A DNA stretch of 64,000 nt from Phreatobacter aquaticus (GTDB lineage: Bacteria; Pseudomonadota; Alphaproteobacteria; Rhizobiales; Phreatobacteraceae): positions 1,450,828-1,514,827 of the forward strand of contig NZ_CP039865.1 of NCBI RefSeq assembly GCF_005160265.1, given 5' to 3'. Position numbers and translations under genes: made by a program. Shown here in pieces: positions 1 to 64,000 of this stretch. How positions within the stretch are numbered: position 1 is the stretch's first letter; each line of letters starts with the position of its first letter. The notes under the pieces were generated by a model. The model was not told where the DNA came from. It was given only the letters and a program-made list of their open reading frames with translations, and made no database searches.

Positions 1-2
1 CG

Positions 3-1169
3 CAGCAGGGCTTCGGCCTGATCCTCAACGAGGTCGCGCGCGGCGAGGGTGATTTCGCGTCCCGCGTGGTCACGACCTCGCCTGATGTGACGGTCTCGAC
101 CAATCTCGGCGCCTTCGTCAACCGGCGCGGTCTTTTCGCCCGCAAGTCGCTGGCCGACACGTTCAAGCAGGAGCGGATTCCCTCCACCTTCAACTGGGAC
201 TTCTCCCCGAAGGGCCAGCATATCGAGCTGGGCATCGCGGAAATGAACCTGTTCATCCTGCTCTCGGCCCTGGGACTGTCGCATTCCATCCATGGCGAGC
301 GGCTGCTGCCGGTGGGCACGCTCTATGATCCCTTCATCCAGCGCGGCCTCGATGCCCTGAACTATGCCTGCTACCAGGACGCCCGCTTCATGCTGGTGGC
401 GACGCCGTCCGGCGTGACGCTCGCCCCCGAGGGCGGTGCGCATCAGTCGATCTCGACGCCGCTGATCGGCATTGCGCAGGACGGCCTTGCCGCCTTCGAG
501 CCGGCTTTCGTCGACGAGCTCGCGGTGATCATGCGCTTCGGCTTCGACTACATGCAGCGTGACGGCGAGGGCGATCCCGACGAGACAACCTGGCTGCGCG
601 ACCAGACCGGCGGATCGCTCTATCTGAGGCTCTCCACCCGCACGCTCGACCAGCCGCAGCGCGCTATGACGCCGGAGCTTGCCCGCGACATCGTCAACGG
701 CGCCTATTGGATGAAGCCGCCCGGGCCGAATTGCCAGGTGGTCATCGCCTATACCGGCGCAGTCGCCTCCGAAGCGATCGAGGCGGCCGGCCTGATGGCC
801 GAGAGCCACCGCGATGTCGGCGTGCTCGCCATTACCTCGGCCGACCGGCTGAATGCCGGCTGGACGGCAGCGGAACGCGCCCGCCAGCGCGGCAATGCCG
901 AGGCGCTGAGCCATATCGAGCGGCTGATCCAGCCCCTGTCGCGCGATTGCGGGCTGGTCACGGTGATCGACGGTCATCCGGCGGCACTCGCCTGGCTCGG
1001 CGCGGTCAACGGCCACAAGGTGAAGTCGCTCGGCGTCGAGCATTTCGGCCAGACCGGCACGGTGGGTGACCTCTACCGGCACTTCGGCATGGATACGAAT
1101 GCCATCCTCCATGCGGCGCAGGCGATCCTGGAACGGCGGCCGATCCGCTATCTCAAGGCCTTGCCCTGA
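3..1169 (+). CDS. Homodimeric pyruvate dehydrogenase E1-like / transketolase-family protein, 3' part
   Basis: The reading frame is open from the first base of the window, so the N-terminal part lies outside; a GTG at 66 is only an internal codon. About 388 residues are present, ending in TGA at 1167. They match the pyrimidine-binding and C-terminal domains of the transketolase superfamily: an N-L-G-A-F-V-N and H-I-E-L-G-I-A-E-M-N stretch (the conserved glutamate that activates the thiamine pyrophosphate ring), then a C-terminal domain with V-I-D-G-H-P-A-A-L-A-W-L-G and L-G-V-E-H-F-G-Q-T-G, close to the end of AceE-type homodimeric pyruvate dehydrogenases. Family knowledge says such enzymes decarboxylate a 2-oxo acid with ThDP. 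The true substrate cannot be told from this fragment; a general transketolase-like role is the alternative. Confidence 0.8.
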   Translation, partial: QQGFGLILNEVARGEGDFASRVVTTSPDVTVSTNLGAFVNRRGLFARKSLADTFKQERIPSTFNWDFSPKGQHIELGIAEMNLFILLSALGLSHSIHGERLLPVGTLYDPFIQRGLDALNYACYQDARFMLVATPSGVTLAPEGGAHQSISTPLIGIAQDGLAAFEPAFVDELAVIMRFGFDYMQRDGEGDPDETTWLRDQTGGSLYLRLSTRTLDQPQRAMTPELARDIVNGAYWMKPPGPNCQVVIAYTGAVASEAIEAAGLMAESHRDVGVLAITSADRLNAGWTAAERARQRGNAEALSHIERLIQPLSRDCGLVTVIDGHPAALAWLGAVNGHKVKSLGVEHFGQTGTVGDLYRHFGMDTNAILHAAQAILERRPIRYLKALP

Positions 1170-1286
1170 GAGGGAGGGCGCGTACCGCTTTGGCACGGCC
1201 CGGTTAACACCGGCGGCGCGAGGGGCGTCCGCAGAGCTTTGGCCTGACCGGGCCGAAGGCAGACGTGCGGAACGCCGGATCAAAGC

Positions 1287-1347
1287 CGGAACAGGACCTG
1301 CGCAGCGATTCGGACATGGTTCGTTCGCGGCCTGGACTCAAGGTTAA
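1287..1347. repeat. Phased intergenic repeat, copy 1
   Basis: A 61-bp block: a GGAAC element at its left end, the core GATTCGGACATGGTTCGTTC starting 20 bp further on, and TTAA exactly 38 bp after the first base of the core (1306). The left element is the most diverged of the four copies (CGGAACAG instead of GGGAACAT). A further TTAA lies about 102 bp upstream of the core (1204). Confidence 0.7.
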
Positions 1348-1552
1348 CGCGGGCAGGCCGTGAGGGCGGGATGGGGCGCTCTTGCGTACCCAATCGTGTG
1401 ATTTCCGTTGGAGATCGCCGACTTGCCGCCACGCCTGCGTGCCAAAGGGGGATCGGCCCGTTAAGGCCGGCCGATCCGAAGCCGGTTTGACCGCATGTGT
1501 TCCGGAATTCCAACCGTGCCACGGCAGGCAGGCTGAGGGGCGGAGCCAGACC

Positions 1553-1613
1553 GGGAACATCGGCTCTCAGCCGATTCGGACATGGTTCGTTCCCGTGCTG
1601 ATCTGCAAGTTAA
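1553..1613. repeat. Phased intergenic repeat, copy 2
   Basis: Best-preserved copy. GGGAACAT at the left end, core at 1572-1592, TTAA at 1610. It can fold: an outer GGGAAC/GTTCCC pair (1553-1558 with 1589-1594) encloses an inner hairpin ATCGGCT-CTC-AGCCGAT. A TTAAGG element lies about 110 bp upstream of the core. Confidence 0.75.
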
Positions 1614-1815
1614 TGGCGGCGCGCTGCCGCCGGTTGGCGAGGCATCGGGGCGAACTGCGGGTCGCTGGGTTGCGGGCGGTGTTCTCAAGGCAGGGCGCTC
1701 GTCCCTGCCCGGGAGACGCCGTTAAGATCTTGGCGCTCCGAAGGGGCCCAGACGGCACCATACGAGCCCGACGACGCGCCCCGTCACCCGCCTGCCCGCA
1801 GACGCTGATCAGAGC

Positions 1816-1876
1816 GGGAACATCCATGCTCGGCCGATTCGGACACGCTTCGTTCACCGGCTGATCCATGCGTTAC
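1816..1876. repeat. Phased intergenic repeat, copy 3
   Basis: Same layout as copy 2: GGGAACAT, core at 1835-1855 with two changes (ACACGC for ACATGG), and TTAC in place of TTAA at +38. The inner hairpin is not kept. A TTAAG element lies about 111 bp upstream of the core. Confidence 0.65.
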
Positions 1877-2070
1877 CGCCCTCGGCTGAAACCTGCCCTA
1901 TGGCGGTTGGCCCTTGCGTGGAAGGGGCGGCTTTCACGCATCCAGCGGAGATCCGGCCGGACCGGCGTACCACAACGGGATTGCGGCTTAAGACCCTTAG
2001 GCTTTGAACGAGGATCGCGGGCTGATAGGGGCGTCAGCCGCTTCCAGGACCTCGGGCAATCGATCAGACC

Positions 2071-2131
2071 GGGAACATCGGACCTCAACCGATTCGGGCA
2101 TGGTTCGTTCCCGTGTTGGTCCGCAGGTTAA
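2071..2131. repeat. Phased intergenic repeat, copy 4
   Basis: GGGAACAT at the left end, core at 2090-2110 with one change, TTAA at 2128, and a second GGTTAACAGG repeated 20 bp later (2146-2155). The outer GGGAAC/GTTCCC pair and an inner ATCGG/CCGAT pair are kept. A CTTAAG element lies about 102 bp upstream of the core. Confidence 0.75.
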
Positions 2132-2240
2132 CAGGCGGGTGCCGGTTAACAGGCTGGCGACAGAACCGTGTGTTGAAGATCGCCATGGGAAACCGAAGTG
2201 TCGAGCGGGCGATCGTCTGACGCGAAGTTCTCTTCTGCGC

Positions 2241-3377
2241 TCACAACCCCATCTGCCGCGCCGCCAGATCCTTCATGATCTCTTCCGTGCCGCCGCCGAT
2301 GGCGTTGACCTTCACCTCGCGATAGATGCGCTCTACCTTGGCGCCGCGCATGAAGCCGGCACCGCCGAAGATCTGCACCGCCTCCGAGGCGCAGAACGCC
2401 ATGGTCTGGGTCGCGTGGTTCTTCAGCATGCAGAGTTCGGCCACCGGGCTCTCGCCCTGTTCCAGCCGCCAGGTCAGCATCTCCAGCATGGCCTGGCCGG
2501 CCTCCACCTTCTGCGCCATGTCCACCAGCTTGTGGCGGATCACCTGATGCTCCACCAGCGCACGCCCGAAGGTGCGACGCTCCCTGGCATAGGCGGTGGC
2601 TTCCTCCAGGCAGACCCGGCTCGCCGCGATGCAGCCGGCCGCCATGGTCAGTCGCTCGTGGTTGAAATTGCGCATGATGATCTTGAAGCCCTGGCCCTCG
2701 GCGCCGATCAGATTGGCAACGGGCACGCGGACATCGTCGAAACGCAGCGTCGCCGTGTCGGAGGCCCACCAGCCCATCTTCTTCAAGGGCGTGCGGGTGA
2801 ATCCCGCCCGGTCGCGCTCGATCAGCAGCAGGCTGACCCCCGCCGCGCCTGGCCCGCCGGTGCGCACGGCGACGGTGTAATAGTCGGCCCGCATGCCGGA
2901 GGTGATGAAGGTCTTCTCACCCTTGACCACGTAATGGTCGCCCTCGCGCCGCGCGGTCGTGACAAGCCCTGCCACATCCGAGCCGCCGCCCGGCTCGGTG
3001 ATGGCGAGCGCCGAGATCTTCTCGCCCGACAGGATGGCCGGCAGCACACGCGCCTTCAGCTCCTCCGAGCCGGCATTGGCGATCGGCGGCGCGCCGATCG
3101 CGTGACTCATCAGGCTGGCGCTGATGCCGCCGGCGCCGGGCCGCGCCAGTTCCTGCGTCGCGATGATCCAGAGGAAGCGATCGCCCGTCACGCCGCCATA
3201 GGCTTCCGGGAAGCCGAGCCCGATCAGGCCGAGATCGGCGGCCTTGCCGAAGAGCTCACGCGGAAACTCGCCCGCCTCGTCCCACTGGTGGGCGAAGGGT
3301 TCGATCTCCTTCGCCACAAACCGGCGGACCTGGTCGCGGAAGGCCTCGTGCTCGGCCGTGTAGAAGGGGTGGGTCAA
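2241..3377 (-). CDS. Acyl-CoA dehydrogenase (isovaleryl-CoA-type active site)
   Basis: FAD flavoprotein that would oxidise an acyl-CoA to the 2,3-enoyl-CoA and pass electrons to ETF. About 378 residues with the TTG start at 3377, the usual family length; it is preceded by AAGAGAG. A longer open frame runs to 3458 but crosses a palindromic repeat, so I reject it. Family motifs: A-I-T-E-P-G-G-G-S-D near residue 125 and a C-terminal G-G-A-G-F-M-R-G. The position of the MCAD catalytic Glu (E-G-T motif) is Gly here (I-G-G-G-T-E-E-I), whereas N-H-E-R-L-T-M-A-A-G near 241 has the Glu used by isovaleryl-CoA dehydrogenase. It is the last gene of the minus-strand liv/acyl-CoA synthetase group, about 170 bp after the binding-protein gene. 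Substrate unknown. Confidence 0.88.
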   Translation of the reverse strand: MTHPFYTAEHEAFRDQVRRFVAKEIEPFAHQWDEAGEFPRELFGKAADLGLIGLGFPEAYGGVTGDRFLWIIATQELARPGAGGISASLMSHAIGAPPIANAGSEELKARVLPAILSGEKISALAITEPGGGSDVAGLVTTARREGDHYVVKGEKTFITSGMRADYYTVAVRTGGPGAAGVSLLLIERDRAGFTRTPLKKMGWWASDTATLRFDDVRVPVANLIGAEGQGFKIIMRNFNHERLTMAAGCIAASRVCLEEATAYARERRTFGRALVEHQVIRHKLVDMAQKVEAGQAMLEMLTWRLEQGESPVAELCMLKNHATQTMAFCASEAVQIFGGAGFMRGAKVERIYREVKVNAIGGGTEEIMKDLAARQMGL

Positions 3378-3418
3378 GGCTTGCGGGGCTCTCTTGGCTG
3401 CATGCGGACAATCGCCGC

Positions 3419-3504
3419 CGTCATGGCAGGCCCTGTGCCTGCCATCCACGTCTTGCAAGGACGATCAGAAGGCGTGGATGCCCGCCAGAAGGGCGGGCAT
3501 GACG
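3419..3504. repeat. Palindromic intergenic repeat (RIME/RPE-like), family A
   Basis: Imperfect inverted repeat: a left arm starting CGTCATGGCAGGCC and ending CCATCCACG, a spacer of about 23 bp, and a right arm CGTGGATGCCCGCC ... GGGCATGACG. Each arm also folds on itself. This is the form of mosaic palindromes common between genes in Hyphomicrobiales. It lies between the acyl-CoA dehydrogenase start and the binding-protein stop. Confidence 0.75.
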
Positions 3505-3543
3505 ATCGTCACGGTCACGGCAGGAAGGATCGCGATGCGATCC

Positions 3544-4725
3544 TCACTGCGTCGGCATGGCGCCGGTCACCCAGGGCCGGGTGACCACCCAGCGGCCGTT
3601 CTGAACCTGCGACAGACGCGCGTCGTTGTTGCAGAGGCGCATCTGGGGCGAGATGGCGCAGGGCCTGGTCTCGAACGGCGTCTGGGGCGGCGGGTTGGTC
3701 TCCACCGCACGGATGAAGCCCTCGACGGTCAGCGCCTGCCCGGCCTTCATCGCGGCCTGGGTGAAGCTGTCGGCGATCTGCCAGCCATAGGCCGAGAACA
3801 CGGTCGGGTCCTCGCCGAACTTCGCCTTGTAGCGGACGGCCCATTCGCGGATCCGCGCATCCGGATCGTCCGGATAGGGATGGGCGGTGGTCATCATGGC
3901 GTAGAAGCCATTGGCGACCGGGCCGCCAAGCGCCGGGATGAGATGGGTATAGGCCGCGCTGGTGCCGACAAAGGTCGCGTCGAGCCCGACCTTGCGGGCT
4001 TCCGCCAGCACGCCCACCGTCTCGCGGATGATCGTGCCCATCAGGACGAGGTCGCAATTGGCCGCCTTGAGGCGCGCCACCTGGGACGAGAACTCGGTCG
4101 CGCCGCGCTTGTAGGTCGCGCGCTCGACGAAGGTCTTGCTGACGAGACCCAGCGCTGCCTCGCCGCCGCGCATCACCTCCAGGCCGAACTCGTCATCCTG
4201 ATAGACCACGCAGACACGCTGCGCGTTCTTGTCGCGGATGATGTCCGGCAGCATGGTGCGGACCTGATCGTAATAGGAGGCGGCGAACGCCATCTTCAGG
4301 GGCGTCGGCGGCATGTACATCTCGCGCGCGGCGGTCACCGGCATGAAGTTCGCCACGTTGCGCTCGAACTGCACTGGCATCGCCGCCATGTTCTGCGCCG
4401 TGCCGATATGGCCGACCATCATGAAGATGCGGTCGGAATTGACCAGCTTCTGCGCGCCGAGCAGCGCCTTGCGCGGGTCATAGGCGCTGTCCTCGACGAT
4501 GAGGCGAACCTGCCGGTTGTTGATGCCGCCCCGCGCATTGAGCTCGTCGAAATACATCTGCAGGCCGTTGCGGGTCTGCTTGCCATAGGCGGCGAGCGGC
4601 CCGGACAGATCCTGGATCGTACCCAGTGTGATCTGGTTGGCGGTCACCCCCTGCGGCTGGGCAAGGGCGGGCCCGGCCGCGAGTGCGAGGCCGAGCGAAA
4701 GGCTGGAAATCCATTTCAGTGTCAT
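3544..4725 (-). CDS. Branched-chain amino acid-type ABC transporter substrate-binding protein
   Basis: Periplasmic binding protein of the LivJ/LivK (peripla_BP_6) family, 393 residues. Residues 1-22 form a signal peptide ending A-G-P-A-L-A before Q. The mature protein opens with the typical I-T-L-G-T-I-Q-D-L-S-G-P-L-A-A-Y-G-K, followed by N-G-L-Q-M-Y-F-D-E-L-N-A-R-G-G-I. Start chosen at the ATG 4725, with AGGGAGG eight bases upstream. It lies 94 bp after the acyl-CoA synthetase gene in the same direction as livHMGF, so it is very likely the receptor of that transporter. Proteins of this family next to acyl-CoA ligases often bind aromatic or short carboxylic acids instead of leucine; the ligand here is unknown. 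Confidence 0.88.
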   Translation of the reverse strand: MTLKWISSLSLGLALAAGPALAQPQGVTANQITLGTIQDLSGPLAAYGKQTRNGLQMYFDELNARGGINNRQVRLIVEDSAYDPRKALLGAQKLVNSDRIFMMVGHIGTAQNMAAMPVQFERNVANFMPVTAAREMYMPPTPLKMAFAASYYDQVRTMLPDIIRDKNAQRVCVVYQDDEFGLEVMRGGEAALGLVSKTFVERATYKRGATEFSSQVARLKAANCDLVLMGTIIRETVGVLAEARKVGLDATFVGTSAAYTHLIPALGGPVANGFYAMMTTAHPYPDDPDARIREWAVRYKAKFGEDPTVFSAYGWQIADSFTQAAMKAGQALTVEGFIRAVETNPPPQTPFETRPCAISPQMRLCNNDARLSQVQNGRWVVTRPWVTGAMPTQ

Positions 4726-4819
4726 CGTGTGTCCTCCCTGGACGGTGACAGCGGTTTGCCCGCCTTGGTCTTGTTGGGTGAGAAGGCTAGTACAGGTCGA
4801 AACAGGGGCAAAGCCCCCT

Positions 4820-6679
4820 TCATGCGGCCACCTTGCCGTACATCTGGCCGATCAGATCGGCATATTTCCGGCTGACCAGATTGCGCTTCAGCTTCATGGT
4901 CGGCGTCAGCTCCTCGTCCTCGGCGGTGAGCTGCTGCTCGATCAGGCGGAACGCCTTGAGCTGCTCGACGCGCGCGAATTTCGCGTTCACCCGGTCGACC
5001 TCGGTCTGGATCAGGTCCTGCACCTCGCGGGCGCGGCAGAGGCTGGCATAGTTGGAGAAGGGGATGTCATTGTCCTGGGCGAATTTCTCGACATTCTCCA
5101 GGTCGATCATGATCAGCGCGGTGAGATAGGGCAGCTTGTCGCCGATCACCACGGCATCGGTGATGTAGGGCGAGAACTTCAGCTCGTTCTCGATCTCCGA
5201 TGGCGTCACGTTCTTGCCGCCCGCCGTGATGATGATGTCCTTCATCCGGTCGGTGATCTTGAAGATGCCCTCGTTGTCGACCTGGCCGACATCGCCGGTA
5301 TGCAGCCAGCCGTCGCGGATCGCCTCGGAGGTTTTCTCCGGCTGGTTCAGATAGCCGGCTATGATGGTCGGTCCGCGCGCCAGGATCTCTCCATCGGCGG
5401 AGATCTTCATCTCGATATTGCTGGTCGGGCGGCCAATCGTGCCTGGCTTGACTTTGGTGATCGGCACGATGGTGCCGGCACCGGACGTTTCCGTCATGCC
5501 CCAGATTTCCAGCATCGGCACACCAAGCGCGAAGTACCACCGGATCAGGTCGGGCGAGATCGGCGCGGCGCCGGTCGCCAGGAACCGGCAATTGTGGATG
5601 CCGATCGCCTTGCGCACATTGTTCAGCGCGATGACCCGGCCGAGCCAGACCTTGAAGCGCAGCGACAGCGGCGCCGGCTTGCCCTCCATGAACAGGTCGG
5701 CGGCCTGCCGGCCCTGTTCGATCGCCCAGCCATAGGCGAGGCGCTGCAGCGAGGTCGCCTCCTTCAGCCGGATCATCACCGCCGAATAGAACTTCTCCCA
5801 GATGCGCGGCACGGCGAGAAACACGGTCGGCGAGATCTCGCGGACGTTCTCCGGCACCGTCTCCGGGTTCTCGACGAAATTCAGCACCGCACCCGAATAG
5901 AGCGCGAGGAACTGGCCGCCGACGCGCTCGGCCACGTGGCAGAGCGGCAGGAAGGCCATGCGCTGGTCGTCCTCGTTCTGGCGCAGCGACTCTGTCGCGA
6001 TCACCGACACACCCGCCAGGATGTTGCGGTTGGTGATCATCGCGCCCTTGGGCTTGCCGGTGGTGCCGGACGTATAGACGAGGATGGCGAGATCGTCGGG
6101 CTTCCGGCAGGCGATGCGCGCAGGCCAGATCGCGGGATCGGCGGCATGGGCCTGCCGCCCGAGCGCCCTCAGCTCGTCGAGCGTCATCACCTGCGGATCG
6201 GAGAAGCGGGTGAGGCCCTCGGTCTCGATGACGATGATCTTCTCAAGCGTCGGCGTGCGGCCGCGCACCTCCAGGATCTTGTCCAGTTGCTCCTCGTCCT
6301 CGACGAAGACGAAGCGTGAGGCGGAATCGGTGATCAGGTACTCGCATTGCGCCGGCGCATCGGTCGGGTAGATGCCGTTCGAGACACCGCCGGCCGAGAT
6401 GATCGCATAGTCGGCAAAGGTCCATTCCTGCCGGGTATTGGCGAGGATCGAGGCGACTTCGCCGGGCTTGAGGCCCAGCGCCACCAGGCCCATGCCGATC
6501 TCGCACACGATGGTGCCGAGCGCGCTCCACGTGGTGGAACGCCAGAGACCGAACGCCTTCTGCCGCACGGCGATGGCTTCGCCGCGCATGGCGATGGCAG
6601 ACGCCAGCGCCTTGGCGATCGTGTCGCCCTCCGGGATGACCGGCCGGCGGATGTCCTGGTTGGGCCAGATGTCAAACAT
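4820..6679 (-). CDS. AMP-dependent long-chain acyl-CoA synthetase
   Basis: ANL-superfamily ligase, 619 residues, joining a carboxylic acid to CoA with ATP. The AMP-binding P-loop L-V-Y-T-S-G-T-T-G-K-P-K-G-A is at about 201-214; W-G-M-T-E-T-S follows near 395, G-W-L-H-T-G-D near 455, and the C-terminal hinge D-R-M-K-D-I-I-I-T-A-G-G-K-N. Length and motifs fit the FadD15/FAA1-like long-chain group. Start placed at ATG 6679 with GAGGA upstream; a GTG one codon earlier is possible. It sits 10 bp after livF and before the binding-protein gene, inside the transport operon, which argues that the imported acid is activated at once. Chain length or ring nature of the acid is not shown. Confidence 0.9.
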   Translation of the reverse strand: MFDIWPNQDIRRPVIPEGDTIAKALASAIAMRGEAIAVRQKAFGLWRSTTWSALGTIVCEIGMGLVALGLKPGEVASILANTRQEWTFADYAIISAGGVSNGIYPTDAPAQCEYLITDSASRFVFVEDEEQLDKILEVRGRTPTLEKIIVIETEGLTRFSDPQVMTLDELRALGRQAHAADPAIWPARIACRKPDDLAILVYTSGTTGKPKGAMITNRNILAGVSVIATESLRQNEDDQRMAFLPLCHVAERVGGQFLALYSGAVLNFVENPETVPENVREISPTVFLAVPRIWEKFYSAVMIRLKEATSLQRLAYGWAIEQGRQAADLFMEGKPAPLSLRFKVWLGRVIALNNVRKAIGIHNCRFLATGAAPISPDLIRWYFALGVPMLEIWGMTETSGAGTIVPITKVKPGTIGRPTSNIEMKISADGEILARGPTIIAGYLNQPEKTSEAIRDGWLHTGDVGQVDNEGIFKITDRMKDIIITAGGKNVTPSEIENELKFSPYITDAVVIGDKLPYLTALIMIDLENVEKFAQDNDIPFSNYASLCRAREVQDLIQTEVDRVNAKFARVEQLKAFRLIEQQLTAEDEELTPTMKLKRNLVSRKYADLIGQMYGKVAA

Positions 6680-6689
6680 CACCTTGTCC

Positions 6690-7463
6690 TCACCGCCACA
6701 TCTTCTTCTTCTTCCAGCGCCGCTCGCCGCGCTGGCCTGCTTCCTTCAGCCCGAGATAGAACTCCTTCACGTCGTCCTTCTCGCGCAGCTCCGCCGCCGG
6801 CCCTTCCATCACGATCCTGCCAAGCTCCAGGATGTAGCCGTAATCGGCGGTATCGAGCGCCAGCGCGGCGTTCTGCTCCACCAGCAGGATGGTGACGCCG
6901 CGCTCGCGGTTGACCCGCTTCACAATGGCGAAGATTTCCTGGGTGAGCTTCGGCGAGAGACCGAGCGAGGGCTCGTCGAGCAGCAGGAGGTCGGGCCGCG
7001 CCATCAGCGCGCGGGCGATCGACAGCATCTGCTGCTGGCCGCCCGACAGGAGGCCGGCATCCTGGTCGGCACGTTCCCGCAGGATCGGGAAATAGGTCTC
7101 GACGCGCTCCAGATCCTCGGCGAGTTCCGCCGGATTGGAGCGCGTATAGGCGCCCATCAGCAGGTTGTGGCGCACCGACAGGAGCGGGAAGACCTCGCGG
7201 CCCTCGGGGGCGTGGCTCAGGCCCCTACGCACGATATCGGCCGGGTCGCGCCGCTCGATCGCTTCGCCCTTGAAGGTGACCGATCCCTTCTGCGGGTCGA
7301 TGATGCCGGAAATCGTCCTGAGGATCGTCGTCTTGCCGGCGCCATTCGCGCCGAGCACCGTCACGATCGCGCCCTTCGGCACTTTCAGCGACACGCCGCG
7401 GATCGCCTTCACCGCGCCGTAGCTCGCTTCGACATTGGCCAGTGTCAGGATCGGATCGCTCAT
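6690..7463 (-). CDS. livF: Branched-chain amino acid-type ABC transporter ATPase LivF
   Basis: Second ATPase of the liv-type transporter, 257 residues. Walker A G-A-N-G-A-G-K-T-T at about 38-46, signature L-S-G-G-Q-Q-Q-M, Walker B L-L-L-L-D-E-P-S-L-G-L-S, and the LivF ending with E-L-G-R-I-V-M-E-G. The start ATG overlaps the livG stop by four bases (ATGA), so translation is probably coupled. The C-terminus has a short Lys/Arg/Trp-rich tail. Confidence 0.92.
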   Translation of the reverse strand: MSDPILTLANVEASYGAVKAIRGVSLKVPKGAIVTVLGANGAGKTTILRTISGIIDPQKGSVTFKGEAIERRDPADIVRRGLSHAPEGREVFPLLSVRHNLLMGAYTRSNPAELAEDLERVETYFPILRERADQDAGLLSGGQQQMLSIARALMARPDLLLLDEPSLGLSPKLTQEIFAIVKRVNRERGVTILLVEQNAALALDTADYGYILELGRIVMEGPAAELREKDDVKEFYLGLKEAGQRGERRWKKKKMWR

Positions 7464-8242
7464 GCCACGGCCTCCGCGGGACGGCCGAGATAGGCCTCGA
7501 TCACGGCGGGATGGCCCTGCACCTCGGCCGGCGTGCCGGTGGCAAGCACCCGGCCCTGGTTCATGGCGAGCACCCGGTCCGACACCCTGGAGACCAGGCT
7601 CATGTCGTGCTCCACCATGATCACGGTGATACCGTGGTCCTTGGTGATGTCCTGGATCCAGAAGGCCATGTCCTCGGTCTCCTCGACATTGAGGCCCGAG
7701 GACGGTTCGTCGAGCAGCAAGAGCTTCGGCCGGGTGGCAAGCGCGCGTCCGAGCTCCACCACCTTGCGTGCGCCATAGGGCAGGCCCGCCACCATGCTGT
7801 CGCGATGCACCGCGAGATCGAGGAGGTCGATGATCTCCTCCACCTGCTCGCGCAGCTTGACCTCCGCCCGCATCACCGAGGGCAGGAACAGCGCTTCCGC
7901 GATCGGATGGGTGGTGCGGTGGATATGCGCGCCGATCAGCAGGTTCTGCAGCACGGTTGCGTGCTCGAACAGCTCGATGTTCTGGAAGGTCCGCGCAATG
8001 CCCGCACCGGCCACCTTGTGCGGCGGCAGCGCCGTGATGTCGGTGCCCTCCAGCCGCACCCGGCCGGAGGTCGGCTGGTAGATGCGGCTGACGATGTTGA
8101 ACACGGTCGTCTTGCCGGCGCCGTTCGGCCCGATGATCGTGAACACCTCGCCCTTGGCGACGGTGAAGCTCACGCCGTCGACGGCCTTCAGCCCGCCGAA
8201 CTGCACGGAGATATCGTCGGCTTCGAAGAACGGCGCGCTCAT
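7460..8242 (-). CDS. livG: Branched-chain amino acid-type ABC transporter ATPase LivG
   Basis: First ATPase of the transporter, 260 residues. Walker A G-P-N-G-A-G-K-T-T at about 38-46, then the LivG-type insert N-I-V-S-R-I-Y-Q-P-T-S-G, A-R-T-F-Q-N-I-E-L-F, and Walker B L-L-L-L-D-E-P-S-S-G-L-N. The ATG at 8242 overlaps the livM stop as ATGA. The open frame continues upstream to 8788 but that part is the shadow of livM. Confidence 0.92.
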   Translation of the reverse strand: MSAPFFEADDISVQFGGLKAVDGVSFTVAKGEVFTIIGPNGAGKTTVFNIVSRIYQPTSGRVRLEGTDITALPPHKVAGAGIARTFQNIELFEHATVLQNLLIGAHIHRTTHPIAEALFLPSVMRAEVKLREQVEEIIDLLDLAVHRDSMVAGLPYGARKVVELGRALATRPKLLLLDEPSSGLNVEETEDMAFWIQDITKDHGITVIMVEHDMSLVSRVSDRVLAMNQGRVLATGTPAEVQGHPAVIEAYLGRPAEAVA

Positions 8243-9327
8243 TTCAGCCGGTCCGATTTCTGGAATGTCTTCTGCCGGCGGAACATGCCCTTCCGGTAGA
8301 ACGGGAACAGCTCGAAATAGGCCTTCAGCTTCAGCCATGCGCCATACATGCCGAGCGGCTCGAACAGGATCACCACGATCAGCACGGCACCGAAGATGGT
8401 CGGCTGCAGGCCGGTCGCCTCGGCGAGCGCCTGCGGCAGCATGGGCTTCAAGGCATTGATCACCTGCGGCAGCGAGATCAGGAAGGCCGCGCCGAACACC
8501 GCGCCGAACACCGCGCCATGGACCGAGCCCAGGCCCCCGATCACCACCATCATGATCAGCTCGATCGACTGCACCACGGTGAACTGGTCGGGCGAGAGGA
8601 AGCGGATGTTGTGGGCATAGAGCGCACCGGCCACGCCCGCAAAGGCCGCCGAGAGCGCAAAGGACAGCGTCTTGTAGGCGGCGAGGTTGACGCCCATGCT
8701 CTGCGCCGAAATCTCGCTGTCGCGGATGGCGACGAAGGCGCGCCCCGTCGGCGAGCGCAGCAGGTTGATCAGGATCAGCCCCGCGCACAGCACCATGAAC
8801 AGGCAGAGATAGTAGAAGGGCGGGCCATCGGCGAAGGCCAGGCCGAACAGCTTCACCGGCGGCACCATCAGCCCCGCATTGCCGCCGGTGACGTGCTCGG
8901 CCCGCGCAATCACCTCTTCCACGATCGTGCCGAAGGCGAGCGTGGCTATACCGAGATAGAGACCTTTGACGCGCAGCGCCGGCAGGCCGATGACGACGCC
9001 GACAATCGCCGCGAACAGGCCCGAGATCGGCATCGAGACGAAGAACGGCACGCCGGCAATCGCCAGCACGGCCTCCGTATAGGCGCCGACCGCCAGGAAG
9101 GCGGCGTGTCCGAGTGACATCTGGCCGGTAAAGCCCGCCAGCAGCATCAGCCCGAAGGCGACGATCGTGTAGATGCCGACCTGGGAAAGCTGCGTCAGCA
9201 CATAGGGCGAGACGACGAGGGGCGCGACCAGCAGCACGGCCGCCAGGAGGCCGTACCAGAAGACCTGACCGCTGTGCTGGAACAGCTGGATGTCCTGCTC
9301 GTAGCGCGTCTTGAAGATGAAGCGCAT
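8239..9327 (-). CDS. livM: Branched-chain amino acid-type ABC transporter permease LivM
   Basis: Inner-membrane permease, 362 residues with about nine to ten hydrophobic segments. Family motifs: M-L-L-A-G-F-T-G-Q-M-S-L-G-H-A-A-F near residue 60, and R-S-P-T-G-R-A-F-V-A-I-R-D-S-E near 195, the cytoplasmic loop that touches the ATPase. Four bases separate it from livH, and it overlaps livG by four bases. The N-terminal 25 residues are cytoplasmic and charged, as usual for LivM. Confidence 0.92.
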   Translation of the reverse strand: MRFIFKTRYEQDIQLFQHSGQVFWYGLLAAVLLVAPLVVSPYVLTQLSQVGIYTIVAFGLMLLAGFTGQMSLGHAAFLAVGAYTEAVLAIAGVPFFVSMPISGLFAAIVGVVIGLPALRVKGLYLGIATLAFGTIVEEVIARAEHVTGGNAGLMVPPVKLFGLAFADGPPFYYLCLFMVLCAGLILINLLRSPTGRAFVAIRDSEISAQSMGVNLAAYKTLSFALSAAFAGVAGALYAHNIRFLSPDQFTVVQSIELIMMVVIGGLGSVHGAVFGAVFGAAFLISLPQVINALKPMLPQALAEATGLQPTIFGAVLIVVILFEPLGMYGAWLKLKAYFELFPFYRKGMFRRQKTFQKSDRLK

Positions 9328-9331
9328 GGGC

Positions 9332-10207
9332 TCAGACCTTCTTCGCGAGCCGTTCGCCGAACAGGCCGGTGGGTTTGACCACCAGCATGATCAGCACGAC
9401 GACGAAGGCGGCGACGTCCTTGAAGCCCTCGATCAGGTAGAAGCCGGCGAGCGCCTCGACCACGCCGATGATCAGCCCGCCGACAATGGCGCCGGGCAGC
9501 GAGGTGAAGCCGCCGATCACCGCGGCCGGGAAGGCCTTGATCCCGATGAAGCCCATATTGGCGTGGATGAAGGTGAGCGGTGCGAGCAGGATGCCGGCGA
9601 TCGCCGCCACCGCCGCCGAGATGCCCCAGATCAGGCCGGAGAAGCGCTTGACCGGGATGCCCATGTAATAGGCCGCCAGCTGGTTCTGGCTCATCGCCTG
9701 CATGGCGATGCCGATCTTGGTGTAGCGGAACATGGCGGCGAGCGCCCCGCAGAGGATCAGCGTCACCGCGATCACCACCACATGCTCGGCCGAGATCACC
9801 AGGCCGCCGAGCCGGAACACCTCGCCGCGAAACGGCGTTGGCAGCGAATGGGTGTCGGTGCCGACCACCGGGATCATGGTGACGAGCCCGCGCGCCATAT
9901 AGCCGATGCCGATGGTCACCATCACGATGGAGAAGGCGGGATGGCCGAGGATGGGCCTGAGCACCAGCCGCTCGATCATGAGCCCCACCAGCGCGGTCGC
10001 GATCATGGCTGCGGCCAGCGACAGCCAATAGGGCAGGCCGAGCACGGTGGTGGCGAACAGACCTGAAAAGGCCCCGATCATCATCAACTCGCCTTGCGCG
10101 AAATTGACGGTTTCGGTCGCCTTGTAGATCAGCACGAATCCGAGCGCGATCAGGCCGTAGATACAGCCTTGCGCAAGCCCGCTGACAACGAGCTGTATGA
10201 ATTGCAA
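9332..10207 (-). CDS. livH: Branched-chain amino acid-type ABC transporter permease LivH
   Basis: Inner-membrane permease, 291 residues, first gene of the liv group. It begins M-Q-F-I-Q-L-V-V-S-G-L-A-Q-G-C-I-Y-G-L, the typical LivH start, and has about eight membrane segments and the R-Y-T-K-I-G-I-A-M-Q-A-M-S loop. With livM, livG, livF, the acyl-CoA synthetase, the binding protein and perhaps the acyl-CoA dehydrogenase it forms one minus-strand unit. No regulator is next to it. Confidence 0.92.
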   Translation of the reverse strand: MQFIQLVVSGLAQGCIYGLIALGFVLIYKATETVNFAQGELMMIGAFSGLFATTVLGLPYWLSLAAAMIATALVGLMIERLVLRPILGHPAFSIVMVTIGIGYMARGLVTMIPVVGTDTHSLPTPFRGEVFRLGGLVISAEHVVVIAVTLILCGALAAMFRYTKIGIAMQAMSQNQLAAYYMGIPVKRFSGLIWGISAAVAAIAGILLAPLTFIHANMGFIGIKAFPAAVIGGFTSLPGAIVGGLIIGVVEALAGFYLIEGFKDVAAFVVVLIMLVVKPTGLFGERLAKKV

Positions 10208-10256
10208 GCGGGCTCTCCCTCGCTTCCGGCGTTTCCCTCATGCACTGCGTCGTCCG

Positions 10257-10273
10257 GAGCGGTTGATCCGCTC
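10257..10273 (-). terminator. Short hairpin after the BKACE gene
   Basis: GAGCGG-TTGAT-CCGCTC, 15 bp past the BKACE stop and 50 bp before livH. There is no clear U-run, so it may be a weak terminator or an RNA-protecting hairpin. Confidence 0.3.
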
Positions 10274-10287
10274 TCGGCGCGTTGTCG

Positions 10288-11151
10288 TCAGGCGATCCCG
10301 AGCAGGGCGCGCGCCTCCTTGGGGCTCGCGATCTCGCGTCCGGTCTGCCTGACGAGGCCGGCGATCTCCTCGATCAGCTGGCCGTTGGACGTCACCTTGG
10401 TGCCGTCCGCTGTGTAGAATGTGTCCTCCAGCCCGGTACGCATATGGCCGCCGAGTTCAGCACAGCGGCGATGCAGTTGCCAGATGCCGGCGCGGCCAAT
10501 CGCAGTCACCTGCCAATTGGCGGCGGGCACCTTGAGCTTCAGCAGGATCGGCAGGAGATCGGGGTCTGCCGGCATGCCGGATTCCACCCCCATGACGAAA
10601 TTGTACTGCGGCGGACGGAACAGCATGCCCGCCTGTCCGTAAAGCCCGACCGAGCGCACGATGCCGGTATCGAAGCACTCGAATTCCGGCACGGTTCCGG
10701 CGGGCTTCATCACATCGAGATAGGCCTGGATCTTGGCGACCGGGTTGTCGAAAAGGTGGGGCGGCCAGGCCCATGTGCCATCGGCCTTCACCTTGAGATA
10801 GTTGAGCGAACCGGCATTGCAGGCGGCCACTTCCGGCTTTGTCTCACGGATGCAGGCGAGCGCGCCCTGATAATCCGGGCCGACCACGCCGGACGTGTGG
10901 TTGATCACCACATCCGGGCAGGCTGCGCGGATTGCCGCCTGGACCTCTTGCGACAGCGCCACGTCCCAGCTCGGCAGGTGCCCCTTGCCCTCGCCCTGCT
11001 GGCGCAGATGGATATGCATCACGCTCGCGCCGGCCTCATAGGCGCGGCGGGCCTCCGCCGCCATCTCGGCCGGTGTCACCGGCACATGGTGCTGGCGCGG
11101 ATCGGTCAGCACGCCGTTCAGCGCTGCGGTGATGATGGCCTTGTCGCTCAT
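10288..11151 (-). CDS. BKACE-family beta-keto acid cleavage enzyme (3-keto-5-aminohexanoate cleavage-like)
   Basis: DUF849/BKACE family, 287 residues. These Zn enzymes condense a beta-keto acid with acetyl-CoA and split it into acetoacetate and a new acyl-CoA. The zinc ligands are visible: H-I-H-L-R with His46 and His48 (same numbers as in Kce) and the C-terminal Glu in A-E-L-G-G-H-M-R-T-G-L-E-D near 232; the usual N-H-T-S-G near 84-88 is also kept. It lies 80 bp upstream of livH on the same strand. The substrate varies widely in this family, so lysine fermentation is not implied; a beta-keto acid from the neighbouring pathway is a reasonable guess. Confidence 0.9.
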   Translation of the reverse strand: MSDKAIITAALNGVLTDPRQHHVPVTPAEMAAEARRAYEAGASVMHIHLRQQGEGKGHLPSWDVALSQEVQAAIRAACPDVVINHTSGVVGPDYQGALACIRETKPEVAACNAGSLNYLKVKADGTWAWPPHLFDNPVAKIQAYLDVMKPAGTVPEFECFDTGIVRSVGLYGQAGMLFRPPQYNFVMGVESGMPADPDLLPILLKLKVPAANWQVTAIGRAGIWQLHRRCAELGGHMRTGLEDTFYTADGTKVTSNGQLIEEIAGLVRQTGREIASPKEARALLGIA

Positions 11152-11286
11152 GCCGGCGAATTCCCATGACGATGCGGGTCATGGTTTCAGCGCCGGGTGC
11201 GAGCGTCTTGCGTCAATCGGCTAAGCGCCAACGGCAAAGAGCCGCCGTGGGTGCGGCGGCTCTTGCAAGCGATGATCGTTCTCGGG

Positions 11287-11715
11287 TCAGGCGTGGGCGG
11301 GCCTGGCGAAATAGCCGAAGAGACCCGGCTCGCGCTTCCAGGCATCAGCCGCGATCACCAGCGACATGAAGCCCCAGAGCGCCAGATATTCGATGCCGCC
11401 GCCGGCCCAGAACCAGCCGAGCCCGCGGGTGGCGACGATCGCATAGGCGGCCACCGCCATCAGGCCTGCCGAGACGACGCCGAGATATTTGGTGCCGATG
11501 CCGAGGATCAGGCCGACCGCGCAGACGGCCTCCATCACCATGGCGAGCACCACGAAGAAGGCCGGCGGCTGGAAGCCCGCCTTGGCGAAGAAGGCGACCG
11601 TGCCGGCATAGCCGGTGATCTTGCCGATGACATGGGGAATGTAGAACAGGCCGCACAGCACGCGGACGCTGTCCATCGGACGGTTGATATCGAAATTGGG
11701 GGTGAACTCGGACAT
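11287..11715 (-). CDS. DoxX-family membrane protein
   Basis: About 142 residues with four hydrophobic helices, typical of small DoxX/DoxD-like inner-membrane proteins. I use the ATG at 11715 (M-S-E-F-T-P-N-F-D), since the upstream extension to 11760 is Arg-rich and has no sense. The first helix has V-R-V-L-C-G-L-F-Y-I-P-H-V-I-G-K, the family pattern. DoxX proteins are linked to quinone- or thiol-dependent redox work, but no exact role is shown here. It lies alone between the BKACE gene and the enoyl-CoA hydratase gene. Confidence 0.8.
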   Translation of the reverse strand: MSEFTPNFDINRPMDSVRVLCGLFYIPHVIGKITGYAGTVAFFAKAGFQPPAFFVVLAMVMEAVCAVGLILGIGTKYLGVVSAGLMAVAAYAIVATRGLGWFWAGGGIEYLALWGFMSLVIAADAWKREPGLFGYFARPAHA

Positions 11716-11830
11716 GGGCTGCCTCGCCTGGGGTGGGGCTCGACGCTCGCGTCGCGACATGCGGCGTGGCGAAAGCAGGGCGAGGATGATCCCGTCGGGT
11801 CCGAAGCAGCTTGAGCGAGATCAACCGATT

Positions 11831-11870
11831 TCATGCGAAAATGCCTGCTGAGGCAGGCGGTTTCGCATGA
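11831..11870. terminator. Long hairpin between the hydratase and DoxX genes
   Basis: TCATGCGAAA / TTTCGCATGA outer arms (10 bp, perfect) enclose GCCTGC-TGAG-GCAGGC (6 bp, perfect) with a 2x2 internal mismatch. Four T follow on the plus strand; on the minus strand, where the genes run, the T-run is absent. It lies 37 bp past the enoyl-CoA hydratase stop, so it probably ends or protects the carboxylase operon transcript, but an operator is possible. Confidence 0.5.
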
Positions 11871-11906
11871 TTTTCGTAAGGTAAGGCCTGTTTTGGGTCG
11901 ATCCCG

Positions 11907-12683
11907 TCAGGTGTGACCCCAGTTCGGCTTCCGCTTCTCGGCGAAGGCGGCCATGCCCTCCTTCGCATCGGCCGTCTGGGCGGTGAGCGCAATCTGCGCC
12001 TCCGTATAGGCGATCGCCTCGTCGAAGCTCATCGCGCGGATGGCCCGCATGGCATATTTGCCGCGGCTGATCGCCATGGGCGACTTGTCGATCAGTCGGT
12101 TGGCGAGCCAAGCCACCTTGGCGTCGAGGTCCTGAGCCGGCACAGCATAATTGATCAGTCCGGCGGAGACAGCTTCGGCAGGCGTGAAGGGCTCGCCGGT
12201 CAGGCACCATTCGGCCACGAGGCGGCGCGGCACCATGTCCTGCAACAGGCTCAGCACCTGCATCGGGAAGACGCCGACCTTCACCTCCGGCAGGCCGAAG
12301 ACCACGTGGTCGGCCGCAACCGCCATGTCGGTCATGCACAGAAGGCCCATGCCGCCGGCCATGCAGGCGCCGTTGACCCGGGCGATCGAGGGCTTGGTGG
12401 CGTTCTGCGACAGCCGCAGCAGATCGGCATAATCGCTGTTCGGCCGGTCCTGGCCGAAGCCCATGCCGCGGCCGGGCTGCAGGTCGGCTCCGGCACAGAA
12501 GGCCTTGTCGCCTGTGCCCGTCAGCACGATGACGCGAATGGCGGGATCGGCATGGGCCTGCTTGTAGCCCGCGGCAATACCGGCCAGCACATCGGCATTG
12601 ATGGCGTTGCGCTTGTCCGGCCGGTTGATGGTGATGGTCAGGACCGGGCCGTCGGTCGCGATGAGAACGGGTTGGTCGGTCAT
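11907..12683 (-). CDS. Enoyl-CoA hydratase/isomerase-family protein (AtuE/LiuC-like position)
   Basis: Crotonase fold, 258 residues. Substrate and oxyanion-hole motifs: N-R-P-D-K-R-N-A-I-N near 20-29, A-F-C-A-G-A-D-L near 65 and G-A-C-M-A-G-G-M-G-L near 105. It would hydrate a 2,3-enoyl-CoA. Its start ATG overlaps the biotin-carboxylase stop by four bases. In leucine (Liu) and acyclic-terpene (Atu) pathways a hydratase follows the biotin-dependent carboxylase, which fits its place here; the exact substrate is not shown. Confidence 0.87.
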   Translation of the reverse strand: MTDQPVLIATDGPVLTITINRPDKRNAINADVLAGIAAGYKQAHADPAIRVIVLTGTGDKAFCAGADLQPGRGMGFGQDRPNSDYADLLRLSQNATKPSIARVNGACMAGGMGLLCMTDMAVAADHVVFGLPEVKVGVFPMQVLSLLQDMVPRRLVAEWCLTGEPFTPAEAVSAGLINYAVPAQDLDAKVAWLANRLIDKSPMAISRGKYAMRAIRAMSFDEAIAYTEAQIALTAQTADAKEGMAAFAEKRKPNWGHT

Positions 12684-14677
12684 GGGTTCACTCCGTCTTG
12701 TGCCGCCTCGATCCGCGCCAGAAACCGGCCGGTCGTCACCTGGTCGCCGGCCGTGACCGCGATCTCGGCGACCCGGCCGGCCACTTGCGCCCGGTGGACA
12801 TGTTCCATCTTCATCGCCTCGAGCGTCACCACCGCCTCGCCGGCGGCGATCTCGGCGCCCTCGGCGACATGGACCGCCACGATGCGGCCGTTCATGGCAG
12901 CGCTGATCCGCCCGTCGCCACCGTCGCTGCCGGGCGGACGGGCCGCCGCGCGGGTGAGGTCCTGGACGATGATCTGGTCGGCGCCGCGCTGCAGGCAGAG
13001 CTGGTCGCCGCTCAGGGTGAAGGCGACGGTCTCTGTCAGGCCGTCGTGGCGATAGGTGAGGCGTGGCGCACGCCCGGCCGGTTCCTCAAGCGCGATCACC
13101 TCGATGGTGGAGGCGGTGCCGCCGCCCTCGATCCGGTAAAGCCCGTCGCGGCCGCGATGGATGGCCACCGCATGGGCTGTACCGCCGAGGTCGAGCACCA
13201 TCGGCACGGCGAGCGGCGGGCCGACATGACGGGGCTTGAGGCGATAGGCGGGCGGCGTTGCCGCGACAAAGAGGACGAGGGCGGCGAGCGCCGGATCGGG
13301 CAGTCCGAGGGGCGTTTTGGCCGGAAGGAGATCTCCCTCCTGTTCCACGATGAATCCGGTTGTCGCGTGCCCCTCGGCAAAGACGGGATGGGCGAGCGAC
13401 CGGGCCAGAAACCCCTGATTGGTGGCGATTCCGAGCGCAATCGAGCCGTTCAGGGCCGAAATCAGCCGCCTCCGCGCCTCCTCGCGCGTGTCGCCATGGG
13501 CGATCAGCTTGGCGATCATCGAATCATAGAAAGGTGGCACCGCACTGCCGGAACGGAGCGCGGTCTCCACCCGGATTCCGCTCTCCATCTCGAAGGCGGC
13601 GAACGTGCCGGACTGCGGCATGAAGCCTTGGCGCGGGTCTTCGGCGCAGAGCCGCACCTCGATCGCATGGCCCTCGAAGCGCACCTGATGCTGGGCGAGC
13701 GGCAGCGCCTCGCCCGCGGCAACCCGCAATTGCCACTCCACCAGATCGAGCCCGGTGATTGCCTCCGTCACCGGGTGCTCGACCTGCAGCCGGGTGTTCA
13801 TCTCCATGAAGTAGAAGCGGTTTTCGGCATCGAGCAGGAATTCCAGCGTGCCCGCGCCCTCATAGGCCAGCGCCTGCACCGCCTTGACCGAGACCTCGCC
13901 CATCCGGGCCCGAAGGTCGGCTGAGACGGCCGGCGAGGGCGCTTCCTCGATCAGCTTCTGGTGGCGCCGCTGCACCGAACAATCGCGCTCGCCGAGATGG
14001 ATCGCGTTGCCGTGACGGTCGCCGAAGACCTGGATCTCGATATGACGAGGGCGGACGATCGCCTTCTCGATCAGGACAGTATCGTTGCCGAAGGCATTGG
14101 CCGCTTCCGACTTCGCGCTGCGCAGCAGTTCGGCGAAACTGGCGGCATCGGGAACGAGCCGCATGCCGCGCCCGCCGCCACCCGCAACCGCCTTGATCAT
14201 CACGGGAAAGCCGAGTTTGCCGGCTTCTTCGGCAAGCCGCTGCTCGCTCTGGTCGTCGCCCTGATAGCCCGGCACCACCGGCACGCCGGCCGCCGCCATG
14301 AAGGCCTTGGCGCCGGCCTTGTCGCCCATGGCGTCGATCGCCTGCGGCGAGGGGCCGATGAAGACGAGGCCGGCCGCCTGGACGGCACGGGCGAAGGCTG
14401 CATTCTCGGCGAGGAAGCCGTAGCCCGGATGGATCGCGTCTGCCCCCGCGCGCCGCGCCGCCTCGATGATGGCGGGGATGTTCAGATAGGACTCAGCCGG
14501 CCGGGAACCACCGATGCGCACGGCCCGGTCGGCCATGCGGACATGGAGCGCCTCCGCGTCGGCATCGGAATAGACCGCGACCGTCGCAAAGCCCATGCGG
14601 CGGGCCGTTGCCATGATGCGCAGCGCGATCTCGCCGCGATTGGCGATCAGGATGGTGCGGAAGGCTGTCGCGGTCAT
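12680..14677 (-). CDS. Biotin-dependent acyl-CoA carboxylase, biotin carboxylase/BCCP subunit
   Basis: Alpha subunit, 665 residues, of the methylcrotonyl-/geranyl-/propionyl-CoA carboxylase type. It opens F-R-T-I-L-I-A-N-R-G-E-I-A-L-R, the biotin-carboxylase N-domain; ATP-grasp loop K-A-V-A-G-G-G-G-R-G-M-R; H-I-E-I-Q-V-F-G-D; catalytic E-M-N-T-R-L-Q-V-E-H; and at the C-terminal end the biotinyl lysine in E-A-M-K-M-E-H. I start at ATG 14677; the longer open frame up to 15058 is the shadow of the partner gene. The stop of the carboxyltransferase gene overlaps this start as ATGA, so the two subunits are made together. Confidence 0.92.
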   Translation of the reverse strand: MTATAFRTILIANRGEIALRIMATARRMGFATVAVYSDADAEALHVRMADRAVRIGGSRPAESYLNIPAIIEAARRAGADAIHPGYGFLAENAAFARAVQAAGLVFIGPSPQAIDAMGDKAGAKAFMAAAGVPVVPGYQGDDQSEQRLAEEAGKLGFPVMIKAVAGGGGRGMRLVPDAASFAELLRSAKSEAANAFGNDTVLIEKAIVRPRHIEIQVFGDRHGNAIHLGERDCSVQRRHQKLIEEAPSPAVSADLRARMGEVSVKAVQALAYEGAGTLEFLLDAENRFYFMEMNTRLQVEHPVTEAITGLDLVEWQLRVAAGEALPLAQHQVRFEGHAIEVRLCAEDPRQGFMPQSGTFAAFEMESGIRVETALRSGSAVPPFYDSMIAKLIAHGDTREEARRRLISALNGSIALGIATNQGFLARSLAHPVFAEGHATTGFIVEQEGDLLPAKTPLGLPDPALAALVLFVAATPPAYRLKPRHVGPPLAVPMVLDLGGTAHAVAIHRGRDGLYRIEGGGTASTIEVIALEEPAGRAPRLTYRHDGLTETVAFTLSGDQLCLQRGADQIIVQDLTRAAARPPGSDGGDGRISAAMNGRIVAVHVAEGAEIAAGEAVVTLEAMKMEHVHRAQVAGRVAEIAVTAGDQVTTGRFLARIEAAQDGVNP

Positions 14678-16299
14678 CAGGGCCTCGCGACCGAAAACTG
14701 CATGGGAACGGGCTTGCGCCGCTCGGCATCGCGGCAGATGGCGAGCGCCTCTGCCAGCACCGCGCGGGTGTCGCGCGGGTCGATCACGCCGTCGTCGAGC
14801 AGGCGGGCGGAGGTCGCGAACACGTCCATCTGGCTGTCGAACAGGGTGACGATCTTGTCTTTCAGCGCGCCGATCTGCTCTTCGTCCGCCGGCTTGCCGC
14901 GCCGCGCGGCGGCGGCGCGGGTGACGATCGCCATGGTCTCGGCGGCCTGCTCGCCGCCCATCACGGCGGTGCGCGCATTGGGCCAGGAGAAGCAGAAGCG
15001 GGGCCCGAAGCCGCGACCGCACATGCCGTAATTGCCCGCGCCATAGGAGGCGCCGCAATAGAGGGTGATCTGCGGCACGGTGGCATTGGTCACCGCCTGG
15101 ATCATCTTGGAGCCGTGCTTGATCATGCCGGCCTCCTCATAAGCGCGGCCGACCATGAAGCCGGTCGTGTTGTTGAGGTAGAGGATCGGCGTCTTCGACT
15201 GGCAGCAGGCCTGGATGAAGTGCGTCGCCTTGTTGGCGCCGGCCGGGTCCAGCGGGCCATTGTTGGTGATGATCCCCACGGGATGGCCTTGGATGCTGGC
15301 GTGGCCGCAGACGGTTGCCGGGCCATAGGCTTCGCCGAAAGCCAGGAAGTTCGAGCCGTCGACGATGCGCGCGATCACCTCGCGCATGTCGACTGGGCGC
15401 TTGCCGTCCATGGGCATGATACCGAGAAGGTCCTCGGCGTCGTGAAGCGGTTCGGCGAACGCGGGCTCGGCCAGAGGGGGTCGGTCGCGGTCCCAACCGA
15501 GGCCTGCGACGACCTCGCGGGCAAGCCGCAAGGCGTCGCGGTCGTCCTCGGCCAGATAGTCGCCGAGGCCCGAAATGCTGGTGTGCATCTCCGCGCCGCC
15601 GAGCTCCTCTTCCGTCGCGATCTCGCCGGTGGCGGCCTTCAAGAGCGGCGGCCCGGCCAGGAAGGCGCGGGTGCGGCCGCGCACCATGATGATGTAGTCG
15701 GAGAGGCCGGTCTGATAGGCGCCGCCGGCGGTCGACGAGCCGTGGGTGACCGTTATGACCGGCAGGCCGGCTGCCGACAGCCTCGCCAGATTGCGGAACG
15801 TCGTGCCGCCGTGGATGAAGTGCTCCACCTTGTAGCGCATGAGGTTCGCGCCGGCGCTTTCGACCAACTGGAGATAGGGCAGCTTGTTCTCCAGCGCGAT
15901 TTCCTGGCCGCGCAGCTTCTTTTCCAGCCCCATGGGCTGCAACGCGCCCGCATCGATGCCGGCATCGCTCGCCGAGATGAAGCAGCGCACGCCCGCGACA
16001 ATCCCGATGCCAGAGACGACGCCCGAGCCCGGCACGCTGCGGTCGGGATCGGGAACGTCCATGCAATAGCCGGAGAGTGAGGCGAGCTCGATGAACGGTG
16101 TACCAGGATCGATCAGCAACGCGACGCGTTCGCGCGGCAGGAGCTGCCCGCGCTCGTGAAAGCGCGGGCCGGCCAGCGCCGACGCCTGTGTCGCCCGTTC
16201 TTCAAGCGCGCGCACCCGCCCGATCAACGCCAGCATGCCGTCGCGGTTGGCGACAAAGTCCGTGCTGCCGGAATTGAGCGTCGTCTCGATGATCGCCAT
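14677..16299 (-). CDS. Biotin-dependent acyl-CoA carboxylase, carboxyltransferase subunit
   Basis: Beta subunit, 540 residues, with the two crotonase-like carboxyltransferase halves. N-half: G-S-S-T-A-G-G-A-Y with the oxyanion glycines; C-half: I-T-N-N-G-P-L-D-P-A-G-A-N-K-A, then C-G-A-S-Y-G-A-G-N-Y-G-M-C-G-R and W-P-N-A-R-T-A-V-M-G-G-E-Q-A-A. These fit the methylcrotonyl/geranyl-CoA carboxylase branch; from memory the N-half (S-V-P-G-S-G-V-V, D-A-G-A-L-Q-P-M-G) looks nearer to geranyl-CoA carboxylase AtuC than to LiuB. Start at ATG 16299. No HMG-CoA lyase gene is near, which speaks against plain leucine breakdown. Confidence 0.9.
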   Translation of the reverse strand: MAIIETTLNSGSTDFVANRDGMLALIGRVRALEERATQASALAGPRFHERGQLLPRERVALLIDPGTPFIELASLSGYCMDVPDPDRSVPGSGVVSGIGIVAGVRCFISASDAGIDAGALQPMGLEKKLRGQEIALENKLPYLQLVESAGANLMRYKVEHFIHGGTTFRNLARLSAAGLPVITVTHGSSTAGGAYQTGLSDYIIMVRGRTRAFLAGPPLLKAATGEIATEEELGGAEMHTSISGLGDYLAEDDRDALRLAREVVAGLGWDRDRPPLAEPAFAEPLHDAEDLLGIMPMDGKRPVDMREVIARIVDGSNFLAFGEAYGPATVCGHASIQGHPVGIITNNGPLDPAGANKATHFIQACCQSKTPILYLNNTTGFMVGRAYEEAGMIKHGSKMIQAVTNATVPQITLYCGASYGAGNYGMCGRGFGPRFCFSWPNARTAVMGGEQAAETMAIVTRAAAARRGKPADEEQIGALKDKIVTLFDSQMDVFATSARLLDDGVIDPRDTRAVLAEALAICRDAERRKPVPMQFSVARP

Positions 16300-16376
16300 G
16301 CGGCCGGATCCCTCACTGATCGGATCCGAGACTGGCGGCTCCCCGCCATCAGGTCTTGTGCCGACTGGCTGGCGCG

Positions 16377-17048
16377 TCAGCCGGCCTTCATGTCGGGCGG
16401 AAAGGTCGGGCCGATCCCCTGTTCGGCGGCGGCCTTGTCCTGCGCCGCGAGGGCGGCAAGATATCCGGGCCTCGCCGACAACCTGGCCCAATAGGCCGCG
16501 ACGGCGGGCGAGAAGTCCTTCGACAGGCCGAGGATTTCCGCCAGCATCAGCGCATAGCCGACCGAGATATCGGCGGCGGTGAAGCGCCCGGCGGCGAGAT
16601 AGTCCGAGGCGCCGACCACGGCATCCACCCCGCGCAGGCGGCCGTGGAACCACTTCGCATAGTCTTCCGCCACCTGCGGCTGCAGGCGCTCGGGCGTCTC
16701 GAAGCGGCTGTAGCGCAGCACCAGCGCCTGCGGAAAGGTGAGCGTCGCCTCGCCGAAATGCAGCCAGTTCAGATAGGCGCCGAAGGCTTTGTCGTCAGGG
16801 CTCACGGCCAGCGGCGTCGGCCCATGGCGCACGCCGAGATATTCGCAGATCGCCGCGGATTCACTCATCCGCGTGTCGCCATCGATCAGATAGGGCACGG
16901 TGCCCAGCGGATTGACCTCGAAATAGGGCTTGTGGCGCGCCCGCGGCGGGAAGGGCATGACCTTCAGATCATAGGGCAGGCCCATTTCCTCGAGCATCCA
17001 GAGCGGACGGAACGAGCGGGCCGACAGGCAGTGGAACAGCGTGATCAT
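16377..17048 (-). CDS. Glutathione S-transferase-family protein
   Basis: About 223 residues. N-terminal thioredoxin-like domain (I-T-L-F-H-C-L-S-A-R-S-F-R-P; cis-Pro in N-P-L-G-T-V-P-Y-L; S-E-S-A-A-I-C-E-Y-L near residue 65, the glutathione gamma-glutamate site) and an all-helical C-terminal domain. Start ATG 17048 overlaps the stop of the acyl-CoA dehydrogenase gene by four bases, so it is a true member of this operon and not a chance neighbour. GST-fold proteins inside catabolic operons may isomerise or remove reactive enoyl intermediates; that is a guess here. Confidence 0.87.
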   Translation of the reverse strand: MITLFHCLSARSFRPLWMLEEMGLPYDLKVMPFPPRARHKPYFEVNPLGTVPYLIDGDTRMSESAAICEYLGVRHGPTPLAVSPDDKAFGAYLNWLHFGEATLTFPQALVLRYSRFETPERLQPQVAEDYAKWFHGRLRGVDAVVGASDYLAAGRFTAADISVGYALMLAEILGLSKDFSPAVAAYWARLSARPGYLAALAAQDKAAAEQGIGPTFPPDMKAG

Positions 17049-18205
17049 CGGTTGGTGGTTCCCGGCAGCGTGCCCATGGCCTTGGAAATGATCGACAGCA
17101 TGACCTCGTCGGCGCCGCCGGCGATCGAGGTGAGCCGCGCATCGCGGTAATAACGGGTGACCGGGGTCTCGTTCATGTAGCCCATGCCGCCCCAGTACTG
17201 CATGCAGGCATCGCCGACCTCGCGGCCGAGCCGGCCGGCCTTCAGCTTGGCCATGGAGGCGAGCGTCGTCATGTCGGCGCCGGCCAGCATCTCTTCCGCC
17301 GCGCGATAGATCAGCGAGCGCAGCAGCTCGACCTCGGTCTTCAGTTCGGCGAGGCGGAAATGGACCACCTGATTGTCCAGGATCGACTTGCCGAAGGCGT
17401 TGCGGCCGCGCGTATATTCGATGGTCTGATCGATGATCCATTCCGCTGGCTTCAGCCCGGCGGCCGCACCCCACAGGCGCTCCTCCTGGAACTGCATCAT
17501 CTGGTAGGTGAAGCCCTTGCCCTCCTCGCCGATGCGGTTGCGCTTGGGCACCCTGACCTCGTCGAAGAAGATCTGCGCTGTGTCGGAGGACCGCATGCCG
17601 AGCTTGTCGAGCGTGCGGGCAACCGTGACGCCCTTTTCCTTCATCGGCACGCAGATCAGCGACTTGTTGCGGTGCGCCGGGCCGTCGCCGGTATTGGCGA
17701 GCAGGCAGATCCAGTCCGCCTTGGCGCCATTGGTGATCCACATCTTGCCGCCGGTGATGACATAGTCGTCGCCATCAGCTCGGGCGGTCGTCTTGATCGA
17801 GGCGACATCGGAGCCGGCGCCGGGTTCCGACACGCCGATACAGGCGACGTAGTCGCCGCTTACCGACGGCGCCAGGAATTCGGACTTCACATGGTCAGAG
17901 CCGAAACGCGCCAGTGCCGGCGTCGCCATGTCGGTCTGCACGCCAATCGCCATCGGCACGCCGCCGCATCTGATGGCGCCGACTTCCTCGGCCATCAGCA
18001 GGGCATAGGAATAGTCGAGGCCCGAGCCTCCATATTCAACCGGCTTGTTGAGCCCCAAAAAGCCGAGGCTGCCCATCTTCTTGAACAGCTCGTGGGACGG
18101 GAACTGGCCGGCCTCCTCCCATGCATCGACATACGGATTGACCTCGGCGGCGATGAACTTCTGCAGGCTGCGCCTGACCTCGTCATGCTCGGATGTGAAC
18201 AGCAT
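17045..18205 (-). CDS. Acyl-CoA dehydrogenase (isovaleryl/citronellyl-CoA-type active site)
   Basis: 386 residues, first gene of the carboxylase operon. Family motifs: G-V-S-E-P-G-A-G-S-D near 125, W-I-T-N-G near 158, R-N-A-F-G-K near 275, G-G-M-G-Y-M-N-E near 340. The MCAD catalytic-Glu site reads S-I-A-G-G-A-D-E-V, without Glu; Q-F-Q-E-E-R-L-W-G-A has the Glu in the isovaleryl-CoA dehydrogenase position. This fits oxidation of a branched acyl-CoA such as citronellyl- or isovaleryl-CoA ahead of carboxylation, as in Atu and Liu pathways. It differs clearly from the dehydrogenase at 2241-3377, so the region carries two paralogs. Confidence 0.9.
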   Translation of the reverse strand: MLFTSEHDEVRRSLQKFIAAEVNPYVDAWEEAGQFPSHELFKKMGSLGFLGLNKPVEYGGSGLDYSYALLMAEEVGAIRCGGVPMAIGVQTDMATPALARFGSDHVKSEFLAPSVSGDYVACIGVSEPGAGSDVASIKTTARADGDDYVITGGKMWITNGAKADWICLLANTGDGPAHRNKSLICVPMKEKGVTVARTLDKLGMRSSDTAQIFFDEVRVPKRNRIGEEGKGFTYQMMQFQEERLWGAAAGLKPAEWIIDQTIEYTRGRNAFGKSILDNQVVHFRLAELKTEVELLRSLIYRAAEEMLAGADMTTLASMAKLKAGRLGREVGDACMQYWGGMGYMNETPVTRYYRDARLTSIAGGADEVMLSIISKAMGTLPGTTNR

Positions 18206-18278
18206 TGCGTTCCTCGCCTGCGTCTTCAGCTCGTCGGAAGCCTGCCGCCCTGTGGCGGCGGCGGCTTGCGTCCAGTGG

Positions 18279-19081
18279 TCACGCCGGCTCGAGCGCGCTG
18301 GCCGACCCGCCGCGATAGATCGCCAGTTCGCGCGATCCGGAGAAGATCGCCCGCGGCTTCAACCCATAGAAGCGGCGGATCGAATGGCTGAAATGGGTGG
18401 AATCGGGATAGCCGATATCGAGCGCCAGATGCGCCATGTTGAGGCTCTCATTGGCGAAATTCAGCAGGTGGCGCGCGCGCTTCCAGGCGCGGAGGGCTCG
18501 CAGCGGCACACCGGTCTCTTCCTTGAACAGGTGCAGGAAGCGCGACACCGAGAGATTGACCATCTCGGCCTGCTCGCCAGCCGACTGGGTCGAGCCGGGA
18601 TCGTCGGCCATGGCGCGGAGGACCCGCGCGATGCGCGGATCGAGGTCGCGCTTCGGCAGGGCATGGCCGAACACGGCCTCGTCCACCGCGTCCGCCTTCA
18701 TCGGACGGAGATCGGCCGAGGCCAGCAGATGACGGCGTGCAGCCCGCATGGTTTCGGCGACCCCGATGTCGCAGCGGCTGGCAAAATCGGCCTCGATCGC
18801 GGCCAGCGCCGCCTGGTCGACACTCTCCGGCTCGATCAGGATTGCCGATACGCAGAGGTGGTCGGCCTCGATGCTGTGGGGGTATAGGCGGGGATGACGG
18901 CGGCTGCGACCTCGCGCATCGGCTGGCCTTCGACAGTCACCCGGATGCGTCCGTCGAGAGCTGCAACGATGGCGAGCGCGCCGAGCGAGCGCCTGCGCGG
19001 GCGGCCAAGCAGCCCGGCATAGAAAACGCGATCAGGCCCGACGAACATGAAGCGTTCCGGACACACGGTCCTGGCTGCCAT
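18279..19081 (-). pseudogene. AraC-family regulator broken by a one-base frameshift
   Basis: Repaired, it would be about 267 residues: a short N-terminal sensing domain, then a C-terminal AraC DNA-binding domain with two helix-turn-helix units (V-S-R-F-L-H-L-F-K-E-E-T-G and D-I-G-Y-P-D-S-T-H-F-S-H-S-I-R-R-F-Y-G). The start ATG 19081 has GGGGAGGA six bases upstream. The N-terminal frame ends at a TGA soon after residue 65-70; adding one base in the run of five C on the minus strand (five G at 18878-18882) joins it to the second frame as Y-T-P-H-S-I-E-A-D-H. It lies 73 bp upstream of the catabolic operon on the same strand and probably controlled it. A sequencing error in the homopolymer is the main alternative to a real pseudogene. 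Confidence 0.8.
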
Positions 19082-19258
19082 CCACAATCCTCCCCGAAGT
19101 CTTGTTTTTTGCCAGCATAGGCGTTCGCGGCGCCCAATTCACTCCGGCAATTGGACGATGGATCGATAGAAAGTTTCGGCAAACTCCGCTAAGGACACAA
19201 CCCGGTACCGCTCACGGAAGGTGACCGCTGCCCCCAAGGGTGGTTCTTGCGACCGTGA

Positions 19259-20419
<1,161 letters not shown>

Positions 20420-20454
20420 GCGTTCGGCCGGTCCTTCCGGCCTGACACGAGATG

Positions 20455-20488
20455 GGGCCGGGTCGCAACAAGCGGCCCGGCCCTTTTT
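20455..20488 (+). terminator. Rho-independent terminator after the TRAP binding protein
   Basis: GGGCCGGG (20455-20462) pairs with CCCGGCCC (20476-20483), followed by TTTTT. A smaller hairpin GGCCGG-TCCTT-CCGGCC lies just before it at 20426-20442. Confidence 0.85.
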
Positions 20489-20514
20489 GTGGACGATCCT
20501 CTCGGGAACCGACG

Positions 20515-21063
20515 ATGGTGCTGCCTGACGCTCCACCCTTGCGCATCGATATCCTGACTCCGGATGGCGGCGGGCTGATCGGCATGACCTCTTGCCCTGG
20601 CCGCATCGAACCACCGCCCGCGCCGCCTCGGGTGCTGGCGACTGACCTCGATCGTGTCGTCGCCACCGGCGCCGGCCTGCTGGTCAGCCTGATCGAAACC
20701 CATGAGTTCGAGCAGCTTGGCGTGGCCTCGCTCGGCGCGGATATCATCGCCCGCGGGCTAGCCTGGGAGCACCTGCCGATCCGTGATTTTGGCGTGCCGG
20801 ACCTCGCGTTCGAGACGGCATGGGTACGGATGGGACCGGACATCCATGCCCGGCTCGATGCCGGCGGGGGCATCGTCATTCACTGCCGTGGCGGCCTTGG
20901 CCGGACGGGTACGATCGCGGCTCGCCTGCTGGTGGAACGCGGCATGGAGAGCGAGGCTGCGATTGCGCTGGTGCGGTCGGTGCGGCCGGGCACGATCGAG
21001 ACGCCGGACCAGCTGCGCCATGTCGCCGGGATTACCAGCGGATCATGGACCGCACGCCGGTGA
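20515..21063 (+). CDS. Dual-specificity/tyrosine-type protein phosphatase
   Basis: 182 residues from ATG 20515, 26 bp after a terminator. The active-site loop H-C-R-G-G-L-G-R-T-G has Cys124 and Arg130 in the C-x5-R spacing of cysteine phosphatases, and D in P-I-R-D-F-G-V-P-D near 85-92 may be the general acid. Overall layout resembles the CDKN3-like bacterial family. The target is unknown. Its 3' end overlaps the oncoming OprB gene by 32 bp. No partner kinase is seen nearby. Confidence 0.85.
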   Translation: MVLPDAPPLRIDILTPDGGGLIGMTSCPGRIEPPPAPPRVLATDLDRVVATGAGLLVSLIETHEFEQLGVASLGADIIARGLAWEHLPIRDFGVPDLAFETAWVRMGPDIHARLDAGGGIVIHCRGGLGRTGTIAARLLVERGMESEAAIALVRSVRPGTIETPDQLRHVAGITSGSWTARR

Positions 21064-22402
21064 CCACAGCATTGCGCCGTGCATCGCCGCTGGGGTGCCA
21101 CACATAGGTCAGGACCGGCTGCATGGTCCAGCCGCTGGTCATCTGTGCCTGATAGGTCAGCTCGAGGTTGGCCTCATAGTCGCGCACCACGCCTGGAATG
21201 CCCGTCTGGGCGATCACATCGCGATCAAACGCGCGGGCGGCGTCGGAATAGCGCGCATAGATCAGGCTTGCGCCAAACTTGTCGTCGGGACGGCCCGGGA
21301 TCAGGCCGGCAAACACGATGCCGCCATCGGCATAGAAGCCGATCGTGCTGCGGTCGGAAGGCGCGTAGGAGATGCGGCCGAACAGCGAGATGCCGCTATC
21401 GGCATCGCCGCCTGCGGGCCGGTAGATCTGCTGTTCCATGACCGCGTAGAGGCCCCAATTGCCGCGCCGGACGGCCGCCACACCCGAGCTCAGCGGATTG
21501 GCCAGCAACAGCCCGTCCGAGGCGTAGCGCTGATCGGCAAACCTGCCGAGATGTCCCCAGAAGCCGAGCTTGATCTGGCTTGCGAGACCGGTGTCTTCGC
21601 GCCCGCGATTGATGCGGTACTGCGTCTCGCCCATGATCAGCGGTCGGTCCGTGACGCGGAAATTCAGGCCGTAGCGGTTGCGCAACTGCTCGTCATTGGC
21701 TCCGGGCCCTGCGGGATCGCCGTTGAACAGGGCGAACAGCAGGGACCAATTCGGGTTCGGATCAACCTTGAGCCTGACGCCGGGCGTGGCCAGCGGATAG
21801 GCCGGGCCGCCACTTGGAAGATTCAAGGCCGCAATGGTCGCCCAGTCGCTTTGCAGAAACAGCGCACTGATGCCGGAGAAGAAGAACTCGGTATCCGCAG
21901 CCAATTGGCCGACACGGAAGCTCGCTTGCCCGCTCCAGAATTTCTGCTCGAACCACAATTCTGACAGGCGCGTCGTCGGCACAGCCTCGATGGCCGCGAT
22001 CGTGTTGATGCCGCCGACATAGTCGCGCCGGATACGCCCGTTGTTATGGATGAAGAACGCGTTCGAATAGAAGCTGAGGCCCTGGATGCCCGCGAGCTTT
22101 TCGAGATCGATCGAGACCGAAGCCTCAAGCTTGCCCTGGTTGACCCAGCCGCGGCGCAATCCGCCGGATACATTGCCGAGCAGGTCGCCCGTGTAGAGCA
22201 GCGTGTAGGTGATGCCGCGCTCCGCGAGCCATTTCCTGTGCCCTCCGGCATCGCCATTGCCGGGCAGCAAGGTGGCGATCGAGGACAGCGGAACGCCGTC
22301 CGCATTCACCTCGGGCTGATCGGCGCGGGCCGTATTCGCGGACAGGCACGCCAAGATGGCGACGAGGGCCAGCGCCTGCATGGGTCGAGACCGGCGGGGC
22401 AT
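21032..22402 (-). CDS. OprB-family carbohydrate-selective porin
   Basis: Outer-membrane beta-barrel of about 456 residues. ATG 22402 is chosen since GGAAGG stands five bases upstream; an ATG six codons earlier lacks this. Signal peptide of about 26-30 residues ending near N-T-A-R-A. OprB pattern: G-D-L-L-G-N-V-S-G-G, long alternating beta segments (Q-G-L-S-F-Y-S-N-A-F-F-I-H-N), R-V-G-Q-L-A-A-D-T-E-F-F-F, and a C-terminal strand ending in aromatic W. It diverges from the RND operon over a dyad-rich promoter region. OprB proteins pass sugars; some relatives act in metal-starvation responses. Confidence 0.87.
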   Translation of the reverse strand: MPRRSRPMQALALVAILACLSANTARADQPEVNADGVPLSSIATLLPGNGDAGGHRKWLAERGITYTLLYTGDLLGNVSGGLRRGWVNQGKLEASVSIDLEKLAGIQGLSFYSNAFFIHNNGRIRRDYVGGINTIAAIEAVPTTRLSELWFEQKFWSGQASFRVGQLAADTEFFFSGISALFLQSDWATIAALNLPSGGPAYPLATPGVRLKVDPNPNWSLLFALFNGDPAGPGANDEQLRNRYGLNFRVTDRPLIMGETQYRINRGREDTGLASQIKLGFWGHLGRFADQRYASDGLLLANPLSSGVAAVRRGNWGLYAVMEQQIYRPAGGDADSGISLFGRISYAPSDRSTIGFYADGGIVFAGLIPGRPDDKFGASLIYARYSDAARAFDRDVIAQTGIPGVVRDYEANLELTYQAQMTSGWTMQPVLTYVWHPSGDARRNAVVTGVRSMIRW

Positions 22403-22505
22403 GTCACCTTCCTTGATCAACAGACGCCAGGCGCGGGTCGCTCACCCAGCTGGCGGAATTATCATTGTCTTCGTCATGCTCTCATGACACCAAATTGCGA
22501 GCGCT

Positions 22506-22550
22506 GCAATCTGGAATGCAAATCATTCGCATTTGCATGTAACCCATTGC
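22506..22550. promoter_or_regulatory. Nested dyad, Fur/Mur-box-like, between porin and RND operon
   Basis: A perfect inverted repeat ATGCAAAT-N7-ATTTGCAT at 22516-22538 sits inside a second pair, GCAAT (22506-22510) and ATTGC (22546-22550), with almost the same centre. TGCAAA/TTTGCA dyads of this type are known for Fur/Mur-family regulators in alphaproteobacteria. It is AT-rich against its surroundings and placed about 104 bp before the porin start and 128 bp before the adaptor start, so it could serve both. Confidence 0.6.
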
Positions 22551-22666
22551 GCCTGACCAGCCGCCCACCGGGAGGCAATGTCAGCATTTCGCCAGCCATG
22601 TTCTGTTTCAAGAACAGTCTCCCCCGGAACCGGTCCGGGGCGTGGACCGTCAGTTTCGGACATCTC

Positions 22667-23971
22667 ATGCTTCTGAGTGAACACATCCGGGCCAAGCGGT
22701 CGCGGCGCGCCGCCCGACGCCTGATGTCCCTTGTCCTGGCCACCATGGTCGGGCTGCCGCTCGTGTCCGAGCCGGCGCGCGCATCCGGATTCGGCCTGTC
22801 CTCGATCACCGGCTTTTTCTCGGGCTGGTTCGCCGGACCCACCGCGCCGCCGGCTGTCCCGGAGAGCCGCGTCACGCCGCGCGACGGCCGCTTCGTCGTC
22901 AGCGAGGCCGACTGGCAGACGTTTGAACGCAAGCCTGTGGCATCGGTGCGCTTCCGCGAGCTTGTCCAGACCGAAGGTCGGCTCGCCATCGACGAGAACA
23001 GCGCAACCTCGGTCATTTCGCCCTATTCGGGCCGCACGCTGCGCATCGCGGTTGTTCCCGGCGATGTCGTGACCAAGGGACAGCCGCTCCTGTTCCTGGA
23101 GGCCAACGACATGGTCCAGGCCCAGAACGATTTCGTCGCCGCGCTCTCAGCGCTCGACAAGTCGGTCGCCCAGATGCGGCTCGCCGAGATCAACGACCGG
23201 CGCCAGCGTGACCTGTTCGCGGGCCGTGCCACCACCCAGCGCGATGTCGACCAGGCCCGCGCCGATCTGGACGCGGCCCGTGCCGACAACCGCACGGCGA
23301 CCACAGCGCTGGAGGCCGTGGAGAACCGCCTCCATCTGTTCGGCAAGACCGATGATGACATTGCGCGGTTCCGCGCCGGCCGGCGCATCGATCCGCAGGT
23401 GGCGCTGCTCTCGCCCATCGAGGGCGTGGTGGTGTCGCGCAAGGTTGGTCCGGGCCAGTTCCTCACCGGCGGCGCCGGCGAACCGATCTTCGTCATCGAC
23501 GATCTCGAGACCCTGTGGCTCAACGCCTATGTCCGCGAGGACGAGGCGCCGCGCATTGCCCGCGGGGCGCCGCTGGAGTTCCGTGTCCTGGCTTTCGGCG
23601 ACCGCGTGTTCACCGGCCGCATCGACTTCATCGCGCCGACCATCGATGCCGCCAACCGTCGTCTGCTGGTGCGCGCAACCGTCGACAATCCCGGCCTCGT
23701 GCTGAAGCAGCAGATGTTCGCCAATGTCGAGATCCAGGTCGGCGAGCCGATTGAATCCCCGTCTATCGCGCGCAACGCCATCATCTACGAAGGCGATGTC
23801 GCGCGTGTCTGGGTCGCCCATCCCGACCGGGCCGTCGAACTCCGGCGGGTCAAGGTCGGCCTGATCCGTGGCGACAAGGTGCAGATCCTCGAGGGATTGA
23901 AGGTCGGCGAGGAGGTCGTGGTGCGCGGCGCGCTGTTCGTCGACCAGATGACCGCCGCGTTCCGGCGCTGA
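22667..23971 (+). CDS. RND efflux periplasmic adaptor (membrane fusion protein)
   Basis: About 434 residues from ATG 22667; the open frame runs further upstream through the promoter region, and that part is unlikely to be coding. An Arg-rich start and a hydrophobic segment L-M-S-L-V-L-A-T-M-V-G-L-P form the signal or anchor. Then a barrel-sandwich (V-I-S-P-Y-S-G-R-T-L-R-I-A-V-V-P-G-D-V-V near residue 125), an alpha-hairpin with Arg/Asp/Gln-rich coiled coil, L-L-S-P-I-E-G-V-V-V-S-R, and a beta-barrel. It links the inner-membrane pump to an outer-membrane channel. The pump gene follows after 16 bp. CzcB-like class is likely. Confidence 0.88.
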   Translation: MLLSEHIRAKRSRRAARRLMSLVLATMVGLPLVSEPARASGFGLSSITGFFSGWFAGPTAPPAVPESRVTPRDGRFVVSEADWQTFERKPVASVRFRELVQTEGRLAIDENSATSVISPYSGRTLRIAVVPGDVVTKGQPLLFLEANDMVQAQNDFVAALSALDKSVAQMRLAEINDRRQRDLFAGRATTQRDVDQARADLDAARADNRTATTALEAVENRLHLFGKTDDDIARFRAGRRIDPQVALLSPIEGVVVSRKVGPGQFLTGGAGEPIFVIDDLETLWLNAYVREDEAPRIARGAPLEFRVLAFGDRVFTGRIDFIAPTIDAANRRLLVRATVDNPGLVLKQQMFANVEIQVGEPIESPSIARNAIIYEGDVARVWVAHPDRAVELRRVKVGLIRGDKVQILEGLKVGEEVVVRGALFVDQMTAAFRR

Positions 23972-23987
23972 GGCAAGACGGGCAGAC

Positions 23988-26900
23988 ATGAACGCCATCA
24001 TCGAATTTGCCCTGCGCCAGCGCGTCCTGATGGTGCTCGCCTTCGGAGCGGTGTGCCTGATCGGTGCGCTTGCCTTCATGCGCCTCAATATCGAGGCCTA
24101 TCCCGATCCCGTGCCGCCGATGGTCAACGTGATCACCCAGGGGCGTGGGCTCTCTGCCGAGGAGATCGAGCGCTACATCACGATCCCGATCGAGGGCGTC
24201 ACCGCCGGCCTGCAGAACCTCCGGCTGATCCGCACGACGTCGGTTTTCGGCCTGTCGGACGTCAAGCTGCAGTTCACCTATGACGTGACCTATGAACTGG
24301 CGCTCCAGCGCGTGCTGAACCAGCTGTCGCTGCTGCCCGCCTTGCCGAACGGCGCCCAGCCGCAGATCTCGCCCATGTCGCCGATCGGCGAAATCTTCCG
24401 TTACCGCGTCGTCGGCCCGCCGGACTATTCCATCACCGACCTCAAGACGATCCAGACCTGGATCCTGCAGCGCCGGTTCCGCTCGATCCCGGGCGTGGTG
24501 GACGTGGTCGGCTGGGGCGGCAAGAACAAGACCTATGAGGTCTCGGTCGATTTCAACAAGCTGATTGCCTATGGCCTCACCCTGCCGCAGGTGATGACTG
24601 CGCTGCAGAACGCCAATCTCAACGTCGGCGGCAATACGGTGTCGATCGGCGTGCAGTCGGGCGTGGTGCGCGGTGTCGGCCTCATCTCGTCGATCGACGA
24701 CCTCAACAACACCTTCGTCGCCACCATCGGCGACCAGCCGGTGCGCGTGCGTGACATCGCCTCCGTCAGCATCGGTAACCAGCCGCGGCTCGGCATTGCC
24801 GGCCAGAACGATGACGACGACGTGGTGCAGGGCATCGTGCTGATGCGGCGTGGCGAGCAGTCCATGCCGACAATCCTGCGCGTCCAGGCCGAGGTGCAGC
24901 GCATCAACGAGGGCGGCGTGCTGCCGCCGGGTGTCCGCATCGAGCGCATCTACGACCGCAAGGAATTGATCGACGTCACCACCGGTACGGTGCTCCACAG
25001 CGCCATGTTCGGCATCACGCTGATCTTCTTCGTGCAATGGTTGTTCCTGGGCAATTTCCGCTGCGCCGTCGTGGTGGCCGCGACCATTCCCTTCGCGCTC
25101 GCCTTCGCCGTCATCTTGATGGTGATGCGCGGCGAATCCGCCAATCTCCTGTCGGTCGGCGCGATCGACTTCGGCCTGATCGTCGATGCCTCCGTCATCA
25201 TGACCGAGAACATCTTCCGATTGCTGGCGGAGCGAAGCCATCACAAGCAGGCCCATGATCTCCAGGAAGACGGCCGCACCGATCTGAAGCGCCGGCTTGA
25301 AACCATTCTCGGCGCCTCCAACCAGGTCGTTGTGGCGATCCTGTTCTCCTGCCTGATCATCGTGACGAGCTTCATCCCGCTCTTCACCATGCAGGGCGTG
25401 GAAGGCTACATCTTCGGCCCCATGGCCAAGACCTATGCCTATGCGCTGGCAGGCGGCCTGACGGCAGCCTTCTTCGTCACGCCGGCCTTCTCGGCCTTCC
25501 TGCTCAAGGGCAACCTGTCGGAGCGCGAGACGCCGATCGTCCGTGGCCTGCGCGCCGCCTATGAGCCGCTGCTGGAGAAGGCGGTCGGCCGTCGCGGCCT
25601 GACGTTGGTCTTCGCCGCGGCCCTGATGGTCGTCTCCGTCCTGGCCGGCCGCAGCCTCGGCCTCGAATTCCTGCCCAAGCTCGAAGAGGGCAATCTCTGG
25701 ATCCGCGCCACCCTCCATCCCACCATCTCGCTGGAGGAGGGCAACACCTACGCCAACCGCATCCGGCGGATCGTGGCCTCGTTCCCGGAGGTCGATTCGG
25801 TGGTGTCCCAGCAGGGTCGCACCGATGACGGCACCGAGGTCGCGGGCTTCAACAATGTGGAGATGTTCACGCCGCTGAAGCCGCGCGAGAAGTGGCGGCC
25901 GGGCGTCGACAAGGCGAAGCTGGTCGAGGAGATCCTGGCGGCCTTGCAGAAGGAGTTTCCGGGCGTCGACTTCAACTTCTCGCAATATCTCGAGGACAAC
26001 GTCTCGGAGGCAGCCTCCGGGGTGAAGGGTGAGAATGCCATCAAGCTGTTCGGCAACGACCTCGCTCAGGTTACCGATTACGCCGAACGCATCCGCAAGA
26101 TCCTGGCGAGCGTCCGCGGCATCGACGATCTCGCCGTGTTCACCGTGCTCGGCCAGCCGACGGTCGCCATCACCATCGATCGCGAGGCGGCCGGTCGCTA
26201 TGGCCTGTCGCCAGGCGACATCAACACGGCGATCCGCACGGCGGTCGGCGGCGATACGCCGGGCGACTTCTTCGAGCCCAACAGCGACCGCCGGTTCCCG
26301 ATCATCGTGCGCCTCGCACCGGAATTCCGTCAGACCCCGGAGGCGATCCAGAACCTGCGCATCGGTGTCGCTGACAGCAATGGCACAGTCACCCAGATTC
26401 CGCTGAAACAGGTGGCGGCTGTCACGCTGGTCTCGGGCGCCTCCACCATCTATCGCGAACAGCAGCAGCGCTACATCCCCATCCGCTTCTCCGTGCGCGA
26501 CCGCGATCTCGGCTCGACCATTGCCGAGGCACAGTCGCGGGTGGCCAAGGAGATCCGGCTTCCGCCGGGGATGCGCATCGAATGGGCCGGCGAGTTCGAG
26601 AACCTGCTCGCGGCCATTGCCCGCCTCCAGGTCGTCGTGCCGATGACGCTTCTGCTCATCGCCTTCCTGCTCTTCGCCAATTTCAACTCGATGACCGATA
26701 CGCTTCTCGCCCTGTCGGTCATCCCACTCGCCATGGTGGGCGGCATCTTCGCGCTCTATCTGACCGGAACGCCCTTCGGCGTGTCGGGTGCCATCGGGTT
26801 CATCGCCTTGATCGGTGTGTCGGTGATGGAGGGCATCATCGTCATCACCTATTTCAACGGGCTGGTGCGGCAGGGCCGCGAGCGCGTCTCGGCGGCCATC

Positions 26901-27140
26901 GAATGCGGCAAGGTGCGCATGCGGCCGGTGATGATGACCTGTGTCGCGGCCTGCGTCGGCCTGACGCCGGCTGCGCTCTCCACCGGCATCGGCAGCCAGG
27001 TGCAGAAGCCGCTGGCCTTCGTGGTGGCGGGTGGTGTTCTGGTCGCCCCGTTCCTGATCCTGGTGATCCTGCCGGCGCTGATCGTCATGTTCTCGCGGCG
27101 CGAGGCGGCTGGTCCCGACGAGGAAGATGCGCTGAGCTGA
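23988..27140 (+). CDS. RND efflux pump, heavy-metal (CzcA/HME) type
   Basis: 1050 residues, twelve membrane segments with two large periplasmic loops. Transmembrane helix 4 has D394-F-G-L-I-V-D400 ... E407-N, which matches the proton/metal relay D402, D408 and E415 of CzcA, so I place it in the heavy-metal branch. N-terminus M-N-A-I-I-E-F-A-L-R-Q-R is typical. It would export divalent metal from periplasm or cytoplasm with proton flow. A multidrug role cannot be fully excluded, as the residues that choose the metal in TM4 are only partly diagnostic. It ends 30 bp before a palindromic repeat. Confidence 0.9.
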   Translation: MNAIIEFALRQRVLMVLAFGAVCLIGALAFMRLNIEAYPDPVPPMVNVITQGRGLSAEEIERYITIPIEGVTAGLQNLRLIRTTSVFGLSDVKLQFTYDVTYELALQRVLNQLSLLPALPNGAQPQISPMSPIGEIFRYRVVGPPDYSITDLKTIQTWILQRRFRSIPGVVDVVGWGGKNKTYEVSVDFNKLIAYGLTLPQVMTALQNANLNVGGNTVSIGVQSGVVRGVGLISSIDDLNNTFVATIGDQPVRVRDIASVSIGNQPRLGIAGQNDDDDVVQGIVLMRRGEQSMPTILRVQAEVQRINEGGVLPPGVRIERIYDRKELIDVTTGTVLHSAMFGITLIFFVQWLFLGNFRCAVVVAATIPFALAFAVILMVMRGESANLLSVGAIDFGLIVDASVIMTENIFRLLAERSHHKQAHDLQEDGRTDLKRRLETILGASNQVVVAILFSCLIIVTSFIPLFTMQGVEGYIFGPMAKTYAYALAGGLTAAFFVTPAFSAFLLKGNLSERETPIVRGLRAAYEPLLEKAVGRRGLTLVFAAALMVVSVLAGRSLGLEFLPKLEEGNLWIRATLHPTISLEEGNTYANRIRRIVASFPEVDSVVSQQGRTDDGTEVAGFNNVEMFTPLKPREKWRPGVDKAKLVEEILAALQKEFPGVDFNFSQYLEDNVSEAASGVKGENAIKLFGNDLAQVTDYAERIRKILASVRGIDDLAVFTVLGQPTVAITIDREAAGRYGLSPGDINTAIRTAVGGDTPGDFFEPNSDRRFPIIVRLAPEFRQTPEAIQNLRIGVADSNGTVTQIPLKQVAAVTLVSGASTIYREQQQRYIPIRFSVRDRDLGSTIAEAQSRVAKEIRLPPGMRIEWAGEFENLLAAIARLQVVVPMTLLLIAFLLFANFNSMTDTLLALSVIPLAMVGGIFALYLTGTPFGVSGAIGFIALIGVSVMEGIIVITYFNGLVRQGRERVSAAIECGKVRMRPVMMTCVAACVGLTPAALSTGIGSQVQKPLAFVVAGGVLVAPFLILVILPALIVMFSRREAAGPDEEDALS

Positions 27141-27170
27141 GGCGGCGGCGGGTCAGCTCGTGTCGACAGC

Positions 27171-27346
27171 GCATCCTTCACCTCTCCCCCACGGGGAGAG
27201 GTCGATCCGAGCGCAGCGAAGGATCGGGAGAGGGGGATGAACCTCACCGTTCTGGCTGGAGATGAGGCCCTATCCGGAAAGAGCTCGCCCCCTCTCCCGG
27301 ACGCTGACGCGTCCGACCTCTCCCCGTGGGGGCGAGGTGAAGGATG
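27171..27346. repeat. Palindromic intergenic repeat, family B
   Basis: Left arm GCATCCTTCACCTCTCCCCC and right arm GGGGGCGAGGTGAAGGATGC are near-perfect inverted copies about 130 bp apart; an inner pair (GGGAGAGGGGG / CCCCCTCTCCC) lies between. It fills the gap between the convergent RND pump and TolC-type genes. Confidence 0.8.
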
Positions 27347-27449
27347 CGCCCGGGGCGGTCTCTCGCGCATAAGCTGGTGCCCTCATGCCTCTTCGTCCGC
27401 ACAGCAAGCGGGGTAGGGACGGGCTTGTCGGTCTTGAAAAGAAAGCGCC

Positions 27450-28925
27450 TTACCGGCTGCTCGGCGGCCGCGCAGGACCCGTCGGATTGCGCAGCTCACC
27501 CCACGCATCGCCGCGCACACCCCAGTCCGATTGCGGCGGGGCAGACGCAACCGGCGGCTGGCTCACACCAAGCCTCGGCAGCTCCAGCCGTCCTGTGGCG
27601 GCCAGAACGGTGTAGGAGGCGATCAAGCGGTCGCTCTGCGCCTGCAACAGGCGCGCGCGGGCGCTCACCGTATCCTGCTGGGCGTTGAGGAGTTCGGTCA
27701 GTGTGCGCAGCCCCGCCTCATATTGCTTGCGCACGCCATCGACCGTGACTTCCGCCGCGCGAACCTCGGCGGTGGCAGCGCGGATCGTGAAGGTGGCATT
27801 GTCGAGCGCCGCATGGCCGGCATAGGCCGCCGAGCGCGACTGCGCGCGGGCCCCGTCCAGCATGGCCTGCGCCTGACCCAGCAGTTCCCGGCTCTGGCGC
27901 ACCTGTGATTCCGGAGCTCCGCCCGAATAGAGCGGCACAGTGAGGCGCCCGATCACCTGCACGCTGTCGGTGCGACGCGTGGACGAATCGACATCGAGGT
28001 CGCGCGCGATCTGGCTCTGCACGCTCACCTGCGGCAGCATCTGGCCCTGGGCGACACGGATCGCCGATTCCGCGGCCCGCACCGTCGAAATGGCGGCGAG
28101 GACTGCTGGATTGCTCTCGCCCGCCACCTGACGCGAGGCCTCGCGGCTGCCCGGCAAGAGCTGGTCGACAGCGGGTACGACTGTCAGGCGCGCGGCGGGC
28201 GGGGCACCGACCAACCGCAGGAACCGGTCGCGGGCAACCGCGAGGTCGGTCTGCGTGGCGCTGAGGTCTGACAGGCCTCGGCTGAGGCGGGCTTCTGCCT
28301 GCGACACGTCGGTTGGCGTCGCGACGCCGGAGGCGAGCCGTGTGCGCGTGGTGTTGAGGGTTTCGGTCAGGAAGCCAACATTGCGTTGCTGAACTTCCAC
28401 GAGGGCCTGGCCCGTGAAGACGGCCAGATAGGTGGTCGCGACGTCGAGCATCACCGATTGCTCGATTGCCCGCATCTGCTCGCGCTGGGTGCCGACCTGC
28501 TGCTGGGCCTGCAATGTGGCGTTCTGGGTGCGCCATCCGTCGAACAGCGTCTGGGTGGCGGTCAGTGCGACACCGCGCTGATAGAGCGTCGAGCCGCCAG
28601 TCGTGTTCGGCGGCCCGCCAAGGATCGAGCGGGTTGCCAGCACGCCGGCATAGGTCGTGGCGCTGACCTGCGGCAACAGGCCGGCCCGCGCCTGCGGGAT
28701 CTGTTCCTGGGTGGCGCGCACCTGCGAGCGCTGCGCCCGGATGTCGGGATTGAACTGAAAGGCCTGGCGAAGGGCCGCTGCGAGCGTTGCAACGCCATCA
28801 TGCGCGGGGCGCTGCACGGCGGGACGCCGGGACTGCCGACCCTCTGCCTGCGCCGCCCCCTGGCCTCCCATCAGCATGAGAGCGACCAGCGCTGCAGCTG
28901 TGAAAATCCCGGTTGGCAGGCGCAT
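27450..28925 (-). CDS. TolC-family outer-membrane channel protein
   Basis: About 491 residues from ATG 28925, with signal peptide ending G-A-A-Q-A. Two OEP repeats, each with long coiled-coil helices: first A-A-A-L-R-Q-A-F-Q-F-N-P-D-I near 60, then many heptad-like Q/A/L stretches, T-L-F-D-G-W-R-T-Q-N near 140, and V-P-L-Y-S-G-G-A-P-E-S near 335; a Pro-rich tail ends the protein. It would form the trimeric exit duct for an RND or type I system. It faces the RND adaptor and pump genes across one palindromic repeat and is the natural third part, though on the other strand. An alternative start ATG lies at 28970. Confidence 0.87.
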   Translation of the reverse strand: MRLPTGIFTAAALVALMLMGGQGAAQAEGRQSRRPAVQRPAHDGVATLAAALRQAFQFNPDIRAQRSQVRATQEQIPQARAGLLPQVSATTYAGVLATRSILGGPPNTTGGSTLYQRGVALTATQTLFDGWRTQNATLQAQQQVGTQREQMRAIEQSVMLDVATTYLAVFTGQALVEVQQRNVGFLTETLNTTRTRLASGVATPTDVSQAEARLSRGLSDLSATQTDLAVARDRFLRLVGAPPAARLTVVPAVDQLLPGSREASRQVAGESNPAVLAAISTVRAAESAIRVAQGQMLPQVSVQSQIARDLDVDSSTRRTDSVQVIGRLTVPLYSGGAPESQVRQSRELLGQAQAMLDGARAQSRSAAYAGHAALDNATFTIRAATAEVRAAEVTVDGVRKQYEAGLRTLTELLNAQQDTVSARARLLQAQSDRLIASYTVLAATGRLELPRLGVSQPPVASAPPQSDWGVRGDAWGELRNPTGPARPPSSR

Positions 28926-29272
28926 GGCTATGGTCAGACGGACAATCGGGCACGCCGCGGGCAACAGCATGCGATTACCGTTCCGGCTCTCCGTCCTGTC
29001 TGTGCCTGTGAACACCATGCCGGCCGCCGTCGCGCCCCATGCCCGAAGATCAACCTCAAGGCGTCGGGCCGACCCTTCCAATCGCTCATCCTGCCGCGTG
29101 GATGCCGGTACACGTCCGGCGCCCATCGAATTCGCGGCTATCTATGGATGGTCCACAATGACATCACCCTGACAGGCTGCGAATGGCCCGATGGCGCCGT
29201 CCGGCCGCCAGCCGGACGGTCAAGCGTACTGGACCATCCGGCCGGCCCGGAAATCGGTGTGAAAGGCCAGTC
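28926..29272. other. 347-bp gap before the TolC-type gene
   Basis: No gene is seen. The gap holds the promoter side of the TolC-type gene and the downstream side of the VOC gene, with one clear hairpin (listed separately). No operator-like dyad similar to that of the RND operon was found in it. Confidence 0.5.
29197..29219 (-). terminator. Hairpin after the VOC gene
   Basis: CCGTCCGGC-CGCCA-GCCGGACGG, nine perfect pairs, 53 bp past the stop of the VOC gene. No strong U-run follows. Confidence 0.5.
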
Positions 29273-29656
29273 TCAGCTGTACTTGGCGTTGCGCTCGAGC
29301 AGTTCGATCGAGATGCCCTGCGGTCCGCGAATGAAACAGATGCGGACGCCCGGCCGGATGGTCTTCGGTTCCATGGTGAACACGGCGCCCTTGGCCTTGA
29401 GTTCGGCGGCGACGGCATCGATATCGGTGACCGTCAATCCGAAATGGTCGAGGCCCTGGTACGGCGTCACCGGCGGGGCGCCGACGCCATCACCGTCCTT
29501 GGTCGGCGCAATGAAGACGTCGGCGCCGCCGAGCTTCAGGTCGATCCGGCCGGGCCCCTGGACGATCTCGGCGCCCAGCATCTCTTTGAACCATTGGGCG
29601 GTCGCCTCCGGATCGGGGCTGCGCAGATGGATGTGGTCCCAGGTGACTTTGGCCAT
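29273..29656 (-). CDS. VOC-family (glyoxalase/bleomycin-resistance fold) protein
   Basis: 127 residues from ATG 29656 with AAGGACAG upstream. The two beta-alpha-beta-beta-beta halves are visible: W-D-H-I-H-L-R-S-P-D-P-E-A-T near 6-19 with the first metal-type His, and G-L-D-H-F-G-L-T-V-T-D-I-D near 66-78; the end R-G-P-Q-G-I-S-I-E-L-L has the typical Glu ligand. A small VOC enzyme or binding protein; substrate unknown. The open frame upstream runs through the tRNA region and is not coding. Confidence 0.82.
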   Translation of the reverse strand: MAKVTWDHIHLRSPDPEATAQWFKEMLGAEIVQGPGRIDLKLGGADVFIAPTKDGDGVGAPPVTPYQGLDHFGLTVTDIDAVAAELKAKGAVFTMEPKTIRPGVRICFIRGPQGISIELLERNAKYS

Positions 29657-29805
29657 GAGGCTGTCCTTGTGGTGGTCGCTTGCAAAGGCGTCTGGCCATC
29701 GCCCGGCGCAGGGCTTGGCTGTCAGGTCGGACTCTATGGAGAAAACGCACGCCATGCTCCAGTCGGTTTGACGACGGAGGGGCATGCCGATTTGGGCGAG
29801 GGGGG

Positions 29806-29881
29806 TGGTACAGCCGGCTGGTTTCGAACCAGCTACCTCCAGAGCCACAATCTGGCGCTCTACCAAGTGAGCTACGGCTGC
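29806..29881 (-). tRNA. tRNA-His (GTG anticodon)
   Basis: 76 nt including encoded CCA. Acceptor GCAGCCG/CGGCTGT (first pair G1-U72), D stem GCTC/GAGC, anticodon stem CCAGA/TCTGG around loop T-T-G-T-G-G-C with GTG at 34-36, T stem GCTGG/CCAGC with T-T-C-G-A-A-A. The discriminator is A73, and no G-1:C73 pair is encoded. Lack of that pair together with U72/A73 is a known mark of alphaproteobacterial tRNA-His, read by their own type of HisRS. Confidence 0.95.
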
Positions 29882-29929
29882 CTATTCCCGCGCAGTCGAC
29901 CCGCAGGCCTGTCGCGCGGCGCGGAACCT

Positions 29930-29949
29930 AATGCGAAGGCTTTCGCATT
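29930..29949. promoter_or_regulatory. Dyad upstream of tRNA-His
   Basis: AATGCGAA-GGCT-TTCGCATT, eight perfect pairs, about 50 bp upstream of the tRNA 5' end. The arms resemble those of the hairpin at 11831-11870 (ATGCGAAA/TTTCGCAT). Could be a hairpin or a binding site; function unknown. Confidence 0.35.
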
Positions 29950-30020
29950 GCAAGGCGCCGGACGTGACTGCCGTCACAGCTTTTCGCTTATCCGGCGGAG
30001 TTGCATGCGGGATGGTCAAG

Positions 30021-30048
30021 AAAAAGCCCGGGCCTGGACCCGGGCTTT
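30021..30048 (-). terminator. Rho-independent terminator of the phasin gene
   Basis: AAAGCCCGGG-CCTGGA-CCCGGGCTTT, ten perfect pairs with a T-run on the minus strand (AAAAA at 30021-30025 on plus). It follows the phasin gene by about 100 bp and separates it from tRNA-His. Confidence 0.85.
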
Positions 30049-30148
30049 CAAGTTTCGACCGCAGCTGCAAGCGCGGCCCTGGGAGGAAACTGGCGCTACA
30101 GGCCGGCGCCATCCGGCGGTTCGGCGCGCGAACGCGCCGGGCAAAACG

Positions 30149-30688
30149 TCACTTGGCGACCTTGAGAACCTGTCCGACCTTCTCCTTCACCGGCTCGACG
30201 GTGTCGGTGGCGGTCTTCTGGGCGATCGTCGAAAGCTCCTTGGCCTGGGCCTGGAGCGCCTCGAACTGCTTGCGCACGAAGGCGGACTGCAGCTCCAGCA
30301 CCTCGGCCAGCGTCTTCACGCCCATCAGGTCGCGGGCATGGTCGAACGAGGCGTTGAGGTTGGAACGGGCATTCTCGATGGCCTTCAGGTTGAAGTCCTT
30401 CATGCCGGTCGAAGCGGTGGCATAGGTATCCTCGATGAGATCGGTCGCCTCTTCGGCGGCGGTCTTCATCTTGGCGTAGCCTTCCTTCATCTGAACGACG
30501 ACCTTCTCGGCGCCCTCGCGCAGAGCGGCAGGAACCTCGATCTTCGACAGGTCGAAACCGGCGGCGTCGAACTTCGGCATCTCGAACTTCGGCATTTCGA
30601 ACTTCGACAGATCGAAGGTCGGGAAAGCGAACACCTGGGCGGCGGCTTCCGGCTTTTCGGCTTTCGGGGTCTTGATGGCTTGGGTCAT
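30149..30688 (-). CDS. Phasin-family protein with repeated F-x-x-P/S-K-F N-terminus
   Basis: 179 residues from ATG 30688, preceded by ACGGAGACGA. Phasins coat polyhydroxyalkanoate granules. Residues about 22-50 hold short repeats (L-S-K-F-E-M-P-K-F-E-M-P-K-F-D and again F-D-L-S-K-I), amphipathic and rich in Phe. The rest is helical with a Phasin_2-type core: N-L-K-A-I-E-N-A-R-S-N, F-D-H-A-R-D-L-M-G-V-K-T-L-A-E-V-L-E-L-Q-S near 125-145, and an Ala/Lys/Val tail. The region 30689-30947 upstream has strong dyads. A second phasin gene lies next on the same strand. Confidence 0.88.
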   Translation of the reverse strand: MTQAIKTPKAEKPEAAAQVFAFPTFDLSKFEMPKFEMPKFDAAGFDLSKIEVPAALREGAEKVVVQMKEGYAKMKTAAEEATDLIEDTYATASTGMKDFNLKAIENARSNLNASFDHARDLMGVKTLAEVLELQSAFVRKQFEALQAQAKELSTIAQKTATDTVEPVKEKVGQVLKVAK

Positions 30689-30828
30689 GTTCGTCTCCGT
30701 TGGGGAGTTATTTGAGAACATTGTCCCGGCGCGAGCCTCCCCATTTTCAATTGAAACGGGCGCCGGAAACCCAACGGGTGCGGCGCTTTCCGCGCCCGTC
30801 GATGTTGCGTGCACCATAGTGGAATCCA

Positions 30829-30860
30829 TTGTGCAGCGCAACATATACTGCGGCGCACAA
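30829..30860. promoter_or_regulatory. Inverted repeat in the phasin promoter region
   Basis: TTGTGCAGCGCA-N8-TGCGGCGCACAA, ten of twelve positions paired. A second overlapping imperfect dyad with TTGCG/CGCAA ends covers about 30804-30842. TGC/GCA-rich dyads ahead of phasin genes are the usual place and style for the PHB-responsive repressor PhaR; that identity is inference. Confidence 0.45.
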
Positions 30861-30947
30861 GGGAAAAATCCGACAAACGGCCGCAATGCAGCAAAACCTG
30901 CTGCTTTCCGAAGGGGAAGGGTTTCGATCTCGGCGGACTTGCCGGAT

Positions 30948-31334
30948 TCAGGGGCTTTTTGGGGGCGTTTTGCCGGATGCCTTGGCTGTGAAGGTCGAGC
31001 CCAGCTCCTTGGCCTGGACGCGCATCGCCTCCATCTGACTCTGCAGGAATTCCGCCTGGATCTGCATGACCTCGACCATGTCAGTGGCGCGCACCAGTTT
31101 CTGGGCGAAGGCAAAGCTCGCGGCGACGTTGGTCTCGGCAATCGCAATGGCCTTGCGACCGACATCGTGAGCGCCGGTCTGCAGGACTTCCGCCGAACTC
31201 TCCATCGCGTCCACCGTGCGATGGGCCGCGCCGACGAAGCCGTCAAACGCCTTCCGCGCCTGCTCGACGCTCTTGTCGGCGAATTCCCGCATCTCCTGCG
31301 GGATCTCGTAGGACCCAGGCCTGGTTTCCACCAT
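30948..31334 (-). CDS. Phasin-family protein, second copy
   Basis: 128 residues from ATG 31334, chosen since GGAGGGG stands four bases upstream; an ATG 14 codons earlier lacks such a site. Phasin_2 features: E-I-P-Q-E-M-R-E-F-A-D-K-S-V-E-Q-A-R near 10-27 (a common start of this family), then helical core and A-T-D-M-V-E-V-M-Q-I-Q-A-E-F-L-Q-S-Q near 90-107. It differs strongly from the 30149 phasin and lacks the F-rich repeats. Granule binding is inferred from family only. Confidence 0.85.
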   Translation of the reverse strand: MVETRPGSYEIPQEMREFADKSVEQARKAFDGFVGAAHRTVDAMESSAEVLQTGAHDVGRKAIAIAETNVAASFAFAQKLVRATDMVEVMQIQAEFLQSQMEAMRVQAKELGSTFTAKASGKTPPKSP

Positions 31335-31516
31335 CAACCCCTCCAGCGTCGGGAGCGGCCGACTCGGCAACTCCATCCGGAATCATTAACATTCCTGTGC
31401 CCAAGCGGAAGCCGGGTCGATCGGCTCATCCACCGCCATCGTCCGCAAGTGCAGGTCTCATGCGGGTTACGGCGGATCGAGCGAACCGGATCGTCGTTCG
31501 AAACTGACCCCTCGAG

Positions 31517-31539
31517 GTTAACCCTAACCAAGGGTTGAC
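31517..31539. promoter_or_regulatory. TTAACC-bearing dyad upstream of the PdhS-type kinase
   Basis: GTTAACCC-N7-GGGTTGAC, seven of eight positions paired, about 117 bp before the kinase ATG. TTAACC is the half-site known for the cell-cycle regulator CtrA, but the full TTAA-N7-TTAA site is not present. It may also serve the second phasin gene on the other strand. Confidence 0.3.
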
Positions 31540-31655
31540 GATGCGTGAGCCCCCCTCGGGCGTGGACGGAGCCCGTCTGTTCCGACACAATCGGTGAAGA
31601 ATTCATTCATCATTGGCTATGGCGCGTGTGGCGTGCCGGTCAGGGGATTTGGCGC

Positions 31656-34600
31656 ATGGCATCCCTCGTCTTCGATCTCGCGACTGTCCTGGCCGAGCCG
31701 GAGGTTGCACGGCTGATCGCCAAGCCCGGCCCCTGGTGGCTCTGGTCGGCGGACGCGACGCGCCTGATCGCCGCCAATACGTCCGGCGCCAAGGCGATGG
31801 GCGCAACCGGTGCCTCCATCGCCATGGAGCGCAGCTACCAGACGACCCACGCCTTTGCGGGCCAGATCGCCCGCCTGTCCGCCAACCTTCCGGCGGATGG
31901 CACGCCGCGGCTCGAGCGTATCCGGCTCTATGGCCGTTTCGGCTCGGAAAGCGCGCTCGCACAGGCCCGACGGCTCAAGGCCGGTGATATCGGGCTGGTC
32001 TCGGTGACGCTGGCTGGCCCCGAACGGGGTGCTGCCCGGCCGGCCGCCATCGCGTTCGTGTCGGAAATCGGGGCGGCCCTCGCCCTGTTCGATCGCAACG
32101 GCCTGCCGCTGGCCGCCAGCGCCTCGGCCGGCGCGCTCGCCAATGTCCGGCTCGACGGCCTTGTCGGCAGCGTCGCTGCGGATATTCACCACGCGCTCGA
32201 TGCCGACGGCGTCGCGCATGTCGATCTTGTCACCGGCCCCCTGAAACTGATCGTGCTGGCCGAGGCCGATGCGATCCTCGCGGTTCTGCCCACCCTGACG
32301 AAAGCGGAACCCGAAACCGGCCTCCGGCTGGTGACGCCGCCTGTTGCCGCTGAACCCGTGGTCTCGTCGGAGACCACTGACGCCGCCCCGGCTGCCGATA
32401 TACCGGGTCCCGCCTCGCTCGACGCAGAGGCCGAAACGCCGGCCGCGATCAGCGAGGACGTCGCGCCCATCATCGCGGCTCCTCCTGAGCCGATCCAGCC
32501 CGAGGCGGCAGGTTCTGGCGCCTTTGCCGACAGCGGCTGGACTGAGATCGCGGCAACGGACGACACCCCGGTTGCCGATGTTGAATCCGAGACCGTCGCC
32601 GATCTCGCCGAGAGCGTGGTTGCGCCTGAGCCGGTTCCGTCGGCCGCAGCCGAGCCAGACGCCGAACCCACCCGCGATCCGATCGCCGAGGCGGATGCGC
32701 TCCTCACCGCGCCGCAGCGCTTCTCCTGGCGGCTTGACGCCGATCGCCGTTTCCACGGTGTCGATCAGGCGGATCTGGGTGCTGTTGCCGGCCTGACCTT
32801 CACCGAAGCGGCCGATCGCTTCGGCATGGACCCGCAAGGCACCTTTGCCACCGCCCTGGATGCCGCACGCCCGTTCAGTGGCGTGCCGGCCGTCTGGCCG
32901 CTTGGCGCCACCCGCCGCCTGGCGGTGACGCTCGCCGCTTTCCCGAGCCAGCGTGACGGCGTCGTGCAGGGCTTCGCCGGCTTCGGCCTGGTGGGCGACG
33001 AGGTCGCCAAGCCTGTGGCGGCTCCCGCCGTCCCGGCCGAGACGGTTGAGGCAGCCGAGGCCCCGACCGAGGCTGTTCCTGCCCATCCGGTTGAGCCCGT
33101 TCTCGTTGAAGCCGAAGCGCTCGCTGCCGATGGCGACACCACCTTTGACGGCGAGGCGAAGGCCGATCCGGCGACTGCTGAGCCCGCCGCCGCAGAACCT
33201 GAACCCGTCGAGGCCGAAGCGCTCGCTGCCGATGGCGATCTGACGGTGGATGGCGATGTGAAGGTCGAGCCCGCCCTGGCCACCCCTGAGCCCGGTGCCA
33301 CGACCGATGTGACCGAGGCGCCGGCTCTCGAAGCCGACGGCGACGATCTGACCGGCGGCGAGGCCAAGGCGCCTGTCGATGCAGCGACGCCGGATGACAT
33401 GGCCGAAACCCCGGTCCTGACTGTTGACGCCGAGCCCGCCGCAACCGGCGACGCGAAGAGCGATCCCACCGAAGCCGAAGCGGTCCCGACCGCTCCGGAC
33501 GCAGCAGCCGTGCCGCCCGCGTCGACGACGGACCCGCGCGCACCGCATTTGACCGTGCACACCAATCCGCCCAATGTCGTCGCGCTGAGGACCAGCGCCG
33601 GGATCGACCCCAAGCGCAGCACCGGCCTGTCGCCGCTGGAGCGCAACGCCTTCCGCGAGATCGCCAAGGTGCTGGGCGCGCGTCCGGACCAGGACGAGGC
33701 CCCGGCCGCCACCCTGCCGCCGCCGGCCCAGCAGGGTCAGGTGGCGCCGCTGGTCTCGGCGCCGGTTGAGCCCTTCATCGCGGATACCGACGAGGCCGCC
33801 GCCACGGCGGAAGCGTCCGAGGCCATCGAGGCCTTGGCGTCGGCGCCGGTTCCTGCCGTCGAGGCGGTGGAAGACGAGAACGCATCTCCCCAGGCCTCGG
33901 CTGACGAGCCCGCCTTTGTCGGCGATCTCACGCAGAAGCTTGCCGTCCCTGCCGATCCTGCAGAGCTCGCCGATGCCGGGGCGAGCGCCCCGGTCGAGCT
34001 CGTGTCAGGCCCCGACCTTGTGGCGACCGAAACTGCCGATGGCGGGGGCCTCAAGGCCGAGCCCGCCGATGATGAATCCAAGGCCACAGCGGCAAAGGCC
34101 GTAGCGGAGCAGCCCGAGGCCGCCCCGGTGAACGCGCCCGCAGAAGTCGACGCGACGGACGAAGAGCCGGTGGCTGTTGCATCCGAAGGCGAGGCACTGG
34201 CTGACGAGGCGCCTCTCGCCACACCAGCGGCGGACCATCATCCAGCCGAAGAGACCCCGGCGCCCGACGCCACGCTGCCGGAAGTTCCTTCCGCGCCCGT
34301 CGAGCAGCAGGCTTTCGTTGCCTCGGGAACGCCGTTCGGCCCCTTGCCGAGCGCCTTTGGCGCCGCACCCTCCATCGTGCCTGCCACAACTGCGGCCGCG
34401 GAGCCCGCGGCCATCGCGCCGGCTCCGACTGCCGAAGCCGACACCCGCGCCCTGCTCGATCGCCTGCCGCTGGGACTGGTCGTCCACCGTGGCAATGCTG
34501 TCCTGTTCGCCAATCGGGCCGTGCTCGACTGGACCGGCTTTGCCGACGCTGCTGCGCTTGAAAGCGCCGGTGGCGTTGCTCGCCTGTTTGCCGGTGGCCC

Positions 34601-35906
34601 GGCCGGGGATAATGAAGGCTCGTCGCCGGCCATCACCCGCGCCGACGGCACCTCGCTGCCGGTGGAAGCGCGTCTGTCCAAGTTCCCCTGGGCCGGCGAA
34701 CCGGCCTTCCTGTTCACGCTCCGCCGCGTCGAGGCCGAAGAGGTCGCCGAGCGCGACGCCGAGTCGACGACGCTCAGCGAATTGCGCGGCCGCCTCGACG
34801 AGGTCGAGCAGATCCTCGACACCGCGACCGACGGCATCGTGATCGTGGCGCCGGATGGTGCCATCGAGAGCATGAACCGCTCGGCGGAAGCCCTCTTCGG
34901 CTATGAATCCGCCGAGGTGAAGGGGCGCTCCATCACGGCGCTGTTCGCGCCCGAGAGCCACCGCTCCGCCATCGATTACTGCGACGGCCTGATGGCGAAT
35001 GGCGTTGCCAGCGTGCTGAACGACGGCCGCCAGATCATCGGGCGCGTCAAGCAGGGCGGCCTTATCCCGCTCTACATGACCATGGGCCGCACCGGCTCGG
35101 AGACCCGGCCGAAGCTTGCCGCCGTGTTCCGCGATCTCACCCAGTGGAAGAAGGCTGAGGAAGATCTGGTTGCCGCCCGGCGCCAGGCCGAGCAGGCCTC
35201 GTCGCAGAAGTCCGACTTCCTCGCCAAGATCAGCCACGAGATCCGCACACCGCTCAACGCCATCATCGGCTTCTCGGAAGTGATGATGGAGGAGCGCTTC
35301 GGGCCGATCGGCAACGAGCGCTACCGCGATTATCTCAAGGACATCCATTCCTCGGGTGGCCACGTCCTGTCGCTGATCAATGACCTGCTCGACCTCTCCA
35401 AGATCGAGGCCGGCAAGCTCGACCTGTCGTTCACCTCGGTCGATCTCAACGACATCGTCCAGTCGACGGTCGCCATCATGCAGCCGCAGGCCAACCGCGA
35501 GCGGGTGATCATCCGCTCCTCGCTGCAGGGCCGCCTGCCGAACATCGTCGCCGATGCCCGCTCGCTCCGCCAGATCGTGCTGAACCTGCTGTCCAACTCG
35601 GTGAAGTTCACCCCGGCCGGCGGGCAGATCATCATCTCCACCGCTCTCTCCGCCACCGGCGAGGCCGTACTGCGGGTGCGCGATACCGGCATCGGCATGA
35701 CCGAGATCGAGCTGAAGGCGGCCATGGAGCCGTTCCGCCAGGTCGCGACCACCAGCGCCCGCGATGCCAAGGGAACGGGTCTCGGTCTGCCGCTGACCAA
35801 GGCCCTGGTCGAAGCCAACCGCGCCTCGTTCGGCATCTCGTCGGCGCCCAATCACGGCACCCTGGTCGAGGTGATCTTCCCGCCGACCCGCGTGCTGGCG
35901 GAATAG
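31656..35906 (+). CDS. PdhS-type cell-cycle sensor histidine kinase, very large
   Basis: About 1416 residues from ATG 31656. No membrane segments are seen, so probably cytosolic. Order: N-terminal folded part (about 1-215); Ala/Pro/Glu-rich disordered stretch; a PAS-like island F-S-W-R-L-D-A-D-R-R-F near 355-445; a second, longer disordered stretch to about 925 with the conserved island L-S-P-L-E-R-N-A-F-R-E-I; PAS domains near 930-1040 and 1046-1160; H-box I-S-H-E-I-R-T-P-L-N with His1194; ATPase with N-L-L-S-N-S-V-K-F-T, D-T-G-I-G-M and G-T-G-L-G-L-P. The kinase core matches PdhS/DivJ/PleC, which act on DivK and set the asymmetric cell cycle. Within the long insert a block E-A-E-A-L-A-A-D-G-D is repeated. 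A start at 31545 is less likely. Confidence 0.88.
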   Translation: MASLVFDLATVLAEPEVARLIAKPGPWWLWSADATRLIAANTSGAKAMGATGASIAMERSYQTTHAFAGQIARLSANLPADGTPRLERIRLYGRFGSESALAQARRLKAGDIGLVSVTLAGPERGAARPAAIAFVSEIGAALALFDRNGLPLAASASAGALANVRLDGLVGSVAADIHHALDADGVAHVDLVTGPLKLIVLAEADAILAVLPTLTKAEPETGLRLVTPPVAAEPVVSSETTDAAPAADIPGPASLDAEAETPAAISEDVAPIIAAPPEPIQPEAAGSGAFADSGWTEIAATDDTPVADVESETVADLAESVVAPEPVPSAAAEPDAEPTRDPIAEADALLTAPQRFSWRLDADRRFHGVDQADLGAVAGLTFTEAADRFGMDPQGTFATALDAARPFSGVPAVWPLGATRRLAVTLAAFPSQRDGVVQGFAGFGLVGDEVAKPVAAPAVPAETVEAAEAPTEAVPAHPVEPVLVEAEALAADGDTTFDGEAKADPATAEPAAAEPEPVEAEALAADGDLTVDGDVKVEPALATPEPGATTDVTEAPALEADGDDLTGGEAKAPVDAATPDDMAETPVLTVDAEPAATGDAKSDPTEAEAVPTAPDAAAVPPASTTDPRAPHLTVHTNPPNVVALRTSAGIDPKRSTGLSPLERNAFREIAKVLGARPDQDEAPAATLPPPAQQGQVAPLVSAPVEPFIADTDEAAATAEASEAIEALASAPVPAVEAVEDENASPQASADEPAFVGDLTQKLAVPADPAELADAGASAPVELVSGPDLVATETADGGGLKAEPADDESKATAAKAVAEQPEAAPVNAPAEVDATDEEPVAVASEGEALADEAPLATPAADHHPAEETPAPDATLPEVPSAPVEQQAFVASGTPFGPLPSAFGAAPSIVPATTAAAEPAAIAPAPTAEADTRALLDRLPLGLVVHRGNAVLFANRAVLDWTGFADAAALESAGGVARLFAGGPAGDNEGSSPAITRADGTSLPVEARLSKFPWAGEPAFLFTLRRVEAEEVAERDAESTTLSELRGRLDEVEQILDTATDGIVIVAPDGAIESMNRSAEALFGYESAEVKGRSITALFAPESHRSAIDYCDGLMANGVASVLNDGRQIIGRVKQGGLIPLYMTMGRTGSETRPKLAAVFRDLTQWKKAEEDLVAARRQAEQASSQKSDFLAKISHEIRTPLNAIIGFSEVMMEERFGPIGNERYRDYLKDIHSSGGHVLSLINDLLDLSKIEAGKLDLSFTSVDLNDIVQSTVAIMQPQANRERVIIRSSLQGRLPNIVADARSLRQIVLNLLSNSVKFTPAGGQIIISTALSATGEAVLRVRDTGIGMTEIELKAAMEPFRQVATTSARDAKGTGLGLPLTKALVEANRASFGISSAPNHGTLVEVIFPPTRVLAE

Positions 35907-36011
35907 GGTTCATTCGCCAAACGCGCCGAACCTTGAATCGGCGCGCCGCCCATGCGAGGAAGCCCGCTTTCCGCACGGCGAAACGGCCGCGCGCATCGGG
36001 ATATCCAGGCC

Positions 36012-37049
36012 ATGGCGACATTCAAGCCGCTCGTCTTTTCCGGCATGCAGCCGTCAGGCGATCTGCACCTCGGCAATTACCTCGGCGCCCTGGTGAACTG
36101 GGTGCGAATGCAGGAGACGCACGACACCATCTTCTGTGTCGTCGACATGCACGCCATCACCGTCTGGCAGGACCCGGCGGCCCTTCAGAAGGCGATCCGC
36201 GAGGTGACCGCCGCCTATATCGCCTCCGGCATCGATCCCGAGCGGTCCATCCTGTTCAACCAGAGCCAGGTGCATGAGCACGCCGAACTCGCCTGGGTGT
36301 TCAATTGCGTCGCGCGCATCGGCTGGATGAACCGCATGACGCAGTTCAAGGACAAGGCCGGCAAGGACAAGGAGAACGCCTCGCTCGGCCTGTTCGCCTA
36401 TCCGAGCCTGATGGCCGCCGACATTCTGGCCTATCGCGCGACCCACGTGCCGGTCGGCGAGGACCAGAAGCAGCATCTGGAGCTGACCCGCGACATCGCG
36501 ATCAAGTTCAACAACGACTATGCCGAGCGGATTGCGGCGCTTGGGCATGGCGACGCGTTCTTCCCGGTCACCGAGCCGGTGATCTCCGGGCCGGCGACGC
36601 GGGTCATGAGCCTGCGCGACGGCACCAAGAAGATGTCGAAATCGGACCCGTCCGACTATTCGCGCATCAACCTGGTCGATGATGCCGACACGATCGCCCA
36701 GAAGGTCCGTAAGGCGCGCACCGATCCCGAAGCGCTGCCCTCCGAGGAAGCCGGCCTCAAGGGTCGCGCCGAGGCCGACAATCTCGTCGGCATCTTCGCC
36801 GCGCTGTCGGGCCGCACCAAGGCCGATATCCTGGCCGAGTTCGGCGGCGGTCAGTTCTCGGGCTTCAAGTCGGCGCTCGCCGATCTCGCGGTCGCCAAGC
36901 TTTCGCCCATCACGATGGAAATGAAGCGTCTGGTCAGCGATCCCGCCGAGATCGACCGCATCCTCGCCCGTGGGTCCGAGCGGGCCCGCGCGATCGCCCG
37001 CCCGGTGATGGACCAGGTCAAGGACATCGTCGGTTTCATCCGGTCCTGA
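36012..37049 (+). CDS. trpS: Tryptophanyl-tRNA synthetase
   Basis: Class I aminoacyl-tRNA synthetase, 345 residues, charging tRNA-Trp. The HIGH-like site is [10 protein letters not shown] at about 14-23, and the KMSKS loop is K-K-M-S-K-S-D-P near 208. Other TrpS marks: [10 protein letters not shown], and [13 protein letters not shown] near 155. Start ATG 36012 is 105 bp after the kinase gene. It is probably read on its own or with the kinase. Confidence 0.95.
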
Positions 37050-37053
37050 CTGA

Positions 37054-37068
37054 GGCCGGGCGCCGGCC
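37054..37068 (+). terminator. Hairpin after trpS
   Basis: GGCCGG-GCG-CCGGCC directly after the trpS stop, followed by GCATTTCGTTT. A short but very GC-rich terminator-like stem. Confidence 0.5.
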
Positions 37069-37183
37069 GCATTTCGTTTGATCGCCTTGGGCAGTTGACT
37101 CTTTGTCGCGCGCTCTCAACTCTGGCGGCGGATTTTCTCCGTCCCGGGCTCGTCCGGGGCGGCTTATGACGGGAGTACCTCCG

Positions 37184-38221
37184 ATGAACCATCTGTCTCG
37201 CGGCCTCGCCGCGGCAGCCCTGCTTGCGTGCGGCACGGTCGCTGCCGGCGCCCAGCAACTTGCACCTTCGCCGACGCTCGATGCGATCCGCGCCCGCGGC
37301 CATCTCGAATGCGGCGTCCATCTGGGACTGCCGGGCTTCTCCTTTGCCAATGACAAGGGCGAGTGGTCCGGTCTCGACGTCGATTTCTGCCGTGCGCTGG
37401 CCGCCGCCATCTTCGGCGATGCCACCAAGGTGAAGTTCACCCCCACCTCGGTGCAGCAGCGCTGGCCGGTCCTGCAGTCCGGTCAGGTCGACCTGCTGGC
37501 CCGCAACACCACCATCACCTTCTCGCGCAATGCCACGCTTGGCGTGAACTTCCAGGGCATCAACTTCTACGAGGGCCAGAGCTTCATCGTGCGCGCGTCC
37601 TCGGGCGCCAAGAAGCCGACCGATCTCGAGAACGCCTCGATCTGCGTTGCCGCCGGCTCGACCGAAGAGCGTACGGCTGCGGACTATTTCCGCGAGCGCA
37701 ACATCAAGGTGTCGATCATCAACTTCCAGAAGAACGATGATGCCATCGCCGCCTATGATGCGGGCCGTTGCGACAGCTACACCGCAGGCCTCGGCGCGCT
37801 CGCCGGCCAGCGCATCAAGCTGAAGACGCCTGGCGACCACATCATCATGACCGAGACCATCTCGAACGATCCGCAGGGTCCGGTGACCCGCTGGGGCGAC
37901 GAGCGCTGGCAGCTCATCGTGCGCTGGGTGCTGAACGGCCAGATCGCCGCCGAAGCCTTCGGCGTCACCTCGGCCAATGTCGAGCAGATGCGCGCCTCCT
38001 CCGCCAATGCCGAGGTCAAGCGCCTTCTCGGTGCCGATGGCGGCTTCGGCGCCATGCTGGGCCTGTCGAACGACTGGATGTTCAACGCCATCAAGCAGGT
38101 CGGCAATTACAGCGAGAGCTTCGAGCGCACGGTCGGCAAGGGTTCGCCGCTCGGCCTCGAGCGCGGCCAGAACGCGCTCTGGACCCGCGGCGGTCTCCTG
38201 TTCACCTCGCCGTTCCAGTGA
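37184..38221 (+). CDS. aapJ: General L-amino acid ABC transporter substrate-binding protein (AapJ-like)
   Basis: 345 residues with a signal peptide ending near V-A-A-G-A before Q-Q-L. Family 3 solute-binding fold: L-E-C-G-V-H-L-G-L-P-G-F-S near 45-57, the G-L-D-V-D-F-C-R-A-L-A-A-A-I-F-G-D-A-T-K stretch, R-N-T-T-I-T-F-S-R-N near 110, and Y-D-A-G-R-C-D-S-Y-T, all as in AapJ/BztA. Start ATG 37184 with GGGAG upstream; an ATG six codons earlier is possible. A hairpin separates it from the permease genes. Confidence 0.9.
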   Translation: MNHLSRGLAAAALLACGTVAAGAQQLAPSPTLDAIRARGHLECGVHLGLPGFSFANDKGEWSGLDVDFCRALAAAIFGDATKVKFTPTSVQQRWPVLQSGQVDLLARNTTITFSRNATLGVNFQGINFYEGQSFIVRASSGAKKPTDLENASICVAAGSTEERTAADYFRERNIKVSIINFQKNDDAIAAYDAGRCDSYTAGLGALAGQRIKLKTPGDHIIMTETISNDPQGPVTRWGDERWQLIVRWVLNGQIAAEAFGVTSANVEQMRASSANAEVKRLLGADGGFGAMLGLSNDWMFNAIKQVGNYSESFERTVGKGSPLGLERGQNALWTRGGLLFTSPFQ

Positions 38222-38243
38222 ACCTGAACGTCTGACGCATCAA

Positions 38244-38269
38244 GGCCCTTCCCCAACCGGGGAGGGGCC
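38244..38269 (+). terminator. Intra-operon hairpin between aapJ and aapQ
   Basis: GGCCCTTCCCC-AACC-GGGGAGGGGCC, eleven pairs with one G-T. The place between a binding-protein gene and permease genes, with no U-run, suggests partial termination or 3'-end protection that keeps the receptor in excess. Confidence 0.65.
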
Positions 38270-38302
38270 GCTTTCCCCCTCAGCCAAACACGCGCGAGCC
38301 CC

Positions 38303-39457
38303 GTGACCCGGTTCATCTACGACAAGCGCGTGCGCGACATCTTCTGGCAGGTTGTCCTGTTGGGTAGCCTGGCCGCGACGATCTATTTCGTCGTCAACAA
38401 CGCCTCCCAGAACATGGTCAATGCCGGCATTGCCTCCGGCTTCGACTTCCTGTGGCGCACGTCGGGCATCGACGTGCCCTTCGTGCTGACCAATTACACC
38501 GGCAATTCCAACATTCTCGCCCTGCTCTGGGTCGGCGTCGTCAACACGCTGGTGATCACGGCGGTCTCGGTGGTGGCGGCGACCCTGCTCGGCTTCGTCG
38601 TCGGCGTCGCACGCCTGTCGAAGAACAAGCTGCTCTCGGGCCTCGCCGGCGCCTATATCGAGTTCGTTCGCAATATCCCGCTGCTGTTCTTCGTGCTGTT
38701 CTGGTATTTCGGCGTCATCGCGGCGCTGCCCGGTCCGCGCCAGTCGATCAGCATCTTCTCCGTCGCCTTCCTCAACAATCGCGGCCTGATCGTGCCGGCG
38801 GCGAACGAGGGTTCTGCGCTGAAGGTCGCGGCGATCTTCGTGCTCCTGGCCTTCATCGTGCAGCTTGGCATCGCCGTCTGGGCCAAGCGCCGGCGTGATG
38901 CGACCGGCGCGATCTTCCCGACCTGGGCCACCGGCCTTGGCCTTCTGGTCGTCCTGCCGATTATCGCCTTCGGCATCGCGACCGCGCTCACCCCCTGGGA
39001 CATTCCTGCGCTGCGCGGCTTCAACTTCCGCGGCGGCTTCGTGCTGGTGCCGGAATTCGTCGCGCTGTTTGCGGCACTCACCACCTATACCGCCGCCTTC
39101 ATCGCTGAGATCGTCAGGGGCGGCATCCAGTCGGTGGTCAAGGGCCAGTGGGAGGCGGCCTTCGCGCTGGGCTTGAGGCCGAACCGTGCGCTGAGCCTCG
39201 TGGTCATCCCGCAGGCCATGCGGGTGATGATCCCGCCCATGACCAGCCAGTACCTTAACGTCCTCAAGAACTCATCCTTCGGCGCGGCGATTGCCTTCCC
39301 CGAACTGGTCTCGGTCTTCGTCGGCTCGGCGCTCAACAATACCGGCCAGGCGATCGAGATCATCGCGATCACGCTGGCGATCTATCTTGCCATCGGCCTT
39401 GCCGTCTCCGGCTTCATGAACTGGTACAACGCCAAGACCGCGCTGGTGACCCGATGA
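38303..39457 (+). CDS. aapQ: General L-amino acid ABC transporter permease (AapQ-like)
   Basis: Inner-membrane permease of the HAAT/His-Glu family, 384 residues with about eight membrane segments. Start GTG 38303. Marks: Y-I-E-F-V-R-N-I-P-L-L-F-F near 117-130, a large loop before T-A-A-F-I-A-E-I-V-R-G-G-I-Q-S-V-V-K-G-Q-W-E-A-A near 265-285, and the EAA loop with P-Q-A-M-R. It overlaps aapM by four bases (ATGA). Confidence 0.9.
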   Translation: MTRFIYDKRVRDIFWQVVLLGSLAATIYFVVNNASQNMVNAGIASGFDFLWRTSGIDVPFVLTNYTGNSNILALLWVGVVNTLVITAVSVVAATLLGFVVGVARLSKNKLLSGLAGAYIEFVRNIPLLFFVLFWYFGVIAALPGPRQSISIFSVAFLNNRGLIVPAANEGSALKVAAIFVLLAFIVQLGIAVWAKRRRDATGAIFPTWATGLGLLVVLPIIAFGIATALTPWDIPALRGFNFRGGFVLVPEFVALFAALTTYTAAFIAEIVRGGIQSVVKGQWEAAFALGLRPNRALSLVVIPQAMRVMIPPMTSQYLNVLKNSSFGAAIAFPELVSVFVGSALNNTGQAIEIIAITLAIYLAIGLAVSGFMNWYNAKTALVTR

Positions 39458-40527
39458 CATCGGCAACGCTTGCAGCGCCCCTGGCGCCGACCTTCCTCCG
39501 TCAGATCCGCACCGACTATTTCGGCTCGGTGAAGGACACGATCATCTCGCTCCTCTGCCTTGCGGCAATGGTAGCGATCGCCGTGCCGATTCTGCGCTGG
39601 ACCATCATCGACGCAAATTTCGTCGGCACGACGCGCGCCGATTGCACCGCTGGCGGCGCCTGCTGGGTGTTCATCCGCGCCCGCTTCGGCCAGTTCATGT
39701 ATGGCCTCTACCCGATCGACCAGCGCTGGCGCATCGATCTCGCCGGCCTGGTTCTGGTGGCTACCGTCGCCCTGTCGTTCTGGAAGGCCATGCCGCATCG
39801 TGGCCGGGTCGTGCCGGCGCTCTGGGCCCTCGTCATGGTGGTCAATGTCTGGCTGCTCTGGGGCGGGTTTGGCCTGCCGCGCGTCGAGACCCGCCAATGG
39901 GGCGGGCTCATGCTCACCGTCTTCCTGTCGGTCTATGCCGGTTTTCTCGCCGTGCCGCTTGGCATCGTGATGGCGCTTGGCCGTCAGTCGGAACTGCCGG
40001 TGATCCGGCTGATCTCCACCATCTTCATCGAGTTCTGGCGCGGCGTGCCGATCATCACCGTGATCTTCCTGGCGTCCCTGCTCTTGCCGCTGGTCATGCC
40101 GGTCGGCTGGGAGATCGACCGCCTGGTGCGCGCCCTTGTCGGCCTCGCCTTCGTCATCGCCGCCTATATGGCGGAAGCAGTCCGCGGCGGCCTGCAGGCG
40201 ATCCCCAAGGGGCAGGGGGAGGCCGCCAGCGCCATGGGTCTCGGCTACTGGACGACGACCCGGCTGATCATCCTGCCGCAGGCGCTCAAGATCTCCATGC
40301 CGGCGATGACCAACGAGTTCATCGCACTGATCAAGAACACCTCGCTCGTCTCCATCGTCTCGATCTTCGATCTCCTCGGCATTGCCCAGGCGTCGCTCGC
40401 CGATCCCAACTGGGTCGGCATGAACAAGGAGGCCTATGCCTTCTCAGGCGCGGTCTACTGGATCATCTGCTTCAGCCTGTCGCGGTGGGCGAAACGGCTG
40501 GAGAGCGCCAAGAAGACCACGCATTAG
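39454..40527 (+). CDS. aapM: General L-amino acid ABC transporter permease (AapM-like)
   Basis: Second permease, 357 residues. A long N-terminal segment with the family's Cys pair in T-R-A-D-C-T-A-G-G-A-C-W-V-F near 55-70, then V-E-T-R-Q-W-G-G-L-M-L-T, F-W-R-G-V-P-I-I-T-V near 195, and A-V-R-G-G-L-Q-A-I-P-K-G-Q-G-E-A-A near 240. In most relatives the ATPase gene aapP follows at once; here the next gene is a CoA-transferase and no ATPase is found. Confidence 0.9.
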   Translation: MTSATLAAPLAPTFLRQIRTDYFGSVKDTIISLLCLAAMVAIAVPILRWTIIDANFVGTTRADCTAGGACWVFIRARFGQFMYGLYPIDQRWRIDLAGLVLVATVALSFWKAMPHRGRVVPALWALVMVVNVWLLWGGFGLPRVETRQWGGLMLTVFLSVYAGFLAVPLGIVMALGRQSELPVIRLISTIFIEFWRGVPIITVIFLASLLLPLVMPVGWEIDRLVRALVGLAFVIAAYMAEAVRGGLQAIPKGQGEAASAMGLGYWTTTRLIILPQALKISMPAMTNEFIALIKNTSLVSIVSIFDLLGIAQASLADPNWVGMNKEAYAFSGAVYWIICFSLSRWAKRLESAKKTTH

Positions 40528-40556
40528 GCGAGCACGGCGCAACGGGGGTCAGACAT

Positions 40557-40572
40557 CCGGGCCATTGCCCGG
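40557..40572 (+). terminator. Hairpin after aapM
   Basis: CCGGGC-CATT-GCCCGG, 29 bp after the aapM stop, without a U-run. It marks a likely end of the aap transcript. Confidence 0.4.
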
Positions 40573-40623
40573 CCGCCCCCCGAAGGCTAGGTCAGAGGTC
40601 TTCGTTCGCAGGACCTTTCCGCC

Positions 40624-41835
40624 ATGACCGAGCCCGCCGCCACCGGACCGCTTTCCGACATCAAGGTCGTCGAGCTCGGCTCGTTCATCGCCGGACCCTA
40701 TTGCGGGCAATTGCTCGCTGACATGGGCGCCGACCTCGTCAAGTTCGAGGATCCCGGCAAGGGCGATCCGATGCGCCAATGGGGCTTCGCCAAGAAGGAC
40801 GGCGCCTCCGTCTGGTGGCCGGTCATCGGCCGCAACAAGAAATGCGTCACCGTCGACCTCCGCAAGAAGCAGGGCCAGGACATCCTGCGCCGTCTCGTCA
40901 AGGACGCCGACGTGCTGCTCGAGAACTTCCGGCCGGGCACGCTGGAGAAATGGGGCCTCACCATCGAGGCGCTGCACGCGATGAACCCGAAGCTGATCGT
41001 CGCGCGGGTCTCCGGCTTCGGCCAATATGGACCCTATTCGGCCAAGGCCGGCTTCGCGGCCGTGTCCGAAGCCATGGGCGGCATGCGCACCATCAACGGC
41101 TATCCCGATCGCCTGCCAACCCGCACGGGCCTGTCCATCGGCGACACGCTCGCCGGTCTCTACACCGCCTATGGCATCGTGGCGGCGCTGCACCAGCGAG
41201 ACCGCGACGGCCGGGGCCAGGTGGTCGATGTAGGCCTGACTGACGCGATCCTCGCAGCCATAGAGGGCGTCATCTCGGAATATTCGGTCACCGGCCATGT
41301 GCGCGGCCGCACCGGCCTGACATCTCCGGGCTTCGCCCCGTCCAACATCTATCCGACGCTGGACGGCCACCACATCGTCATCGGCGCCAATGCCGACACG
41401 ATCTTCGGTCGTCTGGTCGAGGCGATGGGCATGGCCGAGTTGAAGACCGACCCGCGATTTGCCCGGCACGGCGCGCGCGGCCAGCCCGACAACCAGGCCG
41501 AGATCGACCGGATCATCGGCGACTGGACCTCCACCAAGCCCCGTGACGAACTCTTGAAACTGCTCGATGCGGCCTCGGTGCCGGCCGGCGGCGTCAATGA
41601 CGCGGCGGCGGTGGCGGCCGACCCGCACTTCCGGGCTCGCGACATGATCGTCGAGGTCGATACGGCCGAATTCGGCCGCATGCTCATGCAGGGCATCGTG
41701 CCCAAGCTCACCCGCACGCCCGGCGCTATCCGCTGGGCCGGCGCCGGGCTCGGCGAGCACAATGACGAGGTGCTGGCAGCCGTGGGCTATTCGGCGGACG
41801 AGATCGCAAGGCTGAAGGCCGACGACGTGATTTGA
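40624..41835 (+). CDS. CaiB/BaiF-family CoA-transferase
   Basis: 403 residues, class III CoA-transferase moving CoA between carboxylic acids. N-terminal Rossmann part with D-I-K-V-V-E-L-G-S-F-I-A-G-P-Y-C near 12-27, A-D-L-V-K-F-E-D-P-G-K-G-D near 36-48, and catalytic Asp in L-S-I-G-D-T-L-A-G near 174. C-terminal D-G-H-H-I-V-I-G-A-N and the linker region are typical. Donor and acceptor acids are unknown. It stands alone, with the small secreted protein gene 54 bp after it. Confidence 0.9.
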   Translation: MTEPAATGPLSDIKVVELGSFIAGPYCGQLLADMGADLVKFEDPGKGDPMRQWGFAKKDGASVWWPVIGRNKKCVTVDLRKKQGQDILRRLVKDADVLLENFRPGTLEKWGLTIEALHAMNPKLIVARVSGFGQYGPYSAKAGFAAVSEAMGGMRTINGYPDRLPTRTGLSIGDTLAGLYTAYGIVAALHQRDRDGRGQVVDVGLTDAILAAIEGVISEYSVTGHVRGRTGLTSPGFAPSNIYPTLDGHHIVIGANADTIFGRLVEAMGMAELKTDPRFARHGARGQPDNQAEIDRIIGDWTSTKPRDELLKLLDAASVPAGGVNDAAAVAADPHFRARDMIVEVDTAEFGRMLMQGIVPKLTRTPGAIRWAGAGLGEHNDEVLAAVGYSADEIARLKADDVI

Positions 41836-41889
41836 TTCTGGAGAACCGATGGTAGGCTAGGCTGCTCGTCAATCGAGGGGAAACTTGCC

Positions 41890-42336
41890 ATGCTCATTCG
41901 CGTCGCGTTTTTCAGCCTTGTCCTCAGCCTCCTCCCCGTCACCGGAATCGCCGGCCCTGCGGACGATGCCAATGCGGTGGTTGATCAGTGGGCGGCGACC
42001 TATTCCGCCAACAATACCGAAGCCCTGGTGGCACTCTACGCGCCCGATGCCGTCCTTCTGGGAACGACAAGTCCCATCATGTCCGAGGGCACCGAGGCGA
42101 TCAGGATCTATTTCAAGGACCTGCCTGGCAGCGGCCGGTCCAATGTGATCGTCGAGCGGCGCAGCTTCGTGCTCTCCCCCGATGCCGTTGTCGTCACCGG
42201 CTTCTACAATTTCGCCCGCGCGGCCGAAGGCAATGTTCCCAGGCCATCGCGCTATTCGATGCTGGTCGTGCGGCGGGATGGACGCTGGCTGATCGCCCAC
42301 CATCATTCCTCGCCCCGCTCGGCAACCCGACAATAA
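41890..42336 (+). CDS. Secreted SnoaL/DUF4440-like protein
   Basis: 148 residues. Signal peptide M-L-I-R-V-A-F-F-S-L-V-L-S-L-L-P with cut near G-I-A-G. The mature part is an NTF2-like cone: D-Q-W-A-A-T-Y-S-A-N-N-T-E-A-L-V-A-L-Y-A-P-D-A-V-L near 32-56 and an ending R-D-G-R-W-L-I-A-H-H-H-S-S, the common finish of SgcJ/EcaC-type DUF4440 proteins. Such proteins may bind small ligands or act as isomerases; no function can be given. Confidence 0.82.
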   Translation: MLIRVAFFSLVLSLLPVTGIAGPADDANAVVDQWAATYSANNTEALVALYAPDAVLLGTTSPIMSEGTEAIRIYFKDLPGSGRSNVIVERRSFVLSPDAVVVTGFYNFARAAEGNVPRPSRYSMLVVRRDGRWLIAHHHSSPRSATRQ

Positions 42337-42446
42337 GCGGGACAAGCGCCGGTTCGAATTGACACCGGTCCGACGGCAAAGTCTGATCCGGACATGCGTT
42401 CTGCCGCCGACTTCTGCCATGTCTCGATCATCTGGAGCCGCGCCTG

Positions 42447-43952
42447 ATGGCGCCGGTGCTCGACGCCCGCGGCATCACCAAGCGCTATGGCGCGCTGGTC
42501 GCCAACGATCACGTCGATCTCTCAGTCGAAGCCGCCGAGATCCACGCGCTGCTGGGCGAGAATGGCGCCGGCAAGTCGACGCTGGTGAAGATCCTCTACG
42601 GCCTGATCCAGCCGGCCGAGGGCACGATCAACTGGCAGGGCGAACAGGTGCGCCTCGGCAGTCCGGCGGAAGCGCGTGCCCGCGGCATCGGCATGGTGTT
42701 CCAGCATTTCTCGCTGTTCGAGGCGCTGACCGTTGCCGAGAATGTCGCGCTGTCGCTGCCGGCGGGCACGCCCATGGCAAAGATCGAGGCGGAGGTGGCG
42801 CGGTTATCGACCGCCTATGGCCTGCCGCTCGAGCCGAAGCGCGAGGTCTGGCGGCTGTCGGTTGGCGAGCGCCAGCGCATCGAGATTGTCCGCGCGCTGC
42901 TGCAGAACCCGAAGCTCCTTATTCTCGACGAGCCCACCTCGGTCCTGACCCCGCAGGAAGCCGATCAGCTGTTTGCGACCCTTGCGACCCTGAAGGCCGA
43001 GGGCCGCAGTGTCCTCTATATCTCCCACAAGCTCGACGAAGTCCGCCGGATCTGCGACCGCGCCACCATCCTGCGTGGCGGCAAGGTAGTCGCATCCTGC
43101 AATCCCCGCGACGAGACGGCAGCCTCGATGGCCCGGCTGATGGTCGGCGCCGATGTCGCGACGCTGCGCGCCTCGGCGCATCAGCTTGGGGCCCCGCGCC
43201 TGACGGTCGAAGGCCTGTCGCTACCCTCCCTCGACGATCACGGTGTCGCCCTGTCGTCGGTCGCGCTGACGGTTCGTGCGGGCGAAATTCTCGGGATCGC
43301 CGGCATTGCCGGCAACGGCCAGGACGAACTCTTCGCGGTGCTCTCGGGCGAACGGCTCGCGCCGCCGCAGTCTATCCGTATTGCCGACAGGCCCGTCGGC
43401 TCGGCGGGCATCACGGCCAGGCGCCGGCTGGGCGCAGCCTTCGTGCCGGAGGAGCGGCTCGGCCACGCCGCTGCGCCCCGGCTGCCGCTGACCGACAATG
43501 CCCTGCTCGCCGGCCATGCCACCAACGGCTTCGTCTCGGGCGGCCTGATCCAGCGCGGCCGCATCGCCGAATGGGTGGCCAAGGTGGTCAAGGTCTTCGA
43601 CGTCCGGATGAGCGGTGCCGATCCGGAGGCACGCGCGCTGTCGGGCGGCAACTTGCAGAAATTCGTGGTCGGCCGCGAGATCCTGCGCGAGCCGACCCTG
43701 CTGGTCGTGGCGCAGCCGACCTGGGGGGTCGATGCCGCGGCCGCCGCCACCATCCGCCAGGCTCTGATCGATCTCGCCGGGCGCGGCGCGGCAGTCCTGG
43801 TCATCAGCCAGGACCTCGACGAATTGTTCGAGCTGGCCGACCGGATCGCGGTGATCTCCGAGGGTCGGCTGTCCGAGCCACAGCCAGCGTCGAGCCTCAC
43901 CCGCGAGGCGGTGGGCCTGATGATGGGCGGCATTCACGGGGTGGCTTCGTGA
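42447..43952 (+). CDS. Nucleoside-type ABC transporter, double ATPase subunit
   Basis: 501 residues with two ATPase domains, as in the sugar/nucleoside class (YufO/NupO, RbsA). First domain: Walker A L-L-G-E-N-G-A-G-K-S-T near 36-46, Q-loop V-F-Q-H-F-S-L-F, signature L-S-V-G-E-R-Q-R-I-E, Walker B L-L-I-L-D-E-P-T-S-V-L-T. Second: altered Walker A G-I-A-G-N-G-Q-D-E-L (no Lys), signature L-S-G-G-N-L-Q-K, and A-Q-P-T-W-G-V-D. H-F-S-L-F-E-A-L-T-V-A-E-N fits the BmpA-linked nucleoside group. The two permease genes follow after a 175-bp gap with a repeat. Confidence 0.9.
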   Translation: MAPVLDARGITKRYGALVANDHVDLSVEAAEIHALLGENGAGKSTLVKILYGLIQPAEGTINWQGEQVRLGSPAEARARGIGMVFQHFSLFEALTVAENVALSLPAGTPMAKIEAEVARLSTAYGLPLEPKREVWRLSVGERQRIEIVRALLQNPKLLILDEPTSVLTPQEADQLFATLATLKAEGRSVLYISHKLDEVRRICDRATILRGGKVVASCNPRDETAASMARLMVGADVATLRASAHQLGAPRLTVEGLSLPSLDDHGVALSSVALTVRAGEILGIAGIAGNGQDELFAVLSGERLAPPQSIRIADRPVGSAGITARRRLGAAFVPEERLGHAAAPRLPLTDNALLAGHATNGFVSGGLIQRGRIAEWVAKVVKVFDVRMSGADPEARALSGGNLQKFVVGREILREPTLLVVAQPTWGVDAAAAATIRQALIDLAGRGAAVLVISQDLDELFELADRIAVISEGRLSEPQPASSLTREAVGLMMGGIHGVAS

Positions 43953-43970
43953 GGGCGGGAGATGAAGACG

Positions 43971-44099
43971 TCCTTCGAGGCTCGCTCCGCTCGCACCTCA
44001 GGATGAGGAACGGAGAGAGCGCACTTGCTGTCGCGAAGAGCCTTGGCGCGACCTCTGCTCACCTCATCCTGAGGTGCGAGCGGAGCGAGCCTCGAAGGA
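43971..44099. repeat. Palindromic intergenic repeat, family C, copy 1
   Basis: Left arm TCCTTCGAGGCTCGCTCCGC ... CTCAGGATGAGG and right arm CCTCATCCTGAGG ... GCGAGCCTCGAAGGA are near-perfect inverted copies, with about 50 bp between. It lies inside the ABC transporter operon, between ATPase and first permease gene. The copy at 62269-62406 is of the same family. Confidence 0.85.
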
Positions 44100-44127
44100 T
44101 CTCTTCCTTTGAACCGGGACCCGGCCC

Positions 44128-45204
44128 ATGCGCCTGATCCTGGAGAAGCGCGAGACCTCGCCCGCCTGGCTGTCGGTTGCCTCGCCGGTCATCGCCATTC
44201 TGCTCACGCTCTGCGCCGGCGCGATCCTGTTCGCCGTCATCGGCAAGAATCCCGTCACGGCGCTCAGGGTCTATTTCCTCGATCCGCTGTCGGATGGCTG
44301 GGCGCTGCAGGAACTCGCCGTCAAGGCGACGCCGCTGATCCTGATCGGCGTCGGCCTGACGCTCTGCTATCGCTCCAACAACTGGAACATCGGCGCCGAG
44401 GGCCAGCTGGTCATGGGCGCGGTGTTCGGCTCCTGGGTGGCGCTCTCGACCCATGGCGTGGCCCATGGCGCCTGGGTGCTGCCGGCCATGCTCGGCATGG
44501 GCGCGCTCGGCGGCGCGTTGCTCGCGCTGGTGCCGGCCATTCTCAAGGCGCGCTTCCAGGTCAACGAGATCCTGACCAGCCTCATGCTGGTCTATGTCGC
44601 CGAACTGACGCTCGACTATCTCGTGCGCGGGCGGTGGCGCGATCCGAAGGGCTTCAACTTCCCGCAATCGGTCAATTTCGATCCGCAGGCCACCATGCCA
44701 CTCCTGTTCGGCGAGGGGCGGCTCCATGTCGGCTTCGCGCTGGCCGTTCTGGTGGCGCTCGTCGCCGCCTTCGTGCTGGCGCGCACCCTGAAGGGTTTCG
44801 AGATCCGTCTCGTCGGCGAGGCGCCGCGCGCCGCCCGCTTCGCCGGCTTCGATGACCGGCGAACAACCCTGTTCGTCTTCGCGGTGTCGGGCGCGCTGGC
44901 GGGGCTCGCCGGTATCATCGAGGTCGCCGGACCCATCGGTCAGCTCCAGCCCTCGATCTCGCCGGGCTATGGCTTCACCGCCATCATCGTTGCCTTCCTC
45001 GGCCGGCTGAACCCCATCGGCGCGCTGATTGCCGCCCTGTTCCTGGCGCTCACCTTCATCGGCGGCGAGAATGCCCAGATTGCGCTGAAGATCCCGCTCG
45101 ATGTCACGCGTGTGTTCCAGGGGCTGCTGCTGTTCTTCGTGCTCGGTTGCGACAGCTTCATCCTCTATCGCCTGCGTCTCGTCAGCCGGGAGGGCCTCGC
45201 CTGA
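44128..45204 (+). CDS. Nucleoside-type ABC transporter permease 1 (YufP/NupP-like)
   Basis: 358 residues, about nine membrane segments. Typical marks: T-P-L-I-L-I-G-V-G-L-T-L-C-Y-R-S-N-N-W-N-I-G-A-E-G near 71-95 (shown in part), and V-N-E-I-L-T-S-L-M-L near 145. The stop overlaps the next gene's ATG by one base (TGATG). Transport of nucleosides or purines is inferred from the subunit types; no binding protein is encoded next to it. Confidence 0.88.
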   Translation: MRLILEKRETSPAWLSVASPVIAILLTLCAGAILFAVIGKNPVTALRVYFLDPLSDGWALQELAVKATPLILIGVGLTLCYRSNNWNIGAEGQLVMGAVFGSWVALSTHGVAHGAWVLPAMLGMGALGGALLALVPAILKARFQVNEILTSLMLVYVAELTLDYLVRGRWRDPKGFNFPQSVNFDPQATMPLLFGEGRLHVGFALAVLVALVAAFVLARTLKGFEIRLVGEAPRAARFAGFDDRRTTLFVFAVSGALAGLAGIIEVAGPIGQLQPSISPGYGFTAIIVAFLGRLNPIGALIAALFLALTFIGGENAQIALKIPLDVTRVFQGLLLFFVLGCDSFILYRLRLVSREGLA

Positions 45205-46121
45205 TGGGCATATTCGAGGCGATCCTGCTCACCATCATCACCGCCGCGACGCCGCTGGCGCTGGCAGCCCTCGGCGAACTGGTCGTCGAGCGCTCCGGCG
45301 TGCTCAATCTCGGCGTCGAGGGCATGATGATCATCGGCGCCGCCACCGGCTTCGCGGTGGCGGTCCTCTCCGGTTCGACGCTGATCGGCGCGCTCGCGGC
45401 GATTGCCGCCGGCATGGTCATGGCCTCGGTCTTTGCCGCGCTGGCACTGGGGCTCGCCGCCAATCAGGTAGCCACCGGCCTCGCCCTCACGATCCTGGGA
45501 ATCGGCCTTTCCGGCCTCATCGGCAATGATTTCATCGGCGCGCGCCGCGATCCAATGGCGAAGATCGTCGTTCCCTACCTGTCGGACCTGCCGGTGGTCG
45601 GCCGCGTGCTGTTCCAGCAAGATCCGGTCGTCTATCTCACTGTCGCGCTCGCCGCCGGCATCTGGTGGTTCCTTGCCCGCTCGCGCGCCGGCCTGACGCT
45701 CCGCGCGGTCGGCGAGAGCCACGTCTCGGCCCATGCGCTGGGTCTGCCGGTGCTGCGCATACGCTTCCTCGCGGTGCTGTTTGGCGGGGGCTGCGCCGGT
45801 CTTGCCGGGGCCTATCTGTCGCTCGCCTATACGCCGTTCTGGTCGCCGGGCATGACCGCCGGACGCGGCTGGATCGCGCTCGCCATCGTCGTCTTCGCCT
45901 CGTGGAAGCCGCTGCGGGCGCTTCTCGGAGCCTATCTGTTTGGCGGCGTGACCATCCTGCAGCTGCACGCGCAGGCTCGTGGGTGGGGTATTCCCAGCCA
46001 GCTCATGTCGTCGCTGCCCTACCTCGCCACCATCTTCGTGCTGGTCATCATCAGCCGTGCCCGCAAGGGCGGCACGGATGCGCCGGCGGCCCTCGGTCAG
46101 CCCTTCGTCGCCGATCGCTGA
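45204..46121 (+). CDS. Nucleoside-type ABC transporter permease 2 (YufQ/NupQ-like)
   Basis: 305 residues with about eight membrane segments, starting at ATG 45204. Marks: A-L-G-E-L-V-V-E-R-S-G-V-L-N-L-G-V-E-G near 22-40 and N-Q-V-A-T-G-L-A-L-T near 90, the permease-2 pattern of the BmpA-linked nucleoside transporters. Last gene of the group; the next gene starts 113 bp later with its own ribosome site. Confidence 0.88.
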   Translation: MGIFEAILLTIITAATPLALAALGELVVERSGVLNLGVEGMMIIGAATGFAVAVLSGSTLIGALAAIAAGMVMASVFAALALGLAANQVATGLALTILGIGLSGLIGNDFIGARRDPMAKIVVPYLSDLPVVGRVLFQQDPVVYLTVALAAGIWWFLARSRAGLTLRAVGESHVSAHALGLPVLRIRFLAVLFGGGCAGLAGAYLSLAYTPFWSPGMTAGRGWIALAIVVFASWKPLRALLGAYLFGGVTILQLHAQARGWGIPSQLMSSLPYLATIFVLVIISRARKGGTDAPAALGQPFVADR

Positions 46122-46234
46122 ACAAGTCCAGGAAACGCCCGATCCGTGATGGCCATCACATCGGGCCCGCCTGTCTCCGGGCAAGGTCGATCCACGAAAG
46201 CAATCGTGCTTCGCCAACCCGCAAGGAGACGTCC

Positions 46235-46630
46235 ATGAGCATCTCGTCCAAGACCACCTTTTCCAAGACCACCTCTTCCAGCAAGTCCATCAAGGTCCTC
46301 GCCATCGCAGCCCTCGCGCTTGCTGGCTCCCTGACCTTCGCTGCCACTGACGCCGAAGCGCGCGGCGGACGCGGCGGCGGGGGCGGCGGCTTCCACTCCG
46401 GCGGTGGCGGCGGCATGCGTGCTTTCCACGGCGGCGGGTTCCGCCATGGCGGCATGGGCCGGCACGGCCACTTCCAGCGGCCCGGTCATTTCCCCCGTCA
46501 CGGCCACTTCCATGGCCACCGTCACTGGCGCGGCTACGGCTATGGCTTCGCCGCCGTCGGTGCGACCTGCTGGGTGACCCGCTTCAACCCGGAATTCGGC
46601 GTCTATCAGCGCGTGAACATCTGCGACTGA
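46235..46630 (+). CDS. Small secreted Gly/His-rich protein
   Basis: 131 residues from ATG 46235, with AAGGAG upstream. A Ser/Thr/Lys-rich N-terminus leads into a hydrophobic segment I-K-V-L-A-I-A-A-L-A-L-A-G-S-L-T-F-A with cleavage near T-D-A-E-A. The mature part is low-complexity: Gly-rich (G-R-G-G-G-G-G-G-F), then His/Arg/Gly-rich with at least ten His (G-R-H-G-H-F, H-F-H-G-H-R-H-W). It ends with a conserved-looking C-W-V-T-R-F-N-P-E-F-G-V-Y ... I-C-D. Such proteins are frequent in Hyphomicrobiales and have no known role; metal binding is possible. Confidence 0.75.
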   Translation: MSISSKTTFSKTTSSSKSIKVLAIAALALAGSLTFAATDAEARGGRGGGGGGFHSGGGGGMRAFHGGGFRHGGMGRHGHFQRPGHFPRHGHFHGHRHWRGYGYGFAAVGATCWVTRFNPEFGVYQRVNICD

Positions 46631-46748
46631 TCCAGGCATGAGCCTCCTGGCTCGACCTGACAGACGGGCCAGGACGATCGGGCAGGGGTGGCTTCGTGCC
46701 GCCCCTGTTGGCTTGTTTGCGGGCGCCTTGCATGTGTAACCTTGGGGC

Positions 46749-47429
46749 ATGTCCCAGGATGGCCCCCGTTCGGCGGAATTGCTGGCGTCGCTGCCCGGCG
46801 AGGTGACCCAGCGGCTGATGGCACGCGCCGCGCAGGTGCGCCGGGCGGCCGGCCAGACCCTGTTCATGGGCGGCGATGCTGGCGACGGCTGCTATGTCAT
46901 CGACGAAGGCCTGCTGAAGGTCGAGCTGGCCTCCGAATCCGGCGCCCAGCGCATCCTGGCCATCCTCCGGCCCGGTGCCGTTGTGGGTGAGCTCTCGCTG
47001 GTTGATGGCAAGCCGCGCTCGGCCACCGTCACGGCGCTGCGCGAAAGCCGCCTGCGCTTCATCTCTCGGGCGACCTTCGATGAGGTGGTGGCACGTGATC
47101 CCGAACTGCTGCGGGCCGTCGCCGCGGTGTTGGCGGGCCGATTGCGCGACACCAATCAAGCGCTGGCAACGTCCAACTTCATGCCGGTCAAGGGGCGCGT
47201 GGCGCTGGCCATGTCGGCGCTGATGGAGAGCTTCGGCCAGCCGGTCGGGCCTGGCCGCACGCTGATCAAGGTGAAGCTTGCCCAGGGCGATATCGCGGCC
47301 ATGGCCGGTGTCTCGCGGGAGACCGCAAGTCGCATCCTCAACGAGTGGCTGCGCGCCGGCGATATCAGCCGGCTCGCGGGCTATTACTGCATCGAGCGGG
47401 CGGCTGCGATCGAGGCCCCACCGGGCTGA
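46749..47429 (+). CDS. Crp/Fnr-family transcription regulator
   Basis: 226 residues. N-terminal cyclic-nucleotide-binding fold with the phosphate-cassette pattern G-E-L-S-L-V-D-G-K-P-R-S-A-T-V near 77-91, that is G-E-L and R-S-A kept, so nucleotide binding is possible. No Fnr-type Cys cluster is seen. C-terminal winged helix with Q-G-D-I-A-A-M-A-G-V-S-R-E-T-A-S-R-I-L near 178-196. Its last 46 bp overlap the end of the oncoming adenylate cyclase gene, which makes a cAMP link attractive. Confidence 0.9.
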   Translation: MSQDGPRSAELLASLPGEVTQRLMARAAQVRRAAGQTLFMGGDAGDGCYVIDEGLLKVELASESGAQRILAILRPGAVVGELSLVDGKPRSATVTALRESRLRFISRATFDEVVARDPELLRAVAAVLAGRLRDTNQALATSNFMPVKGRVALAMSALMESFGQPVGPGRTLIKVKLAQGDIAAMAGVSRETASRILNEWLRAGDISRLAGYYCIERAAAIEAPPG

Positions 47430-48700
47430 GTCTCGTCGCGGGGACTGAGAAAAAACGTCTCCACCGAACCGATCCCCTTCATCTCGATCATGCCGCGCGG
47501 TTCGAACCGGAAGGCGTCCGCCGCCGCAGTCCTGAACGCCTCGCTCACATGGATGCAGCCTGGCTTTCCCGTCGATTCCAGCCTGGAGGCCGTGTTCACC
47601 GCGTCGCCCCAGAGGTCATAGCCCATGCGGGTGTCGCCGATGACGCCGGCTGTCGCCTCACCGCAATGGAGCCCGATGCGCAGGGCGAGTTTGTGCGTGC
47701 CGAGGGTGGGATGCCCATCCTGTGCCGCGCGCATGGCGAGGGCGAACCGGCCCATCCGCACCGCGCCGTCGGCGCCTTGGGCCCCGACGCCGGAGGCCGC
47801 CATGTAGCTGTCGCCGATCGTCTTGATCTTCTCCACGCCATGGTCGGCGCACAGCCGGTCGAAGCTGCGAACGAGATCGTCGAGATAGGCCACCACCTCT
47901 TCCGGCGGCAGGGCATGGGCGGCCGAGGTGAACCCGACGAGATCGGCAAACAGGATGGTCACGTCATCCAGCCGGTCGGCGATCGGCTGTGCCGGAGCAG
48001 CCTTCAGCCGGTCCGCGATCGGACCCGGCAGCAGGGTGAGCAGCAGATTGTCGGACCGGCCGAGCGCCACCTGCAACTGGCTCTGTGCCCGGTGAAGGGC
48101 CAAAAGCGCATAGAGGATGAGCCCGCAATTGATCAGCAGCGCGGCGACCATCGCCTGCTGCGACAGCACCAGCCGGATCGCAGCGTCGCCGGGAGCGATG
48201 AAGCCGCGCGGCGGGACGAAGGTCAGCGTCAGGATGAGACAAAACAGCGCAAGACCGGCCAGCGGAAGCCAGAGCCGCCAGTTCTGCACCCCGATCACCA
48301 GAATCGCGGCACCGGCCAGCGTATGATAGATCTGCAGCCCGGCATCGCTGCCGAACATCGTCACCACGAATGTGTTGCCGAGGATGATCAGCACGGTGAT
48401 CGCGACTGCACCGGCATTCGGCCCCCGCCGATGCAGGCGGTGGATGAACAATTCCAGCACCACCATCAGCGCATTGTAGGCGTGAATGATCAGCAGGCCT
48501 TGAAAGTCGTGCAGCGAGTTGGACACCAGATGAGAGATCTGGTCAGCCATCGCCGCGTAGACGCCGACATTCGTCAGTCGCTGCCGGCGCACGACGTCCG
48601 GATCCTCCGAAACGATCCCCAGATGGATGAGACGATCGACCCAGGCCGGCAGCGCGAACCAGCGGGAGGGCTTGGGCAGGCGCATCGCTTCCGGGGCCAT
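47384..48700 (-). CDS. Class III adenylate/guanylate cyclase with N-terminal membrane domain
   Basis: 438 residues. N-terminal cytoplasmic stretch, then about six membrane helices (from near 65 to 205), a short linker of coiled-coil type, and a C-terminal cyclase domain. Catalytic residues are visible: metal Asp in L-F-A-D-L-V-G-F-T near 250 and in I-G-D-S-Y near 295; adenine-choosing Lys in E-K-I-K-T-I-G-D and Asp in Y-D-L-W-G-D; transition-state Asn and Arg in A-V-N-T-A-S-R. All are kept, so it should make cAMP. It converges on the Crp/Fnr gene. Confidence 0.9.
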   Translation of the reverse strand: MAPEAMRLPKPSRWFALPAWVDRLIHLGIVSEDPDVVRRQRLTNVGVYAAMADQISHLVSNSLHDFQGLLIIHAYNALMVVLELFIHRLHRRGPNAGAVAITVLIILGNTFVVTMFGSDAGLQIYHTLAGAAILVIGVQNWRLWLPLAGLALFCLILTLTFVPPRGFIAPGDAAIRLVLSQQAMVAALLINCGLILYALLALHRAQSQLQVALGRSDNLLLTLLPGPIADRLKAAPAQPIADRLDDVTILFADLVGFTSAAHALPPEEVVAYLDDLVRSFDRLCADHGVEKIKTIGDSYMAASGVGAQGADGAVRMGRFALAMRAAQDGHPTLGTHKLALRIGLHCGEATAGVIGDTRMGYDLWGDAVNTASRLESTGKPGCIHVSEAFRTAAADAFRFEPRGMIEMKGIGSVETFFLSPRDETQPGGASIAAARSMQ

Positions 48701-48910
48701 TCCAACGCTCGATCCAAGGGAATTTACAAATCTTATCAGCCACTAAGGGCAATCTGGCAAGTGCCGCCGTTCCTTGACGTCGATCAACAGCGGGGCGCGG
48801 TCGCATTGACTTGTGCAGCCACTGACCGTAACCGTCTGATGACAAACAAGACGGCCTCGCCGCGGCTCCAACGGGGTCTGCTTGCTCGAAGACATCAATC
48901 GGGAGGCCTC

Positions 48911-49504
48911 ATGACCCTACGCATTTCCGGCAAGAACCTCGACATCGGTGAAGCCCTGCGGACGCGCCTCACCGAACGGATCGGCGACGCGGCCGGTCGC
49001 TATGCTGACGGCCGCATCAACGGCCATGTGACGGTCGAGAAGGAAGCGCATGGCTTCCGGGCGGTCAGCGCGCTTCATCTCGCGACCGGCTCCACGCTGC
49101 ATGCGGAAGGCTTCGCGCCCGACGCCTACGCTGCCTGCGACCTCACCGCCGACCGGATCGAGAAGCAGCTCCGCCGCTATGCGCGCCGCCTGAAGGACCG
49201 GGCCGGCCACCAGAACCATATCCAGGTGCCCGAACTCGAAGCGGCAACCTATGTGATCGAGGCGCCGGAGGATTCCGCCGACGATGTCGATGGTGGTTTC
49301 CAGCCGGTCATCATCGCCGAGCAGACGGCAAGCCTGAAGCGCATGACGGTGGCCGATGCCGTGCTGGATCTCGATGTAACGGGTGCCCGCGCCATCGTCT
49401 TCCTTCATGCCGTGCATGGACGCGTGAATGTGGTATATCGGCGCCCCGACGGCCATGTCGGCTGGGTGGATCCACCTGCTGGCGTGCCTGCTGCGGCCAA
49501 TTGA
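48911..49504 (+). CDS. hpf: Ribosome hibernation-promoting factor, long form
   Basis: 197 residues from ATG 48911, with GGGAGG 4 bases upstream. N-terminal S30AE/YfiA domain (L-R-I-S-G-K-N-L-D-I-G-E-A-L-R near 3-17; H-V-T-V-E-K near 40) that sits in the 30S decoding site, then linker and the C-terminal dimer domain (S-L-K-R-M-T-V-A-D-A-V-L-D-L near 140, ending Y-R-R-P-D-G-H-V-G). Long HPF joins 70S ribosomes to 100S dimers in resting cells. It is followed by ptsN, as in most alphaproteobacteria; rpoN, often before it, is not here. Confidence 0.93.
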   Translation: MTLRISGKNLDIGEALRTRLTERIGDAAGRYADGRINGHVTVEKEAHGFRAVSALHLATGSTLHAEGFAPDAYAACDLTADRIEKQLRRYARRLKDRAGHQNHIQVPELEAATYVIEAPEDSADDVDGGFQPVIIAEQTASLKRMTVADAVLDLDVTGARAIVFLHAVHGRVNVVYRRPDGHVGWVDPPAGVPAAAN

Positions 49505-49580
49505 CCGCGTCATGGCACCGTCATTGCATGGGTTCACATAGCGCCCGAGTCGATACCGCCACGATCCAAGAAGGCAGCCA

Positions 49581-50045
49581 ATGCCGCTCCCCGACCTGAT
49601 CCCCAAAGGCGCGATCATCCCGTCGCTGCGGGTGACATCCAAGCGGCAGCTGCTCCAGGAACTGGCGGCCAAGGCCGCCGAACTGACCGGCCGCGATGCG
49701 CAGGAAATCTTCGATACGCTGAGCGAGCGCGAGCGGCTGGGGTCCACCGGGGCCGGCAACGGCATTGCCATTCCACATGGAAAATTGCCGAAACTCGACC
49801 GTCTGGTCGGGATTTTCGCCAAGCTCGACCGTGCCGTCGATTTTGACGCGATCGACGGCCAGCCCGTCGATCTCGTCTTCACGCTGCTCGCCCCCGAGGG
49901 TGCCGGCGCCGATCACCTCAAGGCCTTGTCGCGCATTGCCCGGCTGACCCGCGATCCCGGCAATGTCGAGAAGCTGCGCAGCGCCCGCGACGAGATCACC
50001 TTGCGGGGCCTGCTCGGCCAACCGATCACCTCCAACGCCGCATGA
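49581..50045 (+). CDS. ptsN: PTS IIA-like nitrogen-regulatory protein PtsN
   Basis: 154 residues, EIIA-Ntr domain. Phosphorylated His66 in G-I-A-I-P-H-G-K-L. N-terminal D-L-I-P-K-G-A-I-I-P-S-L-R-V-T-S-K and E-L-T-G-R-D-A are typical. It takes phosphate from NPr in the nitrogen PTS and acts on K+ transport and other regulators. It lies 76 bp after hpf and overlaps the next gene by four bases (ATGA). Confidence 0.93.
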   Translation: MPLPDLIPKGAIIPSLRVTSKRQLLQELAAKAAELTGRDAQEIFDTLSERERLGSTGAGNGIAIPHGKLPKLDRLVGIFAKLDRAVDFDAIDGQPVDLVFTLLAPEGAGADHLKALSRIARLTRDPGNVEKLRSARDEITLRGLLGQPITSNAA

Positions 50046-50848
50046 TCAGGCTGGCCGGGGCGCTTCTTGCCCTCATGGTTCAGCTTTCGCCGGGCCTCGC
50101 GGCACCTGGCCGGGTTGTTTCGCTCAATCTCTGTGCAGACCAGCTGGTTCTGGCCCTGGCCGATCCCGGCCAGATCGCAGCGCTTTCCCCCTTTGCCACC
50201 GATCGCGCCAGTTCCGCCGCGGCCGAGGTGGCGAAGGCCTATCCGCGCACCCGTGGCTCGGCAGAGGAAGCGCTGGCGCTGGGCGCCGACCTCGTGTTCC
50301 TCGGACCGCTCGACCGGATGGCAACCAGCCGCCTGCTCGACGCCCGCGGTGTCCAGGTCGAGCGCATGGCCTTTCCCTCCTCGCTCGACGAAGCCAAGAC
50401 GATCATCCGCCGGACCGCCCGTCTGCTTGGGCATCCGGAGCGGGGCGAGGCGCTGGCGGCACGGCTCGATGCCGCCTTGCAGGTGACAACAGGCCGCGTC
50501 ACCGCCTTGCCCTATGAACGGCGAGGCTATGCATCCGGCCCGCGCAGCATGCTGGGCGACGCGATGGAGCGGGCGGGTCTCGCCCATGCGGCGCCCGAGA
50601 CCGGCTTTGGCGGCTTCGTGTCGCTGGAGCGCGTCGTCGCGCTTCGGCCGGACGTGCTGGTGCTCAACGATCCGCCGGCCCGCGTCGCCGACCAGGGATC
50701 GGCCCTGCTCGTCCACCCGGCGCTGGCCAGGCTCTATCCGTCGGAGCGCCGCATCTCCGTGCCGGCCGTGCTCACCGTCTGTCCTGGGCCGGGGCTTGTT
50801 GAAGCGGTCGAGCTCCTCGCCGCCGGGCGGGCTGCCGCACCGCGCTGA
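50042..50848 (+). CDS. TroA-fold (BtuF-like) periplasmic binding protein
   Basis: 268 residues with a short signal peptide ending L-S-P-G-L-A-A before P-G. Helical-backbone metal/cobalamin receptor fold: R-V-V-S-L-N-L-C-A-D-Q-L-V-L-A-L near 24-39, A-L-G-A-D-L-V-F-L-G near 77, and V-V-A-L-R-P-D-V-L-V-L-N near 190. Such proteins bind vitamin B12, haem or ferric siderophores; the ligand here is not shown. The ATG overlaps the ptsN stop, but no transporter genes follow, so it is an orphan. Confidence 0.85.
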   Translation: MIRLAGALLALMVQLSPGLAAPGRVVSLNLCADQLVLALADPGQIAALSPFATDRASSAAAEVAKAYPRTRGSAEEALALGADLVFLGPLDRMATSRLLDARGVQVERMAFPSSLDEAKTIIRRTARLLGHPERGEALAARLDAALQVTTGRVTALPYERRGYASGPRSMLGDAMERAGLAHAAPETGFGGFVSLERVVALRPDVLVLNDPPARVADQGSALLVHPALARLYPSERRISVPAVLTVCPGPGLVEAVELLAAGRAAAPR

Positions 50849-50945
50849 AAAGCCGCTGCGCAATTCTCGCATCTCTGCCCTTGGCTTGCCGTGATTGGCT
50901 GACTAGCTCAAGCTCACCTGAACATCGAACCTGTCGGAGGCTCGC

Positions 50946-51503
50946 ATGCCGGACCGCGTTCCCTTCGAGGAGTGCCTCGACCTCGTGCTGAAGCTCGACG
51001 AGATGGAGCCGGCCTTGCCGCGCCCGCGCCGGCTGGAGCGGCTGTTCGGCGATCTCTCGCGCTTCCGCCCGAGACAGCCGGCCTATGAGGTTCAGGATCT
51101 CATCTGGGCGATCTGGACCAATCACGAGGACGCCTATGCCGACGAGGCGATGGAACAGGCGATCAACGCCATCGCGCTGAAGGATTACGACATCGCCCAT
51201 CTGGTGCTCGATGCGCTGGTCGCGGCGCGCCCCGAATGGGCTGAGGCCTGGAACAAGCGGGCGACGCTCAATTTCATCCGTGGCGACGACGCCCGTGCTG
51301 TTGACGACATCATGGAGACGCTGCGGCGCGAACCCCGGCACTTCGGCGCGATCTCGGGCTTTGCCCAGATCTGCCTGCGCCACGGCCGTCATGCCGACGC
51401 TCTCATCGCCTTCGAGGCGGCGCTGGCCATCAATCCGCACCTGGAAGGCGTCGCAGCCCTCGTGGCCGAGATGCACGCCAATGGCGGGCGCGTCCTCCAT
51501 TGA
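50946..51503 (+). CDS. Tetratricopeptide-repeat protein
   Basis: 185 residues, cytosolic. N-terminal part D-L-V-L-K-L-D-E-M-E-P-A-L, then about three TPR units (I-A-H-L-V-L-D-A-L-V-A-A-R-P-E-W-A-E-A-W near 78-97; A-V-D-D-I-M-E-T-L-R-R-E-P-R; A-L-I-A-F-E-A-A-L-A-I-N-P-H). This is a common alphaproteobacterial family. It gives a protein-binding scaffold; no partner is evident. The gene begins with GGAGG near 50936. Confidence 0.85.
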   Translation: MPDRVPFEECLDLVLKLDEMEPALPRPRRLERLFGDLSRFRPRQPAYEVQDLIWAIWTNHEDAYADEAMEQAINAIALKDYDIAHLVLDALVAARPEWAEAWNKRATLNFIRGDDARAVDDIMETLRREPRHFGAISGFAQICLRHGRHADALIAFEAALAINPHLEGVAALVAEMHANGGRVLH

Positions 51504-51567
51504 ATGGACTGCCGCTCCACGCGCGAAGCAGATAGAGGACATCTCTTCCTCCTGATCGGCCTCGCCT

Positions 51568-52350
51568 GTGCTGCTCCTGCCTCTCGCCCTGAAAGCCCTG
51601 TCGACTGCGATCATCGTGGTCGCCGCGGCCTATGTGGCCGAGCGCACGCGCCCCTTCCTCGCCGCCATGGTTCTGTCGCTGCCGGTTTCGGCGGGGCCTG
51701 GCTATGTCATGCTGGCGCTCGACCAGCCACCGCCCTTCATCGCGGCGGCGGCGCTCGCCAGTATCGTCGCCAATGCCTCCATCGTGCCGGCTGTGCTGGC
51801 CTATGCCTGGCTCGCCAATCGCGGTCATGGCGTTGCGGTGTCGCTCGCCGGACTTCTCGGCGGCTGGTTCGGACTTGCTCTCATCACCCGCCATGTCGAA
51901 TGGACGCTGGCCTCCGCGCTTCTGCTCAATGCCGTCTGGTTCGCCATCGGCATGGTCGCGAGCCGCCGCTGGCTGAACGCCCGCCCCCTGGGGCGGCCGG
52001 CTGCGCGCTGGTTCGACATTCCGATCAGGGTCACCCTGGTCGTCAGCCTCGTCGTCTTCGTGGTCAGCATCTCCTCAAGCATCGGGCCGGCCGCCACTGG
52101 CCTGCTCGCGCTGCTGCCGGTCGCCTATTCCAGCTTCATCATACTGATGCATCGCCGTCTCGGCGGGCCTGCGGTGGCGGCCGCCCTCTGCAACGGCCTT
52201 CTCATGCTGGTCGGCTTCATCGGCTTCCTCGTCGCGATCCAGGTCTTCGCCAGCCGCGGTCAGGTCTGGCTCGGTATCGCTGTCGGGCTGGCGACGCCGG
52301 TCATCTGGTCGCTGATCGTGCTGGCGGCGAGCCGGTTCAGGGCTTCCTGA
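51568..52350 (+). CDS. Conserved membrane protein, unknown function
   Basis: 260 residues from GTG 51568 (no ATG fits). About seven to eight hydrophobic helices. Fragments such as [18 protein letters not shown] near 22-39 and a repeat-like second half (R-L-G-G-P-A-V-A-A) suggest an inverted or duplicated fold, but I cannot name the family. Its end overlaps the mutS end by 14 bp. Confidence 0.75.
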
Positions 52351-55063
52351 GCGCCTGGCGTTTCGCCTTCAGCGCATAGAGAGCCTCATGCGCCTCGCGT
52401 GGCGTCATGTCATCAGGGTCAAAACCGTCGAGCAGGTCGAGCGCCGGATCGGGCTTGGCAGCTTCGGGCAGAGGCCGGGGCGCGGCCGCAAATAGCGGCA
52501 GGTCATCGACCATCCGGCGCACGGGAGCGGCCCGGTCGGTCGCCTCCAATTCGGAGAGCACACGCTTCGCCCGGTCGATCACCGAAGACGGCAGGCCGGC
52601 GAGCTTCGCCACCTGGATGCCGTAGGAGCGGTCGGCCGCGCCATCGGTCACCTCGTGCAGGAAGATCACGTCGCCCTGCCATTCCTTCACCCGCATGGTC
52701 GCATTGTGCAGGCGGGCAAGCCGCTTCGACAGCGCGGTCAACTCGTGGAAATGGGTGGCGAACAGCGACCGGCAGCGATTGGCCTCGTGCAGATGCTCCA
52801 CCGCCGCCCAGGCGATCGACAAGCCGTCGAAAGTCGCCGTGCCGCGGCCGATCTCGTCCAGAATGACCAGCGCGCGGGCGCCCGCCTGGTTGAGGATGGC
52901 GGCGGTTTCCACCATCTCGACCATGAAGGTCGAGCGTCCTCGCGCGAGATCGTCGGCCGCGCCGACCCGCGAGAACAACCGGTCGACCACGCCGATATGG
53001 GCGGAGGCCGCCGGCACGAAGGCACCGATCTGTGCCAGCACGGCGATCAGCGCGTTCTGGCGCAGAAAGGTCGACTTACCTGCCATGTTCGGACCGGTGA
53101 TCAGCCAGATCCGTCCGCCTGATCCCGCCTTGCCGTCGCTGCCGGAGAGGTCGCAATCATTGGCGACGAAGGGCGCCGAGCGCGCAATGGCCTGCTCGAC
53201 CACCGGATGCCGGCCGCCCTTGATGGAGAACGCCAGCGACATGTCGACCAGCGGACGGACATAGGCCTGCTCCACCGCAAGCGTTGCGAGCGCGGTCGCC
53301 ACATCCAGCACGGCGAGCGCTGCTGCCGCCTCGCGGATGGCATCCGACGCGGCAAGGATTGCGTTCGAGAGATCGTCGAAGACCGAGAGCTCCAGCCTGA
53401 CCGAACGGTCGGCGGCGCCGGCGATCTTGGCCTCCAGCTGGCCGAGTTCGGTCGTGGTGAAGCGCATGGCGCCGGCCATCGACTGGCGGTGGATATAGGT
53501 CTGGTTCAGCGGCTCCTTGAGGAACGCCTCGCCATGCTGCTGGGCGACCTCGACGAAATATCCCAGCACATTGTTGTGCTTGATCTTGAGCGCCCGGATG
53601 CCGGTCTCCTCGGCATAGCGGGTCTGGAGGCCGGCGATCACCCGCCGGCTCTCGTCGCGCAGGCTGCGGCTCTCGTCGAGATCGGCGAGATGGCCGGCGC
53701 GCACGAAGCCGCCGTCGCGCTTCAGCAGCGGCAACTCGTCGTCGAGCGCCGAGGCGATCAGCCGGGCAAGGCCCGGATCCGGCTGAGCGAGGCCGATGGC
53801 CGCGGACTTCAACTCGCCCGCAGTTTCAGACGCCACGAGATCGGCGAGGCTCGCCGCGGCCACCAGACCCTGGCCGATGGCGGCGAGGTCGCGCGGCCCG
53901 GCCCGGCCCATGGCGACCCGGGTCAGTGCGCGCGCCATGTCCGGCGCCGATTGCAGCCGGGCGCGGATCTCGGCGCGCAGTGTGCTGGCGGCGACCAGCG
54001 TCTCCACCGCGTCTTGCCGCTCGGCGATGGCGGCGGGATCGGTCAGCGGATTGGCGAGCCTGGAACCGAGCAGGCGCGCGCCAGCCGCCGTCACCGTGCG
54101 GTCGATGGCGGAGAGTAATGAGCCCTGCCGCTCGCCGCCAAGGGTGCGCACCAGTTCCAGATTGGCGCGTGTCGCCTGGTCGATCAGCATGGCGAAGCCC
54201 GAGGGCTCGCGCACCGGCGGCATGAGAGGCGCGCGCGAAGCCAGCTGCGTGCGCTCGACATAGGTCACCGCCGCAGCGGCCGCCATCAGTTCCAGCCGCG
54301 AGAACGAGCCGAACCCGTCAATGGTCCTGACGCCGAAATAGGCCGACAGCCGGCGCTCGGCGCTGGCGCCATCGAACAGGTCGCGCGGCGTGGGCGACAC
54401 CGCCTTGAAGGTCCGCCAGAACGGCGCAAGCTCCTGGTCGGCATAGAGCGCGTCCGACACGACGATTTCACCCGGGTCGACGCGCGCGATGTCGGCGGCG
54501 AGCCTGGTGGCGTCGGTCTCGGCCACCCGGAACTCACCGGTGGAAATGTCGACCCAGGCCAGCGCGAACGCTTCCGCCTCGCCGATCGAGGCGGTGCGGG
54601 CCCGCGCCACCGTCAGGAGGTAATTGTTGCGCCGGGGTTCGAGCAGCGAATCCTCGGTCAGCGTGCCCGGCGTGACGAGGCGGACCACGTCGCGCTTCAC
54701 CACCGATTTCGAGCCGCGCTTCTTCGCCTCCGCCGGGTCCTCCATCTGCTCGCAGACGGCGACGCGGTGGCCGAGCTGGATGAGGCGCTGCAGATAGTCG
54801 TCGGCGGCATGGATCGGCACGCCGCACATCGGAATGTCCTGGCCGAGATGCTTGCCGCGCTTGGTCAGCGCAATGCCCAGCGCCCGCGACGCGGTCACCG
54901 CGTCGTCGAAGAACATCTCGTAGAAATCGCCCATCCGGTAGAACAGCAGGCTGTCCGGATTGACGGCCTTGATCTCGATATATTGCTCCATCATCGGCGT
55001 GACGCGCAGATCCGCTTCCGGCGGCTGGGCGGTCTCGGGCGCGATGGGCTCAGGGTTCAGCAT
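52337..55063 (-). CDS. mutS: DNA mismatch repair protein MutS
   Basis: 908 residues from ATG 55063; the open frame goes on upstream to 55960, but that is the shadow of the IclR gene. Mismatch-reading motif G-D-F-Y-E at 45-49 (the stacking Phe). Connector and lever domains follow, then the ATPase: Walker [10 protein letters not shown], Walker [12 protein letters not shown], and F-A-T-H-F-H-E-L. C-terminal tail is Pro/Asp-rich with the dimerising R-E-A-H-E-A-L-Y. It binds mismatches and calls MutL. Confidence 0.95.
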
Positions 55064-55128
55064 GATCGGCGGACGCTGGCAGGGCGGGCCCGAGATTTCA
55101 ACAGGCCATCGCCGTCGCCCACAGGCGA

Positions 55129-55902
55129 TCAGCCGACGAGGCGGGCCAGTTCGTCCTGAGCCGCCTTCAGCTTCGGCAGGATGTCGCTGATCAGGGCTGC
55201 CGGCGGAAAGCGGTTGGCCTGTGTGCCGACATTGATCGCGGCGAGCGTCCGTCCGCGCGAATCGGTCACCGGCACGGCGATCGAGGTCAGCCCGATCTCC
55301 AGTTCCTGGTCGATGATCGCATGGCCGGTTTCCCGGGCGGCCGCCAGTGCCGCCATGATCGCGGGCACCTCGGTCAGCGTGCGCGCCGTCAGCGATGGGC
55401 GTGGCGCCTTCTCTACCAGCGCCAGCGCCTCCGCTGGTGGCAGAGCGGCCAGCAGGACGCGGCCCATCGAGGTGCAGGTGGCGGGCAGGCGGGTGCCGAC
55501 CGAAATTCCGACCGACATGATCCGTTTGGTGGCGGCCCGCGCCACATAGACGATCTCGTCGCCGTCGAGGATGGAAGCCGACGAGCTCTCGCCGATCGCC
55601 TCGCTCAGGCGCTCCAGCACGGTCTGCAGCACGGCATTGAGCGGCGTCGAGGACAGATAGGCATAGCCGAGCTTCAGAACCCGCGGCGTCAGCCGGTAAT
55701 AGCGGCCGTCGGTCTCGGCATAGCCGGTGCGCTCCAGCGTGATCAGGCAGCGACGGGCGGTGGCGCGGGTGAGGCCGGTCAGCCGGGCGACATCGGCGCT
55801 GGTCAGACGGGCATGGGCAGAATCGAAACAGGCAATCACCGCCAGGCCCTTTTCCAGGCCGAGCATGTGGTCGCGGTCGATTTGCGTGAAGCTCTGGGTC
55901 AT
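55129..55902 (-). CDS. IclR-family transcription regulator (PcaR/PobR-like)
   Basis: 257 residues. N-terminal winged helix-turn-helix ([19 protein letters not shown] near 33-51), then a C-terminal GAF-like effector domain ([10 protein letters not shown] near 126; [15 protein letters not shown] near 198). Spacing and R-A-T-A-R-R-C-L fit the PcaR/PcaU/PobR group for aromatic catabolism. No pca or pob genes are near; it diverges from the amidotransferase-like gene over 138 bp and precedes mutS by 65 bp. Confidence 0.9.
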
Positions 55903-56040
55903 GCCGCCAGCGGATATGTGCGATCACCGCACTGATGCCGTCTTTCTGCCCCATGGGCAACCGGCCTCAGCCCGAACTTGGACTTTTCGCACCGCGATTC
56001 TTTGGGCTAGATGCTGGCTGTCGCTCCGGAATCCTGCCTC

Positions 56041-56904
56041 ATGTCCCTCCGTCTCCTCGTCGTCGAAGGCAACACCGCCGCCGACCGTGCCCGTCACGCC
56101 GGCGCCCGCGGCAAGACCCCGTCTCAGGCCTATGCCGATGTGCTGAAGGCGATCGCGCCGGATGCGACAGTGGATATCTGCATGCCCGCCGACCCCGGCG
56201 CCAACCTGCCGGATTCAGGCGGCCTTGAGGGCTATGACGGCGTGGCGCTCACCGGCTCGTCGATGCACATCTACCATATGACGCCTGAGATCACGCAGCA
56301 GATCGATCTGGCGCGCTCGATCTTCGCCTCCGGCACGCCGGTCTTCGGCTCGTGCTGGGGCCTGCAGATCCTGACCACCGCCGCCGGCGGCACGGTCCGG
56401 CGCAATCCCAAGGGCCGTGAGATGGGCTATGCCCGGTCCATTGTGCCGAACGAGGCCGGGCGCCGCCATGCCCTGCTCGCCGGCAGACCGGTCGCCTTCG
56501 ATGCTCCCGCCGTCCATCTCGACGAGGTGGAGACCATGGCCCCCGGCACCACGCTGCTCGCCTCCAACGCCATGAGCGAGGTCCAGGCGGTCGAGATCAA
56601 CCACGCGGGCGGCACCGCCTGGGCGGTCCAGTACCATCCGGAATTCTCGTTCGGCGAGGTCGCGGCCATCGCCGGCGCGTTGGATGGCCAGCTGGTCAGC
56701 GAAGGCTTCTTCGAGAACGAGCAGGAGGTCGCGCGCTGGCGCGCCGATCTCGCTCAGCTGGAAGCCAATCCGTTGGACAAGCCGGTCGCCTGGCGGCTCG
56801 GTTTCGACCAGGAGCTGACCGACAAGCAGTTGCGCGAGCGCGAGCTGCACAACTGGATCGCCGCCATGGTGCGGCCGACCAGGAGCCGCCGCAGCCGGGC
56901 TTGA
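56041..56904 (+). CDS. Class I glutamine amidotransferase-like protein
   Basis: 287 residues from ATG 56041. Triad parts: nucleophile Cys105 in F-G-S-C-W-G-L-Q, and H-P-E in V-Q-Y-H-P-E-F-S near 200. N-terminal flavodoxin-like part begins L-R-L-L-V-V-E-G-N-T. It resembles GMP-synthase-like amidotransferases such as those in glutamine or polyamine-type ammonia handling. No synthetase partner is near; the reaction is unknown. Divergent from the IclR gene, which may control it. Confidence 0.87.
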   Translation: MSLRLLVVEGNTAADRARHAGARGKTPSQAYADVLKAIAPDATVDICMPADPGANLPDSGGLEGYDGVALTGSSMHIYHMTPEITQQIDLARSIFASGTPVFGSCWGLQILTTAAGGTVRRNPKGREMGYARSIVPNEAGRRHALLAGRPVAFDAPAVHLDEVETMAPGTTLLASNAMSEVQAVEINHAGGTAWAVQYHPEFSFGEVAAIAGALDGQLVSEGFFENEQEVARWRADLAQLEANPLDKPVAWRLGFDQELTDKQLRERELHNWIAAMVRPTRSRRSRA

Positions 56905-56960
56905 CGGGGCGCGGTGGTTCTCTCGCTCAGCCCGGACCAGGCGCCCATCATTCTCTCGCG

Positions 56961-57112
56961 ACGTCATCCCCGGCGACCGAGGCTTAAGCCGAGGGAGGGA
57001 AGGGGATCCAGGGGCCGGGGAGCGCAGACCATCGGCATCAGCTGCCGCGAGGTCCGGGCGTGCGACTCCTGGACCCCCTTCCCTCGCCCTTCGGGCTCGC
57101 CGGGGGTGACGT
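56961..57112. repeat. Palindromic intergenic repeat, family A (second form)
   Basis: ACGTCATCCCCGGCGACCG... and ...CTCGCCGGGGGTGACGT face each other; inside are GAGGGAGGGAAGGGGATCC and its partner GACCCCCTTCCCTCG. The outer ACGTCA ends recall the repeat at 3419. It fills the space between the convergent amidotransferase and VOC genes. Confidence 0.8.
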
Positions 57113-57135
57113 CCGCCCTTGGCCCTTCGTCGAGC

Positions 57136-57660
57136 TCACGCCGCCTGCTTCGGCGCATCCGCCAGCAGGGCACGCAGGTCCAGCGCCTTCGTCACCATGG
57201 CCAGCGACCCGTCGGCATTGCGCGGCCATTCGGACGGCTGGCGGTCCCAGTAGAGCTCGACGCCATTGCCATCGGGATCGTTGAGATAGAGCGCTTCCGA
57301 GACGCCGTGATCGCTGGCGCCGTCGAGCGGAATGCCCGCTTCCACCAGCCGGCGCAGCGCATCGGCCAGCGAGGCACGGTCAGGATAGAGGATGGCGGTG
57401 TGGAACAGACCGGTCGTGCCGCGCGCCGGCGGCTGGCCGCCCTTGCTCTCCCAGGTGTTTAGTCCGAGATCGTGGTGATAGCCGCCGGCCGACAGGAATA
57501 CGGCCTGGCTGCCGTAGCGCTGGGTGACGGAGAAGCCGAGCACGTCGCGATAGAAGGCGAGCGAGCGGTCGAGATCGGCGACCTTGAGATGGACATGGCC
57601 GATGCGGGTGCCCGGATTCATCGGGGCGGCGGCGGGTTCGACAAAGGTCTTGATGGTCAT
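57136..57660 (-). CDS. VOC-family dioxygenase-like protein
   Basis: 174 residues from ATG 57660. Like extradiol catechol dioxygenases and their relatives: first metal His in R-I-G-H-V-H-L-K-V-A-D-L near 24-35, G-G-Y-H-H-D-L-G-L-N-T-W near 65-76, second His in G-L-F-H-T-A-I-L-Y near 87-95, and Glu ligand in N-G-V-E-L-Y-W-D near 143-150. The three metal ligands are in place. D-H-G-V-S-E-A-L-Y-L-N-D-P-D-G-N fits the YwbC/CatE-like group. Substrate unknown. Confidence 0.87.
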   Translation of the reverse strand: MTIKTFVEPAAAPMNPGTRIGHVHLKVADLDRSLAFYRDVLGFSVTQRYGSQAVFLSAGGYHHDLGLNTWESKGGQPPARGTTGLFHTAILYPDRASLADALRRLVEAGIPLDGASDHGVSEALYLNDPDGNGVELYWDRQPSEWPRNADGSLAMVTKALDLRALLADAPKQAA

Positions 57661-57795
57661 GGCAGGGGATCCTTGGATGTCTGGCGAACCTGTGCGATCC
57701 GCTTCGACCCGTGACATGCCCATGAATCCTGCCGGCTGCGAGGCCGGCAAGCGGATTTCTGCAGAATTGCAAAGTCGGTGTGCGGAAGTGGCGAC

Positions 57796-59076
57796 TTAAG
57801 CGGGCACAACCCGGCTCGCCAGGATCTTGTCGATCCGCCGCCCGTCGAGATCCACCACCTCGAAACGCCAGCCATTCTGCTCGAAGCTTTCGCCGACTTC
57901 CGGGAGATGCTGGAAGGCGGTGAGCGCGAAGCCGGCGGCGGTCTCATATTCGGCATCGCGCTGGTTCGGCAGCCCCAGCGCATGGGCGAACTCATCCGCC
58001 GGCATCCAGCCCGAGATCAGCAGCGATCCGTCCGCGCGCGTGACGATCGCCTTCTCGTCGTCCTCGTCATCGAAGGCGCCGGTGATCGCCTCCAGCATGT
58101 CGTTGGCCGTGATGATGCCCTCGAAATGCCCGTATTCATCGAAGACCAGCGTCATGTGGACGCGCGACGCACGCATCAGCCTGAGCACGTCGAGCGCCAT
58201 GGTCCGGTCGAGCACGATCGGCGCCTGCTGCACCAGACCGCGCACCTCGAATTTCGGATTGGCCGCAAAGCCGTCCATCACGTCCTTGGCCATGACAACG
58301 CCGACGATCGCATCGGCATTGCCGTCGGCGACCGGCAGGCGCGAGCGCCTGGACAAGCGCACCTGCTCGCGGATGGCGGCGGGGTCGTCGGCAAGATCGA
58401 TCACCTCCACCTCGCGGCGTGGCGTCATCAGCGCGCGGGCGGAGCGGTCAGCCAGCCGCATCACGCCCGAGATCAGTTCGCGCTCGTCCTGTTCGATCAC
58501 GCCGGCGGTCTCGGCATCGGCGATGATTGACTTGACCTCTTCCTCGGTGAGCGTGTCGGTCGCGCCGCCCTTCTGGCCGAGCAGTGCCAGGATGAGCGTG
58601 CCCGACTTGTCGAGCAGCCAGACCAGCGGTGCGCCAAGCTTCGACAGGATCACCATGGCGGGCGCCACGGTGACCGCCACGCGCTCGGGGTTCTTGAGCG
58701 CGATCTGTTTCGGCACCAGTTCGCCGATGATCAGCGACAGATAGGTGATGGCGACGACCACGGTGCCGACGCCGAACGCCTCGGCGAGGCCCTGCGACAA
58801 TCCGCGCTCGGCCAGCCAGCCGCTGAGCCGGGCGCCGAGCGTCGCCCCTGAAAAGGCGCCCGACAGCACGCCGACCAGCGTGATGCCGATCTGGACGGTG
58901 GACAGAAAGCGGCCGGGATGCTCGGCAAGCCTGAGCGCTGTCGCGGCACCTGTGCTGCCCTGTTCGGCCAGCAATCTCAATCGCGCGGACCGGGACGACA
59001 CGACGGCAAGCTCGGACATGGCGAGCAGACCGTTGACGACGGTCAGGATCACGATCACAGCGATTTCAAGGTACAA
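57796..59076 (-). CDS. CNNM/CorC-HlyC-family membrane protein with CBS pair
   Basis: About 426 residues from a TTG at 59076, which gives the usual family start ([19 protein letters not shown]). A GTG at 59142 is the other choice; the open frame reaches 59232. DUF21 membrane domain with four helices (to about 185), an acidic linker with E-E-E-V-K-S-I-I near 205, two CBS domains near 240-350 and a CorC_HlyC domain ending with [11 protein letters not shown]. Likely transport of Mg2+ or another ion. Divergent from dapD over 194 bp. Confidence 0.85.
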
Positions 59077-59270
59077 CGAGGTCTCGCAAGCTGCAGGGCC
59101 GCGCTCGATATCGGTCTGCTTCCAGTTCCTCTCATAGCGCACCCACCCCACTCGGCGCCATGCCGCGATGCATCCGGCATGGACACTATGACCGCCGGGC
59201 GCGCTTGACAGGACCCGAGCACGCGGGGACAAGGCCGCTGAGAACCAGTGGTCGAGCCCGGAACAATCCC

Positions 59271-60113
59271 ATGTCGAACCAGCAGCTTCAGTCGGTCATC
59301 GAGGCCGCCTTCGAGAACCGTGCGTCGATCGACGCGTCCACCAGGGGTGAGGTGCGCGACGCCGTCGAGACCGCGCTCGCCCTTCTCGATGCCGGCACAC
59401 TGCGCGTCGCCTCCAAGGAAACCGGCGAATGGGTGGTGCACCAGTGGCTGAAGAAGGCGGTTCTGCTGTCCTTCCGGCTCAATGACATGACCACCATTTC
59501 GGGCGGCCCCGGCGGCTCCTCCTGGTGGGACAAGGTGCCCTCCAAGTTCGAGGGCTGGGGCGAGGCCGAATTCGGCAAGGCCGGCTTTCGCGCGGTTCCC
59601 AACTGCGTCGTGCGCCGCTCGGCCTTCATCGCCAAGAACGTCGTGCTGATGCCCTCCTTCGTCAATCTCGGCGCCTATGTCGATGAGGGGACCATGGTCG
59701 ACACCTGGGCGACGGTTGGCTCCTGCGCGCAGATCGGCAAGAACGTCCATCTCTCCGGCGGCGTCGGCATCGGCGGCGTGCTGGAGCCCCTGCAGGCCAA
59801 CCCGACCATCATCGAGGACAATTGCTTCATCGGTGCCCGCTCCGAGGTGGTCGAGGGTGTGATCGTCGGCCAGGGCTCGGTGATCTCGATGGGCGTCTAT
59901 CTCTCCGCCTCCACCAAGATCGTCGATCGGCAGACGGGCGAGATCCATGTCGGCCGCGTGCCGCCCTATTCGGTGGTGGTCTCGGGCAATCTGCCGGGCA
60001 AGGCCCTGCCGGGCGAGAACTGGGGTCCGTCGACCTATTGCGCCGTCATCGTCAAGACGGTGGACGAGAAGACCCGGTCCAAGACCGGCATCAACGAGCT
60101 GCTGCGCGACTGA
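59271..60113 (+). CDS. dapD: Tetrahydrodipicolinate N-succinyltransferase
   Basis: 280 residues from ATG 59271. Left-handed beta-helix with hexapeptide repeats (about 105-235: [28 protein letters not shown]). Catalytic region F-R-L-N-D and [11 protein letters not shown] are typical DapD. It adds succinyl to tetrahydrodipicolinate in the lysine and meso-diaminopimelate pathway. dapE, two steps on, lies 0.98 kb downstream with two DUF805 genes between. Confidence 0.95.
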
Positions 60114-60122
60114 TCCGACATC

Positions 60123-60590
60123 ATGGCGCAGGTCGACTGGCGACGGAGACAGATCTGGGCGGACCCCGCCGCCTGGGCCTATCTCTTGTTCTCGTTCGAG
60201 GGCCGCATCCCGCGCCTGCCGTTCTGGGTGGCCGCGCTGGCGCTGAACGTGGTCGCCTATTTCGCCGACCAGGCCGCTTTCGGCTTCGGCGGCAATCCCG
60301 CTTCCGCCGTGGCGGGCCTCGCCTTCCTCTATCCTTCGCTGGCGCTGGCCACCAAGCGTGCCCACGATCGCGGCCACAGCGAGCTCTATCTCCTGTTCTT
60401 CTTCCTGCCGGCCTTCCTGGTCAGCGTCTTCCAGGTGCTCGGCTATGTTGATGATGTCGGGTCCCTGCGGCCGGTGCTGATGACACTCGGCATCTGGGTT
60501 CTGGTGGCCATCATCGCGCTGGTGATCGACCTCGGCCTGCTTCCGGGCGAACCCGGCGAGAACCGCTACGGTCCCAATCCGCTCGATTGA
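60123..60590 (+). CDS. DUF805 membrane protein, first copy
   Basis: 155 residues, nine bp after dapD. N-terminal W-A-Y-L-L-F-S-F-E-G-R-I-P-R-L-P-F-W near 18-35, the DUF805 opening (G-R-x-x-R-x-x-F/W), then about four membrane helices and A-T-K-R-A-H-D-R-G-H-S near 75-85 (the conserved R-x-H/N-D-R-G). Ends with E-N-R-Y-G-P-N-P-L-D, another family mark. Function unknown. Confidence 0.87.
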   Translation: MAQVDWRRRQIWADPAAWAYLLFSFEGRIPRLPFWVAALALNVVAYFADQAAFGFGGNPASAVAGLAFLYPSLALATKRAHDRGHSELYLLFFFLPAFLVSVFQVLGYVDDVGSLRPVLMTLGIWVLVAIIALVIDLGLLPGEPGENRYGPNPLD

Positions 60591-60657
60591 ATGTTGACCC
60601 CGGGACGGTCGGTTGCGATGGTCCGGCCGGGCGCGACGCACGTGATCGGAGACGACC

Positions 60658-61092
60658 GTGAATTTCCAGAACATCGACTTCAAGAAGCTGCTGCTCACCG
60701 TGGACGGCCGGATCGCCCGTCAGGACTTCTGGATCGGCTTTGCCGTCCTGTTCGTGGCCGGCCTGCTCAACGGGCTGATCATCGGCTCGATCAGCTGGAT
60801 CCTCGCCAGTGTCGTCAGCATCGCCATGCTGTTTCCGGCCTATTGCCTGTCGATCAAGCGCTCGAACGATCGTGGCCACCCGCAGATGTATGTCCAGGGC
60901 TTCTTCGCCTACAATTTCGCCGTCCAGATCCTGACGCTCGTCGGCATCATCGGTTTCCTCGGCTCCTTCATCGCCATGCTGCTCGGCCTGATCGCCCTTG
61001 GCCTCGCCATCTGGATGCTGGTCGATCTCGGCTTTCTGGAGGGCACCAAGGGCCCGAACCAGTATGGCGCCGACCCCGTCTCGACGTTCTGA
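60658..61092 (+). CDS. DUF805 membrane protein, second copy
   Basis: 144 residues from GTG 60658. Same layout as its neighbour: L-T-V-D-G-R-I-A-R-Q-D-F-W near 13-25, S-I-K-R-S-N-D-R-G-H-P near 65-75, four helices, and G-P-N-Q-Y-G-A-D-P near the end. The two copies are clearly diverged, so this is an old duplication. It lies three bp before dapE and is surely in the same transcript. Confidence 0.87.
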   Translation: MNFQNIDFKKLLLTVDGRIARQDFWIGFAVLFVAGLLNGLIIGSISWILASVVSIAMLFPAYCLSIKRSNDRGHPQMYVQGFFAYNFAVQILTLVGIIGFLGSFIAMLLGLIALGLAIWMLVDLGFLEGTKGPNQYGADPVSTF

Positions 61093-61095
61093 TCC

Positions 61096-62256
61096 ATGGC
61101 CGCTGATCCCGTCGCGCTGACGCGCGCCCTCGTCGCCTGTCCCTCGGTCACGCCGACCGAGGGTGGGGCACTGTCCTATCTCGAGGGCGTGCTGGCCGGT
61201 GAGGGCTTCGCTGTCGAGCGCGTGACCTTCTCGGAGCCCGGCACGCCGGATGTCGAGAACCTCTATGCGCGGATCGGGACGGCGGCCCCCTATCTCCTGT
61301 TCGCCGGGCATACCGACGTGGTGCCGCCCGGCGATCCCGCCGCCTGGCGCCATGATCCCTTCTCCGGCGCGCTTGACGACGGCGTCGTCCATGGCCGCGG
61401 CGCCGTCGACATGAAGGGTGGCATTGCCTGTTTCCTGGCCGCCACCCTCGACCAACTCCAGGCAAACGGCGGCAAGCCGAAGGGCTCGATCGGCTTTCTC
61501 ATCACCGGCGATGAGGAGGGTCCCTCGGTCAATGGCACGGTGAAGCTGCTCGCATGGGCCCATGCGCGCGGCGAGCGCTTCGACCACGCAATCGTCGGCG
61601 AGCCGACCAACCCGCAGGCCCTTGGCGACATGATCAAGATCGGCCGGCGCGGCTCGCTGTCGGCGGTCCTCACCGTCACCGGCAAGCAGGGCCATGTCGC
61701 ATACCCGAAGCGCGCGGCAAACCCCATTCCGGCGCTGCTCGGTATCCTGCAGAGGCTGATTGAAAAGCCGCTGGACCAGGGCAACGCCCATTTCGATGCC
61801 TCGAACCTCGAGATCACCTCGGTCGATGTCGGCAATGGCGCCACCAATGTCATCCCGCAGGTCGCAACCGCGCGGTTCAACATCCGCTTCAACGACGAGC
61901 ACACGCTGGACGGCCTGAAGGCCTGGATCGAGGGCATTGCGGCGGCTGGGGCGGGCGAGGGGATCGGCGTCGCCGTCACCTATGCGCGCGGCAATTCGCA
62001 GAGCTTCATCACCAAGCCCGGTCCCTTTGTCGAGATGATCGCCGCGACCATTGCCGAGGTGACCGGCCGGCAGCCGGAGCTGTCGACCTCCGGCGGTACG
62101 TCCGATGCCCGCTTCATCAAGGATTATTGCCCGGTGATCGAGTTCGGCCTCGTCGGCCAGACCATGCATGCGGTGGACGAGCGCGTTCCGGTGGCGGATC
62201 TCGTCGCGCTGACGGCGATCTACCGGCGGATCCTCGATCGCTATTTCGAGGGCTAG
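61096..62256 (+). CDS. dapE: Succinyl-diaminopimelate desuccinylase
   Basis: 386 residues, dinuclear-zinc M20 peptidase family. Ligands visible: His in [10 protein letters not shown] near 72-81, Asp in R-G-A-V-D-M-K-G near 102, Glu-Glu in G-D-E-E-G-P-S near 138, Glu in H-A-I-V-G-E-P-T near 168, and the last His in A-V-D-E-R-V-P. It removes succinate to give LL-diaminopimelate, the step after DapC. Same operon as dapD. Confidence 0.95.
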
Positions 62257-62268
62257 GCGATTTTGAAA

Positions 62269-62406
62269 GGTCCTTCGAGGCTCGCCTGCGGCTCGCACCT
62301 CAGGATGAGGTAAGGCGAAGTGGCGCCAAGAGGACTGCCTGAGCGGGCACACACTCTCCACCCCTCATCCTGAGGTGCGAGGGCGAAGCCCGAGCCTCGA
62401 AGGACC
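62269..62406. repeat. Palindromic intergenic repeat, family C, copy 2
   Basis: GGTCCTTCGAGGCTCG ... CTCAGGATGAGG faces CCTCATCCTGAGG ... CGAGCCTCGAAGGACC, with about 50 bp between. Same family as 43971-44099. It fills the gap between convergent dapE and truA and reaches to three bp from the truA stop. Confidence 0.85.
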
Positions 62407-62408
62407 GC

Positions 62409-63215
62409 TTACTCGGTCAGACCGTTGTCCTGCGCCGCCGGGTCATCCGGCAGCGGCGCGGCCTCGTCCCGGTAATCCACCTGCGTCAGATAGAGCGCAT
62501 GCGCTGGCCCGACTGTCCCGCAGGCCTTGCGATCACGGGCCTCCAGCGCCTTGGCCACATCGTCCGGCGTCCATTGGCCTTCACCGACATGGCGCAGCGT
62601 GCCGACCATGGAGCGCACCTGATTGTGCAGGAACGAGCGGGCCGACAGCCGGCAGGCGACCGAGCCATCGGCTTCGCGGGTGATGTCGAACACATCGAGA
62701 TTCTTCACCGGCGATTTCGCCTGGCATTCGGTGGCGCGGAAGGTCGTGAAGTCGTGCCGGCCGATGAGGTGGTTGGCGCCGGCCTGCATGGCCTCGATGT
62801 CGAGCCGGCGCGGCGACCACCAGGCGCGCTTGCGCTCCAGCGCCAGCTGCGGGCGCCGGTCGACGATCCGGTAGAGATAGTGCCGCCGGATCGCCGAAAA
62901 GCGCGCGTCGAACGTCTCCGGCACCTTCTCGGCCGACAGGATCGCGATGGAATCATGTTTGAGAAAGCGGTTGGTGGCATCCCGCACCACCCTGACAGGC
63001 CAGTCGCGGACGAGATCGACATGCGCCACCTGGCCGGTCGCATGGACGCCGGCATCGGTGCGCCCGGCCCCCGCCACTGTCACGTCCTCGCCGGAGAATT
63101 CCCGGATGGCGCTGACGATCTGGCCCTGCACCGACTGGCCATAGCTCGCCGCCTGCATCTGCCAGCCGAGATAGGCCTCGCCGTCATACTCGATGGTCAG
63201 CTTGTAGCGCGGCAT
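62409..63215 (-). CDS. truA: tRNA pseudouridine(38-40) synthase
   Basis: 268 residues from ATG 63215. Catalytic Asp54 in [11 protein letters not shown]-terminal [16 protein letters not shown] near 4-19 and [13 protein letters not shown] near 200 are TruA marks. It makes pseudouridine at 38-40 in the tRNA anticodon arm. Ten bp separate it from fmt on the same strand; truA beside fmt is usual in alphaproteobacteria. Confidence 0.95.
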
Positions 63216-63225
63216 GGCGCTGATG

Positions 63226-64000
63226 CTAGCCGAGTATCGTGCCCGCGCCGAGCTTGGCTCCGCGCAGGAAGTCCGCCGCCACCATCGCCTTCGAACCGGC
63301 GCGCTGGACCTCGACCAGCTGAACGGCTCCCTCGCCACAGGCGATCGTCAGAGCCTCGTCCAGCAGGGTTCCAGGCGTGCCAACGGCCGCGACGCGCTTG
63401 GCCCGCAGCACCTTGACCCGTTCCTTGCCCTTGCCGAGATCGGCCTCGAACCAGGCGCCCGGGAACGGCGACAGGCCACGGATCAGATTGTGGACCTCGG
63501 CCGCCGGCCTGGACCAGTCGATCCGGGCTTCCGCCTTGTCGATCTTGGCGGCATAGGTGACGCCGTCCTGCGCCTGCGCCACAAAGCCGAGCGAACCACG
63601 CTCGAGTGCGGCCAGTGCGCGCACCATCAGATCGGCACCGAGCCCGCTCATTCGGTCGTGCAGGTCCTGCGCGGTCATGTCCGGGCTGATCGCGATCTTC
63701 TCGACCATGCCGACCGGCCCGGTATCCAGACCTTCGTCCATCTGCATCACCATGACGCCTGTCTCGGCATCGCCCGCCATGATGGCGCGCTGGATGGGAG
63801 CAGCGCCGCGCCAGCGCGGCAGGAGCGAGCCGTGGAGGTTGAGGCAGCCGAGTGCAGGCGCCTCCAGAACCTCCTTCGGCAGGATCAGCCCATAGGCAAC
63901 CACCACAGCGACGTCGGCGCCGAGGCTCGCGAAAGCCTGCTGCGCCTCGGCGGCCCTGAGCGTCTTCGGCGTGAACACGGGAATGCCGAACCGGTCGGCC
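63226..64000 (-). CDS. fmt: Methionyl-tRNA formyltransferase, C-terminal part
   Basis: The frame is open to the window edge, so about 50-60 N-terminal residues are missing; the ATG-like start of the open frame at 63978 is a GTG inside the gene. Formyl-transfer core with [17 protein letters not shown] (catalytic Asn and His) and D-T-G-P-V-G-M (catalytic Asp), then the C-terminal OB-like tRNA-binding domain ([12 protein letters not shown] and G-A-K-L-G-A-G-T). It formylates Met-tRNA-fMet; def would be expected just outside. Confidence 0.95.

Follow-up and report, generated by a model that had tools for sequence, protein, structure and literature searches.

The divergent porin-pump locus

The window analysed here is a 64,000-nt stretch (G000:C1:1450828-1514827) of a Phreatobacter genome that consists of a single contig of 4.97 Mb. 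Within it, a gene for an OprB-family porin and the genes of a heavy-metal RND pump diverge from a gap of 264 bp, and this gap holds a perfect 8-bp inverted repeat (Table 1), as the earlier note had stated. OprB porins form a family named for sugars. The porin of the window, which is present as a single copy in the genome, has a signal-peptide-like N-terminus, and GGAAGG precedes its ATG. The closest solved relative of the RND permease is ZneA (PDB 4k0e, 666 bits). For the TolC-family protein, the true start is probably internal to the listed ORF.

Table 1. Features of the porin-pump region and the candidate regulator
Feature	Position	Strand	Evidence and remarks
OprB-family porin, 456 aa	21032..22402, start 22402	-	PF04966 255 bits; PDB Porin B E 3e-17
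Predicted porin promoter ATGAGA-16-GATAAT	22458..22485	-	9/12 to consensus; prediction only
Perfect 8-bp inverted repeat ATGCAAAT-CATTCGC-ATTTGCAT	22516..22538	.	Arms 22516-22523 and 22531-22538; 7-bp spacer
Predicted Mur/Fur operator core, 7-1-7, 15 bp, TGCAAAT-C-ATTCGCA	22517..22531, centre 22524	.	PWM; own mntH; MgFur crystal operator
Third half-site TTTGCA	22532..22537	.	6 bp past inner half-site; pairs with half-site 1 into the 8-bp dyad
RND periplasmic adaptor (MFP; CzcB/CusB type)	22667..23971	+	PF16576, TIGR01730
CusA/CzcA-family heavy-metal RND permease	23988..27140	+	TIGR00914 891 bits
TolC-family outer-membrane efflux protein	27450..29126, ORF as listed	-	PF02321, TIGR01844; convergent to the pump genes
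Fur/Mur protein L001, 154 aa	G000:C1:1093190-1093543		Sole Fur/Mur protein of the genome

The sole predicted porin promoter ends 31 bp away from the predicted operator core, so that simple occlusion of this promoter is not evident. A riboswitch search of the region returned a single Rfam match, far under its cut-off. Additional palindromes (TGTTCT-GTTTCA-AGAACA, CCCCGGA-ACCGG-TCCGGGG and GTCATG-CTCT-CATGAC) are found at 22599-22649, close to where the pump genes start, and at 22473-22488, by the predicted porin promoter; they are possible operators of another regulator. Those near the pump start (22599-22616, 22622-22640 and 22631-22649) have no counterpart in the congeners G003 and G008.

Motif and anatomy of the dyad

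By itself, the palindrome is only mildly unusual, and its significance comes from the motif that it carries. If overlapping cases are counted separately, the window contains 57 inverted repeats with perfect 8-bp arms and a gap of no more than 12, and palindrome strength alone was rejected as proof on this ground. When the 264-bp gap between the genes is shuffled with dinucleotides preserved, an 8-bp inverted repeat arises in 90 of 2000 cases and an AT-rich one in 11 of 2000. A search for the two arms in their exact arrangement, allowing three mismatches at most, gave one match against 0.06 expected. A position weight matrix (PWM) was derived from 13 sites at mntH, a near-identical pair being represented by a single member. 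It gives the window site 26.0 bits, and nothing else in the 64 kb exceeds 8 bits. Phreatobacter had contributed two of these sites, one of them identical to the 15-mer of the window, and a new matrix was therefore built from the mntH operators of other genera. With this leave-genus-out matrix, the site still scores 25.6 bits against 8.1 for the runner-up in the 64 kb, and the number of such sites expected in the 264-bp region is ∼7e-7. No site of 13 bits or more occurs in a control of 132,446 bases from other loci, a set in which some loci had originally been chosen for a weak match to the arms.

The dyad was previously described as two nested pairs with a common centre, accommodating two dimers. 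This architecture has to be revised. The 7-1-7 core is the dimer unit, and the inner dyad combines half-sites 1 and 3. The outer pair, GCAAT (22506-22510) and ATTGC (22546-22550), is centred on 22528 and not on 22527. It was rejected as a second dimer site and is probably due to chance, being off-centre by 1 bp and of a kind (a 5-bp pair with its centre within 1 bp and at most 20 bp outside the arms) that appears in 8.2% of 5000 shuffles. The third half-site is better grounded. Among 28 sites not chosen for this feature, GCA is found at the corresponding offset on 11 of 56 sides, whereas no other offset exceeds 2 of 56; counted by site, 10 of the 28 show it on one side or both. In the window, the 7-1-7 site shifted by 6 bp from the strong first core is made of one good and one poor half. 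A second, offset Mur dimer may possibly occupy the third half-site, although no good second core supports it.

The core at manganese transport genes

In the 4.97 Mb of the genome, the strict core TGCAAATNATTCKCA has three occurrences, two of them at mntH and one at the porin. The promoter of mntH, an Nramp gene whose identity as mntH rests on NF001923, thus has two copies of the core, and the 15-mer of the window is found there in identical form. When the arms are searched with up to three mismatches, 41 places are retrieved, mostly at three mismatches, and the genes were examined at two of them (L004 and L005). The second-best match to the arms in the genome, one of four with two mismatches and the one inspected among these, lies in the promoter of this Nramp gene, mntH. 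A copy of the core is also carried by the irr promoter of the genome. Six further sites with two mismatches (L148-L153) have no evident metal gene adjoining.

The association with mntH extends to the order to which Phreatobacter belongs, Rhizobiales. From mntH genes collected in 101 genomes, 26 loci were taken; six of these, distant paralogues that lacked the marker motif, were set aside and 20 were examined. Within the upstream 420 bases, 14 of the 20 have the core at no more than two mismatches, one has a match with three mismatches and five have none. The mntH operator of the congener G007, ATGCAAATAATTCGCATTTGCAT, is the extended dyad of the window with one spacer base altered. Across 397 genomes, the extended-dyad pattern is found at eight sites, versus none for a reversed control, and these sites include mntH and two genes for Mn/metal ABC binding proteins. 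In the four genomes of genus g35, the box is present at every mntH.

Two other occurrences of the motif deserve mention. In g35 genomes (L145 and L146, from G177 and G199; L185), a near-perfect Mur box precedes the gene for a small, secreted, cupredoxin-like protein (158-168 aa, named by eye); this protein is a candidate for a new Mur target. In the congener G003 (L144, contig C22), an extended Mur dyad separates a Fur-family paralogue from a secreted oxidase-like gene (named by eye).

Candidate regulator and known operators

Three Fur-family genes are present in the genome: one Irr-like (by sequence), one Zur-like (nearest to NF008646, below cut-off) and one Fur/Mur, L001. The closest PDB entries to L001 are 5fd5/5fd6 (85/135 identical), which we take to be Rhizobium Mur, followed by MgFur of Magnetospirillum gryphiswaldense (4ray; 84/135, 62%). 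All ten metal ligands named for MgFur in the available text of PMC4506495 are kept in L001. Among the DNA-contact residues, Tyr56 and Arg57 are kept and Lys15 is replaced by Arg.

The same source, in the part available, reports that MgFur binds feoAB1 DNA as Fur-Mn2+ and that the crystal DNA TTAATTGCAAATCATTTGCAATTGC takes one Fur dimer. The window core has 14 of 15 bases in common with this crystal DNA and 13 of 15 with the native feoAB1 operator. The contexts differ, the MgFur site belonging to an iron importer and the window site to a porin beside a pump, with TTTGCA as a third half-site. Also related are the Mur boxes at mntH and sit genes of Rhizobiales and Rhodobacterales, including the one reported, in the accessible part of PMC6956336, for the Rhodobacter sitA promoter: the core and the third half-site of these mntH/sit boxes are the same as in the window. 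Their targets are inner-membrane importers, whereas that of the window is an outer-membrane porin. The Fur box of E. coli and P. aeruginosa, GATAATGATAATCATTATC, has a hexamer-hexamer-x-inverted hexamer layout, as does the minus strand of the window (GCAAAT-GCGAAT-G-ATTTGC). However, the window site has GCAAAT where that box has GATAAT, and its second dimer site, as read from the sequence, is much weaker. The available parts of PMC3751524 and PMC7762939 give no site sequence for comparison.

Outer-membrane proteins controlled with manganese importers have a precedent, in that MnoP of Bradyrhizobium is coregulated with mntH. The porin of the window, which is of OprB type, would resemble it as an outer-membrane protein for which coregulation with mntH is expected. 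At the sequence level, this OprB-family outer-membrane beta-barrel shares an identical operator core with mntH. MnoP itself is described as an outer-membrane Mn2+ channel in the accessible part of PMC9334652. In Anabaena, according to the portion of PMC9705863 available, expression of two genes of porin-like type increases when Mn is absent, and mutants of these genes are resistant to an excess of Mn, which makes passage of metal through porins plausible. Neither a Mur-controlled OprB porin nor a Phreatobacter case was found in a literature search from which subscription papers were mostly absent.

Conservation of the predicted operator at porins

In a search of 12 genomes of the genus, a box was found upstream of all four Phreatobacter porins, with scores of 26.0, 22.4, 17.0 and 19.0, despite differing neighbours. 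One of these, in G010, is located downstream of the pump cluster and has kept its own box. The comparison was extended to 17 named porin loci, three from Phreatobacter congeners and 14 from outside the genus, a box being defined by a score of at least 15 bits within 250 bases upstream. Boxes are found at the porins of L122, L123, L124, L127 (two boxes), L130 and L131; nine loci have none, and in L126 and L129 the upstream DNA is very short or missing. Outside Phreatobacter, this corresponds to 3 of 14 loci, in three further lineages, L126 and L129 being counted among the 14. In L127, the porin gene is divergent from a gene for a sitA-type metal-binding protein, with both boxes in between. In the Pseudolabrys-type loci L130-L132, a gene for an NMT1/THI5-like ABC-type binding protein (named by eye) follows the porin.

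Among 13 more distant porin loci (41-57% identity; L167 repeats L133), none has a box, including two with an adjacent mntH. In these two (L169, 5358-8236; L171, 5363-8291), mntH is directly upstream of the porin on the same strand with no recognised Mur box, so that another regulator may be at work.

A second type of outer-membrane protein is concerned. A DUF6662-like protein (304 aa in L020; loci L020 and L107-L117) has a box upstream in 8 of the 11 Phreatobacter genomes with a homologue and lacks it in three, namely the genome studied here, G003 and G008. In the present genome and in G003, the box is at an OprB porin beside the pump and not at the DUF6662-like gene; in G005, G010 and G011, both genes have boxes. 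One of the four g35 genomes has a box at its DUF6662-like homologue (L191), and in this group the box is not at an OprB porin. The DUF6662-like protein (∼300 aa) is a candidate for a MnoP-type channel, and the distribution of boxes between the two genes across genomes suggests interchangeable outer-membrane channels under Mur control.

A predicted Mur operator for the porin

The earlier proposal of a Fur-family (Mur) operator gains support from several sides: the matches at mntH, at sitA-type genes and at the irr promoter, the Fur-DNA crystal operator and the presence of a single Fur/Mur protein. Almost certainly, the palindrome is where Mur docks on the DNA. It is an operator of a known kind at a less usual target. 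Site, conservation, the core shared with mntH and the presence of the regulator make it probable that it serves the divergent OprB porin, with Mn-loaded Mur acting as repressor of a MnoP-like outer-membrane Mn2+ channel.

The following mechanism can be proposed. When Mn2+ is sufficient, a single dimer of Mn-loaded Mur would bind the core, perhaps touching the third half-site as well, and the porin would be repressed. When Mn2+ is scarce, Mur would leave the DNA and the porin would be made together with the Nramp importer MntH. The released porin, probably an entry channel for Mn2+, would then let the ion pass the outer membrane, a role comparable with that of MnoP in Bradyrhizobium.

The pump and other readings of the site

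The divergent layout also invites a bidirectional reading, in which Mur represses the porin and the ZneA-like RND pump together, and in which the pump, under Mn limitation, expels other divalent metals (Zn, Co, Cd) leaking in through the opened porin. Several observations agree with it. The box lies between divergent porin and pump here as well as in L130 and L131. The adjacency of porin and pump recurs, an adaptor or a permease being encoded in the porin flank in the window and in 7 of the 17 named loci (L122, L125 and L130-L134). In G003 (L071:3674-6757), a different OprB porin with two boxes, weakly similar to that of the window (23% over 206 residues), is directly upstream of the same adaptor-RND pump operon on the same strand. 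Nevertheless, over the 1.5 kb that precede the adaptor, the five congener pump loci (63-74% identity) are all without a box, which shows that the box follows the porin and not the pump. The same is true over 1.5 kb upstream in four more distant pump loci (L038, L039, L046 and L057), and the pump as a conserved target among congeners was consequently rejected. Moreover, the G003 pump keeps an upstream block (read by eye) common to G008, where no porin is present at this place, L132 is divergent but without a box, and in the window the site is 129 bp away from the start of the adaptor, a pump promoter not being recognisable beside it. Repression of both genes through one operator is therefore rather doubtful, and transcription of the pump most likely starts from a promoter of its own, without repression through this site. 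Shared control is kept as a reading in this genome because the region is divergent and the porin-pump adjacency recurs. Of the earlier suggestion that pump and porin answer to the same metal, the conserved box thus sustains the porin part, and the congener loci speak against the pump part.

For the predicted operator of the porin, the identity of the metal has also to be considered. With protein and site unchanged, the effector in vivo could be Fe2+, the operator then being one of Fur. Iron comes into question because irr also has a box, and because the feoAB1 promoter is bound by MgFur, a protein of identical DNA specificity (PMC4506495, part available). However, apart from the window site, the strict core is found in the genome at mntH alone, in two copies, and in relatives the boxes are found at mntH and sitA-type genes, which the porin family adjoins. 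Collectively, this makes iron an unlikely effector.

Control by Irr, Zur or an unrelated dimeric regulator is very improbable: the genome does encode Irr-like and Zur-like proteins, but the core matches sites of the Mur class and, compared by eye, is unlike the putative Irr site TTAGAAATATTCTAGA in the accessible part of PMC6956336. A palindrome arising by chance and devoid of function is hardly credible: 8-bp inverted repeats are frequent in the window and in shuffles of the region, but a motif match of this quality is practically never expected there, and orthologous porins again have the box in front of them.

Implications for manganese entry

Through its conserved operators, an OprB-type porin is added to the predicted Mur regulon. 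If the porin and the pump were after all repressed together, this would be a case of Fur-family-repressed efflux, with porin and pump as paired door and bouncer, and would account for their recurring adjacency. The recurrent pairing of a porin with a heavy-metal RND pump offers a concrete test of whether the uptake of one metal is coupled to the export of others. More broadly, the distribution of the boxes predicts that several unrelated outer-membrane proteins, of OprB types and DUF6662-like, may serve as interchangeable Mn2+ channels in Rhizobiales.
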